Below, one piece after another: positions 1-64,000 of a DNA stretch of 64,000 nt (position 1 is its first letter; every line of letters starts with the position of its first letter). The DNA comes from Clostridia bacterium (GTDB lineage: Bacteria; Bacillota; Clostridia; RGIG6154). The notes under the pieces were generated by a model. That model saw nothing but the letters and a program-made list of their open reading frames with translations. It did not search any database and had not been told where the DNA came from. The DNA is taken from the NCBI GenBank assembly GCA_017626145.1, contig JAGAJK010000034.1, forward strand, positions 62,001 through 126,000. Direction: 5' to 3'. Position numbers and translations under genes: made by a program.

Positions 1-239
1 TAATCCTTGTCACCTGAAAGGTTTTTAAGGGTGAGGTTAAAAAATTTACTCTGATTTAAAATTGTTTCATCCGTCTCAATAAAAATGTTTCTTTCCTCTA
101 AAAGCTTTGTTACCTTTTCGTAGCTGTCATTTTTAAAAAATGGGTTTGATGAAGAATTAACAAGCAGTGAATATAACAGGAAAATATCAACTGCCAGAAA
201 CATAATTATAAGAAACGTCTTTGCCTTTGAAAAATTCAT
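1..239 (-). CDS. YycI-like protein, N-terminal fragment (cut by window edge)
   Basis: The reading frame opens with an ATG at 239 and runs off the window, giving about 79 residues. It begins MNFSKAKTFLIIMFLAVDI: a short charged start, then one hydrophobic segment (about residues 8-27), then a soluble extracytoplasmic part. This resembles the start of YycI/WalI, a membrane-anchored regulator of the WalK (YycG) kinase, but only the N-terminus is seen, so the family call is tentative. An AGAAGG ribosome site precedes the ATG and the upstream phosphofructokinase stop is only 3 nt away, so the two are probably co-transcribed. A WalR-like regulator lies about 58 kb away in this window rather than next to it. 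Confidence 0.55.
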   Translation of the reverse strand, partial: MNFSKAKTFLIIMFLAVDIFLLYSLLVNSSSNPFFKNDSYEKVTKLLEERNIFIETDETILNQSKFFNLTLKNLSGDKD

Positions 240-242
240 ATA

Positions 243-1445
243 TTACCTTCTTATAACTTTAATAACGCCGTTTTCAAAAATCGGCTGTGTTTCACCTTCA
301 ATAAGTGGCTTAAGATAATTTACCGCATCAATTGTAAGAGATGCATCCTCTATCCATTCAAGGGGAACACATTTTTCCTTGTTTGCGGCATTTTCAATGC
401 TTTCACTTTCAATTCTGATGGTATAAGGACCTTTTTTCTTTCTCTTGAACACCATCATTTCGCCTGTATGACCCATTAAAGCAAAGGAAACAGCTTCCTT
501 TCCTATTTTAAAGGATTCTTCAATATCTGTTTTTGAAGCAATGTGTGAGGCACATCTCTGACTTACATTAACCTCAACACCACGTGCTTTTATTTTCAGT
601 CTGTCACGTACTAAGTTTTCAAGAACCTTTGCAGTACCGCTAAGGCACTTATGTCCGAAATTATCCACAAGACCGCTTGATGCTTCCTCACAGATAAATT
701 CACCGTCGGCATTTTTGATACCCTCGGAAACGCAGATAATTACGTTACCCTCACGGTCTGAAATTTCCTTTACCTTTTTAATAAAATCTTCAGTATCAAA
801 GGGTACTTCGGGAAGGTAAATAAGGTGTGGAGCATTTGTACCCTCATCCTTTGCAAGAACTGATGCTGCCGTAAGCCAGCCTGCGTGACGACCCATAATT
901 TCAATAATTGTTGCACTTTTAAGGTCGTAAACACTACTGTCACAGCAAATTTCACGGACAGTATTTGCAATATATTTTGCCGCACTTCCGAAACCGGGAG
1001 TGTGGTCGGTGCAGGGCAAGTCATTATCTATTGTTTTAGGCACGCCCATAACCTTAACATCAGAATTTATTTTTTCTGCGTATTTTGATAATTTCAAAAC
1101 GGTATCCATAGAATCGTTACCGCCTATGTAAAAGAAATATTTAATATCGTTATTTTCAAATACCTTAAAAATTTTCTGAAAAATTTCTTCGCTGTCGGAG
1201 GGTAATTTGTATCTGCAGGAGCCAAGATATGAGGATGGTGTCTGTAATAAGATATTTAAATTTTCATGACTGTCGAACTTTTCATTTAAAACAACTAAAT
1301 TTTCGTTTATAACTCCTTCAATACCGTTTACGGCACCGTAAATTTTATCAATGCTTGAAAGAAGCGCACCGTGAATAACACCGGCAAGAGTAGCATTTAT
1401 AGCGGCGGTAGGACCGCCTGACTGAGCAACAATACAGTTTGCCAT
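243..1445 (-). CDS. pfp: 6-phosphofructokinase, PPi-dependent type
   Basis: This 400-residue enzyme phosphorylates fructose 6-phosphate at C1 in cytosolic glycolysis. The family is clear from the N-terminal SGGPTAAIN loop, the GGNDS motif (residues 108-112), PKTIDNDL (136-143) and GRHAGW. The two residues that separate PPi users from ATP users point to pyrophosphate: Asp111 sits where ATP enzymes have Gly (E. coli Gly104), and Lys137 replaces the Gly of PGTIDND (E. coli Gly124). The reaction would then be reversible. Asn110 in place of the usual Asp of GGDDS is a small deviation. The ATG at 1445 has an AAAGG site about 10 nt upstream. A YycI-like gene follows after 3 nt. PPi use is inferred from family knowledge. 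Confidence 0.9.
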   Translation of the reverse strand: MANCIVAQSGGPTAAINATLAGVIHGALLSSIDKIYGAVNGIEGVINENLVVLNEKFDSHENLNILLQTPSSYLGSCRYKLPSDSEEIFQKIFKVFENNDIKYFFYIGGNDSMDTVLKLSKYAEKINSDVKVMGVPKTIDNDLPCTDHTPGFGSAAKYIANTVREICCDSSVYDLKSATIIEIMGRHAGWLTAASVLAKDEGTNAPHLIYLPEVPFDTEDFIKKVKEISDREGNVIICVSEGIKNADGEFICEEASSGLVDNFGHKCLSGTAKVLENLVRDRLKIKARGVEVNVSQRCASHIASKTDIEESFKIGKEAVSFALMGHTGEMMVFKRKKKGPYTIRIESESIENAANKEKCVPLEWIEDASLTIDAVNYLKPLIEGETQPIFENGVIKVIRR

Positions 1446-1476
1446 TTTATCAGAACCTTTCTTTTGTTATACTTAT

Positions 1477-1505
1477 ATAATACACTAAAATAAAAGAAAA
1501 AACAA
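1477..1505 (-). promoter_or_regulatory. Promoter of the phosphofructokinase gene
   Basis: On the minus strand a TTGTTT -35 box (1500-1505) and a TATTAT -10 box (1477-1482) are 17 bp apart. The start codon lies 32 bp downstream. Confidence 0.55.
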
Positions 1506-1513
1506 TACCGATA

Positions 1514-1542
1514 TTGACTAAAGATATATAAAATGTTAAAAT
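1514..1542 (+). promoter_or_regulatory. Promoter of the CCA-adding enzyme gene
   Basis: TTGACT (1514-1519) and TAAAAT (1537-1542) are 17 bp apart, ending 17 bp before the preferred ATG. It is divergent from the phosphofructokinase promoter. Confidence 0.7.
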
Positions 1543-1559
1543 AAAAACAGGTGAAGAAG

Positions 1560-2708
1560 ATGAATCTTACACAGAGTGTGGAAAAGTTAATAAAAATTGC
1601 ACGTTCAAGCGGTTGTGATGCCTACGCTGTAGGCGGATGTGTCCGTGACAGTCTTATGGGACTTACTCCAAAGGACTGGGATATAACAATAAACTGTCCG
1701 CCCGAAAAAACAAAGGAGATTTTTAAAGACTTTAAAACCTTTGATACGGGAATAAAGTACGGAACCGTTTCCGTTATAATTGATGATGAAATTTTTGAGG
1801 TTACCACCTTTCGTGCAGAAAAGGAATATAAGGATTTCCGTCACCCTGATGAGCTTACATTTTCTGATGATATAAATGAAGATTTAAGGCGCCGTGATTT
1901 TACGGTTAATGCTATGGCTTATAATCCCTCAAAGGGTATTGTTGATTTATTCGGCGGACAAAATGACCTTGAAAATAAAATATTAAGATGTGTGAGAAAC
2001 CCGAAAGAACGCTTTTTTGAAGACCCTTTAAGAATTTTAAGAGGTGTACGCTTCGCCTGTACCTACGGTTTTGAAACGGAAAAGGCAACAAAGGAAGCAA
2101 TTTTTGAGCTTATGGGTTTAATTAAGCACGTTTCAAAGGAAAGAGTAAAGGCTGAATTTGATAAAATGTTTTTAAACTCAAAAAAGGTGTCCGATTACCT
2201 GAGTGAATACGAAGAAGTAGTTAAAATAAGCCTTGAAACAGATAATATTGATGTTGCAAAAAAATATATTGATAATACAGACAATTTATCGGTAAAATGG
2301 GCACTTATTCTCCTTAATTCCGATATAACAAAATTAAAGCTTTCAAATCAGCTTAAAAAGGAATGTAGTATTTTAAAAGCTTTTACCGACAGGGATATAA
2401 AGCAGGATTTGATTTCGGTTAAATATCTTGTTAAGGAATACGGCTTCGAAATGAGTAAGAAAATTGCGGAATTTAAAAGGTCGATGGGAGAAGATGTTAC
2501 TAAAATAACAGATAACCTTGAAAAAATCAAAAATGAAAAGCTGTGCTGTACTTTAAAGGAGCTTGCCGTAAACGGCAGAGACCTTATAGATTATAAAATA
2601 GAAGAAAAAGAAAAATTTAAAGAAATACTTGACTTTCTTTTAAATCTTGTAATAGAAGAAAAGTGTGAAAACAAAAAAGAGGAGCTTATTAAAAAAATTA
2701 TTATCTGA
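1560..2708 (+). CDS. cca: CCA tRNA nucleotidyltransferase
   Basis: This cytosolic enzyme builds or repairs the 3'-terminal CCA of tRNAs without a template. Sequence support is the class II nucleotidyltransferase head: VGGCVRDSLMG near residue 25, the catalytic DWDI pair, RRDFTVNAMAY, then DLFGGQNDL and the EDPLRILRGVRFA neck motif. The length of about 382 residues suits the bacterial family, and no HD phosphohydrolase domain is evident at the C-terminus. A GTG at 1551 is in frame, but the ATG at 1560 has an AGGTG ribosome site at proper spacing and is preferred. Two small unknown genes follow closely. The one complete tRNA in this window already encodes its CCA, so repair is a likely role. 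Confidence 0.93.
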   Translation: MNLTQSVEKLIKIARSSGCDAYAVGGCVRDSLMGLTPKDWDITINCPPEKTKEIFKDFKTFDTGIKYGTVSVIIDDEIFEVTTFRAEKEYKDFRHPDELTFSDDINEDLRRRDFTVNAMAYNPSKGIVDLFGGQNDLENKILRCVRNPKERFFEDPLRILRGVRFACTYGFETEKATKEAIFELMGLIKHVSKERVKAEFDKMFLNSKKVSDYLSEYEEVVKISLETDNIDVAKKYIDNTDNLSVKWALILLNSDITKLKLSNQLKKECSILKAFTDRDIKQDLISVKYLVKEYGFEMSKKIAEFKRSMGEDVTKITDNLEKIKNEKLCCTLKELAVNGRDLIDYKIEEKEKFKEILDFLLNLVIEEKCENKKEELIKKIII

Positions 2709-2726
2709 TGCTTTGGGAGGTAATTT

Positions 2727-3152
2727 ATGTGGCATAATTTGAATACACAAAAGGATATATGCGATTTTTTAGATATCTATGGAGGTTTTCACGACTGTTG
2801 TCTTAAGGAGTTAAAATATGTAAGCGGTGCATATGTAAATGAAGACTTATCAATGTATCCTTTAAATGACAAGAGAACACTAAGAGTGTTGTTTCAGAGT
2901 CAGGCATCGAGCTTACCGGTTGTGGAAATTGAATTTTTAAAACTTTATAAACTGAATTTAAAGCCTGACAGCGAGGAATATACCTGTGAAATACTTGATT
3001 CATCAATGTTTTTTGAGGAGGGAAGGCTTTACTGGGCAGATTCAGAGAGCTTTAAAGAACAAAGAGAATTGTATGACGGAACCTGGATATGTGCGGAAAA
3101 TGCAAGATGGCGTTCCCTTGACGGGGCATTGGGAAAGGAAATAAAATTTTAA
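2727..3152 (+). CDS. Hypothetical protein (141 aa)
   Basis: I do not recognise a domain. The protein is soluble, with no signal peptide or membrane segment, acidic, and rich in aromatic residues, with motifs such as FHDCCLKELKYVSG near the N-terminus and several Trp near the C-terminus. Its beta-rich look and FHDxxL-type start resemble small uncharacterised Firmicutes proteins, some of which sit beside toxin loci as immunity proteins, but nothing here shows a toxin partner. A GGGAGGT ribosome site precedes the ATG. It starts 18 nt after cca and is followed after 13 nt by a membrane-anchored protein, so it is probably in the same transcript. Confidence 0.7.
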   Translation: MWHNLNTQKDICDFLDIYGGFHDCCLKELKYVSGAYVNEDLSMYPLNDKRTLRVLFQSQASSLPVVEIEFLKLYKLNLKPDSEEYTCEILDSSMFFEEGRLYWADSESFKEQRELYDGTWICAENARWRSLDGALGKEIKF

Positions 3153-3165
3153 AAGGAGCTTTATT

Positions 3166-4053
3166 ATGTCAAAAAAGAAAAAAATAATATTAACAGCGTT
3201 GATTATTTTTGGGATAGCCGTTATAATTGCGGGAATATTTTGTTTTAAAGGAATAATACATAAAAACTCTGTGGGAGAACTGAAATTTTTTTATACCGAT
3301 CGTTTTAATTATAATTATTTTGAAGAAAGTTTTGACCCATACACAGGTAATTTTGAAAAAAAGAGTGATAAAATAATAAGCGAAGAAAAATTAAAGAATA
3401 CTGTTTATAAGCATTGCAATGATATAATTAAAATGGGTAATGACAGTAAAAGATACGAAATTGATCATACGGTGTACGTTTTCTTAAACAGGGAAAAAGG
3501 GGTATTTATTGTAAATTTAGGCGTATATACCAAAAGGGGAGAATTAATAAGCCACGAGAGGAACAACAGAATATACATTGATGCATCAAACGGTGAAATT
3601 TTAGGTTATATAGGTCCTGAATTGGTAATAAATGATTATCCGATTTATATGACGGACAATTATGAAAATATGACAGAGCTTAAAATAGATGAGGAAACGG
3701 CAAAAATACTTGAAAAAATCAAAGGTAAATACAAAGAAAAGTACGTAGCTTTTAAGACTGATGAGGAAAACAGTAGTTTTGAGGAAGGAAAAGAAATAAC
3801 TATTTCTGAAACGAAAGTTGACTTTGACGGAAGAGAATATTACGCAGGACATACGTTTGAATATACTCCTGCAAAATTTTATGAATTATACAGATTAGAT
3901 TATGAAGATGTAAAGTTGTTTTTTGACGGTAACAAAATAATTTATTCACTTAGTGCAAAAAATTCATTAGATGAAAATGTATTACTTTTTATTTGTGGTG
4001 AAGATGTTTATATCTTGCAAAACGAAGAATTTATAAAATTGGAAAAAATGTAG
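3166..4053 (+). CDS. Membrane-anchored protein of unknown function (PepSY-like flavour)
   Basis: This 295-residue protein has a lysine-rich start (MSKKKK), one hydrophobic segment at about residues 7-27, and an otherwise hydrophilic extracytoplasmic part, so it is probably anchored to the membrane and faces outward. The stretch ending in IDASNGEILGYIG (about residues 135-150) has the DxxxGEIL look of PepSY-type domains, a weak similarity only. An AAAGGAG site lies just upstream. The last codons and the TAG stop fall in the first unit of the hairpin array that follows, so the true ancestral end may have been different. Function unknown. Confidence 0.7.
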   Translation: MSKKKKIILTALIIFGIAVIIAGIFCFKGIIHKNSVGELKFFYTDRFNYNYFEESFDPYTGNFEKKSDKIISEEKLKNTVYKHCNDIIKMGNDSKRYEIDHTVYVFLNREKGVFIVNLGVYTKRGELISHERNNRIYIDASNGEILGYIGPELVINDYPIYMTDNYENMTELKIDEETAKILEKIKGKYKEKYVAFKTDEENSSFEEGKEITISETKVDFDGREYYAGHTFEYTPAKFYELYRLDYEDVKLFFDGNKIIYSLSAKNSLDENVLLFICGEDVYILQNEEFIKLEKM

Positions 4054-4373
4054 GGAACGACCTGTGTGTCGTTCCGCTGTGTAAAACAAAATTATGTGAA
4101 AAATGTAGGGAACGACCTATGTGTCGTTCCGCCCGTACAAAAAAAATTAGATATAACCGCAAAAAATGTAGGGAACGACCTGTGTGTCGTTCCGCCGATA
4201 CAAAACAAAATTATGTGAAAAATGTAGGGAACGACCTGTGTGTCGTTCCGCCGATACAAAACAAAATTATGTGAAAAATGTAGGGAACGACCTGCGTGTC
4301 GTTCCGCCTGTGCAAAACAAAATTATGTATAAACGCAGAAAACGTAGGGAACGACCTATGTGTCGTTCCCTAC
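4043..4373. repeat. Array of six short hairpin repeats
   Basis: Six copies of a unit of the form AAAATGTAGGGAACGAC, six loop bases, GTCGTTCC occur at 4054, 4109, 4172, 4228, 4284 and 4348 (stem starts), 55-64 bp apart. Each folds into an 8-bp stem GGAACGAC/GTCGTTCC with a six-base loop such as CTGTGT. In the last copy the right arm continues to CCCTAC, giving a perfect 12-bp stem (4344-4373). The linkers between copies are themselves near-identical (GTGCAAAACAAAATTATGT-like), so this is a local tandem expansion. It fills most of the 380 bp between two convergent genes and supplies the stop codon of the upstream gene. Confidence 0.9.
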
Positions 4374-4395
4374 ACGATATGATTGAGAATTGTAA

Positions 4396-4421
4396 CAGGG
4401 GACGATTTTTATCGTCCCCTG
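4396..4421. terminator. Bidirectional terminator-like hairpin
   Basis: An 11-bp perfect stem CAGGGGACGAT/ATCGTCCCCTG with a four-T loop is followed by a T-rich run on the plus strand. It lies between convergent genes. Its GGGGACGA core echoes the hairpin array beside it. Confidence 0.65.
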
Positions 4422-4431
4422 TAATTTTTTA

Positions 4432-6096
4432 TTATTTATATTTTTGAACACCTTTTTTGAATGCGTTGGTTGTTTCGTCCGTTTCGTCAAGCCAGTAAGG
4501 TCGGGCAAGAACCTTTCCGCCGTTACGGAAATCGTAGTCGGCACTGCTCCACCAAAGAGCCATTTTTATATTGGGATAATTTTCTATGGATTTAAACATA
4601 TCGCTTATCCATTGTGCCTTATCTCCGCCTACCGAGCTTGATGCAAACTCTGTTATAATAAACGGAAATTCTGCGAAATGCTCCATATACTTGTCATAAG
4701 GTTCTTTATAAATTTCGTCAAAGGTACGCCACTTTTCGCTGTATACGTCAGCGTAGTATGTTCCTGTGTTGTAGCCTGTCATACCAATCATATGAACGTA
4801 TTCGTTACCGGGATAGTAGGCAAGGTAAGAATTAAAGTGAGCAGGAGGACAGTCCTCTGCGTTAGGATTGTAAATCCATATTGCGTTATCAACGCCCTCT
4901 TCTTCAAAAATTCTGTAAATTCTTCTCCAGTTTGCTATGAAAATATCAGGGTCGGAAAGAGCGGCAACACCGGAGTAATTTACCCAGTCGCTGTTCATTT
5001 CGTTATTCAGACGGAATAAAAACGGATGGCCGAATTCTTTTGCTCCCCTTGCAAAGGAGCGGATTTCTTCATCGCATAAACCGTCATAAACATCGAAGTT
5101 AGGGTTGTCACCGAATAAATCGTCGTTGGCGTGGTTGGAAATCTGAAGTGTCAGCTCTGTAATTAAACCGTCCTCGTACGCCTTTGTCAGCTCTTTAACA
5201 GGAAACTCCCCTGTTAAATTAACGTAGTGAAGAGAAAAGTCAAAGTCGTAATCAACCTTTTTCTCCAGGTCTATAAACCATTGATGGTTTCTTTCGATTG
5301 TGTAAGAGCCGTCAACAAAAAGTCCCCATAAAAATGTATCGTCCTTTTGAATTTTCTTGTAAAGGTTCTTTGTTTCCTTGCTCCAGTTTTTAGGAATAAC
5401 AGGCTTGTAGTCCGTTTTAAAAACATTTTCGCCCTTTACTCCCGTTTCGTCGAAGGAATTTATAATACTTTTTACTTCCTCAATATTTTTTTCATATCCG
5501 TCAGTTTTTATCATAATTCTGAAAAATGCCTGAGGACCTGTCTTTGACAGCACGTAAAAATAATTGTAGTTGTTAAGGTGATCAGAATTTCCATCCTCAC
5601 GGGTAAGGGAAACGAACTGAGCCTTTGCTCCCTTAAAATCGTAAACCTCGTTTTCGTGAATGGTTATATTGTTCTTTTCAATATAACGTTCGTTTAAGTA
5701 ATAGTTATTAAGGTAGTTATCGATGAAGAAAAACGGATCCTCATAAGGTGCCCACTCACGGGAAACAATTAAAGTCATATCCTCTCTGTCACCACGTATC
5801 AGCTCAGGGCTTATGGTAGTGTCAACCTTAAGGTCTGATGGTATCGAAAGATAGTAGCCCTTCGGAAAATCTGCAATTGTCTGTCTGTCGGAGCCGTCAA
5901 CCCATATTTCCTCCTGCTGAAGAGGCGGAGTGTCCGTAACCTGACTGTACTTTTTCATCAGCTTGTTTTCAACCTTCTGCATAAAAGCAGCAGGGTCACG
6001 GAAAAAGCCGTGAGTTGCCATAAATATGAGGCATCCGATAAAACAAACCAGTAAAATCGCCGCCAGCGAAATTAAAATAATTTTTTTCTTACTCAT
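4432..6096 (-). CDS. Membrane-anchored GH26-like glycoside hydrolase
   Basis: This 554-residue protein has a lysine-rich start and one membrane segment (about residues 5-27), so the rest should face outside. Residues 70-215 form a domain of unknown type. Residues 230-550 look like a TIM-barrel hydrolase of the GH26 type (beta-mannanase-like): FRLNNEMN places the acid/base Glu at 366, and FIITEFASS places the nucleophile at Glu483. Aromatic substrate-site residues surround both, for example W371 and the WW near the C-terminus. It is the last gene of an operon with two LTA-synthase-like proteins, so its substrate may be a wall-associated glycan or glycosylated teichoic acid. That is inference from context; dietary mannan is the alternative. 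Confidence 0.75.
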   Translation of the reverse strand: MSKKKIILISLAAILLVCFIGCLIFMATHGFFRDPAAFMQKVENKLMKKYSQVTDTPPLQQEEIWVDGSDRQTIADFPKGYYLSIPSDLKVDTTISPELIRGDREDMTLIVSREWAPYEDPFFFIDNYLNNYYLNERYIEKNNITIHENEVYDFKGAKAQFVSLTREDGNSDHLNNYNYFYVLSKTGPQAFFRIMIKTDGYEKNIEEVKSIINSFDETGVKGENVFKTDYKPVIPKNWSKETKNLYKKIQKDDTFLWGLFVDGSYTIERNHQWFIDLEKKVDYDFDFSLHYVNLTGEFPVKELTKAYEDGLITELTLQISNHANDDLFGDNPNFDVYDGLCDEEIRSFARGAKEFGHPFLFRLNNEMNSDWVNYSGVAALSDPDIFIANWRRIYRIFEEEGVDNAIWIYNPNAEDCPPAHFNSYLAYYPGNEYVHMIGMTGYNTGTYYADVYSEKWRTFDEIYKEPYDKYMEHFAEFPFIITEFASSSVGGDKAQWISDMFKSIENYPNIKMALWWSSADYDFRNGGKVLARPYWLDETDETTNAFKKGVQKYK

Positions 6097-6114
6097 AATT
6101 TTTCCTTTCAGACT

Positions 6115-8007
6115 TTATTTTTCGGTATATTTATCTCCGTGCAAAAGGTCGTGGGAGATAAGCTTGTATTCTTCGATAAGATTATTTATGTAAGAATCGT
6201 TTTGCTGTACAAAAGAGCCGTCATTTTTAATTAAACCCTTGTGGTGATAAACGGGAACCCGGGTAAAAAGGGCATTGAACATATTAATATATTCGGGTGT
6301 ATCGGTAAAGCTTGCCATTTTATAAACCTCAAGACCTAAGGTTGTGGCAGACATATACTTTGGAACACTCAGCTCTGAAATATCGTAGTTTGCCCAGATT
6401 ATATAGGGTGTGTGGAAGAAAGAGGTGTCCTCGGTATAGTTACTTTCGTTTCCCTCTTCAGCCATACCGCCGTCAATATACGTGCTTCCCGAAATACCTA
6501 AAAGGGGCAGATGGTCACCGTACATAACAACAACTACAGGCTTTGTTACGTTTTCGAAATAATCGGTTAAAATTTTAAATGAGTTGATTGCATCGTAAAC
6601 GCCCTGTGTATAGTCTTTAAGTCCTATAAGGTCGTCATTATTTAAAGTGCTGCCCGTTACCTCGATATCGTAGGAGGGATAACGGAAATAATTGTAACCG
6701 CCGTGATTTTGCATGGAAACGCCGTAAATAAAGGTGTTTTTTGAATTGCTTGTTTCGTAAACACGGATAATTTCCTTTGCGAGGCTTTCATCACTTATGT
6801 AAACGCCTTTTGTTGAGTTGTTTACCATATCCTCTTCACCGAGAAATTTTTCAAAGCCAAGAAAAGCGTAGGCAGTGTCACGGCTGTAAAAATCCTTACT
6901 GTAGGGGTGAATTGCAACGGTTTCGTAGCCGTTGTTTCTGTATTCCCACACAAAGGATGCCGTATCCTCTTTAACCGACTGAATGTAAGGGTAAGTGTTA
7001 GATGGCAGGTTAAGAGTGTTAAGACCCGTTAAAAATTCAAATTCCGGCAGACAGGTTCCGCCGGCAAAAACGGGAGTAACAAGAAAGCCTGTTCTTGCGT
7101 GAGCGGAGTCCTTGCCGTAAGCTCTGTAAAGAGCCATAGGGTCAACTGAAAAGGTAGCATTTTTAAGTAAAACGGGATCCCACCACGCCTCACTCTGAAT
7201 TGCGATAATATCCGGTTGCTTGTTGCTGAAGGGAGCTATATCTTGGGTATATTTTGCAACAATTTTATCTATTTTGTTTTCGTTGTAGTCGTCGGGCGTG
7301 TGTACAAACATTTCTCCAAGCTTAGGGAAAAAGGCAAGTATACAGCCGTTATTGTTGTAATCCTCAACGGCGCTGAAAGCACTTATACTTACGTTACAGC
7401 CCTTTAAAACGGTGTACCTGAAGCCGTAGCTTATGCAGAAAAGGTATGAATAAATTAAAAAGAAAACTATAAACACAATCCGTACAACGTTAATAACCCT
7501 TTTCTTGAAAGGCTTACGCGGTATTTTCTTGCATATTGCAAGGTATGTAAAAATCAAAATAAGAATAAGCACAAGTCCGATAATTTCCGAAACAGTAAGA
7601 GGAACAGAAACGTAGCCGGCAATTTTTTTAAACTGTCCCACCATAAGAAGGTCTGTAGGAAGCAACGGGTCGCCTGTGGTAGCGCACATTGTCTGATGCA
7701 CAAAGTCAAGTATGTACCCACCCGATGCAGTTATAACAAAGGAAAGAAAATCCCTTTTGCATATACAGAATACAACTCCCTGAAAAGCGAGCAGGAAAAG
7801 GTATGTAAGAAGAACCTTCATAATCCATACAGGCTGTGAGTAAAATGCATTGAATTTACCGCTGTACGCAAGAGCCATATTTATAAGGATAAATGCCAGC
7901 GGAAGCGGAAACGCAAAAAAGCAGGAAATTCTGAAAATATCCTGTTTTTTTAATATGCAATTGTCAAAAAGCTGTAGCTTTAGCTTCTTTTCCATCAATG
8001 GGGTCAT
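6115..8007 (-). CDS. LTA synthase family protein (phosphoglycerol transferase), copy 1
   Basis: A 630-residue polytopic enzyme with about five N-terminal membrane helices (within residues 27-195), followed by an extracellular sulfatase-like domain. Family enzymes transfer glycerol-phosphate from phosphatidylglycerol to a growing polymer or glycan. The catalytic threonine is T318 in GGTCLPEFEF. Probable metal ligands are E273 (IAIQSEAW) and D498/H499 (YGDHLP), and MQNHGGY matches the family MQNHG motif. The ATG at 8007 is nearly on top of an AAAGG site, so the in-frame ATG at 7995 (MEKKLK) may be the real start. It follows its paralogue after 12 nt and precedes the GH26-like gene. The exact polymer is unknown. 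Confidence 0.88.
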   Translation of the reverse strand: MTPLMEKKLKLQLFDNCILKKQDIFRISCFFAFPLPLAFILINMALAYSGKFNAFYSQPVWIMKVLLTYLFLLAFQGVVFCICKRDFLSFVITASGGYILDFVHQTMCATTGDPLLPTDLLMVGQFKKIAGYVSVPLTVSEIIGLVLILILIFTYLAICKKIPRKPFKKRVINVVRIVFIVFFLIYSYLFCISYGFRYTVLKGCNVSISAFSAVEDYNNNGCILAFFPKLGEMFVHTPDDYNENKIDKIVAKYTQDIAPFSNKQPDIIAIQSEAWWDPVLLKNATFSVDPMALYRAYGKDSAHARTGFLVTPVFAGGTCLPEFEFLTGLNTLNLPSNTYPYIQSVKEDTASFVWEYRNNGYETVAIHPYSKDFYSRDTAYAFLGFEKFLGEEDMVNNSTKGVYISDESLAKEIIRVYETSNSKNTFIYGVSMQNHGGYNYFRYPSYDIEVTGSTLNNDDLIGLKDYTQGVYDAINSFKILTDYFENVTKPVVVVMYGDHLPLLGISGSTYIDGGMAEEGNESNYTEDTSFFHTPYIIWANYDISELSVPKYMSATTLGLEVYKMASFTDTPEYINMFNALFTRVPVYHHKGLIKNDGSFVQQNDSYINNLIEEYKLISHDLLHGDKYTEK

Positions 8008-8019
8008 ACCTTTCGGATG

Positions 8020-9900
8020 TTATTTGAATGCATACTTCTTACCGTGAAGAAGATCGTACTGCATAAGCTTGTAGTCACTGATAATGGGGACAAATTCCTC
8101 CTCGTCATCATCACCGAAGGGCATTCCGTTCGCTTTTACGAGCATATGATGATGGTAAATGGGAATGCTCTGATAAATTCTGTCAAAAAGATTATAGTAA
8201 TGAGGAGTATTGTCAAGAGACGACATCTTGTAAGTCTCAAGACCCAAGGCGGCAGGACTTAAAACGTCTGCTATATTTGTCTTTGAGATATCGTAGTTTG
8301 CCCACAGGATGTAAGGTGTTTCGTAAAGGTTTGGAGATGCGGAGTAGGCATCTTTGTATTCATCGGCAATCATACCGCCGTTTATGTAAGTTTCGCCTGA
8401 GTTACCCAGAAGCGGTAAATGGTCACCATACATTACGATTAAGGTAGGCTCACTTACCTGTGCAAAGTAATCGGTAAGCATTTTAAAAGCCTCCATTGTC
8501 TCGTAAACACCCTGAGAAAAGTCGGTAAGGCAGATTAAATCATCTTCGGTAAGTGCATCGCTCGTAATTTCAACGTCGTATTCGTCGTAACGCTTTGTTG
8601 TGTAACCGCCGTGATTTTGTATTGTAACGCAGAAAATATAGGCTCTTTCGTTTTCCTTTTCCTCGTATTCACGGATAATTTCCTTAAAAGCACTTTCATC
8701 ACTTATAAATACACCGCTTTTGTCGGTAAAGGTCATATCAACATCACCTGAAAATTTCTCAAAGCCAAGGAACTTGTACGCCACATCTCTTTCGTAGAAG
8801 TTCTTTTTGTAGGGGTGAATTGCAATGGTGTCGTAGCCGTTTTTTGCATACTCCCACACAAAGGATGCGGTATCACCCTTTATTGACTGAATGTAAGGGT
8901 ATGTATTGGCGGGCAGGTTAAGAGTGCTCATACCTGTAAGGAATTCAAATTCAGGCATACATGTGCCGCCTGCGAAAACGGGAGTTTTCACAAAGCCTGT
9001 CTTAACGTGAAGCTTATCCTTTTCGTACTCGTGATAAAGAGCCATAGGGTCAACGGAAAAGGTAGCGTTCGGTATTGTGGTAGGGTCCCACCATGCCTCA
9101 TTCTGTATGGCTATAACGTTTGGCTTTACGCCGTTGAAGGAAACGTCATTTGTATATTCGTTTAATATTTTTTCAACATTTTCCCTGCTGTAATTTTCGG
9201 GAGCAGCTACGAACATATCGCCTATACGGGGCAGGAAAGTAAGAATTGAACCGCTTGCCTGATAATCCTCAATAGGGTTAAAGCCTCTTCTTGTTATATC
9301 AAATTTTTCAAGAGTTATGTGTCTGAAATCACGGTCAATTGCAAGAAAATAACAATTAACAGCAAAAAACACAACAAGAATCAAGCTTAAAACAAGCCTT
9401 GAAGGTATAGTGAATTTTTTCCTCTTGGCAGATTTAAGCGAAAGTGCGTAAAATGTTATAACTGCAATAATAAGAATAAGACCTACAAGCTCTGAAAGAG
9501 TAAAGGGTATCCTGACAAAGCCTGCAATTTCCCCTATATTTCCTACCATAAGCAGGTCGGTAGGAAGAAGTGGGTCTCCTGTAAGCAGGTACATTGTCTG
9601 ATTAACGAACTCAAAAAAGTATGCAAGTACTGAGGTTATGATAAACGAAACAATTCCTCTTCCGCAAAGGGCGAAAATAAAGCCCTGCAGAGAAAGCAAG
9701 AAAATGTATGTTAGTATAATTTTTGCATACCACGCCTGAGAAAAAAACGTGTCGGGGTGCTTGCCGAAAATGAAAGTCATTATAAATAAAATAATTGTCA
9801 GCAAAAAAGGTGCAAGGAAAAACCATCCAAGTCTTTTTTTGTCGGTTTTTGTGAAGCTTCCATTCTTGTATATTTTAATTTTATTAAAAAAATCCTTCAC
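8020..9900 (-). CDS. LTA synthase family protein (phosphoglycerol transferase), copy 2
   Basis: A 626-residue paralogue of the next gene with the same build: about five membrane helices in the first 195 residues, then a sulfatase-fold domain. E268 (IAIQNEAW), the catalytic T313 (GGTCMPEFEF) and YGDHLP are all present. The two copies match closely through the catalytic core and even at the C-terminus (DLLHGxKY), so they arose by tandem duplication. The start is a GTG at 9900 with an AAAGGA site 8 nt upstream. It is the first gene of the operon. In other Firmicutes paired LTA synthases divide into primase-like and polymerase-like roles; whether that holds here cannot be read from sequence. Confidence 0.88.
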   Translation of the reverse strand: MKDFFNKIKIYKNGSFTKTDKKRLGWFFLAPFLLTIILFIMTFIFGKHPDTFFSQAWYAKIILTYIFLLSLQGFIFALCGRGIVSFIITSVLAYFFEFVNQTMYLLTGDPLLPTDLLMVGNIGEIAGFVRIPFTLSELVGLILIIAVITFYALSLKSAKRKKFTIPSRLVLSLILVVFFAVNCYFLAIDRDFRHITLEKFDITRRGFNPIEDYQASGSILTFLPRIGDMFVAAPENYSRENVEKILNEYTNDVSFNGVKPNVIAIQNEAWWDPTTIPNATFSVDPMALYHEYEKDKLHVKTGFVKTPVFAGGTCMPEFEFLTGMSTLNLPANTYPYIQSIKGDTASFVWEYAKNGYDTIAIHPYKKNFYERDVAYKFLGFEKFSGDVDMTFTDKSGVFISDESAFKEIIREYEEKENERAYIFCVTIQNHGGYTTKRYDEYDVEITSDALTEDDLICLTDFSQGVYETMEAFKMLTDYFAQVSEPTLIVMYGDHLPLLGNSGETYINGGMIADEYKDAYSASPNLYETPYILWANYDISKTNIADVLSPAALGLETYKMSSLDNTPHYYNLFDRIYQSIPIYHHHMLVKANGMPFGDDDEEEFVPIISDYKLMQYDLLHGKKYAFK

Positions 9901-9946
9901 GAGTTAAATCCTTTCTTATCTGTTGTTAAAACATCTCTAAGATAAC

Positions 9947-9975
9947 ATTTTACCATAAAGCCTGTATAAATGCAA
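9947..9975 (-). promoter_or_regulatory. Promoter of the LTA synthase/GH26 operon
   Basis: TTGCAT (9970-9975) and TAAAAT (9947-9952) on the minus strand are 17 bp apart, in the gap between cysK and the first LTA synthase gene. Confidence 0.65.
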
Positions 9976-9991
9976 TGAAAAAGCTGTGAAA

Positions 9992-10915
9992 TCACAAAAA
10001 TGCAGGAGTGGAAAGGTATCTTTCTCCGCTGTCGGGCAAAAGTGCAACAATGGTTTTACCCTGATTTTCCTTACGAAGTGCAAGAAGCTTTGCTGCAAAA
10101 ACAGATGCACCGGAGGAAATACCTGCAAGAATTCCCTCTTTTCGTGCAAGACTTTTGCACATAGACATTGCATCATTGTCGCTTACTGTTAAAATTTCAT
10201 CAAAAATCTCCATATCAAGGTTTTTGGGGATAAAGTTCGCTCCAATTCCCTGAATTGCGTGAGATGCTGCCTTGCCCTTTGTTATAAGAGGTGAAGAAGC
10301 AGGCTCAACGCCTACAATTTTTATATGGGGGTTTTTGCTTTTTAAAAAACGTGCCGTGCCCGAAAGAGTTCCGCCTGTGCCTATTCCTGCAACAAAAATG
10401 TCAAGTCTGCCGTCAGTATCCTCCCATATTTCAGGACCTGTTGTGTTAAAATGTGCCTCGGGGTTGGCAGGATTTTCAAACTGACCTGCGATTATACTTC
10501 CGGGGATGCTTTCGTTAAGCTCCTTTGCCTTTTCAACAGCACCGTTCATTCCCTTAGCACCTTCGGTAAGAACAATTTCCGCACCGTAGGCACTTAAAAG
10601 ATTTCGTCTTTCAACACTCATGGTATCAGGCATAGTTAAAATAACCCTGTAGCCTTTAAAAGCACAGATTGAGGCAAGCCCTATTCCCGTATTACCGCTG
10701 GTAGGCTCTATTATTGTTGCGCCCTCTTTAAGAATACCCTTTTTCTCAGCATCCTCAATCATTGAAAAAGCAACTCTGTCCTTAACACTTCCTGCAGGGT
10801 TGAACATTTCAAGCTTTCCTAAAACAGTCGCACCCGTATTAAATTCCTTTTCTATATTGCACAGCTCCATTAAAGGGGTTCTGCCTATTAATTCCGTAAC
10901 ATTTTTATAAATCAT
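9992..10915 (-). CDS. cysK: Cysteine synthase A (O-acetylserine sulfhydrylase)
   Basis: This 307-residue PLP enzyme makes L-cysteine from O-acetylserine and sulfide in the cytosol. The PLP lysine is K45 in NPAGSVKDR. The substrate loop EPTSGNTGIGLA, the phosphate-binding GTGGTLSG and the C-terminal LLPDSGERYLST are all intact, and the length is typical of CysK. An AAAGGATG ribosome site precedes the ATG. The gene seems to be a single unit: a terminator-like element lies upstream at 10964-11059 and the promoter of the LTA operon begins just past its stop. No serine acetyltransferase gene is nearby. Confidence 0.95.
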   Translation of the reverse strand: MIYKNVTELIGRTPLMELCNIEKEFNTGATVLGKLEMFNPAGSVKDRVAFSMIEDAEKKGILKEGATIIEPTSGNTGIGLASICAFKGYRVILTMPDTMSVERRNLLSAYGAEIVLTEGAKGMNGAVEKAKELNESIPGSIIAGQFENPANPEAHFNTTGPEIWEDTDGRLDIFVAGIGTGGTLSGTARFLKSKNPHIKIVGVEPASSPLITKGKAASHAIQGIGANFIPKNLDMEIFDEILTVSDNDAMSMCKSLARKEGILAGISSGASVFAAKLLALRKENQGKTIVALLPDSGERYLSTPAFL

Positions 10916-10963
10916 TGTTTCACATCCTTTTTGTTATTATTTTCAATTTAAAAGAAAATAAAC

Positions 10964-11059
10964 AGACTGCAAAAAAATCATCGATTTTTTACAGTCTTCA
11001 TTTTAGGGAATAGGAAAAAACGTTTCAGTTCGTTCGTTATGAACTTTTTTTACATTCCC
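10964..11059 (-). terminator. Terminator-like dispersed element, copy 1
   Basis: Two hairpins lie just past the end of the ABC importer operon. The first (11006-11059) closes GGGAAT with ATTCCC and has inner A6/T6 arms. The second (10964-10997) is an A/T-rich stem of the form GACTGTAAAAAATC-GAT-GATTTTTT with a GCAGTC arm. The same pieces recur at 16784-16836 and 22654-22710, each downstream of a different operon. It probably acts as an intrinsic terminator. Confidence 0.75.
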
Positions 11060-11066
11060 TTTTAGT

Positions 11067-12041
11067 TTATCTTTCTTCTCGGAAGTATGGAAGTCCCAAT
11101 GCCGCAGGCGGCTGATTTTCCTTTTTATCACGAATACTTGTTATAATAAGTACGGCGATTGTTACCACATACGGAAGCATATTAAAGATTGCAATACTGC
11201 TTCTGCTTAAGCCTGAAATATAGGTATAAGCAATGTAAAGACCGCCGAAAAGGAATGAGCCTAAAATACTCATATTAGGCTTCCACAATGCAAAGATAAC
11301 CAATGCGATTGCAAGCCAGCCTCTGTCACCGAAGCCGCCGTTTGTCCAGGAGCCGCCGGTGTAGTCCATAATAAAGTAAAGTCCGCCGAGACCTGCTATT
11401 GCACCGCCGATGCAGGTTGCAAGATACTTGTATTTAGTAACATTTATACCCGAAGCATCTGCAGTTGCGGGATTTTCACCTACCGCACGAAGATGCAGAC
11501 CTGCACGGGTGCGGTTCAGAAACCAGGATGCCGCAATTGCGATAATTACCGCAAGGTATGCTAAAAATCCGTATGAAAGGAAAATTTCACCAAACCAGCC
11601 TAAATTATCTGCAAAAGGAAGAGCGGTTTTAAAGTAATCGGCAGTTGTTTTAACAGAAAGGCTTCCGCCGTTACCGAAAATTTTGGTAAGTGAGCCGCCG
11701 AAGAAGTCACCGAAGCCAACACCGAAGGTAGTAAGTGCAAGACCTGTTACGTTCTGATTTGCTCTTAAGGTTATGGTCAGGAAGCTGTAAATAAGAGCCG
11801 CCAGCGCAGAGCCTAAAAGAGATGCAAGAAGAGGAATTAAAATACACCAGAAGGGGTGGGGTGTATCAACAGCACGCTCATAAAGATAAGCACCGATAAC
11901 ACCTGCACTTCCGCCTACATACATAATTCCCGGAATACCTAAGTTAAGGTTACCTGATTTTTCGGTAATAATTTCACCTGTTGAGCCGAAAAGAAGAGGG
12001 ATTCCCTGAATGATAGCTTTATTAATTATAGTAGCAAACAT
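11067..12041 (-). CDS. Nucleoside/simple-sugar ABC transporter permease (second permease)
   Basis: A 324-residue polytopic inner-membrane protein of the BPD_transp_2 type found with BMP-family binding proteins. It shows about eight hydrophobic segments and the family-typical GSTGEIITEKSGNLNLGIPG start, with GENPATADASGINVTKYK as the likely cytoplasmic coupling loop. It corresponds to NupQ-like partners in nucleoside importers. Its ATG overlaps the stop of the upstream permease (TAATG), showing translational coupling. It is the last gene of the xpt-BMP importer operon and is followed by a terminator-like element. A purine nucleoside or base substrate is inferred from xpt. Confidence 0.88.
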   Translation of the reverse strand: MFATIINKAIIQGIPLLFGSTGEIITEKSGNLNLGIPGIMYVGGSAGVIGAYLYERAVDTPHPFWCILIPLLASLLGSALAALIYSFLTITLRANQNVTGLALTTFGVGFGDFFGGSLTKIFGNGGSLSVKTTADYFKTALPFADNLGWFGEIFLSYGFLAYLAVIIAIAASWFLNRTRAGLHLRAVGENPATADASGINVTKYKYLATCIGGAIAGLGGLYFIMDYTGGSWTNGGFGDRGWLAIALVIFALWKPNMSILGSFLFGGLYIAYTYISGLSRSSIAIFNMLPYVVTIAVLIITSIRDKKENQPPAALGLPYFREER

Positions 12042-13150
12042 TATTTAACCTCCTCCTTGTGCTTTCCTCTGAAATTCACCTTGTACTGAACAAAGAATTC
12101 ACTTCCTATGATAAAGAAAAGAATTATGCCCGTAAGAATATCCGAAACGCTTTCGTTTAAATTCATCTTTGTTGCAATTTCACCTGCACCACGTTCAAGA
12201 AATACTATTAAAAATGTGGTAAGGGTCATAAAAACAGGATTGAATTTTGCAAGCCAGGAAACCATTATAGCCGTAAATCCCATACCGCCTACAAGGTCGG
12301 TATTTATAGTATGGTCTGTACCGGAAACCAAAAGCATACCTGCAACACCGCAGAGTGCACCCGATATAGCCATAGTACGGATAATAACCCTTTTTACGTT
12401 GATGCCTATGTAACGGGCTGTGTTTTCACTTTCACCTACAACGGAAATTTCGTAGCCCTGCTTGCTGTACTTAAGATAAATGTACATAATAACGGTTATA
12501 GCAATAACGATGATTATGTTTAAAAGGTACTTCTGACCGAAGATTTCAGGAAGCCAGCCTGAATGCGTTCCTCTGTTGATAACACCGACGGTGTTTGAAT
12601 CCTTAGGGTTTTCCCAGAAAACGATACAGAAGGAAACAAGCTGCATTGCAACGTAGTTCATCATAAGAGTAAACAAGGTTTCGTTGGTGTTGAACTTTGC
12701 CTTGAATATGGCAGGAACAACGCCCCATACCATACCTGCAACTATTGCCGCAATAAGTATCATCGGTAAAAGCATATATTCGGGAACCTTGTTGCCGAAA
12801 TAAATCATACAAGCCGCAGAAGCAAGACCGCCAATGAGGGTCTGACCCTCAGCACCGATATTCCAGAATTTCATTTTGAATGCGGGAGTAACCGCCAGAG
12901 AGATACAAAGCAGAAGTGCCATATTCTGAAGTGTATTCCATATTTTTCTTGAAGAACCGAAGGTTCCCTCAATCATTGAAGCATAAACCTTCAATGGGTT
13001 TGTTTTTGTGATAAATGTGATAAATAGTGCACATATAATAAGTGCAAAAAGAATAGCAACAGCTCTTATAGCCCAGGATTTGTACCATACCATAGAGCCT
13101 CTTTTAGCTATCTGAAACACAGGCTCGTGAAGCTTTTCAGTTTTCTTCAT
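12041..13150 (-). CDS. Nucleoside/simple-sugar ABC transporter permease (first permease)
   Basis: A 369-residue integral membrane permease. A cytoplasmic N-terminus of about 25 residues is followed by some eight to nine hydrophobic segments. The NIGAEGQTLIGG motif and a VGESENTARYIGINVKR coupling loop are typical of the BMP-linked permease family (NupP-like). It overlaps the ATPase gene by 14 nt and the next permease by one base, so the three are translated together. With its partner it would form the heterodimeric channel of the importer. Confidence 0.88.
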   Translation of the reverse strand: MKKTEKLHEPVFQIAKRGSMVWYKSWAIRAVAILFALIICALFITFITKTNPLKVYASMIEGTFGSSRKIWNTLQNMALLLCISLAVTPAFKMKFWNIGAEGQTLIGGLASAACMIYFGNKVPEYMLLPMILIAAIVAGMVWGVVPAIFKAKFNTNETLFTLMMNYVAMQLVSFCIVFWENPKDSNTVGVINRGTHSGWLPEIFGQKYLLNIIIVIAITVIMYIYLKYSKQGYEISVVGESENTARYIGINVKRVIIRTMAISGALCGVAGMLLVSGTDHTINTDLVGGMGFTAIMVSWLAKFNPVFMTLTTFLIVFLERGAGEIATKMNLNESVSDILTGIILFFIIGSEFFVQYKVNFRGKHKEEVK

Positions 13151-14687
13151 TTTCAGGCACCTCCTCCTGCTGTGATTTTGTCATCAAAAGACCAATTTCT
13201 TCTTTTGTTATTGTTCTTGCATCGGCAATGTCGCTTACCTTGCCGCCGCTTAAAACCATAATACGGTCGCAAAGCTCTAAAAGAACGTCTAAATCCTCCC
13301 CTACGAAAATAACCGCAACACCCTTCTTCTTCTGTTCGTTAAGAAGGTTGTAGATGGTGTAGGATGAATTTATGTCAAGACCTCTTACAGGATATGCCGC
13401 CATTAAAACTGTAGGAGATGATGCTATTTCTCGTCCTACAAGAACCTTCTGAACGTTACCGCCCGAAAGACGTCTTACAGGTGTGTTTGCCGAAGGTGTA
13501 ACAACCTCAAGGCGTTCTATAATTTCATCTGCAAGAGATTTTGGTTCCTTTCTCTGAAGAAAAGCTGTTTTACCCTTGCGGTAGCTTCGAAGCATCATAT
13601 TGTCAACAATATCCATATTTCCTACAAGACCCATACCAAGTCTGTCCTCAGGAACGAAGGAAAGTCTTACACCCATATCACGAATCTGAAGTGGTGTTTT
13701 ATCCTTGAGATTTTCCTCTTCACCTGTTTTTGGGTCAATGTATGTAATGTTTCCGTTTTCCACGTGCTGGAGGCCTGCAATAGCTTCTAAAAGCTCACGC
13801 TGACCGCTTCCTGCAATACCTGCAATACCTAAAATTTCACCGCTTCGTGCTGTGAAGCTTACGTTGCTTAAAACGTTAACTCCTTCACGGTTGATACAGT
13901 GTAAATCCTTAACTACGAGTCTGTCGCAGGTGTTTTCAACCTCAGTTCTTTCAATATTCAAAGAAACCTTTTTACCTACCATCATTTCGGTAAGCTCAGC
14001 TTCGTTGGTTTCGGCAGTTTTAACTGTGCCGATGTATTCACCCTTACGGAGAACCGCAACATTATCGGAAAGAGAAAGAACCTCGTGAAGCTTGTGGGTT
14101 ATTATGATAATAGCCTTGCCGTCATCACGCATTTTGCGGAGGATGGCGAAAAGCTTCTTTGTTTCCTGAGGTGTAAGAACTGCTGTAGGCTCGTCTAAAA
14201 TAAGAATATCCGCACCTCTGTAAAGCACCTTTATTATTTCAACGGTCTGCTTTTCCGAAACCGACATTTCGTAAACCTTTTTATCGGGGTCGATGTTAAA
14301 GCCATAACGTGCGGCAATTTCGGACACCTTTGCAGATGCACTTTTAACGTCAAATTTCTTTTCCTCGTCAAGTCCGAGGATTATGTTCTGTGCGGCACTG
14401 AAAACATCTACAAGCTTGAAGTGCTGGTGTATCATACCTATTTTGTTGTTAAATGCATCCTTCGGGGAGCGGATAACAACCTCTTCCCCATTAATGAAAA
14501 TATGACCCTCATCGGGAAAATAAATGCCCGAAATCATATTCATAAGTGTTGTTTTTCCGCTGCCGTTTTCTCCTAAAACTGAAAGAATTTCACCGTGGTT
14601 AACACAAAGAGAAACGTTTTTGTTTGCAACAACACTTCCGAAGGTCTTGGTAATGTTTTTAAGTTCAATTGCAGGTGTATTAGTCAA
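13137..14687 (-). CDS. ABC transporter ATP-binding protein, double ATPase (nucleoside importer)
   Basis: The start is set at the TTG at 14687, giving 516 residues: it has a perfect AGGAGG site 7 nt upstream, whereas an in-frame ATG at 14756 has none and would add an unlikely lysine-rich extension. Two fused ABC ATPase domains are seen. The first has Walker A GENGSGKTT, LILDEPTAVL Walker B and the H-loop ITHKLHE. The second has a degenerate Walker A (GIAGSGQRE), LSGGNVQK signature and MAAYPVRGLD in place of a full Walker B, which is normal for this BMP-linked family. It powers uptake through the two permeases encoded next. Confidence 0.92.
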   Translation of the reverse strand: MTNTPAIELKNITKTFGSVVANKNVSLCVNHGEILSVLGENGSGKTTLMNMISGIYFPDEGHIFINGEEVVIRSPKDAFNNKIGMIHQHFKLVDVFSAAQNIILGLDEEKKFDVKSASAKVSEIAARYGFNIDPDKKVYEMSVSEKQTVEIIKVLYRGADILILDEPTAVLTPQETKKLFAILRKMRDDGKAIIIITHKLHEVLSLSDNVAVLRKGEYIGTVKTAETNEAELTEMMVGKKVSLNIERTEVENTCDRLVVKDLHCINREGVNVLSNVSFTARSGEILGIAGIAGSGQRELLEAIAGLQHVENGNITYIDPKTGEEENLKDKTPLQIRDMGVRLSFVPEDRLGMGLVGNMDIVDNMMLRSYRKGKTAFLQRKEPKSLADEIIERLEVVTPSANTPVRRLSGGNVQKVLVGREIASSPTVLMAAYPVRGLDINSSYTIYNLLNEQKKKGVAVIFVGEDLDVLLELCDRIMVLSGGKVSDIADARTITKEEIGLLMTKSQQEEVPENEEN

Positions 14688-14779
14688 CTTAATGCCTCCT
14701 GTAAAAATTATTGTTTTCCTGTTTTCAAAAAACAAGCGGAAAATGTGCTTTTTCAAAACAGAAATTTTAAAAATAAAAG

Positions 14780-14806
14780 CTCAGGCAGGGGGTTCCCCTG
14801 CCTGAG
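14780..14806 (-). terminator. Intercistronic hairpin between binding-protein and ATPase genes
   Basis: A perfect 12-bp stem CTCAGGCAGGGG/CCCCTGCCTGAG with a 3-nt loop is followed on the minus strand by a T-rich run. It lies between the BMP gene and the ATPase gene. Partial termination or protection of the upstream mRNA would give the binding protein a higher level than the rest, as is common in ABC importers. Confidence 0.75.
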
Positions 14807-14840
14807 GTAGGCATAAGGAATTTTATCCTTATGTTAGTTC

Positions 14841-16031
14841 TTATTTAATGGTGATACCGTCAATATCAACATCGAAGTAAGGAGCTGAACGCTTTTCTGA
14901 TTCGTGGAAGTATCCGTCAGAAACAACCTCTGTATCAGGTGTGAATGCTGCGTCAGTATCAACGTCAGCTAAATATGTTTCAAGTGTCTTACCGCCAACT
15001 GTGAATGTAGTTGTATCAAATACCTTGATTTCACCTGAAACTAACTTAGCCTTAACTTCGTCAAGCTTTGCCTGTGTGCCTTCTGCAGCAACAGCATCGT
15101 TAAGACCGAGAATCTGAACAACGTCATCGCTTAAGCCCTTACAGAAATCCTGTTCGATAGCTGTTCCTTCCTGAGCTGCCTTGATGATATGTTCAAAGTA
15201 TGGCTGCCAGTTAATCTTTGAAGAAATGAGAGCTGTGTTTGGACCCCAGTGACGTGTGTCTAAGTTGTAAGCAACGTTTGGAATACCTGCTTCTTCACAA
15301 GCCTTAGGAGCACCCTCTGAATCAGCATGCTGGCTGATAAGAACGCACTTGTCTGCGATTAAAGCATTAGCTGTTTCCTTTTCTGCTGCAATGTCGAACC
15401 ATGAGTTTGTGAACTTAACGTCCATTGTAACTGAAGGACAAACATATTTAGCACCTAAATAGAATGATGTGTAGCCTGATTTAACTTCAGCATAAGGATA
15501 TGCACCTACATAACCCATTTTAGCCTGATCAGCAGTAATTTCGCCCTTTTCGATCATTTCGTTGATCTTTAAGCCTGCTGCAACACCTGCTAAGAATCTA
15601 CCTTCGTAGATTGAAGCAAAAGCATTGTAGAAGTTAGGAAGCTTTTCTGTGTGAGCCTTTGTACCTGTTGCGTGACAGAAAATTACATCGGGGAATTCTT
15701 TAGCTGCCTGAATGATGAAGTCTTCGTGACCGAAGCTGTCTGCAAAGATAACATCGCAACCCTGGTCAGCAAGATCAGCTGCTGCTTCGTAGCAATCTGC
15801 TGTTTCAGGAATGTTAACCTTGAAGAGAACCTGTTCGTCTGTGAGACCGAGAGCAGTCTTTGCTGCGTTTGCCGCATCGATGAAGTTCTTGTCGTAGGTT
15901 GAGTTTTCATCATGTAAGAAGATGAAACCAATCTTGAAGTCTGCGTTTTCTTCGCCGCCGCAAGCTGTAAGCATAGCCATTGAGCCTAAAATCATTGCGA
16001 TAGCGAGAACCAATGAAAGTATCTTTTTCAT
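14841..16031 (-). CDS. BMP-family substrate-binding lipoprotein (nucleoside importer)
   Basis: A 396-residue extracytoplasmic binding protein. The N-terminus is a lipoprotein signal: basic start, hydrophobic core, and the lipobox LTAC with the modified Cys at about residue 24. The rest matches the BMP/PnrA family (for example IGFIFLHDENSTYD, GCDVIFADSFGHEDF and the ASIYEGRFLAGVAAG stretch), whose known members bind purine nucleosides. A GGAGGG site precedes the ATG. It follows xpt after about 60 nt, which contains a small hairpin, and is followed by a strong hairpin before the ATPase gene. The purine substrate is inferred from family and neighbour. Confidence 0.9.
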   Translation of the reverse strand: MKKILSLVLAIAMILGSMAMLTACGGEENADFKIGFIFLHDENSTYDKNFIDAANAAKTALGLTDEQVLFKVNIPETADCYEAAADLADQGCDVIFADSFGHEDFIIQAAKEFPDVIFCHATGTKAHTEKLPNFYNAFASIYEGRFLAGVAAGLKINEMIEKGEITADQAKMGYVGAYPYAEVKSGYTSFYLGAKYVCPSVTMDVKFTNSWFDIAAEKETANALIADKCVLISQHADSEGAPKACEEAGIPNVAYNLDTRHWGPNTALISSKINWQPYFEHIIKAAQEGTAIEQDFCKGLSDDVVQILGLNDAVAAEGTQAKLDEVKAKLVSGEIKVFDTTTFTVGGKTLETYLADVDTDAAFTPDTEVVSDGYFHESEKRSAPYFDVDIDGITIK

Positions 16032-16065
16032 TTTTGTACCCTCCTGCCTTTCGGCTAAAATAATT

Positions 16066-16086
16066 TATGTAAAATTTTTTTACATA
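16066..16086. other. Small hairpin between xpt and the BMP gene
   Basis: A 9-bp stem TATGTAAAA/TTTTACATA with a 3-nt loop sits directly after the xpt stop codon. It may attenuate or stabilise the transcript. Confidence 0.45.
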
Positions 16087-16091
16087 CAAGG

Positions 16092-16673
16092 TTATTTTCT
16101 GAATGTAACAGAGCTGTCATCCATAGAATCAACCAGAGCCAGAGCCTCAACACGTATACCCTTTTGTCGGAGTGCATCTCCGCCATTCTGGAAGCCCTTT
16201 TCTATTGCAACCGCAACGCCTGCAGTTGTTGCTTTTGCCGATTCTATCATTTTAATAAGACCCTTCACGGCATTTCCGATTGCAAGGAAATCGTCGACAA
16301 TCAAAATATTGTCACCCTCGTTAAGGAAAGCCTTGTCCACAACTGCAGTATAAGTGTTGCCGTGGGTAAAGGATTCAATTTCCACAGAATAAACATCATC
16401 TGAAAGATTTTTTGATTTGTGCTTTTTGGCAAAAATAACAGGAAGTGACATTTCCTGCGCCGCCGCAAAAGCAATTGGTATACCCGATGTTTCTATAGTC
16501 AGAATTTTATTTACACCGCATCCTTCAAAAAGACGCGCGATTTCCTTTCCCATTTCCATTATGAAAGGAACGTCGAGACGGTGATTAAGAAATCCGTTAA
16601 CCTTTAAAACGTTGCCCGGCAGGACTGAGCCCTCCGAAAGAATCTTGTCTTCTAATGCCTTCACAAGCAGCAT
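16092..16673 (-). CDS. xpt: Xanthine phosphoribosyltransferase
   Basis: This cytosolic salvage enzyme joins xanthine to PRPP to form XMP. The PRPP-binding motif ILIVDDFLAIGNA (about residue 125) and the start LEDKILSEGSVLPGNVLKVNGFLNH with TIETSGIPIAFAAA are characteristic of Xpt. Length, about 193 residues, is normal. Two ATGs lie six bases apart; the one at 16673 has the AGGAA site at better spacing than the one at 16679. It leads the operon that encodes a BMP-type importer, which couples uptake of a purine to its salvage. I looked for a purine riboswitch in the short leader and found none. Confidence 0.93.
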   Translation of the reverse strand: MLLVKALEDKILSEGSVLPGNVLKVNGFLNHRLDVPFIMEMGKEIARLFEGCGVNKILTIETSGIPIAFAAAQEMSLPVIFAKKHKSKNLSDDVYSVEIESFTHGNTYTAVVDKAFLNEGDNILIVDDFLAIGNAVKGLIKMIESAKATTAGVAVAIEKGFQNGGDALRQKGIRVEALALVDSMDDSSVTFRK

Positions 16674-16713
16674 CCTCATTTCCTGTGTAATACTTACCTA
16701 TTATATTATATAA

Positions 16714-16743
16714 ATGATAACACAGCTTTGCAATATTTGTCAA
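16714..16743 (-). promoter_or_regulatory. Promoter of the xpt-importer operon
   Basis: TTGACA (16738-16743) and TATCAT (16714-16719) on the minus strand are 18 bp apart. The leader to the xpt start is only about 35 nt, too short for a riboswitch. Confidence 0.7.
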
Positions 16744-16783
16744 TACAAAAAACGACAAATTTGGATGTTTAAATATAAAAAAA

Positions 16784-16836
16784 GGAACTGTAAAAAATCA
16801 TCGGTTTTTTACAGTCCTTGTTAGGGAATAGGAAAA
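16784..16836 (-). terminator. Terminator-like dispersed element, copy 2
   Basis: The hairpin at 16784-16817 pairs ACTGTAAAAAA with TTTTTTACAGT and ends, on the minus strand, in a T-rich run. The neighbouring TTTTTTCCTATTCCCTAA piece (16818-16836) is shared with copy 1 at 10964-11059. It follows the TspO gene directly. Confidence 0.8.
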
Positions 16837-16839
16837 AAT

Positions 16840-17313
16840 TCAGTTAAGAATGGCAACAGCTACATTAAGATAGCCGGCAAAAAGAAGCCAGACTATGTAG
16901 GGTATCTGAAGAATTGCCGCCCATTTTGATGTTACGGAAAAAACAAGTGTCATAAGAATTGCTGTTCCGAGAAGAAGGAGAAGCCATACAAAGGCAAACC
17001 AGTAAAGGCCGAAAATAAAGAACCACACAGGCCAGAGAAAGCAGAAGCAGAGATTTAAAATAAAAAATGCGGTGGAAACAAATTTAGCGTCCCGTGTCGC
17101 CTTTGGCGAGGTAAGCACAAGTGCAAGAGAAATCCCCATTAATGTGTAAAGAATTGCCCATACTATGGGAAAAACCAACGCAGGTGGATTAAGAGGCGGC
17201 TTTATCGCCTGTGCATTATAAATCGCAGTTGCACCTCGGGTAAGGTAGCCTGAAAGAAAGCCTGTGCCCACACTTGCAGCTATCGAAAGAAGAAAGGTAA
17301 AAAATTTTTTCAT
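16840..17313 (-). CDS. TspO/MBR family membrane protein (tryptophan-rich sensory protein)
   Basis: A 157-residue membrane protein with five predicted helices, the layout of the TspO/translocator family that binds porphyrins and other hydrophobic ligands. The signature is the PPLNPPALVFPIVWAILYT stretch of helix 2, with further tryptophans in FLWPVWFF and SKWAAILQIPYIVW. A GTGAGG ribosome site lies about 9 nt before the ATG. It stands alone, with the terminator element straight after the stop. I did not find a convincing promoter in the 170 bp upstream. Its ligand in this organism is unknown. Confidence 0.88.
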   Translation of the reverse strand: MKKFFTFLLSIAASVGTGFLSGYLTRGATAIYNAQAIKPPLNPPALVFPIVWAILYTLMGISLALVLTSPKATRDAKFVSTAFFILNLCFCFLWPVWFFIFGLYWFAFVWLLLLLGTAILMTLVFSVTSKWAAILQIPYIVWLLFAGYLNVAVAILN

Positions 17314-17486
17314 TGAAAAACCTCACATTCCGAGCCGTACCGACATAAAAACGGATAACGGCGTATATTACGACTTGAGATGCCTTAAAACTGCTTCCTG
17401 AAAATACATAAACTGCGTGTAATTGAGAAAAATAACCATTAAGCGAAAAAAACAATAAAAATTCTAATAAAATTTACAAAAAACTA

Positions 17487-17515
17487 TTGACTTTTTTGCC
17501 AATTAATGGTAATAT
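17487..17515 (+). promoter_or_regulatory. Promoter of the candidate small RNA
   Basis: TTGACT (17487-17492) and TAATAT (17510-17515) are 17 bp apart, placing a start near 17522, directly at the first hairpin of the RNA. Confidence 0.65.
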
Positions 17516-17520
17516 TAACT

Positions 17521-17605
17521 CATGGAGCAGAGATGCTCCGGGCAACCTTAAAGGTTGGAACATTTTGGTATAGGAAGAGTCGGTTTATCCGGCTCTTCTT
17601 TCTTT
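17521..17605 (+). ncRNA. Candidate structured small RNA or attenuator upstream of glutamine synthetase
   Basis: About 85 nt between its own promoter and a T-rich tail fold into three hairpins. The first (17524-17539) has stem GGAGC/GCTCC and loop AGAGAT. The second (17543-17557) is CAACC/GGTTG with loop TTAAA. The third (17574-17598) is the 10-bp GAAGAGTCGG/CCGGCTCTTC stem followed by TTTCTTT, an intrinsic terminator. Loop AGAGAT obeys the A1/G4 hexaloop rule of ANTAR-antiterminator targets, which in Clostridia often precede nitrogen genes, but the second loop does not. The gene for glutamine synthetase has a separate strong promoter downstream, so this may be a free RNA. I do not recognise a known riboswitch class. 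Confidence 0.55.
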
Positions 17606-17750
17606 ATAAAAATACTGTACCGGGCCACATTTTCAAAGCATCTGTTACAGTATATGGAATATATTTAATAATTATTCCCTTATTTAAAAGTCAACTTTTC
17701 TGAAGAAAAGTTATTCGATGTAAAAGAACGTCGGGGCAATTTGCGCTGTC

Positions 17751-17779
17751 TTGACAACAGCATAGTAAAATGTTATAAT
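17751..17779 (+). promoter_or_regulatory. Promoter of glutamine synthetase III gene
   Basis: A consensus TTGACA (17751-17756) and TATAAT (17774-17779) are 17 bp apart, 34 bp before the start codon. The 145 bp between the small RNA terminator and this promoter hold two weak inverted repeats (ACTGTA/TACAGT; AACTTTTC/GAAAAGTT) and no gene. Confidence 0.88.
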
Positions 17780-17813
17780 TATTTATCTATATAATGATGC
17801 AAGGAGAGATTGT

Positions 17814-19910
17814 ATGAGCTCAGTTACAGAAATTTTCGGCACTATGGTTTTTGGTGACACAACGATGCAGGAACGTCTTCCGAGAGAAACGTATAAAGCA
17901 TTGCAAAAAACCATTAAAGACGGAAAAAGACTTGATATTAACATAGCAAACGTTGTTGCAAATTCTATGAAGGACTGGGCAATAGAGCACGGCGTTACGC
18001 ATTTTACTCACTGGTTCCAGCCTATGACAGGCGTAACTGCGGAAAAGCACGACAGCTTTATTTCTCCTGCAGACGGTGGAAATGTTATTATGGAATTTTC
18101 GGGCAAGGAGCTTGTTCAGGGTGAGCCTGACGCATCCTCGTTCCCGTCGGGCGGACTTCGTGCAACCTTTGAAGCACGAGGCTACACTACCTGGGATCCT
18201 ACCTCTTATGCATTTATAAAAGGTAAAACACTTTGCATTCCTACCGCATTTTGTTCCTACGGTGGTGAAGCTCTTGACAAAAAGACACCGCTTCTGCGTT
18301 CTATGGAAACAATGGGCAAGCAGGCGCTTCGTGTTGTAAAGCTTTTCGGTAACGAAAATGTTACCTCGGTTAAAACAACAGTAGGGCCCGAGCAGGAATA
18401 TTTCCTCATTGATAAGGATATTTTTTACAAGCGCCCTGACCTTATGTATACCGGCAGAACACTTTTCGGTTCAAGACCGCCTAAGGGTCAGGAAATGGAC
18501 GACCATTATTTCGGTACGATAAAAACCAGAGTTGCGCAGTTTATGGAAGAGCTTAATTCCGAGCTGTGGAAGCTTGGAATACTTGCCAAAACTCAGCATA
18601 ACGAAGCGGCTCCGTCACAGCACGAGCTTGCTCCTATATTTACAACAACAAATATTGCAACAGACCACAATCAGCTTACAATGGAGCTTATGCAGAGAAT
18701 TGCAAAGCGTCACAATCTTGTATGCGTTCTTCACGAAAAGCCCTTCTCCTGCGTAACAGGAAGCGGTAAGCATAACAACTGGTCGGTTTCTACAAACACG
18801 GGAAAGAACCTTCTTGACCCCGGTGAAACACCGTATGAGAATGCACAGTTTTTATTATTCCTCTGTGCAGTTTTGAAAGCAGTTGACGACTATCAGGATA
18901 TGATTCGTGTTTCCGTAGCCTCGGCAGGAAACGACCACCGTCTCGGTGCAAACGAAGCTCCTCCTGCAGTTGTATCGGTATTTTTAGGTGATGAGCTTAC
19001 CGAAATACTTGATGCAATTGAAAAGGATTCTGCTTACGATGCCAAGGAAAAGGTACAGATGAAGGTCGGAGTTCATGTTCTTCCGAGATTCCCAAAAGAC
19101 ACTACCGACAGAAACAGAACAAGCCCTGTGGCATTTACCGGTAATAAATTTGAGTTCCGTATGCTTGGCTCATCGGCATCCGTTTCGGGTCTTAACATAG
19201 TTATCAACACAGCGGTTGCAGAAAGCTTGAAGCAGTTCGCAGACCGCCTGGAAAATTCAGAAAACTTTGAAGAAGATTTACATAATTTAATCCGTGAGGT
19301 TATAAAAGAGCATAAGAGAATTATTTTCAACGGTAACGGCTACGACGATGCGTGGATGGAGGAAGCAAAGAAAAGAGGACTTCTTAACTTAAGAACAACT
19401 CCCGATTGCCTTCCATACTATATTGCCGATAAAAATCTTAAGCTTTTTGCAGACCACAAGGTGTTTAATCCCCTTGAGGTAAATGCCCGTTATGAAATTA
19501 AGGTCGAAAACTATACAAAGACCATCGCAATTGAAGCACGTACTATGATTGATATGGTAAACAAGGATATTCTTCCTGCAGTAAGCGGCTTTACAAAACA
19601 GCTCAGCGATGAGATTATATCCAAAAAGACTGCAATTTCGGGAATTGACTGTTCCTATGAAGAGGCTACCCTTCGTACTCTTTCAGAGCTTCTTTCAAAG
19701 GCTTATAAGGTTGTAAAGGAGCTTGAAGAAAAGGTATCGAAGTTTTCAGCTGATAATTATGCAACGCAGGCTATGGCAGATTATTGTAAAAATGACGTTC
19801 TTCCCGTTATGGAAGAGCTTCGTGACACAGTTGACAAAGCAGAAGAAATTTCCGACAGAAAATGCTGGCCTTATCCGACCTACGGCGACCTTCTTTTCGG
19901 TGTAAAATAA
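17814..19910 (+). CDS. glnN: Glutamine synthetase type III
   Basis: A 698-residue cytosolic enzyme that makes glutamine from glutamate, ammonia and ATP. Length and motifs identify the large type III family rather than GlnA: the N-terminal [30 protein letters not shown], then [20 protein letters not shown], the metal-site [23 protein letters not shown], and [10 protein letters not shown] with [16 protein letters not shown] near the active site. An AAGGAGA site precedes the ATG by 7 nt. It is a single-gene unit with its own promoter and terminator. A candidate structured RNA sits 200 bp upstream and may link its expression to nitrogen state. Confidence 0.97.
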
Positions 19911-19920
19911 TAAAACAATT

Positions 19921-19954
19921 CCTTCGGATTAACCTTATACGATTAATTCGGAGG
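19921..19954 (+). terminator. Terminator of glutamine synthetase gene
   Basis: A 12-bp stem CCTTCGGATTAA/TTAATTCGGAGG (with G-T pairs) is followed by TTTTTG. Confidence 0.8.
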
Positions 19955-20010
19955 TTTTTGTATTTTAAGATATAATTGTTAAGAAAGCTTGTTAAATTTT
20001 AATAATCTGA

Positions 20011-20462
20011 ATAAAAATAACACACTTAAAAGTGTGTTATCTGTTAAATCCTTCTATTGTTAGTTTTAAACGTATCATCAGGGGTACGGTCCGTTCACCA
20101 CGTGCTCCGACCGCTCTTTGCGGTGCCCGTCGCACAGGTGTACTCCCGACTCCACAGTCCGCAAGCTTTTTGCTTGCGGCTGCTCCGACGAATTTTTCTG
20201 CTTCGCAGAAAGTTCGTCCCCGTATCCGGAGCATAAATAAAAATAACACACTTAAAAGTGTGTTATCCGTTAAATCCTTCTATTGTTAGTTTTAAACGTA
20301 TCATCAGGGGTACGGTCCGTTCACCACGTGCTCCGACCGCCCTTGGCGGTGCCCGTCGCACAGGTGTACTCCCGACTCCACAGTCCGCAAGCTTTTTGCT
20401 TGCGGCTGCTCCGACGAACTTTTCTGCTTCGCAGAAAGTTCGTCCCCGTATCCGGAGCATAA
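20011..20462. repeat. 226-bp tandem duplication beside tRNA-Lys
   Basis: Two copies (20011-20236 and 20237-20462) repeat with a period of exactly 226 bp and differ at only about half a dozen bases. Each begins with a terminator-like hairpin AACACACTT/AAGTGTGTT and continues into a GC-rich, strongly folded block with stems such as CCGCAAGC/GCTTGCGG and TTTCTGC/GCAGAAA. A third unit starts at 20463 but switches after the hairpin into tRNA-Lys. Open frames of 70-94 codons exist on both strands but lack ribosome sites and probably encode nothing. Confidence 0.85.
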
Positions 20463-20501
20463 ATAAAAATAACACACTCTATGAGTGTGTTATTTTTATT
20501 T
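20461..20501 (-). terminator. Terminator of tRNA-Lys
   Basis: A perfect 18-bp stem (arms 20461-20478 and 20484-20501) around a 5-nt loop, A/T-rich at its base, directly abuts the tRNA 3' end. The same hairpin core opens each 226-bp repeat. Confidence 0.85.
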
Positions 20502-20576
20502 GGTGCACCATCAGGGGTTCGAACCCGGGACACCCTGATTAAGAGTCAGGTGCTCTACCAACTGAGCTAATGGTGC
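20501..20576 (-). tRNA. tRNA-Lys (anticodon CTT)
   Basis: Read on the minus strand this is a 76-nt cloverleaf: acceptor GCACCAT pairs with ATGGTGC, the D arm is GCTCAGTTGGTAGAGC, and the anticodon stem CCTGA/TCAGG holds the 7-nt loop CTCTTAA with anticodon CTT (lysine, AAG codons). The T arm contains the GGTTCGAACCC core. The 3' CCA is encoded. A promoter and a strong terminator flank it. Confidence 0.97.
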
Positions 20577-20608
20577 ATATTTAGTTGTATTGTTCTCAAC
20601 ATTTAAAG

Positions 20609-20637
20609 ATTATATCATAAAAATTTAAGTTTGTAAA
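20609..20637 (-). promoter_or_regulatory. Promoter of tRNA-Lys
   Basis: TTTACA (20632-20637) and TATAAT (20609-20614) on the minus strand are 17 bp apart, 33 bp before the tRNA. Confidence 0.75.
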
Positions 20638-20715
20638 GGGTATTTTTAAATTTTTTTTGATTTTTCTTATATTTTTTCTTATTTAACTGCTTTTATTCAA
20701 TTTTTTTCTGCTTTA

Positions 20716-20744
20716 TTGCTTTAAAATCAATAATATGCTATAAT
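20716..20744 (+). promoter_or_regulatory. Promoter of the SLH-protein gene
   Basis: TTGCTT (20716-20721) and TATAAT (20739-20744) are 17 bp apart, just before the GAGGTGG ribosome site at 20751-20757. Confidence 0.75.
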
Positions 20745-20763
20745 GAAATATGAGGTGGTAGCG

Positions 20764-22647
20764 ATGAAAAAAATTTTGTCATTTATTCTTGGTGCTTTAT
20801 TTATTATGTCTGCATTTTCGTTTCCGGTATGCGCTGAAAACGAATATCCTGAAGGTGCGGACGACTGGGCAAAAGCAGGAATAATCAAATCAATGGCTAT
20901 TATAGACAGCATTAGTCCGGAGGGTCTGCGTAATGATTACAAAGCTCCTGTCACACGTGAGGATTTTTGTACTGTTTTGTTCGACCTTTGTAAGAAAATT
21001 GACCGGAATAAGCTAATCAACATAACCGATACAGAATCACCTTTTGAGGATACAACCTCATTTTATGCAGCCGTCTGCTACCAGCTTGGAATTACAGAAG
21101 GCACAACCGAAACAACATTTGAACCTGACCGTAACATTACCCGTGAAGAAATGACCGTTATGATTAAACGATTTGCCGATGTTATGGAGATTACTCTTCC
21201 TGACGGTGACTTGTCGGTATTTGATGATTCCGCCAAGATATCCGAATGGGCAAGAGGAAGCGTTGCCTCAGTTAGTGCGGCAGGAATAATGAATGGAATT
21301 TCAGAAACGGAATTTTCACCCCTTACTTATGTTTCGTGGGAGGAATTTTTAGTTGTAATTCCACGTGTTTACAAATTTTTCACAGGAAAAGAAATACAAA
21401 TATACGAAGAATCAGACCCTGATGTTCTTGTGAAGCTGAATATTGTAAGTCAGGAAGATTTTGAAAAGGATGGCTCTATAACCAATCGTGAAGCACTACA
21501 GACGATTTCAAAGCTCATCGGTATTGAGCCTGATAAAACTGATCTTAAATACTGGTATATGATAGATGCTTTAGAGCCTCTTGACAGTCTTGCTGATGAA
21601 GATAAGCTTTTGCTTATGGGTCTTAGAAGTGAGTATCTTGACACGGAGGATTTTTTCTATATTGACCTTGACAAAAACACAACAAATCTTCAGGCACTTG
21701 CCTATGCTACAAGTCTTGTGCGTCAGCGTGACGGATGCGTGGTTTACCCACCCGCAAGTGCCCATGAAAACTCTGCAGAGATATTCGATGCGGCTTTAAA
21801 AAATGGTTTCATTAAGGAAATTCCCGAAGCTGATGCAAAAATTTTACGAAAAGATTTTTACGAGTTTTTAAGAAAGGCTTTATATATTAAGTTCTCAAAT
21901 TTCGGAATAACTACAAGCTACGCAAGATACATAGACCGACACATAAATAAAAAGGATAAGGTAGTCGAAGCTGTTAAAGAGGAAAAAACAATTACGGAAA
22001 TTTCCGCTGATGTCACCATTAACGATGATTTGTCAATTACCTACAAGCTTCCCGAAGAATACGAAAACATAATAAATTCAGAATTTATGGTAATGTACCG
22101 CATTGTAACAGATGGTGTAGAAAAAGGCGGTACGGGAAACTTTTTCAGGGAACCCGAGCTTGAGGGGTACAGGTTTGTGGAAATGCTTTCCGGGGAAGAA
22201 AACCCCGATTTTCTGCGGGTAACGTTTACTAAAACTGATTTTGAAACCAGAACCTCGGAGGTCTATTACTTTGACGTTGATTTGTCGGATTTTGAAAGGA
22301 TATATACCGACGAAGTAATAACACCCGGAACATATTACCACAAACCGGAGACGTGGCCTGCAACAAAGCTTACGCTTGCCCCGGGCGAAAGATTCCAGCA
22401 GGGCTCATATTATGTTTTAATCGGTTATGAAACAACCTACAGAAAAGCGGAATATAACAGCGTATTCCATTCGGCTTTCAGAGCTACATCAACAAGTAAC
22501 GCCCACATTCCGTCCGGCAAGCGGTCCTTTGGCGTATCGGCTGACGATATTCATATACAAAAGATAACCGTAGAACGCCAAAAGGATAAATTTATTCTTT
22601 ACGTTTCACCCATTTCTGAGGGTGAATTCAAAAACCAAACAATGTAA
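20764..22647 (+). CDS. Secreted S-layer-homology (SLH) domain protein
   Basis: The start is placed at the ATG at 20764, which follows a GAGGTGG site; an earlier in-frame ATG at 20743 overlaps the -10 box. The 627-residue product has a cleavable signal peptide (MKKILSFILGALF, ending near FPVCAEN). Three SLH-like repeats occupy about residues 25-190. They show the typical GTTETTFEPDRNITREEM and VSWEEF forms; SLH domains usually bind pyruvylated secondary wall polymers. A partial further SLH-like stretch may follow. The C-terminal 250 residues are beta-rich and unrecognised. It is monocistronic with a strong terminator downstream. Likely a wall-attached surface protein of unknown role. Confidence 0.85.
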   Translation: MKKILSFILGALFIMSAFSFPVCAENEYPEGADDWAKAGIIKSMAIIDSISPEGLRNDYKAPVTREDFCTVLFDLCKKIDRNKLINITDTESPFEDTTSFYAAVCYQLGITEGTTETTFEPDRNITREEMTVMIKRFADVMEITLPDGDLSVFDDSAKISEWARGSVASVSAAGIMNGISETEFSPLTYVSWEEFLVVIPRVYKFFTGKEIQIYEESDPDVLVKLNIVSQEDFEKDGSITNREALQTISKLIGIEPDKTDLKYWYMIDALEPLDSLADEDKLLLMGLRSEYLDTEDFFYIDLDKNTTNLQALAYATSLVRQRDGCVVYPPASAHENSAEIFDAALKNGFIKEIPEADAKILRKDFYEFLRKALYIKFSNFGITTSYARYIDRHINKKDKVVEAVKEEKTITEISADVTINDDLSITYKLPEEYENIINSEFMVMYRIVTDGVEKGGTGNFFREPELEGYRFVEMLSGEENPDFLRVTFTKTDFETRTSEVYYFDVDLSDFERIYTDEVITPGTYYHKPETWPATKLTLAPGERFQQGSYYVLIGYETTYRKAEYNSVFHSAFRATSTSNAHIPSGKRSFGVSADDIHIQKITVERQKDKFILYVSPISEGEFKNQTM

Positions 22648-22653
22648 TTGTTA

Positions 22654-22710
22654 TAGGAAATGTAAAAAAAGTTCAAAGGCTGTAAAAAAATCGATGATTT
22701 TTTTACAGCC
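22654..22710 (+). terminator. Terminator-like dispersed element, copy 3
   Basis: A 15-bp stem GGCTGTAAAAAAATC/GATTTTTTTACAGCC (22678-22710) is followed by TCTTTTCTT. Just upstream, AATGTAAAAAAAGTTC (22660-22675) matches the outer arm of copy 1 at 10964-11059. It ends the SLH-protein transcript. Confidence 0.88.
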
Positions 22711-22717
22711 TCTTTTC

Positions 22718-22746
22718 TTGACATATGTGGCGCTTTAAGATAAAAT
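22718..22746 (+). promoter_or_regulatory. Promoter of the holA-HD operon
   Basis: TTGACA (22718-22723) and TAAAAT (22741-22746) are 17 bp apart and start only 7 bp after the preceding terminator. Confidence 0.8.
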
Positions 22747-22762
22747 ATACTAAGGTGAAATT

Positions 22763-23746
22763 ATGGAAAAGATTATAAAGCATATAAAGGAAAAGAAATT
22801 TGATAAGCTGTACTTTTTCCACGGCGAAGAGGTATTTTTATCAAATTATTATGTAAAGCTTATAAAAAAGCATACTGTCGGAGATGATGAATTCAACTTC
22901 ATTTCTCTTGATTCCGAGGATGTTTTATCCTTTCAGGATGCCATAGAGTCAACTCCCGTTTTCAGCGAGGAAAAGCTTGTCATCATCAAAGGGCTTGACT
23001 TTTCAAAGGAATGGAAGTCTGATACATATGCATTTTTTGAGGAAATGCTTGAAAATATGCCCTACTACACAAGGCTTATTCTTGTGTGTGCAACTGTTGA
23101 CAAGAAAAGTAAAATATACAAGCTGCTTTCCTCGAAATGCACCGAATGTGTTTTCGAACATCAGAAGCCACGGGACATTGTAAAGTGGATTATAAAGGTA
23201 ACTCAGTCAAAGGGTGTGTCAATTGATGTTGATGCGGCAGAAATGATGACGGAATACGCAGGAGTTGATATGAATCTGCTGATTAACGAAATAGACAAGC
23301 TTGCATCTTACACAGGAGAAGGCGGTAAAATTACCGCCGAAGCAGTAGAACAGCTTTGTACTAAAAACATCAACGCAAAGGTTTATTCTCTTATGGATGC
23401 TATTATGGCACGGAAGGCAACCGATGCATTTCTGATATTAAATGAGCTTAAACGTGAAAAAGAAGAGCCCAACTACATAAACGGTTCTCTTATGCGAAAC
23501 ATTCTGGGTATTTTACAGTATAAGGCGTTAAAGGAAGAGGGAAAAAGCATCGCTTCCATCTGCGAAAAAATGAATCTTCGTCCCTTTGTTCAGAAAAAAT
23601 ACGCAGTATACGAAAAAAGCTTTAAAGAAGCCTTCCTTATAGAGATGGTTTCGGAGTGCTCCGACTTTGACGTAAAGCTGAAATCAGGGGGAATGGATGG
23701 CTACAGCGGTCTTACCTTGCTTATTTCAAAAATGATAAAAGGATAA
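22763..23746 (+). CDS. holA: DNA polymerase III delta subunit
   Basis: This 327-residue protein belongs to the clamp-loader complex that opens the beta sliding clamp in replication. The start LYFFHGEEVFLSNYYVKLI and the segment VDMNLLINEIDKLASY are typical of the HolA family, where an AAA+-like fold has a degenerate P-loop (here HGEEVFL rather than GKT). The C-terminal helical domain, with LMDAIMARKATDAFLIL, would form the collar. Length is normal. An AAGGTG site precedes the ATG. A small HD-domain gene follows after 4 nt and is probably co-transcribed. Confidence 0.9.
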   Translation: MEKIIKHIKEKKFDKLYFFHGEEVFLSNYYVKLIKKHTVGDDEFNFISLDSEDVLSFQDAIESTPVFSEEKLVIIKGLDFSKEWKSDTYAFFEEMLENMPYYTRLILVCATVDKKSKIYKLLSSKCTECVFEHQKPRDIVKWIIKVTQSKGVSIDVDAAEMMTEYAGVDMNLLINEIDKLASYTGEGGKITAEAVEQLCTKNINAKVYSLMDAIMARKATDAFLILNELKREKEEPNYINGSLMRNILGILQYKALKEEGKSIASICEKMNLRPFVQKKYAVYEKSFKEAFLIEMVSECSDFDVKLKSGGMDGYSGLTLLISKMIKG

Positions 23747-23750
23747 AAAT

Positions 23751-24407
23751 ATGACATACGAAGAAATTAAAAAAAATGAAGCAATTAAAACCTATATAAC
23801 TCAAGCGGACAATTCGCTTATTTCCCTTGGATATACCGAGCACAGCTTTGCTCACGTTGCAAAGGTTTCCGAAACAGCAGGCGAGATTTTAAAAATCTTA
23901 GGCTATGACGAAAGAATGGTAGAGCTTGCAAAAATCGCAGGATATCTGCACGACATAGGAAATCTTGTTAACCGTATTGAGCATTCTCAGAGCGGTGCAG
24001 TTATGGCGTTCCGCATACTTGATAATCTTAAGTTCCCTGCAGAAGAAATCGCTTTGATTACAACGGCAATCGGCAATCACGACGAGGGCACAGGAGTAGC
24101 GGTAAACGAAATTGCGGCAGCTTTGATTTTGGCCGACAAAACCGACGTACGCAGAAGCAGAGTAAGAAACTCGGATATATCAAGCTTTGATATTCACGAC
24201 AGAGTAAATTATTCGGTTTTCAAGTCGGAGCTTGACATCGACACCGAACTGAAAACCATAACACTCAACCTCTCTATCGACAACCACTTCAGCTCGGTGA
24301 TGGATTATTTCGAAATCTTCCTCAACCGAATGATTATGTGCCGCAAAGCGGCAGAAAAGCTGAATATGCAATTCAAACTTGTTATAAACGACCAACAGCT
24401 GATATAA
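23751..24407 (+). CDS. HD-domain phosphohydrolase family protein
   Basis: A 218-residue soluble protein with a complete HD metal-binding signature: H33 (EHSFAHV), the His-Asp pair in YLHDIGN (about residue 70), H79 region (IEHSQSGA), and the downstream Asp in LADKTDVRR (about residue 130). HD proteins are metal-dependent phosphohydrolases acting on nucleotides, ppGpp or cyclic dinucleotides; the substrate here is unknown. The C-terminal 70 residues are a small alpha/beta part without a recognised family. An AAAGGAT ribosome site overlaps the end of holA, 4 nt away, implying one transcript. Confidence 0.85.
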   Translation: MTYEEIKKNEAIKTYITQADNSLISLGYTEHSFAHVAKVSETAGEILKILGYDERMVELAKIAGYLHDIGNLVNRIEHSQSGAVMAFRILDNLKFPAEEIALITTAIGNHDEGTGVAVNEIAAALILADKTDVRRSRVRNSDISSFDIHDRVNYSVFKSELDIDTELKTITLNLSIDNHFSSVMDYFEIFLNRMIMCRKAAEKLNMQFKLVINDQQLI

Positions 24408-24648
24408 AAGAGGGTGTAGCAAAATGCACAGACCACACAAGGCCAAGGAAACGCTTAACAAAGCCTTTCGGCTGCAACTAAAAAGTTAAAACAAAGCAAA
24501 ACTGAAGGAAGAAATTCGTTGTTTGACGAATTTGTATTACAAAATGCCTTGTGTTTTGAACAAACTTCACCTTCGTCGGAACAAACTTAAGCTTTTACGG
24601 AAATACTTTAAAAAGCACTTCCTTTTAGCACCGTTGTTCCTCCTCTTT

Positions 24649-24701
24649 CCATAAAGTCATATGACTTTATGGAGTCCCGAAAAGTAAATTACTTTTCGGG
24701 A
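24649..24701. repeat. Pair of long adjacent palindromes
   Basis: A 24-bp perfect palindrome CCATAAAGTCAT/ATGACTTTATGG (24649-24672) is followed two bases later by TCCCGAAAAGTAA/TTACTTTTCGGGA with a single-base centre (24675-24701). They lie in a 500-bp stretch (24408-24913) without a gene. Confidence 0.85.
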
Positions 24702-24754
24702 AAAAGGAGAAGCAAAGCTAAGAGCGGAGTTTTGCGAAACAAGCAAAACGGAGT

Positions 24755-24852
24755 AAATCAGCTTTTGCTTTGACGACGTACGCCTTCGGGTAACCCAACA
24801 AAGCCTTTGAAAGTGGCTTTGTTGGTTCAGTTTGTCCAATCTGCACTATTTT
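24755..24852 (+). repeat. Dispersed repeat family B, copy 1 (with hairpin insert)
   Basis: The sequence AAATCAGCTTTTGCTTTGAC, then GTACGCCTTCGGGT, and after an insert TTCAGTTTGTCCAATCTGC, matches 61181-61243. The 31-bp insert (24795-24825) is itself a hairpin, CCAACAAAGCC/GGCTTTGTTGG. A third copy of the core lies at 40506-40541 on the other strand. Confidence 0.75.
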
Positions 24853-24866
24853 CCGTCCACCCTAAA

Positions 24867-24905
24867 GGAGCTGTAGCAAAACGAAATTCGTTTTACTACA
24901 GCTCC
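24867..24905. terminator. Bidirectional terminator-like hairpin
   Basis: A 19-bp near-perfect stem (arms 24867-24885 and 24887-24905, one mismatch region) lies between the convergent HD and RCC1-repeat genes. Confidence 0.7.
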
Positions 24906-24913
24906 CTAAAGTT

Positions 24914-26368
24914 TTAGAATAAATCCCAACCCGATACATCGCATTGTCCATCGTTATTCCAACCAACCGCCACAACGGTTCCGTCCGATTTTAACCCTAC
25001 TGTATGACCGCCTCCTGCCGAAATTGCCACTATATCATCCCAGCCCGATACATTGCATTGACCATAGCTATTCAAACCAACCGCCACAATGGTTCCGTCC
25101 GATTTTAATCCTACTGTATGACCGTTTCCTGCCGAAATTGCCACTATATCATCCCAGCCTGTTACATTGCATTGTCCGTATTCGTTATCACCAACCGCCA
25201 CAACAGTTCCGTCCGATTTTAAACCGACTGTATGCCAGAATCTTGCCGAAATTGCCACTATATCATCCCAACCCGATACATCGCATTGTCCGATTCTATT
25301 AGAGCCAACTGCCACAATGGTTCCGTCCGATTTTAATCCTACTGTATGACTGCTTCCTGCCGAAATTGCCACTATATCATCCCAGCCCGATACATTGCAT
25401 TGACCATAGCTATTCAAACCAACCGCCACAATGGTTCCGTCCGATTTTAACCCTACTGTATGCCAGTATCTTGCTGAAATTGCCACTATATCATCCCAGC
25501 CCGATACATTGCATTGACCATAGCTATTCAAACCAACCGCCACAATGGTTCCGTCCGATTTTAACCCTACTGTATGACCGCTTCCTGCCGAAATTTTATT
25601 TATAAAGCTTGTTTTCGGATAGTATTTTCTCATTAAAGTGGTGCTGTCTTTAAAGCCGTCAAGCTCTATGTATATTTCAATCGCTCCGTCGTATTTGCCC
25701 TGACTTATAAGCTCTTCCGCTTTTTTATATCTCGTTTCGAGTATCTTTTCTCCGCTGTCTTTAAAGCTGTCAAGCTCTACGTATATTTCAATCGCTTCAT
25801 CATATTTATTCTGACTGACTAACTTTTCTGCTTTGTTATATTTAACACTTGGTATAATTAATGTATTAATTAAAGAAACAAAAACAATCAAAAGAGCAAC
25901 AAACGATGTTAAAGGGATAATTATCTTTTTTCTTTTCTTATGTTTCTGTTTTTTTCTTTCCTTGATGACAGAAATATAACCTTCCAGTTCACTTTTTAAG
26001 ACATCATTGCCGAAACGTATAATCTTCTGATAATTAGCTGACGAATCAAATGGCTTACTTTGATTTAAAAGCTCTTCCTTTTTGGAAACCTTTAATTCTG
26101 CCAGAAGCTTACCTAAATATGCTTCACTGCATTTTGCATCAAAGTTTAATATCTGTTCAAAGAAACCGTCCGCCTTTTCCCATTCTTTATCTTCAAGTGC
26201 CATAAAACCACGGTCAAGTAATGCTGATGAATTTCCGGCAACACCAATATTTATATTAATTCGTTCCGCCGCATCATTTTTTGCTCCGCAGTGCGTACAA
26301 AAGGTAACCTTTGAAAGGTCATCAACCTCTTTTGTTCCGCCACATTTACTGCACTTAAACAATGCCAT
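24914..26368 (-). CDS. Zinc-ribbon, membrane-spanning RCC1-repeat protein
   Basis: This 484-residue protein has four parts. Residues 1-30 hold a zinc ribbon (C6, C9, C24, C27). Residues 45-135 form a helical TPR-like region. A very basic stretch (KERKKQKHKKRKK) precedes one membrane segment at about 148-172. After it come two TPR-like repeats of the form YxKAEELISQGKYDGAIEIY, then six RCC1-type repeats of 39 residues with core HTVGLKSDGTIVAVG (about 255-484), expected to form a beta-propeller. By the positive-inside rule the ribbon is cytosolic and the propeller outside. Function unknown. Ribosome site AGAGAGGG precedes the ATG; the gene is monocistronic. Confidence 0.85.
   Translation of the reverse strand: MALFKCSKCGGTKEVDDLSKVTFCTHCGAKNDAAERININIGVAGNSSALLDRGFMALEDKEWEKADGFFEQILNFDAKCSEAYLGKLLAELKVSKKEELLNQSKPFDSSANYQKIIRFGNDVLKSELEGYISVIKERKKQKHKKRKKIIIPLTSFVALLIVFVSLINTLIIPSVKYNKAEKLVSQNKYDEAIEIYVELDSFKDSGEKILETRYKKAEELISQGKYDGAIEIYIELDGFKDSTTLMRKYYPKTSFINKISAGSGHTVGLKSDGTIVAVGLNSYGQCNVSGWDDIVAISARYWHTVGLKSDGTIVAVGLNSYGQCNVSGWDDIVAISAGSSHTVGLKSDGTIVAVGSNRIGQCDVSGWDDIVAISARFWHTVGLKSDGTVVAVGDNEYGQCNVTGWDDIVAISAGNGHTVGLKSDGTIVAVGLNSYGQCNVSGWDDIVAISAGGGHTVGLKSDGTVVAVGWNNDGQCDVSGWDLF
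24917..25602 (-). repeat. Six in-frame 117-bp tandem repeats (RCC1 units)
   Basis: The coding repeats recur every 117 bp (39 codons) and are almost identical at the DNA level, including silent positions, which points to recent expansion or gene conversion. Differences cluster in a few codons around SNRIG, DNEYG and NSYG. Confidence 0.9.
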
Positions 26369-26406
26369 TTTAATCCCTCTCTTTTTAAACTGCCATACTT
26401 TCCCTA

Positions 26407-26435
26407 ATTATACTATATCTTACAAAATCTGTCAA
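26407..26435 (-). promoter_or_regulatory. Promoter of the RCC1-repeat gene
   Basis: TTGACA (26430-26435) and TATAAT (26407-26412) on the minus strand are 17 bp apart, right after the purine operon terminator. Confidence 0.85.
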
Positions 26436-26439
26436 ACAA

Positions 26440-26462
26440 AAAGCACCCTTATCGGGTGCTTT
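26440..26462 (-). terminator. Terminator of the pyr-pur super-operon
   Basis: A 9-bp stem AAAGCACCC/GGGTGCTTT with a 5-nt loop is followed on the minus strand by TTTGTTT, 12 nt after the purL stop. Confidence 0.85.
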
Positions 26463-26474
26463 GTTTAAACTTTT

Positions 26475-29400
26475 CTATTTGAAATACTTGACTGCTGAAC
26501 TGAACATTTTAATGTCGTAATTTCCGATAACGTTTTTATAAAGTCCGTTTCCAACTCTTTCGCTGTGTCCCATTTTACCGAATACTCTGCCGTCAGGAGA
26601 GGTTATACCTTCGATTGCGTACATTGAGTTGTTAGGATTATAAGCAACATTTGTGGTTGCGTTTCCGTTTAGGTCAACGTACTGGGTTGCAATTTGTCCG
26701 TTTTCGGCAAGCTTTAAGATTAATTCTTCCGATGCTATAAATCTTCCTTCACCATGTGAAATAGGAACTAAAACTTCATCGCCCACATTCATCTGTGACA
26801 GCCACGGAGATTTGTTTGAAGATATTCTTGTACGAACAATCTTTGACTGATGGCGTGAAATTGTATTAAATGTAAGTGTCGGGCAGTTTTCATCGGTATC
26901 GATAATTTTACCGTAAGGCACGAGACCTAATTTAATCAAAGCCTGGAAGCCGTTACAGATACCGCACATAAGACCGTCACGGTTGTCAAGAAGGTCGCTT
27001 ACCGCATCCTTTACTTCTGCGTTACGGAAGAATGCTGTTATGAACTTACCACTGCCGTCAGGCTCGTCACCGCCGGAGAAGCCGCCGGGAACGAAAATCA
27101 TCTGTGCGTTTTTAACCTTTTCGGCAAACATTTCAACACTTCTTGAAATTCCGTCAGCAGAAAGGTTATTGATAACCACGATTTCAGGATCTGCACCTGC
27201 GTCAGACATAGCTTTAGCAGAATCGTATTCGCAGTTTGTGCCCGGGAATGCAGGAATAAGAACCTTTGGTTTAGCAACCTTGATTGCAGGCTTTGCCCAC
27301 TCATTTACTTTATATTCAAAGTTCTTAACGGGTTCCTTTGTATCTTCGATGTTGCAGGTAAATACACTTTCAAGCTTATCTTCGTATGCCTTTGAAAGGT
27401 CAGCAAGTGAAACAGATGCACCGCAGGTGCAGGAAATTTCGTCCTTATCTGTAACAGTACCAATTACTTCGCCGACATTTACATCGTCAAGAACTTCCAT
27501 TACAAATGCTGCGTAATTGTAGCCGAAAATATCTTCAACTGAAAGGGTGCCGTTAAATTCAAAACCAAAGCCGTTACCAAAGCACATTTTCATAACAGCT
27601 TCACCTACACCGCCGTAGGTTGGTGTGTAGCAGGAAACAACCTTGCCGCTTCTCATTAATTTTGTTACTGTTTCAAAGTTTTCCAAAAGTGACTTTGTAT
27701 CGGGCAGATGATTTCCGTTCATCTTTGTTTTAAGGAGAACAACCTTGTTACCTGCCTTTTTGAATTCAGGCGAAGTTACCTCATCGACTTTACCTGTTGT
27801 TACCGCAAAGGAAACAAGTGTTGGCGGAACATCCAGGTCTTCAAAAGTACCGCTCATTGAGTCCTTACCGCCGATTGAACCGATTCCAAGCTCTTTTTGT
27901 GCCTTGAACGCACCAAGGAGTGCCGCAAGTGGCTTACCCCAACGCTTTGAGTCTTTACCAACTCTTTCAAAGTATTCCTGGAATGTAAGGTAAACATCTT
28001 CAAAGGATGCACCTGTTGCAATCAACTTACAAACCGATTCAACAACAGCTAAGTATGCACCGTGGTACGGGCTTTTCTCCGTTATGAACGGGTTGTAGCC
28101 CCAGGACATAAAAGACACTGTATCTGTATGCTTCTTTTCAACAGATACCTTGTGAACCATTGCCTGAATAGGAGTAATCTGGTTTTTGCCGCCGAATGGC
28201 ATTAAAACTGTTCCTGCGCCGATTGTTGAGTCAAAACGTTCTGAAAGACCACGCTTTGAGCACACGTTAAGGTCAGCGGCAAGCTTTTTGAAGTTTTCTT
28301 CAAAATTACCTGTTACTTCCTTTTTATAGCACTGCGGTTTTGCAGTTTCAATATCAATATGCTTGTCTGCACCGTTTGAATTTAAGAATGTACGGCTGAT
28401 ATCAACAATCTTTTTGCCGTTCCAGGTCATTTCAAGACGGTTTGTGTCGGTAACTACCGCAACGGGACAAGCCTGAAGGTTTTCACTCGACGCAAGACAA
28501 AGGAATGTGTTAACGTCCTTTGCTTCAACAACAACAGCCATTCTTTCCTGAGATTCTGAAATTGCAAGCTCCGTGCCGTCAAGACCTTCGTATTTTTTAG
28601 GAACTGCATTAAGGTCAATTGAAAGACCGTCTGCAAGTTCGCCGATTGCAACGGAAACACCGCCCGCACCGAAGTCGTTACATCTTTTAATAAGCTTGCT
28701 TGCTTCGGGGTTACGGAATAATCTCTGCAGCTTTCTTTCTTCAGGAGCATTACCCTTCTGAACCTCTGCACCGCAGGTTTCAAGTGATGTAGCAGTATGC
28801 GATTTTGATGAACCTGTTGCACCGCCGCAGCCGTCTCTGCCTGTTGAACCACCAAGAAGAATTACAACGTCACCGGCAACCGGTCTTTCACGGCGAACAT
28901 TCTCGGCAGGAGCTGCTGCGATAACTGCACCGATTTCCATTCTTTTAGCCGCATAACCGTCGTGGTACAATTCGTCAACCATACCTGTTGCAAGACCAAT
29001 CTGGTTACCGTATGATGAGTAGCCTGCTGCCGCAGTTGTTACTATTTTTCTCTGTGGCAATTTACCCTTAATTGTTTCAGAAACAGGCTTAAGCGGGTCA
29101 GCCGCACCTGTCAGGCGCATAGCCGCATAAACATATGAACGTCCCGACAACGGGTCACGGATTGCACCGCCGATACAGGTTGCCGCACCACCGAAGGGCT
29201 CGATTTCTGTAGGGTGGTTATGGGTTTCGTTCTTAAAGAGGAGAAGCCACGGTTCCTTTTTGCCGTCAACCTCAACCTCGATTTTAACGGTACAAGCATT
29301 AATTTCTTCCGATTCGTCCAATTTTTCAAGCTTGCCTTCCTTTTTAAGATAACGAACAGCCAAAGTTGCGATATCCATTAAGCAAACGGGTTTTGTTCTG

Positions 29401-30167
29401 CCTAAATCCTTTCTTGTCTGAATATATTCGTCATAGGTTGACTGTAAAAGCTCGTCTTCAAACTTAACGCTGTCAATAACAGTTAAGAATGTGGTGTGAC
29501 GACAATGGTCAGACCAGTATGTATCAATCATTCTGATTTCTGTTATTGTTGGGTTTCTTTTTTCTGTTTTAAAGTATTCCTGACAGAATGTGATATCGTC
29601 AATATCCATTGCAAGACCGTACTGACTGATAAAGTCTGCAAGACCGTTTCTGTCAAGGTCATTAAATCCGTCCAGGGTTTTAACCTCGGTTGGAATTTCA
29701 TATTCCGTCTGCAGAGTCCGGGGCTTTTCGAGGCTCGCTTCTCTTGCTTCAACGGGGTTAATTACATATTTCTTTATTTCATCAACTTCATCTTGCGTAA
29801 GATTTCCGTAAAGCACATAAATTTTAGCTGTTTTTACGGTAGGTCTGTCACCGCAGGAAATAATCTGAATACACTGTGCCGCAGAATCTGCTCTCTGGTC
29901 AAACTGACCGGGGAGAAATTCTACTGCGAAAACTGTTGCTCCGTCAGCAATTAAAGTGTCTGAAACAGTATCAAGCTGTGGCTCGGAGAAAACTGTTTTT
30001 TTGGAATATTCAAAAAGCTCCTCTGTTATGTTTTCCGCATCATAACGGTTGATAACACGAACATCCGTTAAATTCTTTATGCCTAAAAGACCATTCGCAT
30101 CACTAAGAAGTGCTTTCGCTTCGTGTGCAAGCTCTTTTTTCTTTTCGACAAATACTCTGTATACCAT
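26475..30167 (-). CDS. purL: Phosphoribosylformylglycinamidine synthase (single-chain)
   Basis: This 1230-residue enzyme converts FGAR, glutamine and ATP to FGAM, step four of purine synthesis. It is a fusion of the synthase (N-terminal PurS-like part, then two AIRS-type halves, with FKNETHNHPTEIEPFGGAATC and GGKDSMSGTF) and a C-terminal class I glutaminase. The glutaminase triad is visible: Cys in CGICNGFQ, His and Glu in PISHGEGRF. This long form contrasts with the PurS/PurL/PurQ split of Bacillus. It is the last gene of the operon, 12 nt after purD, and is followed by a terminator. Its glutaminase is complete, unlike that of PurF in the same operon. Confidence 0.96.
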   Translation of the reverse strand: MVYRVFVEKKKELAHEAKALLSDANGLLGIKNLTDVRVINRYDAENITEELFEYSKKTVFSEPQLDTVSDTLIADGATVFAVEFLPGQFDQRADSAAQCIQIISCGDRPTVKTAKIYVLYGNLTQDEVDEIKKYVINPVEAREASLEKPRTLQTEYEIPTEVKTLDGFNDLDRNGLADFISQYGLAMDIDDITFCQEYFKTEKRNPTITEIRMIDTYWSDHCRHTTFLTVIDSVKFEDELLQSTYDEYIQTRKDLGRTKPVCLMDIATLAVRYLKKEGKLEKLDESEEINACTVKIEVEVDGKKEPWLLLFKNETHNHPTEIEPFGGAATCIGGAIRDPLSGRSYVYAAMRLTGAADPLKPVSETIKGKLPQRKIVTTAAAGYSSYGNQIGLATGMVDELYHDGYAAKRMEIGAVIAAAPAENVRRERPVAGDVVILLGGSTGRDGCGGATGSSKSHTATSLETCGAEVQKGNAPEERKLQRLFRNPEASKLIKRCNDFGAGGVSVAIGELADGLSIDLNAVPKKYEGLDGTELAISESQERMAVVVEAKDVNTFLCLASSENLQACPVAVVTDTNRLEMTWNGKKIVDISRTFLNSNGADKHIDIETAKPQCYKKEVTGNFEENFKKLAADLNVCSKRGLSERFDSTIGAGTVLMPFGGKNQITPIQAMVHKVSVEKKHTDTVSFMSWGYNPFITEKSPYHGAYLAVVESVCKLIATGASFEDVYLTFQEYFERVGKDSKRWGKPLAALLGAFKAQKELGIGSIGGKDSMSGTFEDLDVPPTLVSFAVTTGKVDEVTSPEFKKAGNKVVLLKTKMNGNHLPDTKSLLENFETVTKLMRSGKVVSCYTPTYGGVGEAVMKMCFGNGFGFEFNGTLSVEDIFGYNYAAFVMEVLDDVNVGEVIGTVTDKDEISCTCGASVSLADLSKAYEDKLESVFTCNIEDTKEPVKNFEYKVNEWAKPAIKVAKPKVLIPAFPGTNCEYDSAKAMSDAGADPEIVVINNLSADGISRSVEMFAEKVKNAQMIFVPGGFSGGDEPDGSGKFITAFFRNAEVKDAVSDLLDNRDGLMCGICNGFQALIKLGLVPYGKIIDTDENCPTLTFNTISRHQSKIVRTRISSNKSPWLSQMNVGDEVLVPISHGEGRFIASEELILKLAENGQIATQYVDLNGNATTNVAYNPNNSMYAIEGITSPDGRVFGKMGHSERVGNGLYKNVIGNYDIKMFSSAVKYFK

Positions 30168-30179
30168 TTAGTCTCCTCC

Positions 30180-31445
30180 TTACTTCAATGCCTTAAGTGC
30201 TCTCGCACCGATGTCATTTCTCTTATAAGCATTTTCAAAATGCACCTTTTCGCACTTTTTGTATGCTTCCTTGATTGCACTTTCCAGACTGTCGCTTACT
30301 GCAGTTACACCTAAAACTCTGCCACCGTCTGTTACAACCTTGCCATCCGTTATTTTAGCACCTGCAACGTAAACGTTATCCTTAACCTCGTCCTCAATTG
30401 TGATTTCAAAGCCTTTTTCGTACTTTTCGGGGTAGCCTTTTGATGCCATAATAACGCAACAAGCATTTTTGGTGCTGAACTTAACGTCCTCTGCCTTTAA
30501 TGTGCCGTTTGTAACACTCTGCATAACGGTAAGTAAATCGCTTTCTAAAAGTGGAAGAACAACCTGAGTTTCAGGGTCACCGAAACGGCAGTTGTATTCA
30601 ATTACCTTAGGGCCGTTTTCGGTAAGCATCAAGCCAAAATACAGACAGCCTTTAAAGGTTCTTCCCTCTTTGTTCATAGCATCCATTGTGGGAACGAAGA
30701 TTTTTTCCATACATTCCTTTGCAATTTCTTCTGTGTAATAAGGGTTGGGTGCAACAGTACCCATACCGCCTGTATTTAATCCTGTATCATTGTCCCCTGC
30801 TCTTTTGTGGTCCATTGATGAAATCATAGGAACAACGGTTTTTCCGTCTGTAAATGAAAGAACGGAAACCTCGGGACCTGTTAAGAATTCTTCAATTACG
30901 ATGTTGTCGCCGCTCTTGCCGAATACCTTATCCTCCATTATGGATTTAACAGCATCGAACGCTTCTTCTCTTGTCATAGCAATGATAACACCCTTACCGA
31001 GAGCAAGACCGTCAGCCTTGATAACCGTCGGGATAGGTGCTGTCTTTAAATATTCAAGAGCTTTTTCAGCATCGCTGAATACTTCATACTGAGCAGTAGG
31101 AATATTGTATTTTTTCATAAGGTCCTTTGAGAAAACCTTACTACCCTCAATTATTGCCGCATTTGCCTTTGGCCCGAAGCAGGGAATACCCTTTTCATTA
31201 AGGGCATCAACCGCACCAAGCACCAACGGGTCATCGGGAGCAACAATTGCATAATCGATTTTATTTTCTACAGCAAATTCTGCAATTTTTTCAATTTCCT
31301 TTGCACCGATATTTACACAAGTTGCATCCTTGGCAATACCGCCGTTACCCGGAAGTGCAAAAATTTCGGTAACATTTTTATTTTCTTTGATTTTCTTTAT
31401 GATGGCGTGTTCTCTTCCGCCACCGCCTACAACCATTATCTTCAT
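30180..31445 (-). CDS. purD: Phosphoribosylamine-glycine ligase (GAR synthetase)
   Basis: A 421-residue ATP-grasp enzyme that joins glycine to phosphoribosylamine, the second purine step. Evidence includes the N-terminal MVVGGGGREHAI, the LPGNGG loop, the ATP-grasp lysine region VIKADGLALGKGV, GPEVSVLSFTDG and the metal site EYNCRFGDPETQ. Length is normal. It lies 34 nt after the AICAR formyltransferase gene and 12 nt before purL, all co-oriented. Phosphoribosylamine is unstable, so its supply depends on the unusual PurF encoded upstream or on a second PurF elsewhere. Confidence 0.97.
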   Translation of the reverse strand: MKIMVVGGGGREHAIIKKIKENKNVTEIFALPGNGGIAKDATCVNIGAKEIEKIAEFAVENKIDYAIVAPDDPLVLGAVDALNEKGIPCFGPKANAAIIEGSKVFSKDLMKKYNIPTAQYEVFSDAEKALEYLKTAPIPTVIKADGLALGKGVIIAMTREEAFDAVKSIMEDKVFGKSGDNIVIEEFLTGPEVSVLSFTDGKTVVPMISSMDHKRAGDNDTGLNTGGMGTVAPNPYYTEEIAKECMEKIFVPTMDAMNKEGRTFKGCLYFGLMLTENGPKVIEYNCRFGDPETQVVLPLLESDLLTVMQSVTNGTLKAEDVKFSTKNACCVIMASKGYPEKYEKGFEITIEDEVKDNVYVAGAKITDGKVVTDGGRVLGVTAVSDSLESAIKEAYKKCEKVHFENAYKRNDIGARALKALK

Positions 31446-31479
31446 AGTAATAAATTCCTTCTAAAAAGTTTATTTGATA

Positions 31480-32664
31480 TTAATGATGGAACAATCTCAT
31501 ACCTGTAAATGCCATTGCAATACCATGCTTGTTACAACAATCTATAACAACCTGGTCACGGATTGAACCGCCGGGCTCTGCAATGTAGCTTACACCGCTT
31601 CTTTTAGCTCTTTCGATGTTATCGTCAAATGGGAAGAATGCGTCTGAACCGAGAGCAACACCTGTTCTTGTTGCAAGGAATGCTTTTGCTTCCTCATCTG
31701 TTAAAGGCTCAGGTCTGGTTTTAAAATACTTCTGCCAGTTACCCTCTGCACAAACATCTTCTTCGTTTTTGTTGATGTAGCCGTCAATTACGTTATCTCT
31801 GTCGGGACGACCGAGAGTGTCAAGGAAAGGAAGATTTAAAACCTTTTCGTGCTGACGGAGGAACCAGGTATCTGCCTTTGTTCCTGCAAGACGTGTACAA
31901 TGAATTCTTGACTGCTGACCTGCACCTACACCGATTGCCTGACCGTCGATTGCGTAGCAAACGGAGTTTGACTGTGTGTATTTAAGTGTAATTAATGCAA
32001 CGATTAAGTCACGTATTGCACTTTCGGGAAGGTCTTTATTTTCTGTTACAACATTTGAAAGCAATTCTCTGTTAATTTCAAAATTGTTTCTGCCCTGTTC
32101 AAAGGTGATACCAAAAACCTGCTTATGTTCAACCTCTGCAGGAACGAAAGATGGGTCGATTTTAACTATATTATAGTTACCTTTTCTCTTGGTCTTTAAG
32201 ATTTCAAGAGCTTCGGGTTCATAGCCGGGAGCGATAACGCCGTCGGAAATTTCTCTTTCGATTAATTTTGCGGTTGTAATGTCGCAAACGTCAGAAAGTG
32301 CAATCCAGTCACCAAATGAACACATTCTGTCTGTTCCTCTTGCACGGGCATATGCACAAGCAAGGGGAGACTCGTCAAGTCCTTCAACATCGTCAACAAA
32401 GCAAGCTTTTTTTAATTCGGGGCTTAAAATTGTTCCTACAGCAGCAGAAGTAGGGCTTACGTGCTTAAATGATGTAGCCGCAGGAAGTCCTAAAGCCGCT
32501 TTTAATTCCTTAACAAGCTGCCAGCTGTTAAAAGCATCTAAAAAGTTAATGTAACCCGGTTTGCCTGATAAAATTTCAATCGGTAATTCCGAACCGTCGT
32601 GCATAAAAATCTTAGCCGGCTTCTGATTCGGGTTACAGCCGTATTTTAATTCAAATTCTTTCAT
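31480..32664 (-). CDS. AICAR formyltransferase, stand-alone (PurH without IMP cyclohydrolase domain)
   Basis: The start is set at the ATG at 32664 (MKEFELKYGCNPNQKP), 17 nt past the purN stop and with an AAAGGA site; a longer in-frame start at 32739 would overlap purN. The 394-residue product transfers a formyl group to AICAR. It has the transformylase hallmarks, with KHVSPTSAAVG holding the catalytic Lys-His, SNSVCYAIDGQAIGVGAGQQSR and the C-terminal EPGGSIRDQVVID. The MGS-fold IMP cyclohydrolase domain that normally makes up the first 200 residues of PurH is absent, and no cyclohydrolase is encoded elsewhere in the window, so that step must be supplied from another locus. Confidence 0.93.
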   Translation of the reverse strand: MKEFELKYGCNPNQKPAKIFMHDGSELPIEILSGKPGYINFLDAFNSWQLVKELKAALGLPAATSFKHVSPTSAAVGTILSPELKKACFVDDVEGLDESPLACAYARARGTDRMCSFGDWIALSDVCDITTAKLIEREISDGVIAPGYEPEALEILKTKRKGNYNIVKIDPSFVPAEVEHKQVFGITFEQGRNNFEINRELLSNVVTENKDLPESAIRDLIVALITLKYTQSNSVCYAIDGQAIGVGAGQQSRIHCTRLAGTKADTWFLRQHEKVLNLPFLDTLGRPDRDNVIDGYINKNEEDVCAEGNWQKYFKTRPEPLTDEEAKAFLATRTGVALGSDAFFPFDDNIERAKRSGVSYIAEPGGSIRDQVVIDCCNKHGIAMAFTGMRLFHH

Positions 32665-32681
32665 TATGTAACATTCCTTTC

Positions 32682-33287
32682 TTATTTGGAGATTATATCT
32701 TTTGCAACCTTCTGGACAGACTGAGGAAGAATTATCCATTCAGCCTGCTCCATAACACGTTTCTGCAGAACCTCAGGGGTGTCGCCCTCTTTTATTTCAA
32801 CTGCTTTCTGCATTATTATTTTTCCGCCGTCAGGGATTTCGTTTACAAAGTGAACGGTAGCGCCCGTAACCTTTACTCCGTATTCAAGAGCCTTTTCGTG
32901 AACGGTAAGTCCGTAAAAGCCTTTTCCGCAGAACGAAGGAATAAGCGACGGATGAACATTTATAATTCTTTCGGGGTATCTTGATGTAAAGCTTTCGGAG
33001 AGAATTGACATAAAGCCTGCAAGAACAATAATGTCAATTTCATATTTTGTTAAGGTATCAATTATTTTCTGCTCGAATTCACTAAAATCCACACAGTCCT
33101 TTTTAAGGACAACCTCTGTGTCAATTCCTGCCTTTTTTGCTCTTTCAAGAGCATAGGCATCAGCCTTGTTTGAAATAACAACCTTAATTTCTCCGTCAGT
33201 TATGATACCGCTGTTTTGCGCATCGATTAAAGCCTGCAGATTTGTTCCGCCGCCACTAACCAGAACGCCGATTTTTGCTTTTTTCAT
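32682..33287 (-). CDS. purN: Phosphoribosylglycinamide formyltransferase
   Basis: A 201-residue enzyme that uses 10-formyl-tetrahydrofolate to formylate GAR, purine step three. Motifs are VLVSGGGTNLQALIDA at the N-terminus, the catalytic IINVHPSLIPSFCGKGFYG, and GATVHFVNEIPDGGKII. Length is typical. It lies 5 nt after purM and 17 nt before the AICAR formyltransferase gene. No purT is seen, so the folate-dependent route is used. Confidence 0.96.
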   Translation of the reverse strand: MKKAKIGVLVSGGGTNLQALIDAQNSGIITDGEIKVVISNKADAYALERAKKAGIDTEVVLKKDCVDFSEFEQKIIDTLTKYEIDIIVLAGFMSILSESFTSRYPERIINVHPSLIPSFCGKGFYGLTVHEKALEYGVKVTGATVHFVNEIPDGGKIIMQKAVEIKEGDTPEVLQKRVMEQAEWIILPQSVQKVAKDIISK

Positions 33288-33292
33288 AGGTT

Positions 33293-34336
33293 TTACTCCA
33301 TTATAATCTTTTCGTCGGATTTAATTATTTCACCGATTAAATAAGCATCCTCGCCACAAGCTTTTAACACACTAAGAGCCTTGTCTGCCTGGTCTTTGGG
33401 AACAACGATGCTCATACCAACACCCATATTAAATGTGTTGAACATATCTCTTTCGCTGATGTTTCCCGTTTTAGCAAGAAGCTTAAAGATAGGGAGAACA
33501 CGAACGGAGGATTTATCGATTTTTGCACCTAAGCCATCAGGGATACTTCTTGGAATATTTTCGTAGAAGCCGCCGCCTGTAATATGAGAAATACCCTTAA
33601 CGGTTACTTCTTCCATTAACTTAAGAACAGGTTTTACGTAAATTTTTGTTGGTGTTAAAAGTGTTTCGCCGATTGACTTACCGCCCAGTTCCTCAACGGG
33701 TGATTTTATGTCTGCATTTTCAACATCGAAAACCTTTCTTACAAGTGAGAAGCCGTTTGAGTGAACACCGCTTGATGGAAGAGCGATAATAACGTCGCCT
33801 TCCCCCATTGTTTTGTTGTCAATGATTTTATCCTTATCAACAACACCTGTGCAGTAGCCTGCAAGGTCGTACTCATCAATTGGGTAGAAGCCGGGCATTT
33901 CTGCCGTTTCACCACCGATTAACGCCGCACCTGACTGAACACAGCCTTCACATACACCCTTTACAATGTCTGCAATTCTTTCAGGGAAGTTTTTGCCGCA
34001 GGCAATATAGTCAAGGAAAAAGAGTGGCTTTGCACCGCTGCAGATAATGTCGTTTACGCACATTGCAACGCAGTCAATACCAACTGTGTCGTGCTTGTCC
34101 ATTAAAAATGCAAGCTTTAGCTTTGTTCCTACACCGTCTGTTCCGCTTACTAAAACGGGCTTGTTAATTCCTGTAAGGTCAAGCTCGAAAAGACCGCCGA
34201 AGCCGCCTACATCGGAGCATACACCCTTTGTTAAGGTTTTTGCGATATGCTGTTTCATTAATTCAACTGCCTTGTAGCCTGCTGTTATGTCAACACCTGC
34301 AGCTGCGTAGCTGTCTGATTTTGATTTTGTGTTCAT
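33293..34336 (-). CDS. purM: Phosphoribosylformylglycinamidine cyclo-ligase (AIR synthetase)
   Basis: A 347-residue ATP-dependent enzyme that closes the imidazole ring, making AIR from FGAM. The N-terminal [19 protein letters not shown], the [15 protein letters not shown] loop, [25 protein letters not shown] and [13 protein letters not shown] are all characteristic. It stands 19 nt after purF and 5 nt before purN, within the operon. Nothing unusual. Confidence 0.97.
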
Positions 34337-34355
34337 AATATATATTTCCTTTCAA

Positions 34356-35780
34356 TTATTCTTTACCGTTAAAGCAATATGTACATAATTTGCAGGGCGG
34401 TAAGCCGATTGCTTCAATTATGCCGTCAAGTGTCTGAAATTCCAATGTTTCAAAATCGAATTTGTCACTTATTGCTTTTCTTAAATTTTTACCTCTTTCG
34501 GTTTTGTCATCGCTGTACTCGTCTAAATGCTTAAAGCCTTCCTCACCCTCAAGCTCCATTATGGTTCGTCTTGCGATTAATTCCAACTCGTTGGTTGCAC
34601 GGGTGAAGTTTAAGTACTTACAGCTGTACATAATAGGCGGACACGCTGAACGCATATGCACCTTTTTTGCACCGTTGTCGTACAAAAAGTCAACCGTTTC
34701 CTTTAGCTGAGTACCACGGACAATTGAATCGTCTATAAATAAAAGATTTTTGTCCTGAATTAATTCGTGTACAGGCATCTGCTTCATTTTCGCAATTTTT
34801 GAACGGTCCGTCTGCTTTGCGGGGGTGAAGCTTCGTGCCCATGTGGGAGTATATTTAATAAAGGGTCTTGTAAATTTAATCTTGCTTTCGTTTGCATAAC
34901 CTATTGCGTGGGGTGTTCCCGAATCAGGTACACCGCAAACCGAATCAAGTCCTTCCGTTTTACCCTGTGCCATATCATTTCGTGCCATTACCTCACCGTT
35001 ACGGTAACGCATAGCCTCAACATTTACACCCTCGTAGGTAGATGTGGGGTAACCGTAATATGTCCATAGGAATGAACAGATTTTCAGTTCCTTTTCCGCT
35101 TCTGCAAGAACGGTCATACTGTCTGCCGTAAGCTCAACTATTTCACCGGGGCCTAATTCCTTTTCATCGTGATAACCCAATTTCTGATAGGCAAACGATT
35201 CAAAAGAAACTGCATAACCATCTTCGTTTTTTCCTATATGCACCGGGGTTCTGCCATAGTAGTCACGTGCCGCAATTAAAGAGCCGTCATCCTTTAAGAT
35301 AAGAATTGATGCAGATCCTTTTATACTTTTCTGTGCAAAGCGTATGCCCTCGCCAAAGCTGTCTTTTTGATTGATAAGTGCCGAAATAAGCTCACAGGAA
35401 TTTATTCTTCCTCCTGTCATGGCGCTAAAATGACCACATCCCTTTTCGAGATACTTTTCAATTAACTCCTCCATATTTGTTATAACGCCCACCATCATTA
35501 TTGCATAAACGCCCAAATTTGAACGAATTATCAGTGGTTGAGGGTCGGTATCACTTATACAACCGATTGCAGAATTTCCGCTCATTTCATCAAAAATATT
35601 CTCAAACTTAGTTCTAAAAGGTGAGTTTTGAATATTATGTATCTCCCTTTGCAGTCCGACCTCTTCGTTGTATGCCGCCATACCACCACGATGTGTTCCG
35701 AGATGCGAATGATAGTCTGTGCCAAAAAAAGCATCCGCTATAGCATCGTGCTTACTTACTATTCCGAAAAATCCTCCCAT
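34356..35780 (-). CDS. purF: Amidophosphoribosyltransferase homologue with degenerate glutaminase domain
   Basis: The family enzyme makes phosphoribosylamine from PRPP and glutamine. This 474-residue protein keeps an intact PRTase half: VPDSGTPHAIGYA and the PRPP loop FIDDSIVRGTQL, plus C-terminal cysteines (CKLCTYC) fitting an iron-sulfur site. The N-terminal glutaminase is not intact. It starts MGGFFGIVSK instead of MCGIFG, so the nucleophile Cys is Gly, and the places of the RYST, NGN(L) and substrate Asp motifs read CISDT, VGVITN and GRINSCEL. The ATG at 35780 has a GTGAGGT site, so the start is not mis-set. It may be ammonia-dependent or need a partner. Gene order: between purE and purM. 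Confidence 0.92.
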   Translation of the reverse strand: MGGFFGIVSKHDAIADAFFGTDYHSHLGTHRGGMAAYNEEVGLQREIHNIQNSPFRTKFENIFDEMSGNSAIGCISDTDPQPLIIRSNLGVYAIMMVGVITNMEELIEKYLEKGCGHFSAMTGGRINSCELISALINQKDSFGEGIRFAQKSIKGSASILILKDDGSLIAARDYYGRTPVHIGKNEDGYAVSFESFAYQKLGYHDEKELGPGEIVELTADSMTVLAEAEKELKICSFLWTYYGYPTSTYEGVNVEAMRYRNGEVMARNDMAQGKTEGLDSVCGVPDSGTPHAIGYANESKIKFTRPFIKYTPTWARSFTPAKQTDRSKIAKMKQMPVHELIQDKNLLFIDDSIVRGTQLKETVDFLYDNGAKKVHMRSACPPIMYSCKYLNFTRATNELELIARRTIMELEGEEGFKHLDEYSDDKTERGKNLRKAISDKFDFETLEFQTLDGIIEAIGLPPCKLCTYCFNGKE

Positions 35781-35804
35781 TTGTGTAACCTCACTAAATC
35801 AATA

Positions 35805-36296
35805 TTATTTGAATGATTCGCTGATCTTTTTATCCTTTTCAAGAACCTTCTGAGCATCTTTTTTTCTTTTATCGATTAATTTCTGTGCCAATGCTTCGTC
35901 TGTCAGTGCCAGAATCTGTGCCGCAAGGAGTGCCGCATTGCCGCCGCCGTTAATGGCAACTGTTGCAACGGGAATGCCTGTGGGCATCATAACTGTTGAT
36001 AAAAGTGCATCCATACCGTCAAGGTTTGAGGATGAACAGGGAATTCCGATAACGGGAAGAGTTGTGTTTGCTGCAACTGCTCCTGCTAAGTGTGCCGCCA
36101 TTCCTGCCGCCGCAATTAAAACACCAAAACCGTTTTTAGCAGCATTTTCTGAAAATTCCTTTGCCTCTATTGGAGTTCTGTGTGCCGAATAAACGTGCAC
36201 CTCAAAAGGAATTTGTAATTCCTTTAACATATCAGTTGCTTTGGTAATGATAGGAAGGTCGCTGTCGCTTCCCATAATAATTCCGACTTTCTTCAT
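35805..36296 (-). CDS. purE: N5-carboxyaminoimidazole ribonucleotide mutase (PurE)
   Basis: This 163-residue enzyme shifts the carboxyl group from N5-CAIR to C4, giving CAIR. The IIMGSDSDLP start, VHVYSAHRTP and IAAAGMAAHLAGAVAANT motifs are those of the bacterial PurE family. Class I PurE normally needs PurK to supply N5-CAIR, but no purK is in this window; it may be elsewhere, or this enzyme might use CO2 directly. It marks the switch in the operon from pyrimidine genes (upstream) to purine genes (downstream). Confidence 0.95.
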   Translation of the reverse strand: MKKVGIIMGSDSDLPIITKATDMLKELQIPFEVHVYSAHRTPIEAKEFSENAAKNGFGVLIAAAGMAAHLAGAVAANTTLPVIGIPCSSSNLDGMDALLSTVMMPTGIPVATVAINGGGNAALLAAQILALTDEALAQKLIDKRKKDAQKVLEKDKKISESFK

Positions 36297-36322
36297 ATAT
36301 AAAATCCTTTCGATAATGTTTT

Positions 36323-37387
36323 TTAAACCTCTCTGTCGCAGTAAATGCAGCGATACGTTCCTTTATCAGTCTTTTTAAAGGCTTGCTTTAATTCCTGCTC
36401 CACAGTTGTTATACATCTGTCGTTCTTACAGATAAATTCATCTGTAACAACATCCTTGTTTTCCTTTTTATAGTCCTTTTCGGACAATAATTTCAAAATA
36501 AGTGCCATACGGATGAATTTTCCGCAAAGCGCCTGTTCAAAGTAGCAGGCACGAGGATCTGAATCCACCTCAACGCTGATTTCATTTACTCTCGGCAAGG
36601 GGTGAAGAACAGCCATTTTTTCTTTTGCGTGTTTCATTTTTTCAACGTCTAAAACGTAGCTGTCCTTTAATCTTTCGTACTGCTCAATGTCGGCAAAACG
36701 TTCTCTCTGAATTCTTGTCATATACAAAATATCAAGCTTGCCGATTGCATCTTCTAAGCTTTCGGTTTCGATAAATTCCATATTGCACTTTTCTAAAACC
36801 TCTTCCTTAACGTAATCGGGAAGCTTTAATTCCCCGGGCGAAATAAGAACAACCTTTATGCCCTCGTATCTTGAAAGTGCCGATATCAATGAATGAACCG
36901 TTCTGCCGTACAAAAGGTCACCGCAAAAGCCTACCGTTAAATTGTTAAGTCTGCCCATTTTACGGTGAATTGTAAGTAAATCAGCCAATGTCTGGGTCGG
37001 GTGATTGTGCCCTCCGTCACCTGCGTTAATAACAGGAACGGTGGCATTGTTGGATGCAACTAAAGGTGCACCCTCCAAAGGATGACGGATTGCCATAATA
37101 TCTGCATAACAGCTTATAATTTTAGCGGTATCTGCCATACTTTCGCCTTTGGATGCCGATGAGCTGCTCGCCTCCGAAAAGCCGATTACATTTCCGCCCA
37201 ACTCTATCATTGCCGCTTCAAAGCTTAATCTTGTTCTTGTTGAAGGCTCAAAGAAAAGAGTTGCCAGCTTTTTATTTTTGCATTTTTCGTTGTATTTTTC
37301 GGGGGTTTCCATAATGTCTTCCGCAACCGCAATAAGCTCATCAAGCTCTGAAACCGAAAAATCAAGTATATCTATAAGACTTCTCAT
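36323..37387 (-). CDS. pyrB: Aspartate carbamoyltransferase fused to a PyrI-type zinc domain
   Basis: Residues 1-305 are a standard ATCase catalytic chain joining carbamoyl phosphate and aspartate: [13 protein letters not shown] carbamoyl-phosphate loop, [24 protein letters not shown] and HPLPRVNEI. The remaining 45 residues carry Cys320, Cys325, Cys347 and Cys350 in a CX4C-X21-CX2C pattern ending CIYCDREV. This matches the zinc domain at the C-terminus of PyrI, the regulatory subunit of enteric ATCase (CX4C-X23-CX2C), yet the nucleotide-binding half of PyrI is absent. The zinc knob could hold the trimers together without CTP control. It sits between pyrE and purE in the operon. Confidence 0.94.
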
Positions 37388-37420
37388 AAAAGCCTTCCTT
37401 TCGTATTTTGTATGGGTTTA

Positions 37421-38053
37421 TCAGCCCTTAATCCAGCTTTCGTCAGATGGATTGTTACGGAATTTGATTAACTTCTGAACATCCTCTTCCTTAATATAGC
37501 CTTCTTCTGCCGCAACTGAGGCAATAACGTCAAAGTTTGTAAGTGATACGTTTTTAACGTCAGCTTCCTTAAGTCTGTCAAGACCCTTCTGCATTCCATA
37601 TGTGAAAATGCTTACGATACCAAGTACCTCGGCTCCTGCTTCTTTTAAAACATTAACAACCTCAATAACACTACCGCCTGTTGAAATTAAATCTTCAACA
37701 ACTACTACCTTCTGACCCTTTTCAAGCTTTCCTTCAATCTGGTTCTGTCTGCCGTGGTCCTTTGCACCTGAGCGAACATAACCCATAGGAAGATCCATTA
37801 AGTGTGCAGTAATAGCCGCATGAGCGATACCTGCTGTTGATGTTCCCATTAAAACCTCAGCATCGGGATAGTTTTCTTCAATTAACTTTTTAAGACCTGT
37901 TTCAACGTCCAGTCTTACCTTTGGTGCGGTTAAAGTTAAACGGTTGTCGCAGTAAACAGGGCTTTTAATTCCGCTTGCCCATGTAAAGGGTTCATCGGGT
38001 CTGAAAAATACAGCCTTTATTGAAAGTAAATCTTTAGCAATTAATTTTTCCAT
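37421..38053 (-). CDS. pyrE: Orotate phosphoribosyltransferase
   Basis: A 210-residue enzyme that joins orotate to PRPP to give OMP. The PRPP motif [17 protein letters not shown] (about residue 115) and the N-terminal [16 protein letters not shown] are typical of PyrE. It follows pyrF after 84 nt, a gap in which I see no gene, and is 33 nt before pyrB. Length and motifs are normal. Confidence 0.96.
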
Positions 38054-38137
38054 TTCTATTTCTCCTTAAATATACTAATTTTCTGTTTTTGATGTGGCAA
38101 AATTCACTCGTCGCAAGACAACTAAATTTTCGATGTC

Positions 38138-38836
38138 TTAATCAACGAAGTCCGCAAGGCAACGTTCGTATGCTGCTACGGGGTCTTCTGCTGCAGTAAT
38201 AGGTCTGCCTACTACAATATAGTCAGAGCCGATTTCCTTTGCCGCCTGAGGTGTCATAACTCTCTTCTGGTCACCGATGTCGCCGTCAGCAAAACGAACG
38301 CCGGGTGTTACTGTTATAAAGTCCTTGCCGCAAAGGTCGTGAACCTTGCCTGCTTCCAGCGGTGAACATACAACACCGTCAAGACCTGCTTCCTTTGCGT
38401 TGTGAGCGTAGTGCATAACTACCTTATCGATTGGCTCTTTGATAAGTAAGTCATTTTCCATACTTTCCTGGTCGGTTGATGTAAGCTGTGTTACTGCAAT
38501 AAGTAACGGTCTTGTGCCGTCTTCACGGGTTAAGCCCTGCAGCGCCGCTTCCATCATTCTCTTTGTGCCCGATGCGTGAAGATTACATAAATCAACATCA
38601 AGACGTGATAAAACCGACATAGACTTTTTAACTGTGTTAGGAATATCGTGAAGCTTAAGGTCAAGGAAAATTTTATGACCTCTCTTTTTGATTTCACGAA
38701 CGATTGAAGGTCCTTCTGCATAGAAAAGCTCCATACCGATTTTTACGAAAGGCTTCTTTCCTGTGAACTTGTCAAGAAAATCAAATACCTGCTCTGCACT
38801 TGAAAAATCGCAGGCAATAATTACGTCCTTACCCAT
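38138..38836 (-). CDS. pyrF: Orotidine 5'-phosphate decarboxylase
   Basis: A 232-residue TIM-barrel enzyme that decarboxylates OMP to UMP. The catalytic Lys-Asp network is in FLDLKLHDIPNTV (about residue 60), and TPGVRFADGDIGDQKRVMTP and YIVVGRPIT are the phosphate-binding parts. It belongs to the short type I family. Its start overlaps the pyrD stop by one base (ATG at 38836), so the two are translationally coupled. Confidence 0.96.
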   Translation of the reverse strand: MGKDVIIACDFSSAEQVFDFLDKFTGKKPFVKIGMELFYAEGPSIVREIKKRGHKIFLDLKLHDIPNTVKKSMSVLSRLDVDLCNLHASGTKRMMEAALQGLTREDGTRPLLIAVTQLTSTDQESMENDLLIKEPIDKVVMHYAHNAKEAGLDGVVCSPLEAGKVHDLCGKDFITVTPGVRFADGDIGDQKRVMTPQAAKEIGSDYIVVGRPITAAEDPVAAYERCLADFVD

Positions 38837-39747
38837 TACTTAACTCCTCCTATTATTTCTTCTAATGTATTTATATTATATTTATCCATTACCCTTGGTA
38901 AATCGTTTATGATATCACGGCAGGCATAAGGATTAATCAGGTTTGCCGCTCCAACTTCAACAGCGGTTGCTCCTGCAAGCATCATTTCGATAACATCTTC
39001 TGCACTCGAAACACCGCCCATACCCACAACGGGGATTTTAACTGCATGGGCAACCTGATAAACCATTCTTACCGCAACAGGGAAGATTGCACTTCCTGAA
39101 AAACCGCCCATTTTGTTGGCAATTACGGGTTTTCTTGTTTTCAGGTCAATTCTCATACCAAGAAGTGTGTTAATTAAACTTATGCCGTCTGCTCCTGCTT
39201 CCTCGCAAGCCTTTGCGATTGAAACAATATCTGTAACGTTTGGTGAAAGCTTTATAATGCAGGGCTTTGTTGTAACCTTCTTTACTGCCTTTGTTACCTC
39301 TGCCGCCGCATCGGGACTTGTTCCGAAGCTCATACCGCCGCCGTGAACATTAGGACAGCTTACGTTAACCTCAAGCCAGCCAACCTGCTCCATTTTGTCA
39401 AGCTTTTCGCAGGTATAGGCATAATCGTCAATTGCAAAGCCTGATACGTTTGCCATAACCTTTTTGTTAAAGCACTTGCCAAGTTTCGGCAGTTCCTCGG
39501 AAATTACCTTTTCAACACCCGGATTCTGCAAGCCTACTGCGTTAATCATACCCATAGGACATTCCGCAATTCTTGGTGTGGGGTTACCGAAGCGAGGGTC
39601 TTTGGTTGTTCCCTTAAAGGAAAATGTTCCTAAAACGTTAATATCGTAAAGCTCTGCAAATTCGTAGCCGAAGCCGAAGGTTCCGCTGGCAGGAATTATG
39701 GGGTTGTCAAGCTCTATTCCGCAAAGGTTTACTTTTAATCTTTCCAT
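38836..39747 (-). CDS. pyrD: Dihydroorotate dehydrogenase, NAD-linked catalytic subunit
   Basis: This 303-residue flavoprotein oxidises dihydroorotate to orotate. The class 1B identity rests on the active-site Cys in NVSCPNVHGGGMSFG, the GTFGFGYEF start and the FMN phosphate loop GMGGVSSAED, together with pyrK next door. It overlaps pyrK by 13 nt and pyrF by 1 nt. Working with PyrK it can pass electrons to NAD+, which suits an anaerobe. Confidence 0.96.
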   Translation of the reverse strand: MERLKVNLCGIELDNPIIPASGTFGFGYEFAELYDINVLGTFSFKGTTKDPRFGNPTPRIAECPMGMINAVGLQNPGVEKVISEELPKLGKCFNKKVMANVSGFAIDDYAYTCEKLDKMEQVGWLEVNVSCPNVHGGGMSFGTSPDAAAEVTKAVKKVTTKPCIIKLSPNVTDIVSIAKACEEAGADGISLINTLLGMRIDLKTRKPVIANKMGGFSGSAIFPVAVRMVYQVAHAVKIPVVGMGGVSSAEDVIEMMLAGATAVEVGAANLINPYACRDIINDLPRVMDKYNINTLEEIIGGVK

Positions 39748-40463
39748 AATATTTCCTCCTTTACCAGAACAGGGCCGTCCTTGCAGATTCTTTTATAGCC
39801 TGTTATTGTTTCGCAGGAGCAACCCATACAAGCACCAAAACCGCAGCCCATTCTCTCTTCAAAGCTGAACTGTCCGCTTGTTGTGCTTTTTTTGTAAATT
39901 GCCTTAAGCATAGGTTCGGGTCCGCAGGTGTAAAAGTATGAATATTCCATATCCATCGCATCTGTTACAAAACCTTTTACGCCGTAGCTACCATCTGCTG
40001 TGCAAACAGTAACGGAGCAGCCTAAATTCTTAAATTCTTCCTCGTAAAAGATTTCAGACTTTGTGTTAAAACCTAAAATAACAGAAACCTCTTTACCTTT
40101 ATTTCTTAATTCCTTTGCAAGCATATACATTGGCGGAACACCTACACCGCCACCTATAAGTAATGGCTTGTCACCTGCAAGGGATAAATCGTAGCCGTTA
40201 CCAAGCTGCGTTAGTGTATCTAAGTTACCCTCTGTCATTTTCGCCATCTGCTCAGTACCTTTTCCCACAACCTTGTAAATGATTGTAAGCACGTCGCCGT
40301 TAACATCACATACGGAAATGGGTCGTCTTAAATAAAGTCCGTCTAAAAGAATGTTTACAAACTGACCGCATTTAATTCCCTCTGTGTCGCCCTTTAACTC
40401 CATTAAAAACACATTTTCCGTTAAAGGTTTGTTTTTTATAATTTCAAAAATAGTCTGTTTCAT
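39735..40463 (-). CDS. pyrK: Dihydroorotate dehydrogenase electron transfer subunit
   Basis: A 242-residue FAD and [2Fe-2S] protein that links PyrD to NAD+. The FAD-binding start LRRPISVCDV, the NAD-binding GGGVGVPPMYMLAKEL and, near the C-terminus, the cysteines of MGCGFGACMGCSCE with a fourth Cys in KRICKDGP form the cluster site. A 123-bp gap with an inserted repeat element separates it from carB upstream, and its end overlaps pyrD by 13 nt. Confidence 0.95.
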   Translation of the reverse strand: MKQTIFEIIKNKPLTENVFLMELKGDTEGIKCGQFVNILLDGLYLRRPISVCDVNGDVLTIIYKVVGKGTEQMAKMTEGNLDTLTQLGNGYDLSLAGDKPLLIGGGVGVPPMYMLAKELRNKGKEVSVILGFNTKSEIFYEEEFKNLGCSVTVCTADGSYGVKGFVTDAMDMEYSYFYTCGPEPMLKAIYKKSTTSGQFSFEERMGCGFGACMGCSCETITGYKRICKDGPVLVKEEILWKD

Positions 40464-40488
40464 TTTAACTTCCTTGTATTTTTATTTG

Positions 40489-40587
40489 TTCGCCAAATTC
40501 AATTTGGATGAAGAGTGGATAAACCGAACCCGAAGCTGTACTAAGGTACAGCAAGTTAGGTGAGGTTTATTCGTTATTCGCCAAATT
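40489..40587 (-). repeat. Dispersed repeat family B, copy 2, inserted between carB and pyrK
   Basis: The gap between two operon genes holds an imperfect hairpin of about 55 nt with inner stem GCTGTAC/GTACAGC, flanked by an 11-bp direct repeat TTCGCCAAATT (40489-40499 and 40577-40587). On the minus strand the core GTACAGCTTCGGGTTCGG and TTTATCCACTCT (40506-40541) matches the elements at 24755-24852 and 61181-61243. The right repeat overlaps the carB stop. It looks like an insertion that left transcription unbroken. Confidence 0.7.
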
Positions 40588-43500
40588 TAAGCATCTATCG
40601 TAGATATAGTTAAAGTAGTTTCCTCTAAAACATCTAACAATACACGAACTGTATCAAGTGATGTGAAGATATTTACATTATTTTCAATTGCACAGCTTCT
40701 GATGTAGTAGCCGTCGCTTTCCTGACCCTCGGAGCCTACGTCTTTTGTATTTATAATGTATGCAATGTGACCCTGACGGATTGCATCGGGGATTTCTTCA
40801 CTGCCGTCACTTATCTTCTTTAAGATGTGAGTACGGATGTTGTTGCTTATAAGGAATTTGCCTGTGCCCTCGGTTGCCTGAATGTTAAAGCCGAGGTTGT
40901 AAAATCTTCTGATTAATTCTAAAGCTTCGTCCTTATCCTTATCGGCAATTGTAACAAGTACTGTGCCGTAGTTCTGCAAGTGCATACCCGATGCCTGCAA
41001 AGCCTTATATAAAGCTCGATTCAATTTATCGTCGTAACCGATGGCTTCACCTGTTGATTTCATTTCAGGTGAAAGATAAGCATCAAGTCCTCTTATCTTG
41101 TTATATGAGAATACGGGAACCTTAACGTACCAACGTTCCTTTTCATCGGGATAAAGACCGAAAATTCCCTGTTCCTTAAGGCTCTTACCCATTATTACCT
41201 CTGTTGCAATATCGGCAAGGCTGTAGCCTGTTGCCTTTGAAAGGAAAGGAACTGTTCTTGAAGAACGTGGGTTTACTTCGATAATATAAACATCTTCCTT
41301 TTCGTCTACAATAAACTGAATGTTGTAAAGACCGATTATTCCGATTCCCAGACCTAATTTTTTAGCATAGCTTAAAATTGTGCCCTTTACCTTGTCGGAA
41401 ATGCTGAATGCAGGGTAAACGCTGATTGAGTCACCGCTGTGAACGCCTGTTCTTTCAACAAGCTCCATAATACCGGGAACGAATACGTCAACACCGTCAC
41501 AGATTGCGTCAACCTCAACTTCCTTACCCTGAATGTATTTATCAACTAAAACAGGCTTGTCCTCATCAATTTCAACGGCAGTTTTAAGGTAGTGACGAAG
41601 CTGTGCTTCATTTGCAACAATCTGCATTGCTCTTCCGCCTAAAACGAAGCTTGGGCGAACAAGCACGGGGTAGCCGATTGATGCCGCTGCTTCAATACCG
41701 TCCTCAATTTTAGTCACCGCTCTGCCCTTTGGCTGTGGAATGTTAAGGCTTGAAAGAAGCTTTTCAAAGCTGTCTCTGTTTTCCGCTCTTTCAATTGCCG
41801 CACAGTCTGTACCGATGATTTTAACACCACGGTCTAAAAGTGGCTGTGCAAGGTTAATTGCTGTCTGACCGCCGAGGGACGCAATAACGCCTTCAGGCTT
41901 TTCAAACTCGATGATGTTCATAACATCTTCAGGAGTAAGCGGTTCAAAATAGAGCTTGTCTGCTGTTGTGTAGTCGGTTGAAACGGTTTCGGGGTTGTTG
42001 TTTATGATAATTGCTTCATAGCCCGACTTTTTAATTGTTGTTACTGCGTGAACTGTTGAATAGTCAAATTCAACACCCTGACCGATTCTTATAGGTCCTG
42101 CACCCAAAACAACGATTTTCTTTTTATCTGTTAAAACTGATTTATTCTCATCCGAATATGATGAGTAGAAATATGGGATATATGCGTTTGTATGGCAGGT
42201 GTCAACCATTTTGTAAACAGGGAACATATTTGCATTCTTTCTTAAGTTGAATACGTCAATTTCCTTCATATCCCAGAGCATCGACACAAACTTATCGCCA
42301 AAGCCCATTTTCTTAGCTTCAAGAAGAACATCCATATTACCCTTGTTTTCCTTGAGCTTTGTTTCCATATCAACAATCTTTTTGATTGATTCAAGGAAGT
42401 ATGCGGTAATCTTTGTTACCTGGTGTAATTTTTCGATTGATGTGCCTCGTCTTATTAATTCTGCTACCGCAAAAATATTATCGTCCTTAAATACTTCAAG
42501 GTATTCTAAAAGCTCAGCATCTGTAAACTTATCAAATTTAGCAAGGTAGAAGTGGCAAACACCTGTTTCTAAAGAACGAACTGATTTAAGTAAGCACTCT
42601 TCAAGGTTTGAGCCGATACCCATAACCTCACCTGTTGCTTTCATCTGTGTGCCGAGTGTGTTAGGTGCCTGAGCAAATTTATCAAATGGGAAACGCGGTA
42701 ATTTTGCTACAACATAGTCAAGTGACGGTTCAAAAGCTGCTGTTGTGTTTGCAATTTCAATTTCGTCAAGAGCCATACCAACGGCAATTTTTGCGGTAAC
42801 TCTTGCAATCGGGTAACCGCTTGCTTTTGATGCAAGTGCCGAAGAACGTGAAACTCTTGGGTTTACTTCGATTAAATAGTATTCGCTTGAATTCGGATTA
42901 AGTGCAAACTGAACGTTACATCCGCCCTCAATCTTAAGCTCACGTATTAATTTAATTGCGCTGTCGTTAAGCATCTTCAAATCGTGGTCATTTAAAGTAA
43001 GGATAGGTGCAACAACGATTGAGTCACCTGTGTGAACACCAACAGGGTCAATGTTTTCCATACCGCAGATGGTGATTGCCTTATCGTAAGAGTCACGCAT
43101 AACCTCGAATTCGATTTCCTTGTAGCCCTTAACGCTCTTTTCTATAAGAACCTGGTGAACAGGAGATAATTTAAAGGCATTTGTTCCGATTTCTATTAAC
43201 TCTTCCTCGTTGTTTGCAAAGCCGCCGCCTGTACCGCCTAAGGTAAATGCAGGACGGAGAACAACGGGGTAACCGATTTTTTCAGCCGCTACTTTCGCCT
43301 CATCAAGTGAGTAGGTAATTTCAGAAGGAATTACAGGCTCGCCTATGGACTGACAAAGCTCTTTGAACATTTCTCTGTCTTCCGCTCTTTCAATACTTTC
43401 GCTGTTTGTACCTAAAAGCTGAACACCGCATTCCTTTAAAATGCCCTTCTTTTCAAGCTGCATTGCAAGATTCAAGCCTGTCTGTCCGCCGATACCGGGA

Positions 43501-43760
43501 ACGATTGCATCAGGTCTTTCGTGTCTTAAAATTTTAGCAACATATTCAAGTGTCAAAGGCTCCATATAAACCTTGTCCGCAATGGTTGTATCTGTCATAA
43601 TGGTTGCAGGGTTTGAGTTGCAGAGAACAACTTCGTATCCCTCTTCCTTCAAGGCAAGACATGCCTGAGTGCCTGCATAGTCAAATTCTGCTGCCTGACC
43701 GATTACAATAGGACCGGAGCCGATAATCAGAATTTTCTTAAGGTCTGTTCTTTTTGCCAT
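40587..43760 (-). CDS. carB: Carbamoyl-phosphate synthase large subunit
   Basis: A 1057-residue enzyme that makes carbamoyl phosphate from bicarbonate, ammonia and two ATP. Two homologous ATP-grasp halves are visible: IIGSGPIVIGQAAEFDYAG opens the first and VLGAGPIRIGQGVEFDYS the second, each with RPAFTLGG/RPSFVLGG loops and EVNPRVSRSSALASKA/EVNPRSSRTVPFLSKA metal sites. The C-terminal MGS-like domain would bind effectors. The small glutaminase subunit gene carA is not beside it or anywhere in the window. It lies 2 nt after pyrC and before the repeat insertion. Confidence 0.97.
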   Translation of the reverse strand: MAKRTDLKKILIIGSGPIVIGQAAEFDYAGTQACLALKEEGYEVVLCNSNPATIMTDTTIADKVYMEPLTLEYVAKILRHERPDAIVPGIGGQTGLNLAMQLEKKGILKECGVQLLGTNSESIERAEDREMFKELCQSIGEPVIPSEITYSLDEAKVAAEKIGYPVVLRPAFTLGGTGGGFANNEEELIEIGTNAFKLSPVHQVLIEKSVKGYKEIEFEVMRDSYDKAITICGMENIDPVGVHTGDSIVVAPILTLNDHDLKMLNDSAIKLIRELKIEGGCNVQFALNPNSSEYYLIEVNPRVSRSSALASKASGYPIARVTAKIAVGMALDEIEIANTTAAFEPSLDYVVAKLPRFPFDKFAQAPNTLGTQMKATGEVMGIGSNLEECLLKSVRSLETGVCHFYLAKFDKFTDAELLEYLEVFKDDNIFAVAELIRRGTSIEKLHQVTKITAYFLESIKKIVDMETKLKENKGNMDVLLEAKKMGFGDKFVSMLWDMKEIDVFNLRKNANMFPVYKMVDTCHTNAYIPYFYSSYSDENKSVLTDKKKIVVLGAGPIRIGQGVEFDYSTVHAVTTIKKSGYEAIIINNNPETVSTDYTTADKLYFEPLTPEDVMNIIEFEKPEGVIASLGGQTAINLAQPLLDRGVKIIGTDCAAIERAENRDSFEKLLSSLNIPQPKGRAVTKIEDGIEAAASIGYPVLVRPSFVLGGRAMQIVANEAQLRHYLKTAVEIDEDKPVLVDKYIQGKEVEVDAICDGVDVFVPGIMELVERTGVHSGDSISVYPAFSISDKVKGTILSYAKKLGLGIGIIGLYNIQFIVDEKEDVYIIEVNPRSSRTVPFLSKATGYSLADIATEVIMGKSLKEQGIFGLYPDEKERWYVKVPVFSYNKIRGLDAYLSPEMKSTGEAIGYDDKLNRALYKALQASGMHLQNYGTVLVTIADKDKDEALELIRRFYNLGFNIQATEGTGKFLISNNIRTHILKKISDGSEEIPDAIRQGHIAYIINTKDVGSEGQESDGYYIRSCAIENNVNIFTSLDTVRVLLDVLEETTLTISTIDA

Positions 43761-43762
43761 TT

Positions 43763-44974
43763 TTAATTCCTCCTGTATTGTACTTGATTATTATATACTG
43801 TTAAAACGCATCTGCCCGAAAGTGTATCCCCCTCAAAGGGCGTTGCTTTGCCCATTGAAAGAAATTCATCGGGGTTTACTGTGTATGTCTCTTCAAGATT
43901 AAAAACTGTAAAGCTGTTATCAAAAGGTATGCCGAAACGCATTCTCGGATTTATACACATAAGCTCGGTTAATTTTTCCAACGTTATTATGCCCTTTTTT
44001 ACAAGATGTGTATACAAAAGCGAAAAGGCTGTTTCAATACCAACTATACCGAAAGCACTTTTTTCAAGTCCCTTTGATTTTTCTTCTGCCGAGTGGGGTG
44101 CGTGGTCGGTTGCTATCATATCAATAGTGCCGTCCTTTATACCCTCAATCAAGGCTTCCTTATCTTCCTTTGAACGAAGAGGTGGGTTCATTTTAAAACG
44201 ACCCTCTTCCTTTAAGTCCATATCATCTAAAATTAAGTAGTGGGGGCCTGTTTCGCAGGTAATGTCCACACCGTTCTTTTTAGCCTGTCTTATTAACTCT
44301 ACACTTTCCTTTGTGGAAATGTGGCAGACGTGGTATTTAACGCCCGTCTTTTTAACAAGCTCAATATCACGGGCGATCTGCTCATATTCACTTGCGGAGC
44401 AAATTCCCCTGTGGTTGTTCTTTTTTGCGTATTCACCGTCGTGAATGTAACCGCCGTTCAAAAGTGAATTTACCTCGCAATGAGCAACAATCATCTTTCC
44501 CAGGCTTTTCGCCTTCAGCATAGCCTTTTCCATCATATCGTCACTCTGAACGCCTCGTCCGTCATCGGAAAAGCCACACACAAATGGCGCCATATCCTCC
44601 ATATCGGATAATTCGTCACCAAGCTCGCCTTTGGTAATAGAGCCGTAGGGTAAAACCTTAATTACAGCATCCTTTTCGATAAACTCAAGCTGCTCTTTTA
44701 AATTGTCAAGACTGTCGGGCACGGGCTTTAAGTTAGGCATTGTGCATACTGCCGTATACCCGCCTGCAGCCGAAGCCATTGACCCGCTTTTAATAGTTTC
44801 TTTATAACAAAAACCCGGCTGACGGAAATGTACATGTACATCACAAAAGCCGGGGAAAACTGCATATTCACTTGAATTAAAATCAGAAAAAACACCGCTA
44901 AGAGAACCGGTAACAGATGAAATATATTCCTTGCCTGCATTGATGCCGTAAATCTTAGCATTTAGTGATTTCAT
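43763..44974 (-). CDS. pyrC: Dihydroorotase
   Basis: A 403-residue class I amidohydrolase that closes carbamoyl aspartate to dihydroorotate. Metal ligands are visible in DVHVHFRQPGF, in HCEVNSL and HVCHISTKESV, and the catalytic Asp in IATDHAPHS. It is the first gene of the operon, with an AAAGGAGA ribosome site, 2 nt from carB. A leader of about 150 nt with regulatory hairpins precedes it. Confidence 0.95.
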   Translation of the reverse strand: MKSLNAKIYGINAGKEYISSVTGSLSGVFSDFNSSEYAVFPGFCDVHVHFRQPGFCYKETIKSGSMASAAGGYTAVCTMPNLKPVPDSLDNLKEQLEFIEKDAVIKVLPYGSITKGELGDELSDMEDMAPFVCGFSDDGRGVQSDDMMEKAMLKAKSLGKMIVAHCEVNSLLNGGYIHDGEYAKKNNHRGICSASEYEQIARDIELVKKTGVKYHVCHISTKESVELIRQAKKNGVDITCETGPHYLILDDMDLKEEGRFKMNPPLRSKEDKEALIEGIKDGTIDMIATDHAPHSAEEKSKGLEKSAFGIVGIETAFSLLYTHLVKKGIITLEKLTELMCINPRMRFGIPFDNSFTVFNLEETYTVNPDEFLSMGKATPFEGDTLSGRCVLTVYNNQVQYRRN

Positions 44975-45005
44975 AATCTTCTCCTTTCATAGCCACAAAA
45001 AAAAT

Positions 45006-45064
45006 CCTGCCGTAAATGACAAGACCCAATTCGCACAAAAAACAGACTCAAGCTAAACTGAATC
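45006..45064 (-). promoter_or_regulatory. pyr leader: tandem terminator-like hairpins
   Basis: On the minus strand GATTCA/TGAGTC (45045-45064, one wobble pair) is followed by TGTTTTTT. A weaker stem CTTGTC/GGCAGG (45006-45023) is followed by eight T. Both lie between the promoter and pyrC and could act in attenuation. Confidence 0.5.
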
Positions 45065-45090
45065 CGATTTTTTATTAAATTACATCTTGT

Positions 45091-45106
45091 CGATATCTCT
45101 GTATCG
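45091..45106 (-). promoter_or_regulatory. Possible PyrR-binding hairpin in the pyr leader
   Basis: The minus strand reads CGATA-CAGAGA-TATCG, a hairpin whose loop fits the CNGNGA terminal hexaloop described for PyrR-bound anti-antiterminators. The closing pair differs from the usual C-G. It stands just upstream of the terminator-like stems. Confidence 0.4.
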
Positions 45107-45131
45107 CTTTAAAGATTTTGTTTACTCGTAT

Positions 45132-45161
45132 ATTGTACCATATTCTAACACTTTTTGTCAA
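45132..45161 (-). promoter_or_regulatory. Promoter of the pyr-pur super-operon
   Basis: TTGACA (45156-45161) and TACAAT (45132-45137) on the minus strand are 18 bp apart and about 160 bp before pyrC. I saw no comparable promoter in the gaps of the operon, but internal ones cannot be excluded. Confidence 0.75.
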
Positions 45162-45259
45162 TACATATGTGATATTTTTCCTTAAAAATAATTATATATG
45201 CGATACGGAAAAAATTTAAAGCAAATTACAAAAAATACTGTTTATTCGTATTATTTTTG

Positions 45260-45288
45260 TTGCTATTTATTAAGGATTGTGATATACT
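45260..45288 (+). promoter_or_regulatory. Promoter of the oxidoreductase-ThuA operon
   Basis: TTGCTA (45260-45265) and TATACT (45283-45288) are 17 bp apart, divergent from the pyr promoter. Confidence 0.65.
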
Positions 45289-45318
45289 TATAACAAATTA
45301 TAAAAGGACGGTTTGAAT

Positions 45319-46395
45319 ATGGAAAAATTAAAAGTTGCTATTATTGGTTGCGGCGGTATTGCCAACGGCAAGCATATGCCTGCTCTTAAAAAAGTAGAAG
45401 AGGTTGAAATGGTTGCATTTTGCGATATCATCGAAGAAAGAGCTGTTAAAGCGGCAAAGGAATTCGGTACTGAAAACGCTAAGGTTTATACCGACTTTAA
45501 CGAAATGTTAAAAAACGAAAAGCTTGACGTTGTTCACGTTTGCACACCTAACAATATGCACGCACCTGCAACAGTTGCGGCACTTGAAGCTGACTGCCAC
45601 GTTATGTGCGAAAAGCCTATGGCTAAAAATGTTGAACAGGCAAAGCAGATGTTAGAGGCTCAGAAGAGAACAGGTAAAAAGCTTACAATCGGTTATCAGA
45701 ACCGTTTCACGCCTGAACAGCAGTATCTTCACGAGGCTTGCGGCAACGGTGATTTAGGTGAAATTTACTATGCAGAAGCAGAAGCAATCAGAAGAAGAGC
45801 AGTTCCTACCTGGGGCGTGTTTATTGACGAAGAAGCCCAGGGCGGTGGTCCTTTAATCGATATCGGAACTCACGCACTTGATATGACACTCTGGCATATG
45901 AACAACTATAAGGTTAAGTCTGTAAAGGGCTCCGTATATAAAAAATTAAGCGACCAGACAAGAACTGCAAATGCGTGGGGTGACTGGGACACAGAAAAAT
46001 ATACTGCAGAAGATTCAGCCTTCGGCTTTGTTACTATGGAAGACGGTGCAACAATCATTGTTAAAAGCAGCTGGGCAATTAACCTTGCCGACCCAAGAGA
46101 AGCTGTTTGCGTTCTTGCAGGTACAAAAGCAGGTGCAGACTGCCACGACGGTCTTAGAATTAACTCCGTTAAATACGGCAGACAGATAATCGAAAAGGTT
46201 GATACAAAAGCAGGCGGTGTTGCTTTCTATGATGGCGAATCAATGAATGCATCTGACCTTGAAGCACGTCAGTGGATTGACGCAATCTTAAACGACACAG
46301 ACCCTTGTGTTCTTCCCGAGCAGGCTTTCGTTGTAACACAGATTTTAGAAGCTATTTACGAAAGTGCAAAGACAGGTAAAACTATAGAATTCTAA
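45319..46395 (+). CDS. Gfo/Idh/MocA family sugar oxidoreductase
   Basis: A 358-residue NAD(P)-dependent dehydrogenase acting on a sugar or cyclitol. The Rossmann start VAIIGCGGIANGKHMPAL, the CEKPMAKN motif holding the catalytic lysine (about residue 95), and the DIGTHALDM motif with the active-site His are all present. The ATG at 45319 is preferred over a TTG at 45313 because the AAGGA site is better spaced. A ThuA-like gene follows after 11 nt. In many bacteria such pairs handle unusual sugars, including 3-keto sugars, but the substrate here is unknown. Confidence 0.9.
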   Translation: MEKLKVAIIGCGGIANGKHMPALKKVEEVEMVAFCDIIEERAVKAAKEFGTENAKVYTDFNEMLKNEKLDVVHVCTPNNMHAPATVAALEADCHVMCEKPMAKNVEQAKQMLEAQKRTGKKLTIGYQNRFTPEQQYLHEACGNGDLGEIYYAEAEAIRRRAVPTWGVFIDEEAQGGGPLIDIGTHALDMTLWHMNNYKVKSVKGSVYKKLSDQTRTANAWGDWDTEKYTAEDSAFGFVTMEDGATIIVKSSWAINLADPREAVCVLAGTKAGADCHDGLRINSVKYGRQIIEKVDTKAGGVAFYDGESMNASDLEARQWIDAILNDTDPCVLPEQAFVVTQILEAIYESAKTGKTIEF

Positions 46396-46406
46396 GGAGA
46401 AAATTT

Positions 46407-47126
46407 ATGATTAACGTTACAGTGTGGAACGAATTTCATCATGAAAAGGTTCAGGACGAAGTAAAGAAAATATATCCTGACGGTATACACGGTGCAATTG
46501 CTGATTTTTTAGGAAAAGAAGAAGATATAACCGTTCGCACCGCAACTCTTGACGACCCCGAATGTGGTCTTGCGCAAGATGTGATTGACAATACAGATGT
46601 ATTAATCTGGTGGGGTCACGTCAAGCACGGCGATGTTTCGGACGAGGTTGCAAAAAGAGTGCAGGAAGCCGTTTTAAAGGGAATGGGTATGATATTCTTA
46701 CATTCGGCACACCACTCTAAGCCGTTTAAAATGCTTATGGGTACAACCTGCAATCTTACCTGGAGAGAAGACGGAGATATGGAAAGAGTATGGGTTATTG
46801 ACCGTGCTCATCCCATCTGTGAAGGCATCGGAGAATACTTCGAGCTTGAACACGAGGAAACCTATGGCGAGCCATTTGGCATTCCCGAACCCGATAAGCT
46901 TATTATGATAGGCTGGTATGAGGGCGGTGAGGTGTTCCGTTCAGGCTGTTGCTACCGCAGAGAAAACGGCAGAATTTTCTACTTCCAGCCGGGTCACGAA
47001 GCCTTCCCTACATTCTATAACGAAAACGTTCAAAAAATAATTAAAAATGCTGTAAGATGGGCAAAGCCTGTCTACCGCTCAAATGAACTTGTTTGCCCAA
47101 GGGTTGTGGCACCAAATAAAAGATAA
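46407..47126 (+). CDS. ThuA-like protein (trehalose-utilisation family)
   Basis: A 239-residue soluble protein with the class I glutaminase-like fold of the ThuA family: TVWNEFHHEK start, VLIWWGHVKHGDV, FLHSAHHSKPF and the C-terminal FYFQPGHEAFPTFYN. Known ThuA proteins accompany disaccharide oxidation to 3-keto forms; the biochemical role is not settled. AAGGAGA precedes the ATG, and the upstream Gfo/Idh/MocA gene is 11 nt away, so they form a two-gene operon ended by a very long hairpin. Confidence 0.9.
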   Translation: MINVTVWNEFHHEKVQDEVKKIYPDGIHGAIADFLGKEEDITVRTATLDDPECGLAQDVIDNTDVLIWWGHVKHGDVSDEVAKRVQEAVLKGMGMIFLHSAHHSKPFKMLMGTTCNLTWREDGDMERVWVIDRAHPICEGIGEYFELEHEETYGEPFGIPEPDKLIMIGWYEGGEVFRSGCCYRRENGRIFYFQPGHEAFPTFYNENVQKIIKNAVRWAKPVYRSNELVCPRVVAPNKR

Positions 47127-47130
47127 ATAA

Positions 47131-47202
47131 TATACGAACCGAAAAATCAAACCCGTCAGGACGTTTTTTGTCATTGACGGGTTTGATTTTTCGGTTCGTA
47201 TA
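47131..47202. terminator. Very long bidirectional terminator
   Basis: A perfect 28-bp stem (arms 47131-47158 and 47175-47202) with a 16-nt loop lies between convergent genes, with A/T runs inside the arms. Confidence 0.85.
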
Positions 47203-47212
47203 AGCTAACAAT

Positions 47213-48802
47213 TTATTTTACTTCAACCTCATAAAGGTCTATATCAGAGTTTTCAAAATAAATTGCAATTCCGTTTGTTTCGGCAGGAACAAACTTACAT
47301 TCTTTAAGCTTTTCACCGTTTAAGTTAATTGTTAAATCTTCGCCAAAAACGGCTATTTCGTAGGAAAATTCGCCTGCTTTGGTGTCAAGGTCAATAAATA
47401 CATCCTCCGTTACGCCTTTAGGACTTGGGTAGTTATATACAAAGGCGAGTCTGCCTGACTTTTTAATTTCGCCCTTTAAGGTTAAGGTGTAATCTTTTAC
47501 AAGCTTCAAAAACGGTGGCTTTACAAATTCAAGAAGAACGCCTTTTTCGTCGGGATTTTTCAGGTTAATACCTTTATGGGTAAATTCTGCTATTGGTGAT
47601 GTGAAGGGTGCACCGCCTCCACGGATACAGCTCCAGTTTAAGGCTATTATACTCTTTTTCGAAAAATCTGCCCTGTATATGGGATTATTTAACTGATTGT
47701 ACGGGTGAAACTGCGGAACCTCTTCACTCATATTAAGAGTAACCTCTTCCAAAGAGCCATAGAAAATATTTTTAATTGTGTCGGAATGAATGATAAAATC
47801 ATTCTGCTCAATAACACTCATATTGTTGTAATGATACCAGGCAATAGGCCATAAAAGTGTTTCGGGATTCATAATTTTATAAAACTCGTTTGTTGCACCC
47901 CAGTAGCCGTGATGGGCAACCTGAACAATTTCCGATTTGAAAATTTCCTTTTGATATTCGGGTATTAATATTTCACTTCCCGGAGGCATTATATCCCCAA
48001 GATATAAAATACTTCTGTTGTTTACCCTCTGTTTTATAACAAGCGAAATGTCGTTTGCATATAAATGTGCAGGAACACAATCGTCGGGAGTAAACAAAAT
48101 ATCAAACTCATTTCCGCCGATTAAGAATTTTTGTCCCGTTCTTGCGTAAATTACGTTAAAATCCGTATGTTTTTCTGCAATTTCGTTAAACACGTTCACG
48201 TTTTTGCTTTCGCCCGATGAAAATTCCTCCGTTGACCAGTTGTAAATTAAGTTTTCAAGAACGAACTTACCACTGTATCTGTTATATGCATCAATAAAAA
48301 GACCGTAATGGTCGGAGTGTGGATGTGTAATAAACCATGCCTTTATAACAGGCTTTGAGTCGGTTATATTCTGCGAATTAAGTATTTCAAGAAAATGCTC
48401 CGATTCGTCATAGGTTCCCATTCCGCCGTCGATAACAACAAAGCTGCCGTCGTTGGTTCTGATTACATAGCACATTCCGCAGTCTGCGGTGAAAAAAGGA
48501 ATAATTACCTGAGTTACAAGTGTATCACATTTTTCTTCTGTGTTTTCGTAAAATGGCAGATTAATTCTCTCTTCCACTACTATTCTTAAAATTTTGCTTT
48601 CCGATTTATAAGAAATACTTGCAGTTTCCTTTTCATTGGTTAAAGTAACAAATAAAGCACCGCCAAATGCATTGGAAAATGCTTTTTTATACCCCTTTTC
48701 TTCAAAAGCCTCAACAGCCTTTGAAAAATCATCTTCAATGCAGTTTGCTTTTTTATATAAAATACCTTCACGCAGTTGGTGTTTTTCAAAATTTTCAAAC
48801 AT
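47213..48802 (-). CDS. Metallo-beta-lactamase-fold hydrolase (ComEC/Rec2-like MBL domain)
   Basis: A protein of about 529 residues without signal peptide. Residues 90-330 form a metallo-beta-lactamase domain: DGGMGTYDE, the HPHSDHYG metal motif, YLGDIMPPG and VAHHGYWGATNEFY, in the style of the MBL domain attached to ComEC. The N-terminal 80 and C-terminal 180 residues are unrecognised; the latter looks like a beta-sandwich that might bind a glycan. The start is set at the ATG at 48802 with an AGGTG site; an in-frame GTG lies 9 nt earlier. Monocistronic. The substrate is unknown; its sugar-gene surroundings suggest a carbohydrate derivative. Confidence 0.82.
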   Translation of the reverse strand: MFENFEKHQLREGILYKKANCIEDDFSKAVEAFEEKGYKKAFSNAFGGALFVTLTNEKETASISYKSESKILRIVVEERINLPFYENTEEKCDTLVTQVIIPFFTADCGMCYVIRTNDGSFVVIDGGMGTYDESEHFLEILNSQNITDSKPVIKAWFITHPHSDHYGLFIDAYNRYSGKFVLENLIYNWSTEEFSSGESKNVNVFNEIAEKHTDFNVIYARTGQKFLIGGNEFDILFTPDDCVPAHLYANDISLVIKQRVNNRSILYLGDIMPPGSEILIPEYQKEIFKSEIVQVAHHGYWGATNEFYKIMNPETLLWPIAWYHYNNMSVIEQNDFIIHSDTIKNIFYGSLEEVTLNMSEEVPQFHPYNQLNNPIYRADFSKKSIIALNWSCIRGGGAPFTSPIAEFTHKGINLKNPDEKGVLLEFVKPPFLKLVKDYTLTLKGEIKKSGRLAFVYNYPSPKGVTEDVFIDLDTKAGEFSYEIAVFGEDLTINLNGEKLKECKFVPAETNGIAIYFENSDIDLYEVEVK

Positions 48803-48820
48803 CTCTTTCACCTCAGGAAT

Positions 48821-48848
48821 ATTTTAACATAAATTAAGCATATGTCAA
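48821..48848 (-). promoter_or_regulatory. Promoter of the MBL-fold gene
   Basis: TTGACA (48843-48848) and TAAAAT (48821-48826) on the minus strand are 16 bp apart. Confidence 0.65.
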
Positions 48849-48901
48849 TATTTTAAACATCAAATGTAGTTCAATTTTTCTCATATTTTAAGTAAATAAC
48901 C

Positions 48902-48938
48902 AATAAAATGAGGGCTACATTGTAGCCCTCATTTTATT
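48902..48938 (-). terminator. Terminator of thrS
   Basis: A perfect 18-bp stem (arms 48902-48919 and 48921-48938, GC-rich near the loop) overlaps the thrS stop codon by two bases. Confidence 0.85.
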
Positions 48939-50733
48939 ACTTAAGTTTATTGTCAACCACGTTTTTAAGAATTTCTTCAAAATTCTCGTATGTGGTTGTT
49001 CCGATATCCTCGCCACCACGGCAACGAACGGAAATTGTGTTATTTTCAACGTCCTTGTCACCGATAATAATCATATACGGAACCTTTTCAAGCTGTGCGT
49101 TTCTTACCTTGTATTTAAGGGTATTTGCACTGTCGTCCATTGTAACACGGAAGTTTTGCTTTTTAAGCTTTACTTCAACCTCTTTTGCATAGTCAACCGC
49201 TCTGTCGGTGATTGTCAAAATTCTTACCTGCTCAGGTGAAAGCCATGTTGGAAGTGCACCTGCATATGTTTCAAGAAGATAAGCAAGTGTTCTTTCGTAG
49301 CAACCGAGGCTTGTTCTGTGAATGATATAAGGTAACTTTTTCTGACCGTCTGCATCGGTGTAGTACATTCCGAATTTTTCTGCAAGGAGCATATCAATCT
49401 GAATTGTAACGATTGTATCTTCCTTACCGTAAACGTTTTTATACTGAATATCAAGCTTAGGGCCGTAAAATGCCGCTTCGTCAATACCGATTTCGTACTG
49501 AACATCCAAAGCCTTAAGGATTTTTTCCATAGTAGCCTGTGCTTCGTTCCACTGCTCGGCTGTACCCTCGTATTTTGCGGTATTATCAGGATCCCACTGT
49601 GAGAATCTGAAGGTACACTTATCAAGAAGACCTACAGTACCGAGGAAGTATTTACAAAGGTCAAGACAGCCTTTGAATTCTTCTTCCAGCTGGTCGGGGC
49701 GAAGAACAAGGTGTCCTTCCGAAATAGTAAACTGTCTTACTCTTATAAGTCCGTGCATTTCGCCGGAATCCTCGTTACGGAAAAGTGTTGAGGTTTCACC
49801 AAGTCTCATTGGTAAATCTCTGTAGCTTCTGCCCTTGTTTAAAAATACCTGATACTGGAACGGACAGGTCATAGGACGAAGTGCCAGGCACTCCTTTTCT
49901 TCATCATACGGGTCACCTAAAACGAACATACCGTCAAGGTAGTGGTCCCAATGACCTGAAATTCTGTAAAGGTCACGCTTTGCCATTAAAGGTGTTTTGG
50001 TGAGCAGATAACCGTTTGCTTCTTCAACATCTTCAACCCATCTCTGAAGTCTTTGAACAACTCTTGCACCCTTTGGAAGAAGAATAGGAAGACCCTGACC
50101 TATGGAATCAACAGTTGTGAAATATTCAAGCTCTCTGCCGATTTTGTTATGGTCACGTTTTTTAGCTTCTTCAAGTGCAACTAAATGCTCTTCAAGCTCT
50201 GCCTGAGTTGCAAATGCTGTGCCGTTAATACGGGTGAGCATTGTGTTATCCTTATTATTTTTCCAGTACGCGCCTGACTGGCTGAGTATTTTAAATGCCT
50301 TAAGTGCCTTTGTGTAGCAAAGGTGAGGACCTGTACACATATCAACATAATCGCCCTGTGTAAAGAAGCTTATGGGAGCATCGTCTGCAAGGTCTGCAAT
50401 ATGCTCAACCTTGTAAATTTCTCCTCTTTCTTCCATAAATTTAATTGCTTCTTCTCTTGGGAGAATTGACGGTTTAATGGGAAGGTTTTCCTTTGTAATC
50501 TTCTTCATTTCCTTTTCGATTTCCTCAAGGTCGCTGTCGCTTAACTTAACGTCGCCTAAGTCAACGTCGTAGTAAAAGCCCTTTTCGTTTGCAGGGCCGT
50601 ATGCAAATTTAGCACCCGGGTAAAGACGCTTTATTGCCTGCGCCATAATATGAGCGGCTGTGTGACGGATTATGTGTAATTCCTCTTCGGGAGCACATTC
50701 GCCAACTGTTCCGTTACCGTAAATAACTTTCAT
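48937..50733 (-). CDS. thrS: Threonine-tRNA ligase lacking most of the TGS domain
   Basis: The start is the ATG at 50733 with an AAAGGAGA site, giving 598 residues; a longer frame to 50799 would run into the T-box terminator. The enzyme charges tRNA-Thr. It retains the editing domain (HTAAHIMAQAIKRLYP, with the YVDMCTGPHL site) and the class II core (MRLGETSTLFRNEDSGEMHGLIRVRQF, motif 3 in HRTSLGCYERTLAYLLE) and an anticodon domain. The N-terminal TGS domain of about 60 residues found in most ThrS is reduced to roughly 20 residues. A T-box leader controls it. Confidence 0.96.
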   Translation of the reverse strand: MKVIYGNGTVGECAPEEELHIIRHTAAHIMAQAIKRLYPGAKFAYGPANEKGFYYDVDLGDVKLSDSDLEEIEKEMKKITKENLPIKPSILPREEAIKFMEERGEIYKVEHIADLADDAPISFFTQGDYVDMCTGPHLCYTKALKAFKILSQSGAYWKNNKDNTMLTRINGTAFATQAELEEHLVALEEAKKRDHNKIGRELEYFTTVDSIGQGLPILLPKGARVVQRLQRWVEDVEEANGYLLTKTPLMAKRDLYRISGHWDHYLDGMFVLGDPYDEEKECLALRPMTCPFQYQVFLNKGRSYRDLPMRLGETSTLFRNEDSGEMHGLIRVRQFTISEGHLVLRPDQLEEEFKGCLDLCKYFLGTVGLLDKCTFRFSQWDPDNTAKYEGTAEQWNEAQATMEKILKALDVQYEIGIDEAAFYGPKLDIQYKNVYGKEDTIVTIQIDMLLAEKFGMYYTDADGQKKLPYIIHRTSLGCYERTLAYLLETYAGALPTWLSPEQVRILTITDRAVDYAKEVEVKLKKQNFRVTMDDSANTLKYKVRNAQLEKVPYMIIIGDKDVENNTISVRCRGGEDIGTTTYENFEEILKNVVDNKLK

Positions 50734-50767
50734 AATTATATCTCCTTTAAAATTGTATTTAAAATTA

Positions 50768-50989
50768 AAAAACACCCTTAAACCGCTTCTGCGGTTCAAG
50801 GGTGCATAATATCAAGCACGGTTCCACCTTGAATTTTAACTCATTTAACCTTTAACGCCAAGGGTACGGCGGTGCATTTCCTCACCGCAGCTCGGGAGTG
50901 GTTTTCACTTAAACTTAGTATAGGAAGCTTCCAGCAATTGCTTCCCTCTCTTTATACCTTATAAAAGCTACTGTCTCCGTCATTGCTTT
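50768..50989 (-). promoter_or_regulatory. T-box leader of thrS (ACC specifier)
   Basis: The minus-strand leader has the T-box order: the AGTA element near GACGGAGACAGTAGC, an AGAGAGGGAAGC segment, a specifier region GTGAAA-ACC-ACTCC in which ACC is a threonine codon followed by the usual purine, the conserved antiterminator AAGGTGGAACCGTG (50817-50831), and a terminator CACCCTT.../...AAGGGTG with a T run (50773-50804). Uncharged tRNA-Thr should favour readthrough. Confidence 0.93.
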
Positions 50990-50995
50990 TATAAT

Positions 50996-51024
50996 ATTTT
51001 ATCACGGACTTTAATTCTTGTCAA
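50996..51024 (-). promoter_or_regulatory. Promoter of thrS, overlapping the upstream gene's end
   Basis: TTGACA (51019-51024) and TAAAAT (50996-51001) on the minus strand are 17 bp apart. The -35 box lies inside the last codons of the upstream hydrolase gene. Confidence 0.82.
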
Positions 51025-52696
51025 CATCTATTTTTTCTGAATAGTCCCTGTAGATTTTGCTTACCTCTTCCCAGTCTTTGTCGGTAAAGAAACTGTATAA
51101 TTTAACACCGTAAAGAACAGGCACGCCGAAATGAGGCTGATACCTTACACATTGCATTGCATCCCTTTGTCTGAAGCCGCCGGGTGCGTCGGTGTCAATC
51201 ATTAAGTCCTCGCCAAAGGCACTTCGGGCAATAAGACAACGGTTTTCTATATTGGATTTACCCTTGTTGCTTTGTGCATAATAATCGTGAAGTCGTATCA
51301 TATCCGTTATTTCGCCAAAATACGGGTGCACGTCGGTGTGGGTAATAAGTGCATCCGGCTTTATCGTTTTTGCAATTCTGTAAATATTTTCAATGTTCGC
51401 TTTTAAAAGCTCAATGCCGAAAATTCCCTCTTTATAAGTCTTCATTCCTTTAACCATAGGAAGAGTATTTGCAAAATCAAGCTTGAAGCCGTCTGCGTTA
51501 AAACAGCCTTCATCATCGGAAAGAAGTCTGTAAATAGCCTTTTCAAGCCTTTTTATATATTTAGGGCTTGTTGGGTCAAGACCGATTGGCTTGCCATCGG
51601 CTAAAATACATTCGTCCTCGTCAAGACCTTCACAATCCCAGAGGTTGTACCAAAGGGTAACCTTTTTACCCTTTTGATGCCATTTATCGATATACCCTCT
51701 TAAATCGGGCCATTTTTTTGTATCCACCTCTAAGGTTGCATATTCTTTTTGCCACTTATCGTCAATAATAATCATTGAAAAATCAATATTTTTTTCTGCA
51801 AGTGCATCTGTCATTTTGTTATATTCAAATTCGTTTGCCGCATCCTTTGCGCCGTATGAAACAACAGTTCCCCCTGCCGCTTCGTCGCCCCAGTCAACAC
51901 CCTTGCTGTCTTTTGCGGCAATCCACTGGTCGCCCCAACCGCAGAAGAAGGGCCCGTACCACCATTTTGGTGCGTTTGGCTTAACTCGCTTGCAACCAAA
52001 ATCCTTATACATAAGGTCGCAGTAGCTTTTCAGAACAGAATATTCGTCATTTCCCGTTACAAATAAAATTCCCGGCAGGGTATATTCATTTTTTACTTTG
52101 GTGTAGCCTTTAAAATCGCAGCCTAAAGTAAATTTACCGCCCTTGAAGTTGTAATCAAACAAATCAAAGTTATATTCTCCCGGCATTGGTGCAATTCCAA
52201 CGCCCATTAAAACGTCGTTATCCTCCATATCAAAGGCAAAGGCTGTTACAGTAGGCGAAAACACGCTCATTCCTACAGAAGAGCTGTCGTCCATATTATG
52301 ATATTCGTTAACCTTTCCGTGAGTTGATACCTGAGGGCAAAAATATCCCGAAGCATCGTAAATAACACCGTTATTGAAAAAGTCAACGTATTCGATATCG
52401 CCCTCGCCTTTTACTGTTACGGTATATAAAAGATAATTGTCCTTAATTTCAATTTTATAAAGCTTTTCTTCCCACAAATCACTTGAGGTTTTCCACATGG
52501 CAACAAAAGAATTATCCTCATCCTTAGTCGAAAAACTTATATTTTTACTGTCTGTATCTCCCGAAACCGAAGTTTGAGGTGTTATTTCAAAATAACTTTC
52601 TCCTCCACCGTACACCACAAAACCGTTTTGGTCAACCGATACATTCATATTCTCAATACTGCAAATAGTTTTTCCGTTCATTTTTTCAATCTTCAT
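51011..52696 (-). CDS. Clan GH-D/GH31-like glycoside hydrolase (alpha-galactosidase-like)
   Basis: A 561-residue cytosolic-looking protein with no signal peptide. Residues 1-225 are a beta-rich N-terminal domain. Residues 230-550 resemble a TIM barrel with SMIIIDDKWQ, KVTLWYNLWD, and the strand-end motif ADGFKLDFAN whose Asp is the expected nucleophile, followed by a second acidic site near DTDAPGGFRQRD. These are features of GH36/GH27/GH31 enzymes acting on alpha-linked sugars, but the exact family is not certain. A NUDIX gene lies 4 nt upstream in the same transcript. Confidence 0.75.
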   Translation of the reverse strand: MKIEKMNGKTICSIENMNVSVDQNGFVVYGGGESYFEITPQTSVSGDTDSKNISFSTKDEDNSFVAMWKTSSDLWEEKLYKIEIKDNYLLYTVTVKGEGDIEYVDFFNNGVIYDASGYFCPQVSTHGKVNEYHNMDDSSSVGMSVFSPTVTAFAFDMEDNDVLMGVGIAPMPGEYNFDLFDYNFKGGKFTLGCDFKGYTKVKNEYTLPGILFVTGNDEYSVLKSYCDLMYKDFGCKRVKPNAPKWWYGPFFCGWGDQWIAAKDSKGVDWGDEAAGGTVVSYGAKDAANEFEYNKMTDALAEKNIDFSMIIIDDKWQKEYATLEVDTKKWPDLRGYIDKWHQKGKKVTLWYNLWDCEGLDEDECILADGKPIGLDPTSPKYIKRLEKAIYRLLSDDEGCFNADGFKLDFANTLPMVKGMKTYKEGIFGIELLKANIENIYRIAKTIKPDALITHTDVHPYFGEITDMIRLHDYYAQSNKGKSNIENRCLIARSAFGEDLMIDTDAPGGFRQRDAMQCVRYQPHFGVPVLYGVKLYSFFTDKDWEEVSKIYRDYSEKIDVDKN

Positions 52697-52700
52697 TAAA

Positions 52701-53168
52701 TCACCTTATTTCTTTGCCGTCTAAAACGGCACTTTGTAATATATCCTTACTGTAAGTAAGCTTTAATGAAAAGAAAGGTACATCCTTTTGGAGAAGCTCT
52801 AAAAAGATTTTATCCCCTTCCCACATAGGCAAACGAAGAAGCTCTTCCTTTTTTATCCATTCCAAAGTCCCCTCGTCGCAATCCTTGATTTGCCCCGAAA
52901 AGTCATTTGATTTAAAAAGGTGCATATATTCCGTTCCGTATTCATCTGACACAAAGGTAACAAGGGCGCAGTATTTAAAGGAATTCAAAGTAAGACCCGT
53001 TTCTTCAAAAGCTTCACGCAAAACACAGTCTTCGGGGCTTTCCCCCTCTTCAAACTTACCGCCGATACCGATCCACTTATCCTTGTTCTCGTCATTTTTC
53101 TTTTTAATGCGGTGGAGCATTAAATACGCCCCATCTTTTTCTATATAACATAAAGAAGTCATTTTCAT
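52701..53168 (-). CDS. NUDIX hydrolase (MutT/8-oxo-dGTPase-like)
   Basis: A 155-residue protein with a complete NUDIX box, GGKFEEGESPEDCVLREAFEETGL (about residues 39-62), whose REXXEE glutamates bind the metal. The family hydrolyses nucleoside diphosphate derivatives; MutT-like enzymes clear oxidised dGTP. The start is placed at the ATG at 53168 because earlier in-frame ATGs (53198, 53186) overlap the -10 box and the expected transcription start. The hydrolase gene follows after 4 nt. The pairing with a glycoside hydrolase is unexplained. Confidence 0.88.
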   Translation of the reverse strand: MKMTSLCYIEKDGAYLMLHRIKKKNDENKDKWIGIGGKFEEGESPEDCVLREAFEETGLTLNSFKYCALVTFVSDEYGTEYMHLFKSNDFSGQIKDCDEGTLEWIKKEELLRLPMWEGDKIFLELLQKDVPFFSLKLTYSKDILQSAVLDGKEIR

Positions 53169-53184
53169 TTGTATCACCGAAATC

Positions 53185-53213
53185 ATTATAGCAAACACTA
53201 TAAATTAAGTCAA
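53185..53213 (-). promoter_or_regulatory. Promoter of the NUDIX-hydrolase operon
   Basis: TTGACT (53208-53213) and TATAAT (53185-53190) on the minus strand are 17 bp apart. Its -35 box mirrors that of the divergent promoter at 53222-53250. Confidence 0.82.
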
Positions 53214-53221
53214 TGAAACAA

Positions 53222-53250
53222 TTGACTTTTACAAAACAATATGTTAAAAT
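53222..53250 (+). promoter_or_regulatory. Promoter of the SGNH hydrolase gene
   Basis: TTGACT (53222-53227) and TAAAAT (53245-53250) are 17 bp apart. The two divergent -35 boxes form the inverted repeat AGTCAAT-GAAACAA-TTGACT. Confidence 0.8.
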
Positions 53251-53276
53251 CTAAAAACTAAAAGGAGATGAAACAA

Positions 53277-53918
53277 ATGAAAACAATACTTTTTCAGGGC
53301 GATTCAATTACCGACGCAGGTCGCGTTCGTGAAGAAAATGCAAAAACCTACGGACTTGGCTATCCTACATTGGTTTCTGCAACTCTGGGATTTGAAAACA
53401 GCAATGATTATAAATTCATAAACAAAGGGATAAGCGGTAACAGAATTGTTGACGTTTATGCAAGAATTAAGTCAGATATTATTAACTTAAAGCCTGATGT
53501 TATGAGTATTTTAATAGGTATAAATGACGTATGGCACGAGATAAGCAATAAAAACGGAGTTACTCCCGAAAAGTTCTTTAAAATTTACTGTATGCTTATC
53601 GAAGAGATTAAAGAAGCTCTTCCTGATATCAAAATTATGATTATGGAACCTTTTGTGCTTAAGGGAGAGGCAACAGCTTCAACCGAAGAAATTCCCGACA
53701 GATGGGAAAAATTAGAAAAGGGTGCCGCAGAAAACGCAAAAATGGCAAAAAAGGTTGCGGAAAAATACAATCTTACATTTATTCCCCTTCAGGAAAAATT
53801 CAACGAAGCAGAAAAAATCACACCTCAGCCTCATTGGCTTTATGACGGTGTTCACCCCACACCATTTGGTCACGAATTAATCAAACGTGCGTGGCTCGAC
53901 GCATTCAAAACCCTGTAA
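53277..53918 (+). CDS. SGNH/GDSL-type esterase
   Basis: A 213-residue soluble SGNH hydrolase. Block I FQGDSITDAG carries the catalytic Ser, the Gly of block II is near NKGISGN, the Asn of block III is in IGINDVW, and DGVHPTPFGH holds the catalytic Asp and His. Such enzymes remove acyl (often acetyl) groups from sugars or lipids. The ATG at 53277 is preferred to the one at 53268, which abuts the AAGGAG site. It is monocistronic. The sugar-metabolism neighbours suggest a carbohydrate esterase; that is inference. Confidence 0.9.
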   Translation: MKTILFQGDSITDAGRVREENAKTYGLGYPTLVSATLGFENSNDYKFINKGISGNRIVDVYARIKSDIINLKPDVMSILIGINDVWHEISNKNGVTPEKFFKIYCMLIEEIKEALPDIKIMIMEPFVLKGEATASTEEIPDRWEKLEKGAAENAKMAKKVAEKYNLTFIPLQEKFNEAEKITPQPHWLYDGVHPTPFGHELIKRAWLDAFKTL

Positions 53919-53927
53919 AAATATAAC

Positions 53928-53969
53928 AAAACCTCTCAAGTGTGCTCATTTAAGCAGTTGAGAGGTTTT
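53928..53969. terminator. Bidirectional terminator
   Basis: A 12-bp stem AAAACCTCTCAA/TTGAGAGGTTTT between convergent genes, with T-runs on both sides. Confidence 0.85.
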
Positions 53970-53977
53970 ATGTTTTT

Positions 53978-54943
53978 TTATTTGTTGTAAATGGCGAACA
54001 AAAGCTTCATTGTGTTGACTGCGGAGGAAAGGCTTATAAAATCACCCTTTCCCGATGCAAGAAAATCGTAAAACTGTGCCACGGCTTTTTTATGACCGTA
54101 GCCGAAATATGCTTTTTCTCCGTTTTTTGTCAGCTCGTCCGTAATTATCTCAACGCTTTCGCCTTTTATTTTGTACAGCTTACTGTCGCAGTAGCGGAAA
54201 ATTGCATCGTCGCTTGTAAATTCCACAAAGTAGCTTGAATTTTCGCCGTAGCTTACGGTTGCGTACAAAACACCGCTTGTTCCCGACTTGTATTTTATTA
54301 TTGCATCAACAGTATCTTCCGTTTCAATTACATTTTCAAGGCACTTGTTTGAAAGGGTTGCCTTTACGCTTTCGTGCTCTCCTGCAATAACACTCATAAT
54401 ATCAAGGGTGTGAATTGCCTGATTGATTAAAACTCCGCCCTTTTCAAAAGCCTTTGTTCCTCTCCAGGGTGCGGAATTATAATATTTTTCATCACGGTGC
54501 CAGGTTAAAAAACCTCTTATTGCCTTAATATTTTCAGTCTTTGCAATTTCAAAAAGCTTTTTTACGCAGGGATTTGTGCGGTTCTGAAACATTACGCATA
54601 TTTCATCGCCCCAACCGTTATTTATTATTTTATAAAGCTCTTCTTTATCGGTTACAGGCGGTTTTTCAACTATTACCTTTTTGCCTGAAAGAATTGCCTT
54701 TTCTATCATTTCATAATGCAGATAGTGAGGCGTGCAGATATGCACAACGTCAACCCTTTCGTCCTTTAAAACCTCATCAAAGGAATAAAAGGCTTTGATT
54801 TTATATTCCTCTGCCGCTTTATCCGCTTTTTCTTTATCAATATCACAAACGCCGTAAAGGACAGAGTTATCCCCTGCCCTTAACGCATCTGCGTGACATT
54901 TAAAAATTGCACCTGCACCTATTATGCATCCGTTAAATTTCAT
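53978..54943 (-). CDS. Gfo/Idh/MocA family oxidoreductase
   Basis: A 321-residue NAD(P)-dependent sugar dehydrogenase. The N-terminal CIIGAGAIFKCHADAL nucleotide loop, the VEKPPVTD motif with its lysine, and the GGVLINQAIHTLDIM stretch with the active-site His are present. It is the last gene of a four-gene operon in which two such dehydrogenases alternate with two TIM-barrel isomerases, 2 nt after the upstream isomerase gene. Its substrate is unknown. Confidence 0.88.
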   Translation of the reverse strand: MKFNGCIIGAGAIFKCHADALRAGDNSVLYGVCDIDKEKADKAAEEYKIKAFYSFDEVLKDERVDVVHICTPHYLHYEMIEKAILSGKKVIVEKPPVTDKEELYKIINNGWGDEICVMFQNRTNPCVKKLFEIAKTENIKAIRGFLTWHRDEKYYNSAPWRGTKAFEKGGVLINQAIHTLDIMSVIAGEHESVKATLSNKCLENVIETEDTVDAIIKYKSGTSGVLYATVSYGENSSYFVEFTSDDAIFRYCDSKLYKIKGESVEIITDELTKNGEKAYFGYGHKKAVAQFYDFLASGKGDFISLSSAVNTMKLLFAIYNK

Positions 54944-54945
54944 TA

Positions 54946-55710
54946 TCAGCAGAAACCTTTCTTTGTAAGATAGTTGTAGCTTATTTCCATACTCTTGAGA
55001 GGATCGCCGCCAAGGCAGGCATCCTGCTCAACAAAGGCGTATTTTGTGCCGATTTCCTCGCATACCGAAATGATTTCGTCCCAGCACAGGTTACCTTCGC
55101 CAACCTCGTACATGGTTGCGTTGTTGCCATCCATTCCAAGGTCTTTAAAATGAACTGTTTCAACACGAGAGCCCAGCTTCTTTAAATATTTTGCAGGGTC
55201 AACACCACCGATTGCAATCCAGTAGGTGTCCGCCATAATTTTAAAATTATCATCTGTGTTTTCAACAATGTAATCAAGGAAGAACTTGCCGTCCTTTTTG
55301 TTGAATTCAAAGGCGTGGTTATGGTAAGTAAAGGCAATACCCTCTTTTTTAAGCTCTTCGGCAACCTTGTTAAAATCACTTAAAAATTTACCAAGTCCGT
55401 CAAAATCAGCCTTAAAGCCGGGCATTGAGCCGATGCCTGCGTAATTTACACCTAAAATCTTGTGGTAATTGATAGCTTCGTCAAGGTCTGCAAGAAATCT
55501 GTCTGCAGGGTAGTGTGTACAAATAAGCTCAAGGTCGTTTTCATCTGCTGCAGCCTTAATATCCTGCGGAGAAATTTCCATAGGAATGCCTGAAACCTGA
55601 ACGGTTTTGTAGCCGATTTCCTTAACCTTTTTAAAGGTGCTGTAAACATCTTCGGGAGTCTGCAGTAAGCTTCTTAAAGTATAAAGCTGCGCGCCTATTC
55701 TCTTATCCAT
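54946..55710 (-). CDS. Sugar phosphate isomerase/epimerase family protein (TIM barrel)
   Basis: A 254-residue xylose-isomerase-like TIM-barrel protein: RIGAQLYTLRSLL start, FTYHNHAFEF, ADTYWIAIGGVDPAKYLK and the metal-site run VHFKDLG and FVEQDACLGGDPL. The ATG at 55710 is chosen because an AGAAGGAG site lies 8 nt upstream. This superfamily includes inosose dehydratases, epimerases and C-glycoside-cleaving lyases, so family membership alone does not fix the reaction. It sits between two Gfo/Idh/MocA genes, 2 and 15 nt away. Confidence 0.87.
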   Translation of the reverse strand: MDKRIGAQLYTLRSLLQTPEDVYSTFKKVKEIGYKTVQVSGIPMEISPQDIKAAADENDLELICTHYPADRFLADLDEAINYHKILGVNYAGIGSMPGFKADFDGLGKFLSDFNKVAEELKKEGIAFTYHNHAFEFNKKDGKFFLDYIVENTDDNFKIMADTYWIAIGGVDPAKYLKKLGSRVETVHFKDLGMDGNNATMYEVGEGNLCWDEIISVCEEIGTKYAFVEQDACLGGDPLKSMEISYNYLTKKGFC

Positions 55711-55725
55711 AAATCTCACTCCTTC

Positions 55726-56886
55726 TTAATATGTGCCTGTTGTGTCCGAAACAACCTCTTTTACAGTAGTTTTTGGCTTGGATGTTTTTATTTTTTCGCT
55801 TAAAAGCTCGTAAAATTCATCGTGTGGGAAGTTCTTTAAATCTGCCCACTTGCCCGTAAATGCACTGTAGTGCATAGCGTTTGAGATTGTAAGACCGTTA
55901 ATGCCTTCCTTTCCCGGTGCAAGCATATCTGTTCCCTCTTTAACTGCCTTTGCATAATTGTCAAGAATTATCATATGCTCAGGCTGTGAGTTTGAGCCGA
56001 CGGGGATTTCACATTCCCATACCTCGGGCTTACCGAAAGGAATGGTACGGGTTCTTTCAAATTCTCTTTCGCTTATTTCGTTGCGTCTGAAATGAATTTT
56101 ATTCTTTTCAACTATAATTGTACCCATATCGCAGGCAATTTCAAGTCTGTTTGTTCCCGGTGCTTCACCTGTTGATGTGATGTAAACGCCTGTCATACCG
56201 TTATCGTATTCCATATATGCGGTAACGTCGTCCTCAACCTCAATATTGTGGTATTTGCCAAAGGACATAAATGACATAATTTTTGAAGGCATACCGAACA
56301 TCCATTGCCACAGGTCAAGCTGATGTGGGTTCTGGTTAATTAAAGCACCGCCACCCTCGGTTGCCCAGGTTGAACGCCATGCGGCACTGTCGTGGTAAGC
56401 CTGACAACGGTACCAGTCGGTAATTGTCCATTGTACTCTCTTTATTGTGCCCAATTCCCCTCTCTGTATAAGCTCACGGATTTTTGCGTAAACGGGGTTT
56501 GTTCTCTGATTGTACATAATGCCGAACACCTTGCCGCTCTTTTCAGCCGCCTCGTTCATTTCAAGAACCTGCTTTGTGTAAACGCCTGCAGGCTTTTCGG
56601 TTATAACGTGAAGACCTGCATCAAATGCTTTTATTGCGAGGGATGGGTGGTCAAAGTGAGGAACTGCGATAATAACCGCCTCGCAAAGACCGCTTTTGTA
56701 TAATTCTTCTGCAGTTTCAAAAACAGGGATATCTGCAAACTCTTCCTTTGCCGCCTGTCTTCTGTCTTCCTTAATATCGCAGATTGCAGTAATTGTAACA
56801 AGCTTTGCTTTTCCTGCAACAACGTTTCTTACGTGGGATGAACCCATATTACCAAATCCGATAACACCTAATTTTAATTTATCCAT
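55726..56886 (-). CDS. Gfo/Idh/MocA family oxidoreductase
   Basis: A 386-residue dehydrogenase with the GVIGFGNMGSSHVRNVV Rossmann start, the TEKPAGVYT lysine motif and GGGALINQNPHQLDLWQWMFG around the active-site His. This long ALINQNPHQLDL form is found in many carbohydrate catabolic clusters of gut bacteria. It lies 2 nt after the first isomerase gene and 15 nt before the second. The substrate is not known. Confidence 0.9.
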   Translation of the reverse strand: MDKLKLGVIGFGNMGSSHVRNVVAGKAKLVTITAICDIKEDRRQAAKEEFADIPVFETAEELYKSGLCEAVIIAVPHFDHPSLAIKAFDAGLHVITEKPAGVYTKQVLEMNEAAEKSGKVFGIMYNQRTNPVYAKIRELIQRGELGTIKRVQWTITDWYRCQAYHDSAAWRSTWATEGGGALINQNPHQLDLWQWMFGMPSKIMSFMSFGKYHNIEVEDDVTAYMEYDNGMTGVYITSTGEAPGTNRLEIACDMGTIIVEKNKIHFRRNEISEREFERTRTIPFGKPEVWECEIPVGSNSQPEHMIILDNYAKAVKEGTDMLAPGKEGINGLTISNAMHYSAFTGKWADLKNFPHDEFYELLSEKIKTSKPKTTVKEVVSDTTGTY

Positions 56887-56888
56887 TT

Positions 56889-57743
56889 TTACGCTCCTAT
56901 CTCATTTATTATATTAACAAGTGCATTGTATGCAATTGTATATTTGCCTGAATCCGATTTTTCAAGAGAAAGCATCTTGTCGTCCTTTTCAAGATTTGAA
57001 AGTCCGTCAAAGCTTCCTAAATGAGGCTCTAAGCTTAAAAAGCCCTCATAGCCTTTTTTGTCAAGTCTTGTTAAAATTTCCTTTACGTTACCTACACCCA
57101 TACCTGCAGGCACAACATCGCCGTTGCAAAGTGCGTCCTTAATATGCATATATGAAATGTATTCATTAAGCATTTCGTAAGCCTGCAGAGTATCCTGGTT
57201 GCACTGAACAAAGTTGGCAGGGTCAAAAACACATGTGAAATAGTCTGATTTTATCGCCTTGAAAAGGTCAAGACAGCGAGGTGCAATATCACCGTAAATT
57301 CCCTTTTCGTTTTCGTGAGCGAGAACGATTTTCTCCTTTTCGGCATATTCAACCATTTTCGAAAGATATTCAATAACCTGATTCTTGAAAATCGCAGGGT
57401 CTTTTTCTTTGGGCATAAAGAAGCTGAACATTCTTATTCTGTCAGCATCAAGCTTGTGGGTGATTTCGCACTGTCTTTTGAACTTTTCAAAATGCTCATC
57501 AAAATTTCCTTCTATGTCAACCTTGCCTATGGGTGAACCTATCTGAGACACCTTTATGCCGTTTTCATCCATTTTGCTTTTTAAAATTCTGCAATCCTCG
57601 TCGGTTAAAGAAGCAATATTCTTGCCGTCAACACCACGGGGTTCAAAATATGAAATGTTAAGTGTTTTAATATGAGCGAACTGCTCATCTATAACAGGAC
57701 TTATTTCGTCGCTGAAGCCTGAAATTCTGCAATTTTTAATCAT
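56889..57743 (-). CDS. Sugar phosphate isomerase/epimerase family protein (TIM barrel)
   Basis: A 284-residue TIM-barrel protein of the xylose-isomerase-like superfamily, the first gene of the four-gene operon. GFSDEISP, IVLAHENEKGIYGD, CVFDPANFVQC and YMHIKDA mark the strand ends that hold the metal (Glu, Asp, His). The ATG at 57743 is used because AAGGAG lies 8 nt upstream; a GTG at 57752 is in frame but too close. The promoter has a poor -35 box and two operator-like repeats just upstream, suggesting activation by an unseen regulator. Confidence 0.87.
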   Translation of the reverse strand: MIKNCRISGFSDEISPVIDEQFAHIKTLNISYFEPRGVDGKNIASLTDEDCRILKSKMDENGIKVSQIGSPIGKVDIEGNFDEHFEKFKRQCEITHKLDADRIRMFSFFMPKEKDPAIFKNQVIEYLSKMVEYAEKEKIVLAHENEKGIYGDIAPRCLDLFKAIKSDYFTCVFDPANFVQCNQDTLQAYEMLNEYISYMHIKDALCNGDVVPAGMGVGNVKEILTRLDKKGYEGFLSLEPHLGSFDGLSNLEKDDKMLSLEKSDSGKYTIAYNALVNIINEIGA

Positions 57744-57773
57744 ATGACACACTCCTTAGGTTTTCTTACTTGC

Positions 57774-57802
57774 ATTATACAACAAAATATTTAATAAAAC
57801 TA
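57774..57802 (-). promoter_or_regulatory. Weak promoter of the four-gene sugar operon
   Basis: A consensus TATAAT (57774-57779) on the minus strand is paired, at 17 bp, with a poor TAGTTT -35 region (57797-57802). Confidence 0.6.
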
Positions 57803-57839
57803 TTCATATTTTGCTGTAAACATTTCCAATCTTGCTGTA
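57803..57839 (-). promoter_or_regulatory. Direct-repeat operator candidate (AraC-type layout)
   Basis: Two 16-bp direct repeats, TTCATATTTTGCTGTA (57803-57818) and TTCCAATCTTGCTGTA (57824-57839), match at 13 of 16 positions and are 21 bp apart, two helical turns. They abut the weak -35 region of the sugar operon, the usual place of an AraC-type activator. No such regulator is in the window. Confidence 0.5.
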
Positions 57840-57886
57840 TTTTTTAAACGCAGTAAGATAATAATATATATAAAGGAGGGGGAATT

Positions 57887-58549
57887 ATGCAAACGGTTTT
57901 AAGAACTGTTATTTTCTATTTTGCGGTGGTTTTTGTTTTTCGGTGTATGGGGAAAAGACAGATAGGGGAGCTTCAGCCCTCCGAGCTTGTTCTTGCTATT
58001 ATGATTTCCGACCTTGCAACAACCCCCGTGCATGACCAGAAAACGCCGGTATATCTTGGGATGCTTCCTATTTTTGTTCTGATGGTTATTGAAATTTTAA
58101 TCGCTTACCTTTCACAGAAAAGTGTTATATTCAGACGGATAGTTACGGGGAAGCCAAGCATAATTATAAGCCGTGGGAAAATAGATATAAAGATGCTCAA
58201 AAAACTGCGTTTTAACATTGACGATTTATTTGAGGTTCTGCGTTCAAGCGGATATATGTCGGTTTCTGAGGTGGAATACGCAATACTTGAAACCAACGGT
58301 CAATTAAGCGTAATTCCCAAAACGGAAAACACACCCCTTACCTTAAAAATACTTGGCGGAGCATCCGGTAAGGCGACCTTACCGAGAAACGTTATAAAGG
58401 ACGGTAAAATAAACAATGAAAATCTGTCACTTCTGGGGCTTGATGAAAACTGGCTGAAAAAAGAGCTTGAAAAACGTAAAATATCCTCACCGAAAGAGGT
58501 TTTTTTGTTTACCACCGATGGGGTTGAAAGCTTTGTGCAGAAAAGTTAG
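57887..58549 (+). CDS. DUF421 (YetF-like) membrane protein
   Basis: A 220-residue protein with three N-terminal membrane helices (within residues 1-80), followed by a cytosolic YetF-type domain. MGKRQIGELQPSELVLAIMISDLATTP and the later GKPSIIISRGKIDIKMLKK and RFNIDDLFEVLRSSGY are typical of DUF421. The function of this family is not settled. The AAGGAGG site is strong. It may share its upstream region with the divergent sugar operon, and walR-like gene follows with its own promoter. Confidence 0.9.
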   Translation: MQTVLRTVIFYFAVVFVFRCMGKRQIGELQPSELVLAIMISDLATTPVHDQKTPVYLGMLPIFVLMVIEILIAYLSQKSVIFRRIVTGKPSIIISRGKIDIKMLKKLRFNIDDLFEVLRSSGYMSVSEVEYAILETNGQLSVIPKTENTPLTLKILGGASGKATLPRNVIKDGKINNENLSLLGLDENWLKKELEKRKISSPKEVFLFTTDGVESFVQKS

Positions 58550-58578
58550 TTGCAATTTTTACCATATTGTGCTATACT
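58550..58578 (+). promoter_or_regulatory. Promoter of the response regulator gene
   Basis: TTGCAA (58550-58555) and TATACT (58573-58578) are 17 bp apart, 18 bp before the ATG. Confidence 0.7.
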
Positions 58579-58596
58579 ATATATTGAGGTGAGTAT

Positions 58597-59292
58597 ATGA
58601 AAAAGATACTTGTTGTTGATGATGAACAGTCAATTGTTGACATACTTAAATTTAATCTTGAGAAAAACGGCTTTGAGGTTGTAACTGCATACGCAGGTGA
58701 CACAGGCTACGATATGGCAATGTCAGAAAAGCCTGACCTTATTTTGCTTGACGTTATGCTTCCTGAAATGGACGGCTTTGAGGTTTGCAAAAAAATCCGT
58801 CAGACCTCATCGGTGCCTATTATAATGCTTACGGCACGTACCGAAGAGATAGACAAGGTTTTAGGCCTTGAGTTAGGTGCGGACGATTATATGACCAAGC
58901 CCTTTGGCGTAAGAGAGCTTATTGCAAGAGTGAAAGCAAATCTGCGCAGAGGTGTTGCAAAGGAGCAGGAGGCAGAGGCACAGTCAAATGCTATTTCCTA
59001 CGGTAATATCTCAATTGATACCGAGCGTTTCGAAGTAACAAAAAACGGCACCCCTGTAGAGCTTACCCTTCGTGAGTATGAGCTTCTTACATACCTTGCA
59101 AAGCAGCCCGAGAAAATTGTTTCCAGAGAAACACTTCTTGAAAAGGTATGGGGGTACGAATATTACGGAGATGTAAGAACTGTTGATGTAACGGTAAGCA
59201 GACTTCGTGAAAAAATAGAGGATAATGCGGCAGAACCGTCGTATATTATGACAAAAAGAGGCTTTGGATACTATTTCAATCCAAAGAACTGA
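58597..59292 (+). CDS. OmpR-family response regulator, WalR/VicR-like (orphan)
   Basis: A 231-residue transcription factor. The receiver domain has the acidic pair D8/D9, the phospho-acceptor D52 in LILLDVMLPEMDG, Thr in LTAR and Lys in TKPFG. The C-terminal winged helix ends with VDVTVSRLREKIED and KRGFGYYFNP. Overall it is most like WalR (YycF), the essential regulator of wall metabolism. No histidine kinase gene follows; instead an acyl-CoA synthetase gene starts 18 nt later. The only other Wal-like piece seen is the YycI-like fragment at the window start. Confidence 0.9.
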   Translation: MKKILVVDDEQSIVDILKFNLEKNGFEVVTAYAGDTGYDMAMSEKPDLILLDVMLPEMDGFEVCKKIRQTSSVPIIMLTARTEEIDKVLGLELGADDYMTKPFGVRELIARVKANLRRGVAKEQEAEAQSNAISYGNISIDTERFEVTKNGTPVELTLREYELLTYLAKQPEKIVSRETLLEKVWGYEYYGDVRTVDVTVSRLREKIEDNAAEPSYIMTKRGFGYYFNPKN

Positions 59293-59310
59293 AAAGAAAG
59301 GATGTAAAAA

Positions 59311-61017
59311 ATGAATCATCAGATTAAAAACCTTAACGGTGATATTTACGGCGGCAGAGATTTCTATCCTGTAAGAGAGGTTTCCACAATCCGTGATATG
59401 TTTGACTCGAGCTGTGAGCTTTATGCGGAAAAGGAAGTAATTTTATATAAGAAGAAGCACGGCGACCCTTACACGGAAGTGAAATATAAGGAATTAAAAG
59501 AAGACGTTTATGCTCTTGGTACAGCATTTATAAAGCACGGTCTTAAGGGTAAAAGAATTGCAGTAATCGGACCTACACGTTATGAATGGGCAGTAACTTA
59601 TCTTGCAACAGTTTGCGGAACAGGTACAATTGTTCCTGTTGACAAGGAGCTTCCTGCAGAAGAGATTGCATACATCAAGTCAGTTTCTGAATTTGATGCA
59701 ATTGTTCATACAAAAAAGGAAGAAGCAAAGCTTGAAGGCCTTACAGACGATGTCCTTGATATACATATGGACGAAAATGAAGGTCTTACCGTTGCTAAAT
59801 TAATTCAGGAGGGTAAGGAGCTTATCGCATCAGGGGATACAAGCTTTATCGACAGCTGTCCAAAGCCTGAGGATATTAATATTTTACTCTTCACATCGGG
59901 AACTACAGGTCTTGCAAAGGCTGTTATGCTTTCTCACAAGAATATCGCATCAAACCTTATGCAGATGTGTACACTTTTTAAAATTGATGATAAAACAAGA
60001 TTTTTCTCGGTTCTTCCAATACATCATTCATATGAATGCACCTGCGGTTTCCTTTGCGCTATATACAGAGGCTCTTCAATTGCATACTGCGAAGGTCTTA
60101 AATATATCGTTAAGAACCTTCAGGAAGCGAAGCCTACACTTTTCCTTGCAGTACCTTTAATTGTTGAATCAATCTACCGTCAGCTTATGAAAAAGGTTGA
60201 ACAGCAGGGTAAGGCAAAGACAATCAAAGTTGCATCAAAGGTATCAAACGGACTTCTTAAGGTTGGTATTGACGTAAGAAAGAAGCTGTTCAAGCAGGTT
60301 CACGAGGGCCTCGGCGGACGTCTTGAAACCTTCATTGTAGGTGCAGCGGCAGCTGACCCTGAGGTTGCAAAGGGCTTCCGTTCTCTTGGTATCAACGTTA
60401 TTCAGGGCTACGGTATGACAGAGTGCGCGCCTATCGTTGCGGTTAACAGAGATTTTTATTTCCGTGACGATTCAGCAGGTCTCCCACCACCTGAAACACA
60501 GGTTAAGATTGACAAGCCTGATGCTGAAGGAATCGGTGAAATTTTAGTAAAGAGCGACAGCGTAATGGTAGGCTATTACAAAAACGAGGAAGCAACCAAC
60601 AAGGTTATCGTTGACGGCTGGCTCCACACAGGTGATCTTGGCTACCTGGATAAAGGCTTTATCCACATCACAGGCAGAGCGAAGGATGTTATTATAACAG
60701 CTAACGGTAAAAACGTATTCCCCGAAGAGGTTGAAAGATATATGCAGAGAAGCCCATACATCTGTGAATGTATGGTATACGGTAAGGGAGAGGGCACAAA
60801 GCTTGAAGTAAGTGCACACGTATTCCCTCAGTTTGACGAGGTTGAAAAGGCTCTTGGCAAGGATTACACCGAGGAGCAGCTTAGAAAGCTTATCGGTGAT
60901 GAAATCAAGGCAGTTAACGAACAGATGCCTGCATACAAGAGAGTTACAGATTTCGACATCAGAGAAACTGAATTTGTTAAGACGACAACACGTAAAATCA
61001 AGCGCCACGCAAACTAA
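59311..61017 (+). CDS. Long-chain fatty acid-CoA ligase (AMP-binding)
   Basis: A 568-residue adenylate-forming enzyme that activates a fatty acid to acyl-CoA. The core motifs are all present: LLFTSGTTGLAKAVMLSH (A3), QGYGMTECAP (A5), HTGDLGYLDKGFIHITGR (A7/A8) and NGKNVFPEEVE. The C-terminal lysine lies in TTTRKIKRH. It begins 18 nt after the response regulator gene, with an AAAGGATG site, and is probably co-transcribed with it. A terminator follows. Specificity for long chains is inferred from family resemblance. Confidence 0.93.
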   Translation: MNHQIKNLNGDIYGGRDFYPVREVSTIRDMFDSSCELYAEKEVILYKKKHGDPYTEVKYKELKEDVYALGTAFIKHGLKGKRIAVIGPTRYEWAVTYLATVCGTGTIVPVDKELPAEEIAYIKSVSEFDAIVHTKKEEAKLEGLTDDVLDIHMDENEGLTVAKLIQEGKELIASGDTSFIDSCPKPEDINILLFTSGTTGLAKAVMLSHKNIASNLMQMCTLFKIDDKTRFFSVLPIHHSYECTCGFLCAIYRGSSIAYCEGLKYIVKNLQEAKPTLFLAVPLIVESIYRQLMKKVEQQGKAKTIKVASKVSNGLLKVGIDVRKKLFKQVHEGLGGRLETFIVGAAAADPEVAKGFRSLGINVIQGYGMTECAPIVAVNRDFYFRDDSAGLPPPETQVKIDKPDAEGIGEILVKSDSVMVGYYKNEEATNKVIVDGWLHTGDLGYLDKGFIHITGRAKDVIITANGKNVFPEEVERYMQRSPYICECMVYGKGEGTKLEVSAHVFPQFDEVEKALGKDYTEEQLRKLIGDEIKAVNEQMPAYKRVTDFDIRETEFVKTTTRKIKRHAN

Positions 61018-61120
61018 TCGGCTGTAAAAAAAGCACAGACCGTTTAACGGCAAAAAAAATAATAGTATTTACAATGTGATAAGTTTGTCAAAATTGAAAA
61101 AATAAATACACACTTAAGGA

Positions 61121-61146
61121 AAAATATCGTTTTTGTACGATATTTT
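61121..61146 (+). terminator. Terminator of the acyl-CoA ligase gene
   Basis: A 10-bp stem AAAATATCGT/ACGATATTTT with a T-rich tail lies 104 bp after the stop. Confidence 0.7.
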
Positions 61147-61180
61147 TTCTATTAGGTAAGCTTTTTTGCTCGAACGAAGC

Positions 61181-61243
61181 AAATCAGCTTTTGCTTTGAC
61201 GATGTACAGTTTCGGGTTCAGCTTGCCCATTCTGCCATATTTT
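61181..61243 (+). repeat. Dispersed repeat family B, copy 3
   Basis: AAATCAGCTTTTGCTTTGAC followed by GTACAGTTTCGGGTTCAGC and TTGCCCATTCTGCC matches 24755-24852 without its hairpin insert, and the core at 40506-40541. Confidence 0.75.
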
Positions 61244-61256
61244 TATTTTTAATATG

Positions 61257-61285
61257 TTGACCCGGCAGTTTTTTTATGATACAAT
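61257..61285 (+). promoter_or_regulatory. Promoter of the GH29-like gene
   Basis: TTGACC (61257-61262) and TACAAT (61280-61285) are 17 bp apart. Confidence 0.75.
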
Positions 61286-61312
61286 GTGAAAAAAATTATG
61301 GGGGATTATCAA

Positions 61313-62281
61313 ATGAGTAAGGGACAGGACAGATTAAGTAAGAGCAAAATAGGTGTTTTTAATCATTATTTAGGCAGAAGAAGCGAAAACTGGGAAAAAG
61401 ACCTTTTGAATTTTGATGTAAAGAAGCTTGCAATGAATTTAAAGGAAATGGGTGTAAGGTATTATTTCATTACCGTTATGCAGGGTGAAAGGTTTATGCT
61501 TTCTCCTTCTGAAGTTTATAATAAAATAACAGGCTACACAACAAAAGAGGTTTCATCAGAGCGTGACCTTATAAAAGAAATAGGCGAGGAACTTAAAAAG
61601 TACGATATAGATTTATACCTTTATTATACGGGTGACGGCCCTCACAATGATGAAAAGGGCGGAACTGAAATGGGTTACTATGACTATGACTATCCCGGTC
61701 CGTGGGTGTGGCGTGAAGAACTGCAGGATTACAGTTTAAGCGACAATATTCTGCAGATAAGTGAAGAATTTGTAAGTAACTGGGCGTCTGTTTTGGAGGA
61801 ATACGCAATCCGTTACGGCAATCTTATTAAGGGCTGGTGGATTGACGGTTGCTACGATTATTTTGGTTACAATCAGCATTATCTGGATATTTACAGAGCG
61901 GCTGTAAAAAAAGGCAACCCCGATGCAATTGTTACATTTAATAATGGTGTAAAAAATGCCCTTACAGAGTGGGGAAATCCCGATTATACCGCAGGTGAGA
62001 GAAACGACCTTAAGCGTATTCCCGAAAGCCGTTTTATCGGTTCGGCACAGGCTCATATTTTAGTTCCTGTGGGAACAAAAGAGAATTCTGACCACGCAAA
62101 AAAGGGCGAATCGGACTGGTGTTCAAAAGGTTTGTTTTTCAACAAAGAGGAATTACTTGATTACGCAAAAAAGGTAACCGACGCAGGCGGAGCTGTAACC
62201 TTTGACATTTTTATTGACACGGATGCCTCTTTTGATAAAGAACAGATTGAAGCAATAAAATACGTAACAGCAAACCTTTAA
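61313..62281 (+). CDS. Putative glycoside hydrolase, GH29 (alpha-L-fucosidase)-like
   Basis: A 322-residue soluble protein. The start is the ATG at 61313 with a GGGG ribosome site; a GTG at 61286 coincides with the expected transcription start. The fold looks like a TIM barrel, with YYFITVMQG, DLYLYYTGDGP and the strand-end GWWIDGCYDY, which resembles the nucleophile motif of GH29 fucosidases, and a later YTAGERNDL. It is shorter than typical fucosidases, lacks a C-terminal beta domain and carries no signal peptide. Substrate and family are uncertain. Confidence 0.65.
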   Translation: MSKGQDRLSKSKIGVFNHYLGRRSENWEKDLLNFDVKKLAMNLKEMGVRYYFITVMQGERFMLSPSEVYNKITGYTTKEVSSERDLIKEIGEELKKYDIDLYLYYTGDGPHNDEKGGTEMGYYDYDYPGPWVWREELQDYSLSDNILQISEEFVSNWASVLEEYAIRYGNLIKGWWIDGCYDYFGYNQHYLDIYRAAVKKGNPDAIVTFNNGVKNALTEWGNPDYTAGERNDLKRIPESRFIGSAQAHILVPVGTKENSDHAKKGESDWCSKGLFFNKEELLDYAKKVTDAGGAVTFDIFIDTDASFDKEQIEAIKYVTANL

Positions 62282-62295
62282 ATTCGGCATTTTCC

Positions 62296-62324
62296 TTGAC
62301 AATATATTTGCTGAATTGTATAAT
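62296..62324 (+). promoter_or_regulatory. Promoter of the membrane protein gene
   Basis: TTGACA (62296-62301) and TATAAT (62319-62324) are 17 bp apart. Confidence 0.85.
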
Positions 62325-62360
62325 TAATATTAATTACTACATTAAAGAAAGGTAACAACA

Positions 62361-63056
62361 ATGAGAAATTATTTAAGAGAAGCACGTCTTGATTTAAAGG
62401 GGCATTATCTGAATGCAATATGTGCATCAATGATATACTATGTTGTGGCTTTTGCCATTGTAAGAATTGTTATGGATATTCCTCTTGCCGTGTCCTACAA
62501 ATATTTTATCGCCGTAGCTTTGATGGCGCTTATATTGATACCTGTTACAGCAGGATATATTGATTATTTTAAAAACAGAAAAAATTACAGCTTTCCGTCA
62601 CCTAAGGTTCTGTTTCGCTTTCATGACGGCTACAGCTCGCTTTTGTTATGCGTTCTTTGTATAGGTATGGGTCTTGTTTTCGTATTTCTTGCGTTCTATA
62701 TTGTAACGGTAATGGCTATGATTGCCGCACCCCCTCTTTCGAGAATTTATATACTCGGTGCTGCGGTGACGGTGTACATTGTTTTTGTTTTGTATGTTCT
62801 CTGCCGTTTCTGGATGCTGTTTTACCTTGTGCTTGAAAAGGGCAAGAAGCCTTTTACATATTATTTAAAGGAATGCTTAAGACTTACAAAGGGAAAAACA
62901 AAGGAGTATCTTAAATTCGTATTGCGGTTCTGGCGTCTGTTTCTTGTGTGCATTCTGCCTCTCGGACTTGGGCTTTTGGTGTTCTTCCCCATATTCGCAA
63001 CTGCAAAACAGTACTACTTTGCCGATATAATTTCAAAAGACGGCAAAAAATTTTAA
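62361..63056 (+). CDS. Polytopic membrane protein (DUF975-like)
   Basis: A 231-residue protein with about six hydrophobic segments, a RNYLREARLDLKGHY start, and the stretch RFWMLFYLVLEKGKKPFTYYLKECLRLTKGKTKEYL between helices. This layout resembles DUF975 membrane proteins of Firmicutes, whose function is unknown; the match is moderate. AAAGG precedes the ATG. It is followed, apparently with no clear terminator, by the rpsO promoter. Confidence 0.75.
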   Translation: MRNYLREARLDLKGHYLNAICASMIYYVVAFAIVRIVMDIPLAVSYKYFIAVALMALILIPVTAGYIDYFKNRKNYSFPSPKVLFRFHDGYSSLLLCVLCIGMGLVFVFLAFYIVTVMAMIAAPPLSRIYILGAAVTVYIVFVLYVLCRFWMLFYLVLEKGKKPFTYYLKECLRLTKGKTKEYLKFVLRFWRLFLVCILPLGLGLLVFFPIFATAKQYYFADIISKDGKKF

Positions 63057-63064
63057 AAAAGGTA

Positions 63065-63093
63065 TTTACAAATCGAGAAAATTGTGTTATTAT
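63065..63093 (+). promoter_or_regulatory. Promoter and leader of rpsO
   Basis: TTTACA (63065-63070) and TATTAT (63088-63093) are 17 bp apart. The 80-nt leader that follows contains a bulged stem CCAACC/GG-TTGG (63128-63150), a possible S15 autoregulation site that I cannot confirm. Confidence 0.6.
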
Positions 63094-63178
63094 TAACAGT
63101 AACCGTCTGCCGGGTGACTGGAATCTCCAACCTGTGCTCAGTGGATTGGTGTAAATTTATTTAATCGGAGGAATTAAA

Positions 63179-63442
63179 ATGGATAAGGAAAAGAAACAGC
63201 AAATTATAGGTGATAACAAAATTCACGACACAGACACAGGCTCACCTGAAGTACAGATTGCAATTCTTACAGAAAGAATCAATCATCTTAACGAACATCT
63301 TAAGTTAAACAAGAAGGACTTCCACTCAAGAAGAGGTCTTCTTATGATGGTTGGTAAGAGAAGAGGTCTTCTCAACTATCTCCAGAAAAAGGACATCGAA
63401 AGATACAGAGCAATCGTTGCTAAGCTTGGTTTAAGAAAGTAA
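63179..63442 (+). CDS. rpsO: Ribosomal protein S15
   Basis: An 87-residue basic protein of the 30S subunit that binds 16S rRNA early in assembly. [23 protein letters not shown] and [20 protein letters not shown] are nearly invariant in S15. AATCGGAGG is the ribosome site. As in most bacteria it is followed by pnp, with a terminator-like hairpin between. Confidence 0.98.
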
Positions 63443-63452
63443 TTTCGCGGGA

Positions 63453-63480
63453 GGTTACGGAGGATTTTCCCTCTGTAACC
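63453..63480 (+). terminator. Terminator of rpsO
   Basis: An 11-bp stem GGTTACGGAGG/CCTCTGTAACC (one G-T pair) is followed by TTTCTTTGCTTTTT. Confidence 0.88.
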
Positions 63481-63539
63481 TTTCTTTGCTTTTTCTCCGA
63501 TATTTTAAAACGTCAGTAATAAAAAAATTATATAAAACC

Positions 63540-63577
63540 GTCTGTCAGGTGGCAGACAGCACAAACATGAGTTTGTG
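63540..63577 (+). promoter_or_regulatory. Two hairpins in the pnp leader
   Basis: GTCTGTC/GGCAGAC with loop AGGT (63540-63557) and CACAAAC/GTTTGTG with loop ATGA (63560-63577) lie 15 nt before the pnp start. They could serve RNase III/PNPase autoregulation, known from other bacteria. Confidence 0.6.
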
Positions 63578-63592
63578 AGAAAGGAAAAGGTT

Positions 63593-64000
63593 ATGTTCAG
63601 AACATTTGAAACAACCTTATCAGGCAGAAAGTTAGTTATTGAGACCGGTAAAATGGCAGGTCTTGCAAACGGCGCTTGTCTGGTAAGATTCGGCGACACT
63701 GTTGTTCATGCTGCAGTCACAGCATCAGCAAAGCCGAGAGAGGGAGTAGATTTCTTCCCTTTAAGCATTGATTACGAAGAAAAGCTTTACTCAGTAGGTA
63801 AAATCCCCGGAGGCTTTACAAAGAGAGAAGGAAAGCCGACAGACTCGGCAATTCTCGCATCAAGATGTATTGACCGTCCTATGCGTCCTCTTTTCCCTAA
63901 GGATTTAAGAAACGATGTTTCTATCGTTACTACTGTTATGAGTGTTGATCAGGATAATTCACCTGAGGTTGCCGCTATGGTTGGTGCCGCAACAGCAGTT
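63593..64000 (+). CDS. pnp: Polyribonucleotide nucleotidyltransferase, N-terminal part
   Basis: The frame runs off the window after 136 codons. It encodes the first RNase PH-like domain of PNPase, a 3'-to-5' phosphorolytic exoribonuclease. [31 protein letters not shown] and [22 protein letters not shown] are characteristic, as is [12 protein letters not shown]. An AAAGGAAAAGG site precedes the ATG. rpsO upstream is the classic partner. Confidence 0.97.

Follow-up and report, generated by a model that had tools for sequence, protein, structure and literature searches.

A putative stand-alone terminated RNA upstream of a clostridial glutamine synthetase III gene, and ANTAR-type leaders in its relatives

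Upstream of the type III glutamine synthetase (GSIII) gene of a Clostridia genome, a promoter-like site is followed by a short hairpin-rich stretch, an intrinsic terminator and then a second promoter. Does this unit switch GSIII, serve as a target of ANTAR proteins, or yield an RNA of its own? We examined it in the window, a 64-kb stretch of DNA that was analyzed as a whole (G000:C2:62001-126000; source genome G000), and compared it with related genomes. Our preferred reading, to which we assign a probability of about one half, is that the unit encodes a short stand-alone, independently terminated RNA of ~80 nt, lineage-restricted and of putative function, as judged from the sequence and its predicted fold.

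Promoter, hairpins and terminator upstream of GSIII

A first-pass annotation had described a promoter, a structured RNA, an intrinsic terminator and a second strong promoter in front of GSIII, and all four are present. Promoter P1 (17487..17515, + strand) reads TTGACT-N17-TAATAT with an extended -10 element (TG) and agrees with the consensus at 9/12 positions. It is followed on the same strand by hairpin 1 (17524..17539; GGAGCA-GAGA-UGCUCC), hairpin 2 (17543..17557; CAACCU-UAA-AGGUUG), a 14-nt linker that is unpaired in the RNA fold (17558..17571; GAACAUUUUGGUAU), and the terminator (17572..17600), in which a 12-pair stem with the loop UUUAU is joined to a U-rich tail, TCTTTATAAA, reaching 17605. 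The three-hairpin layout given earlier is borne out, though with different loops: in the favored fold of hairpin 1 the A and U of AGAGAU pair, which leaves 6 bp and a GNRA-type GAGA tetraloop in place of a 5-bp stem with a hexaloop (the alternative), and hairpin 2 folds best as 6 bp with a 3-nt loop, the version with 5 bp and a 5-nt loop being 0.9 kcal/mol worse. Promoter P2 (17751..17779, +; TTGACA-N17-TATAAT, extended -10) follows the terminator after 150 bp, matches the consensus at 12/12 positions, and precedes GSIII itself (17814..19910, +; PF12437, 1.7e-81; PF18318, 1.7e-44; PF00120, 4e-19). The divergent gene on the other side encodes a TspO/MBR family protein (16840..17313, -; PF03073, 2.3e-32).

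Several repeats occur in and around this region. Both strands of the TspO/GSIII intergenic region contain TTAATGGTNAT once, at 17503-17513 (+), over the -10 element of P1, and about 60 bp away at 17442-17432 (-), where a TspO promoter could be; the pair is a possible shared operator, and a third copy lies at 14845. Two perfect inverted repeats, ATACTGTA...TACAGTAT (17612-17619 / 17646-17653) and AACTTTTCT..AGAAAAGTT (17693-17701 / 17704-17712), stand downstream of the terminator and upstream of P2. Farther on, GSIII and a tRNA gene (20504-20576) flank a 226-nt tandem duplication of 98% identity (20010-20461).

RNA folding of 17522-17603 gave a minimum free energy of -34.7 kcal/mol (z = -4.66), equaled by 1 of 1,000 shuffles, and a slightly longer stretch gave z = -4.2. 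The terminator folded alone scores z = -5.6, while hairpins 1 and 2 without it reach z = -3.7, with 4 of 1,000 shuffles equally good. The RNA stretch is also richer in GC than its surroundings (47% vs. 30%). P1 by itself is weak evidence, as seven sites with at least 9/12 consensus matches occur in the 1.2 kb around it (shuffle mean 2.3, sd 1.6), so its significance depends on the combination with a terminator. Such promoter-to-terminator units of 30–110 nt number only two in 64 kb when both strands are counted, one upstream of GSIII and the other in the T-box leader of thrS; together with the folding scores and the GC content, this makes a compositional accident unlikely. The T-box leader (50795-50992, -) is an ordinary known riboregulator. 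Promoter-like site, hairpins and terminator are thus confirmed as real sequence features.

ANTAR-type leaders of clostridial GSIII genes

The first-pass annotation had noted that the AGAGAU loop of hairpin 1 follows the A1/G4 rule of ANTAR targets. As a lead this proved productive for clostridial GSIII genes at large and failed for the window RNA. Among 80 GSIII loci taken from Clostridia, 77 had 150 nt or more of sequence ahead of the gene and were used for counts, and 62 of these carry an ANTAR-type hairpin, aaaggcAANGGCgtcttt (aaaggc-AANGGC-gtcttt), within 350 nt upstream of the gene. Two or more such hairpins, often arranged as a pair of tandem modules, occur in 30 of the 62, for example at L036:2312-2329 and 2416-2433 (loci scanned: L031-L110), whereas the same scan matched once in a control of 167 kb of GSIII coding sequence. 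Across 100 clostridial hairpins the loop reads A (100/100), A (95), N, G (100), G (82) and C (79). In L034, L036 and other leaders read by eye, the 3′ arm of the hairpin also belongs to the 5′ arm of a terminator, and in canonical leaders about 37 nt separate the hairpin from the first base of the -35 box. Published ANTAR hairpins have A and G at loop positions 1 and 4, overlap a terminator, and lie upstream of nitrogen genes that include synthase enzymes for glutamine (PMC3369931); the clostridial GSIII hairpin, as predicted from sequence, fits this description. Rfam searches of nine relatives' GSIII loci matched no family.

Presence of the leader tracks that of the regulator across genomes. 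Of the 50 GSIII-locus genomes searched, 46 had an ANTAR protein, and the four genomes that lack one all lack the canonical leader as well (36/36 vs. 10/14; Fisher P = 0.004, kinship ignored). At least five genomes have the ANTAR gene (L129, L131, L132, L125, L128) and GSIII (L047, L054, L079, L108, L104) on equally long contigs, so the two may be linked at one locus. The widespread ANTAR leader of clostridial GSIII genes adds to the published picture and does not found it, and it is a more useful result than the window RNA.

The window genome seems to be without both leader and regulator. The annotation had advised looking for ANTAR-domain regulators, and none was found: the genome, a draft of 98 contigs that is 95% complete and of which 5% may therefore be missing, contains no PF03861 (ANTAR) protein, whereas 53 of 99 genomes were positive in the same search, G004 of the same family among them. 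The canonical ANTAR hairpin pattern is absent from the window genome, and the ANTAR model gave four weak matches there, all within ORFs, and no site outside ORFs. A PII protein, an alternative nitrogen sensor, was likewise not found in the 95% complete draft. Nitrogen control in this genome looks unusual, with neither ANTAR nor PII found.

The main rival to a stand-alone RNA is that the unit is a relic of an ancestral ANTAR-controlled GSIII leader, whose promoter, hairpin 1 and terminator were left behind after the regulator was lost and P2 gained. The prevalence of canonical hairpins in clostridial loci and the joint absence of ANTAR proteins and canonical leaders speak for it, as does same-family G004, which has both a canonical hairpin, acagcAAAGGCgctgt, upstream of GSIII and an ANTAR protein. 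Details of hairpin 1 point the same way: it lies 36 nt from the first base of the -35 box, close to the canonical spacing, and its loop with the AGC/GCU closing pairs, AGC(AGAGAU)GCUC, matches the eut consensus AGCAANGRRGCUY (PMC3369931) at 11 of 13 positions. However, against a profile of the clostridial GSIII hairpin it scores -6.0 bits (member median 25.9) and ranks 347 in the window, and it does not appear among matches of the ANTAR covariance model up to E 10 with filters off. The letters of AGAGAU satisfy A1/G4, though the favored fold pairs A1 with U6, and A1/G4 arises by chance in 6 of 64 (9%) GC-rich hexaloop hairpins of the window. In the predicted fold the terminator forms alongside hairpins 1 and 2, with neither hairpin excluding it, unlike the overlapping arms of canonical leaders. 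The GSIII upstream regions of G003 and G002, both of the same family, also differ greatly from that of the window; in G003 (GSIII identity 84% across 148 available residues), the gene is preceded by a small HU-like gene (identified by eye). On balance we consider a relic unlikely.

Homologue searches and further rival readings

The window RNA matched no Rfam family, riboswitch or other, at gathering score and nothing credible up to E 10. The candidate sroD (RF00370), which resembles it in size and in a terminal terminator-like hairpin, was rejected as a chance match (14.2 bits, with gathering set at 50; E 4.2). A DNA search of 99 related genomes returned short chance matches and nothing else. 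A covariance model of the RNA, run on 291 Clostridia genomes with strict filters that may lose weak matches, recovered the self-match alone (115 bits), with the next matches at 21–32 bits; eleven of the best non-self matches (E 2e-4 to 0.014) were inspected and rejected as terminators of unrelated genes or chance hairpins. The model matched nothing in same-family genomes G001-G005, and plasmid and phage collections held no match to the RNA. Conservation upstream of GSIII in relatives, which the annotation had made the test of its proposal, was thus not found. The closest relatives compared have GSIII proteins only 56–84% identical to that of the window and none is congeneric, so a genus-restricted RNA would give the same outcome; with no homologue in any genome, plasmid or phage record searched, selection on the RNA cannot be demonstrated.

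This lack of conservation, with P1 being weak evidence when taken alone, would also suit a promoter-terminator pair of no regulatory consequence, for example a short terminated transcript that the divergent TspO/GSIII promoter region yields as a by-product, or an insulator separating the two genes. The occurrence of TTAATGGTNAT on both strands about 60 bp apart is in keeping with such a by-product, since P1 may simply mirror a TspO promoter. Yet two extra hairpins, equaled by only 4 of 1,000 shuffles, would serve no purpose in an insulator, and the unit stands out from its surroundings in GC content. We regard this reading as improbable, too.

Promoter, structured RNA, terminator and GSIII follow one another in order on one strand, as they would in a new ligand- or protein-responsive attenuator, where read-through of the terminator adds P1 transcripts to those of P2. 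Folding argues against it. Truncated transcripts ending before the 3′ arm of the terminator retain hairpins 1 and 2, the 5′ arm pairs only weakly in them (about 0.7 kcal/mol), and we found no antiterminator or other alternative structure that captures a terminator arm before the terminator closes. The position of a 12/12 promoter between terminator and gene further argues that GSIII is not likely to depend on read-through from P1, which P2 would render nearly irrelevant, and no conservation was found. The attenuator proposed in the first-pass annotation therefore lacks support, and we rate any such device as very unlikely. A leader peptide was rejected as well: no ribosome-binding site precedes the ATG at 17522 (MEQRCSGQP, with two Gln codons), and translation from it would be leaderless. 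The RNA is no more complementary to the GSIII 5′ UTR than to shuffled UTRs, 26% of which did as well.

Least probable of all is an active ANTAR target, whether an antitermination site or an EutX/Rli55-like sponge titrating an ANTAR protein through a single hexaloop, which the A1/G4 loop of hairpin 1 and the ability of one hexaloop to bind EutV (PMC8934654) would permit, but which the profile score, the lack of competition with the terminator, the absence of an ANTAR protein and of canonical sites outside ORFs in the 95% complete genome, the closure of the hairpin 1 loop to a tetraloop in the favored fold (Met172 of EutV has been suggested to help exclude tetraloops; PMC8934654), and the failure to find a second A1/G4 hexaloop hairpin with a 5-bp stem in the transcript (hairpin 2 has a loop of 3 or 5 nt) together led us to reject.

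The preferred reading and known systems

Under the preferred reading of a stand-alone terminated RNA, RNA polymerase would start near 17522 from P1, and the transcript of ~80 nt would fold into two stable hairpins and stop at the strong terminator (17600). P2 would drive GSIII independently and give it a 5′ UTR of ~28 nt. We infer that P1 is active, that termination is unconditional, and that any action of the product would be that of a lineage-specific small RNA and not of a switch of GSIII; possible modes of action are pairing through the 14-nt linker or protein binding. This reading rests on a compact, GC-richer unit of promoter, hairpins and terminator, and on the only comparable unit in 64 kb being a genuine regulatory RNA. 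GSIII has its own full-consensus promoter, and in the relatives L031, L032 and G002 the gene is likewise directly preceded by a simple promoter and lacks an ANTAR hairpin. Further support comes from finding no terminator-competing structure, no ANTAR protein and no Rfam match. Counting against it are the missing homologue, a mediocre P1, and complementarity to the 5′ UTR at the level of shuffles. The architecture thus agrees with the free regulatory RNA suggested earlier (a separate promoter, a strong terminator and an independent GSIII promoter), while its regulatory function stays putative.

Should the RNA be produced, it would count as another orphan small RNA next to a nitrogen gene, and the comparative result matters more. 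One may speculate that, in a genus with neither ANTAR nor PII, a lineage-specific, nitrogen-linked small RNA assumed some of the control of GSIII or other nitrogen genes once the ancestral ANTAR leader had disappeared, although we see this as a long shot. With leader and regulator occurring together elsewhere and the window genome seemingly having neither, the idea that ANTAR control of glutamine synthesis was lost and replaced can be tested by comparing related genomes.

The window RNA shares with the ANTAR leaders (eut, nas, ami and the clostridial GSIII aaaggcAANGGCgtcttt) a place upstream of a nitrogen gene and directly after a promoter, a first hairpin whose letters satisfy A1/G4 and which is closed by AGC/GCU pairs, and an intrinsic terminator that follows. 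It differs from them in having no second hexaloop (in E. faecalis eut the second follows within a 5–12 nt linker) and no overlap between hairpin and terminator. Its loop has G at position 2, where 95 of 100 clostridial hairpins have A, and is closed by an A-U pair to a tetraloop; it is also set apart by the separate downstream GSIII promoter and by a genome in which no ANTAR protein was found. Sponge RNAs of the EutX/Rli55 type are likewise short, terminated, hairpin-bearing and near a nitrogen gene. However, they are tied to ethanolamine genes, as the window RNA is not, and in the window case there is no dual hexaloop and no ANTAR protein was found to titrate. Gram-positive intergenic small RNAs, built of a promoter, ~80 nt and an intrinsic terminator, form the third comparison: although the window RNA is a prediction with no homologue or target known, it shares with them its size, a promoter of its own, stable hairpins and the terminator.
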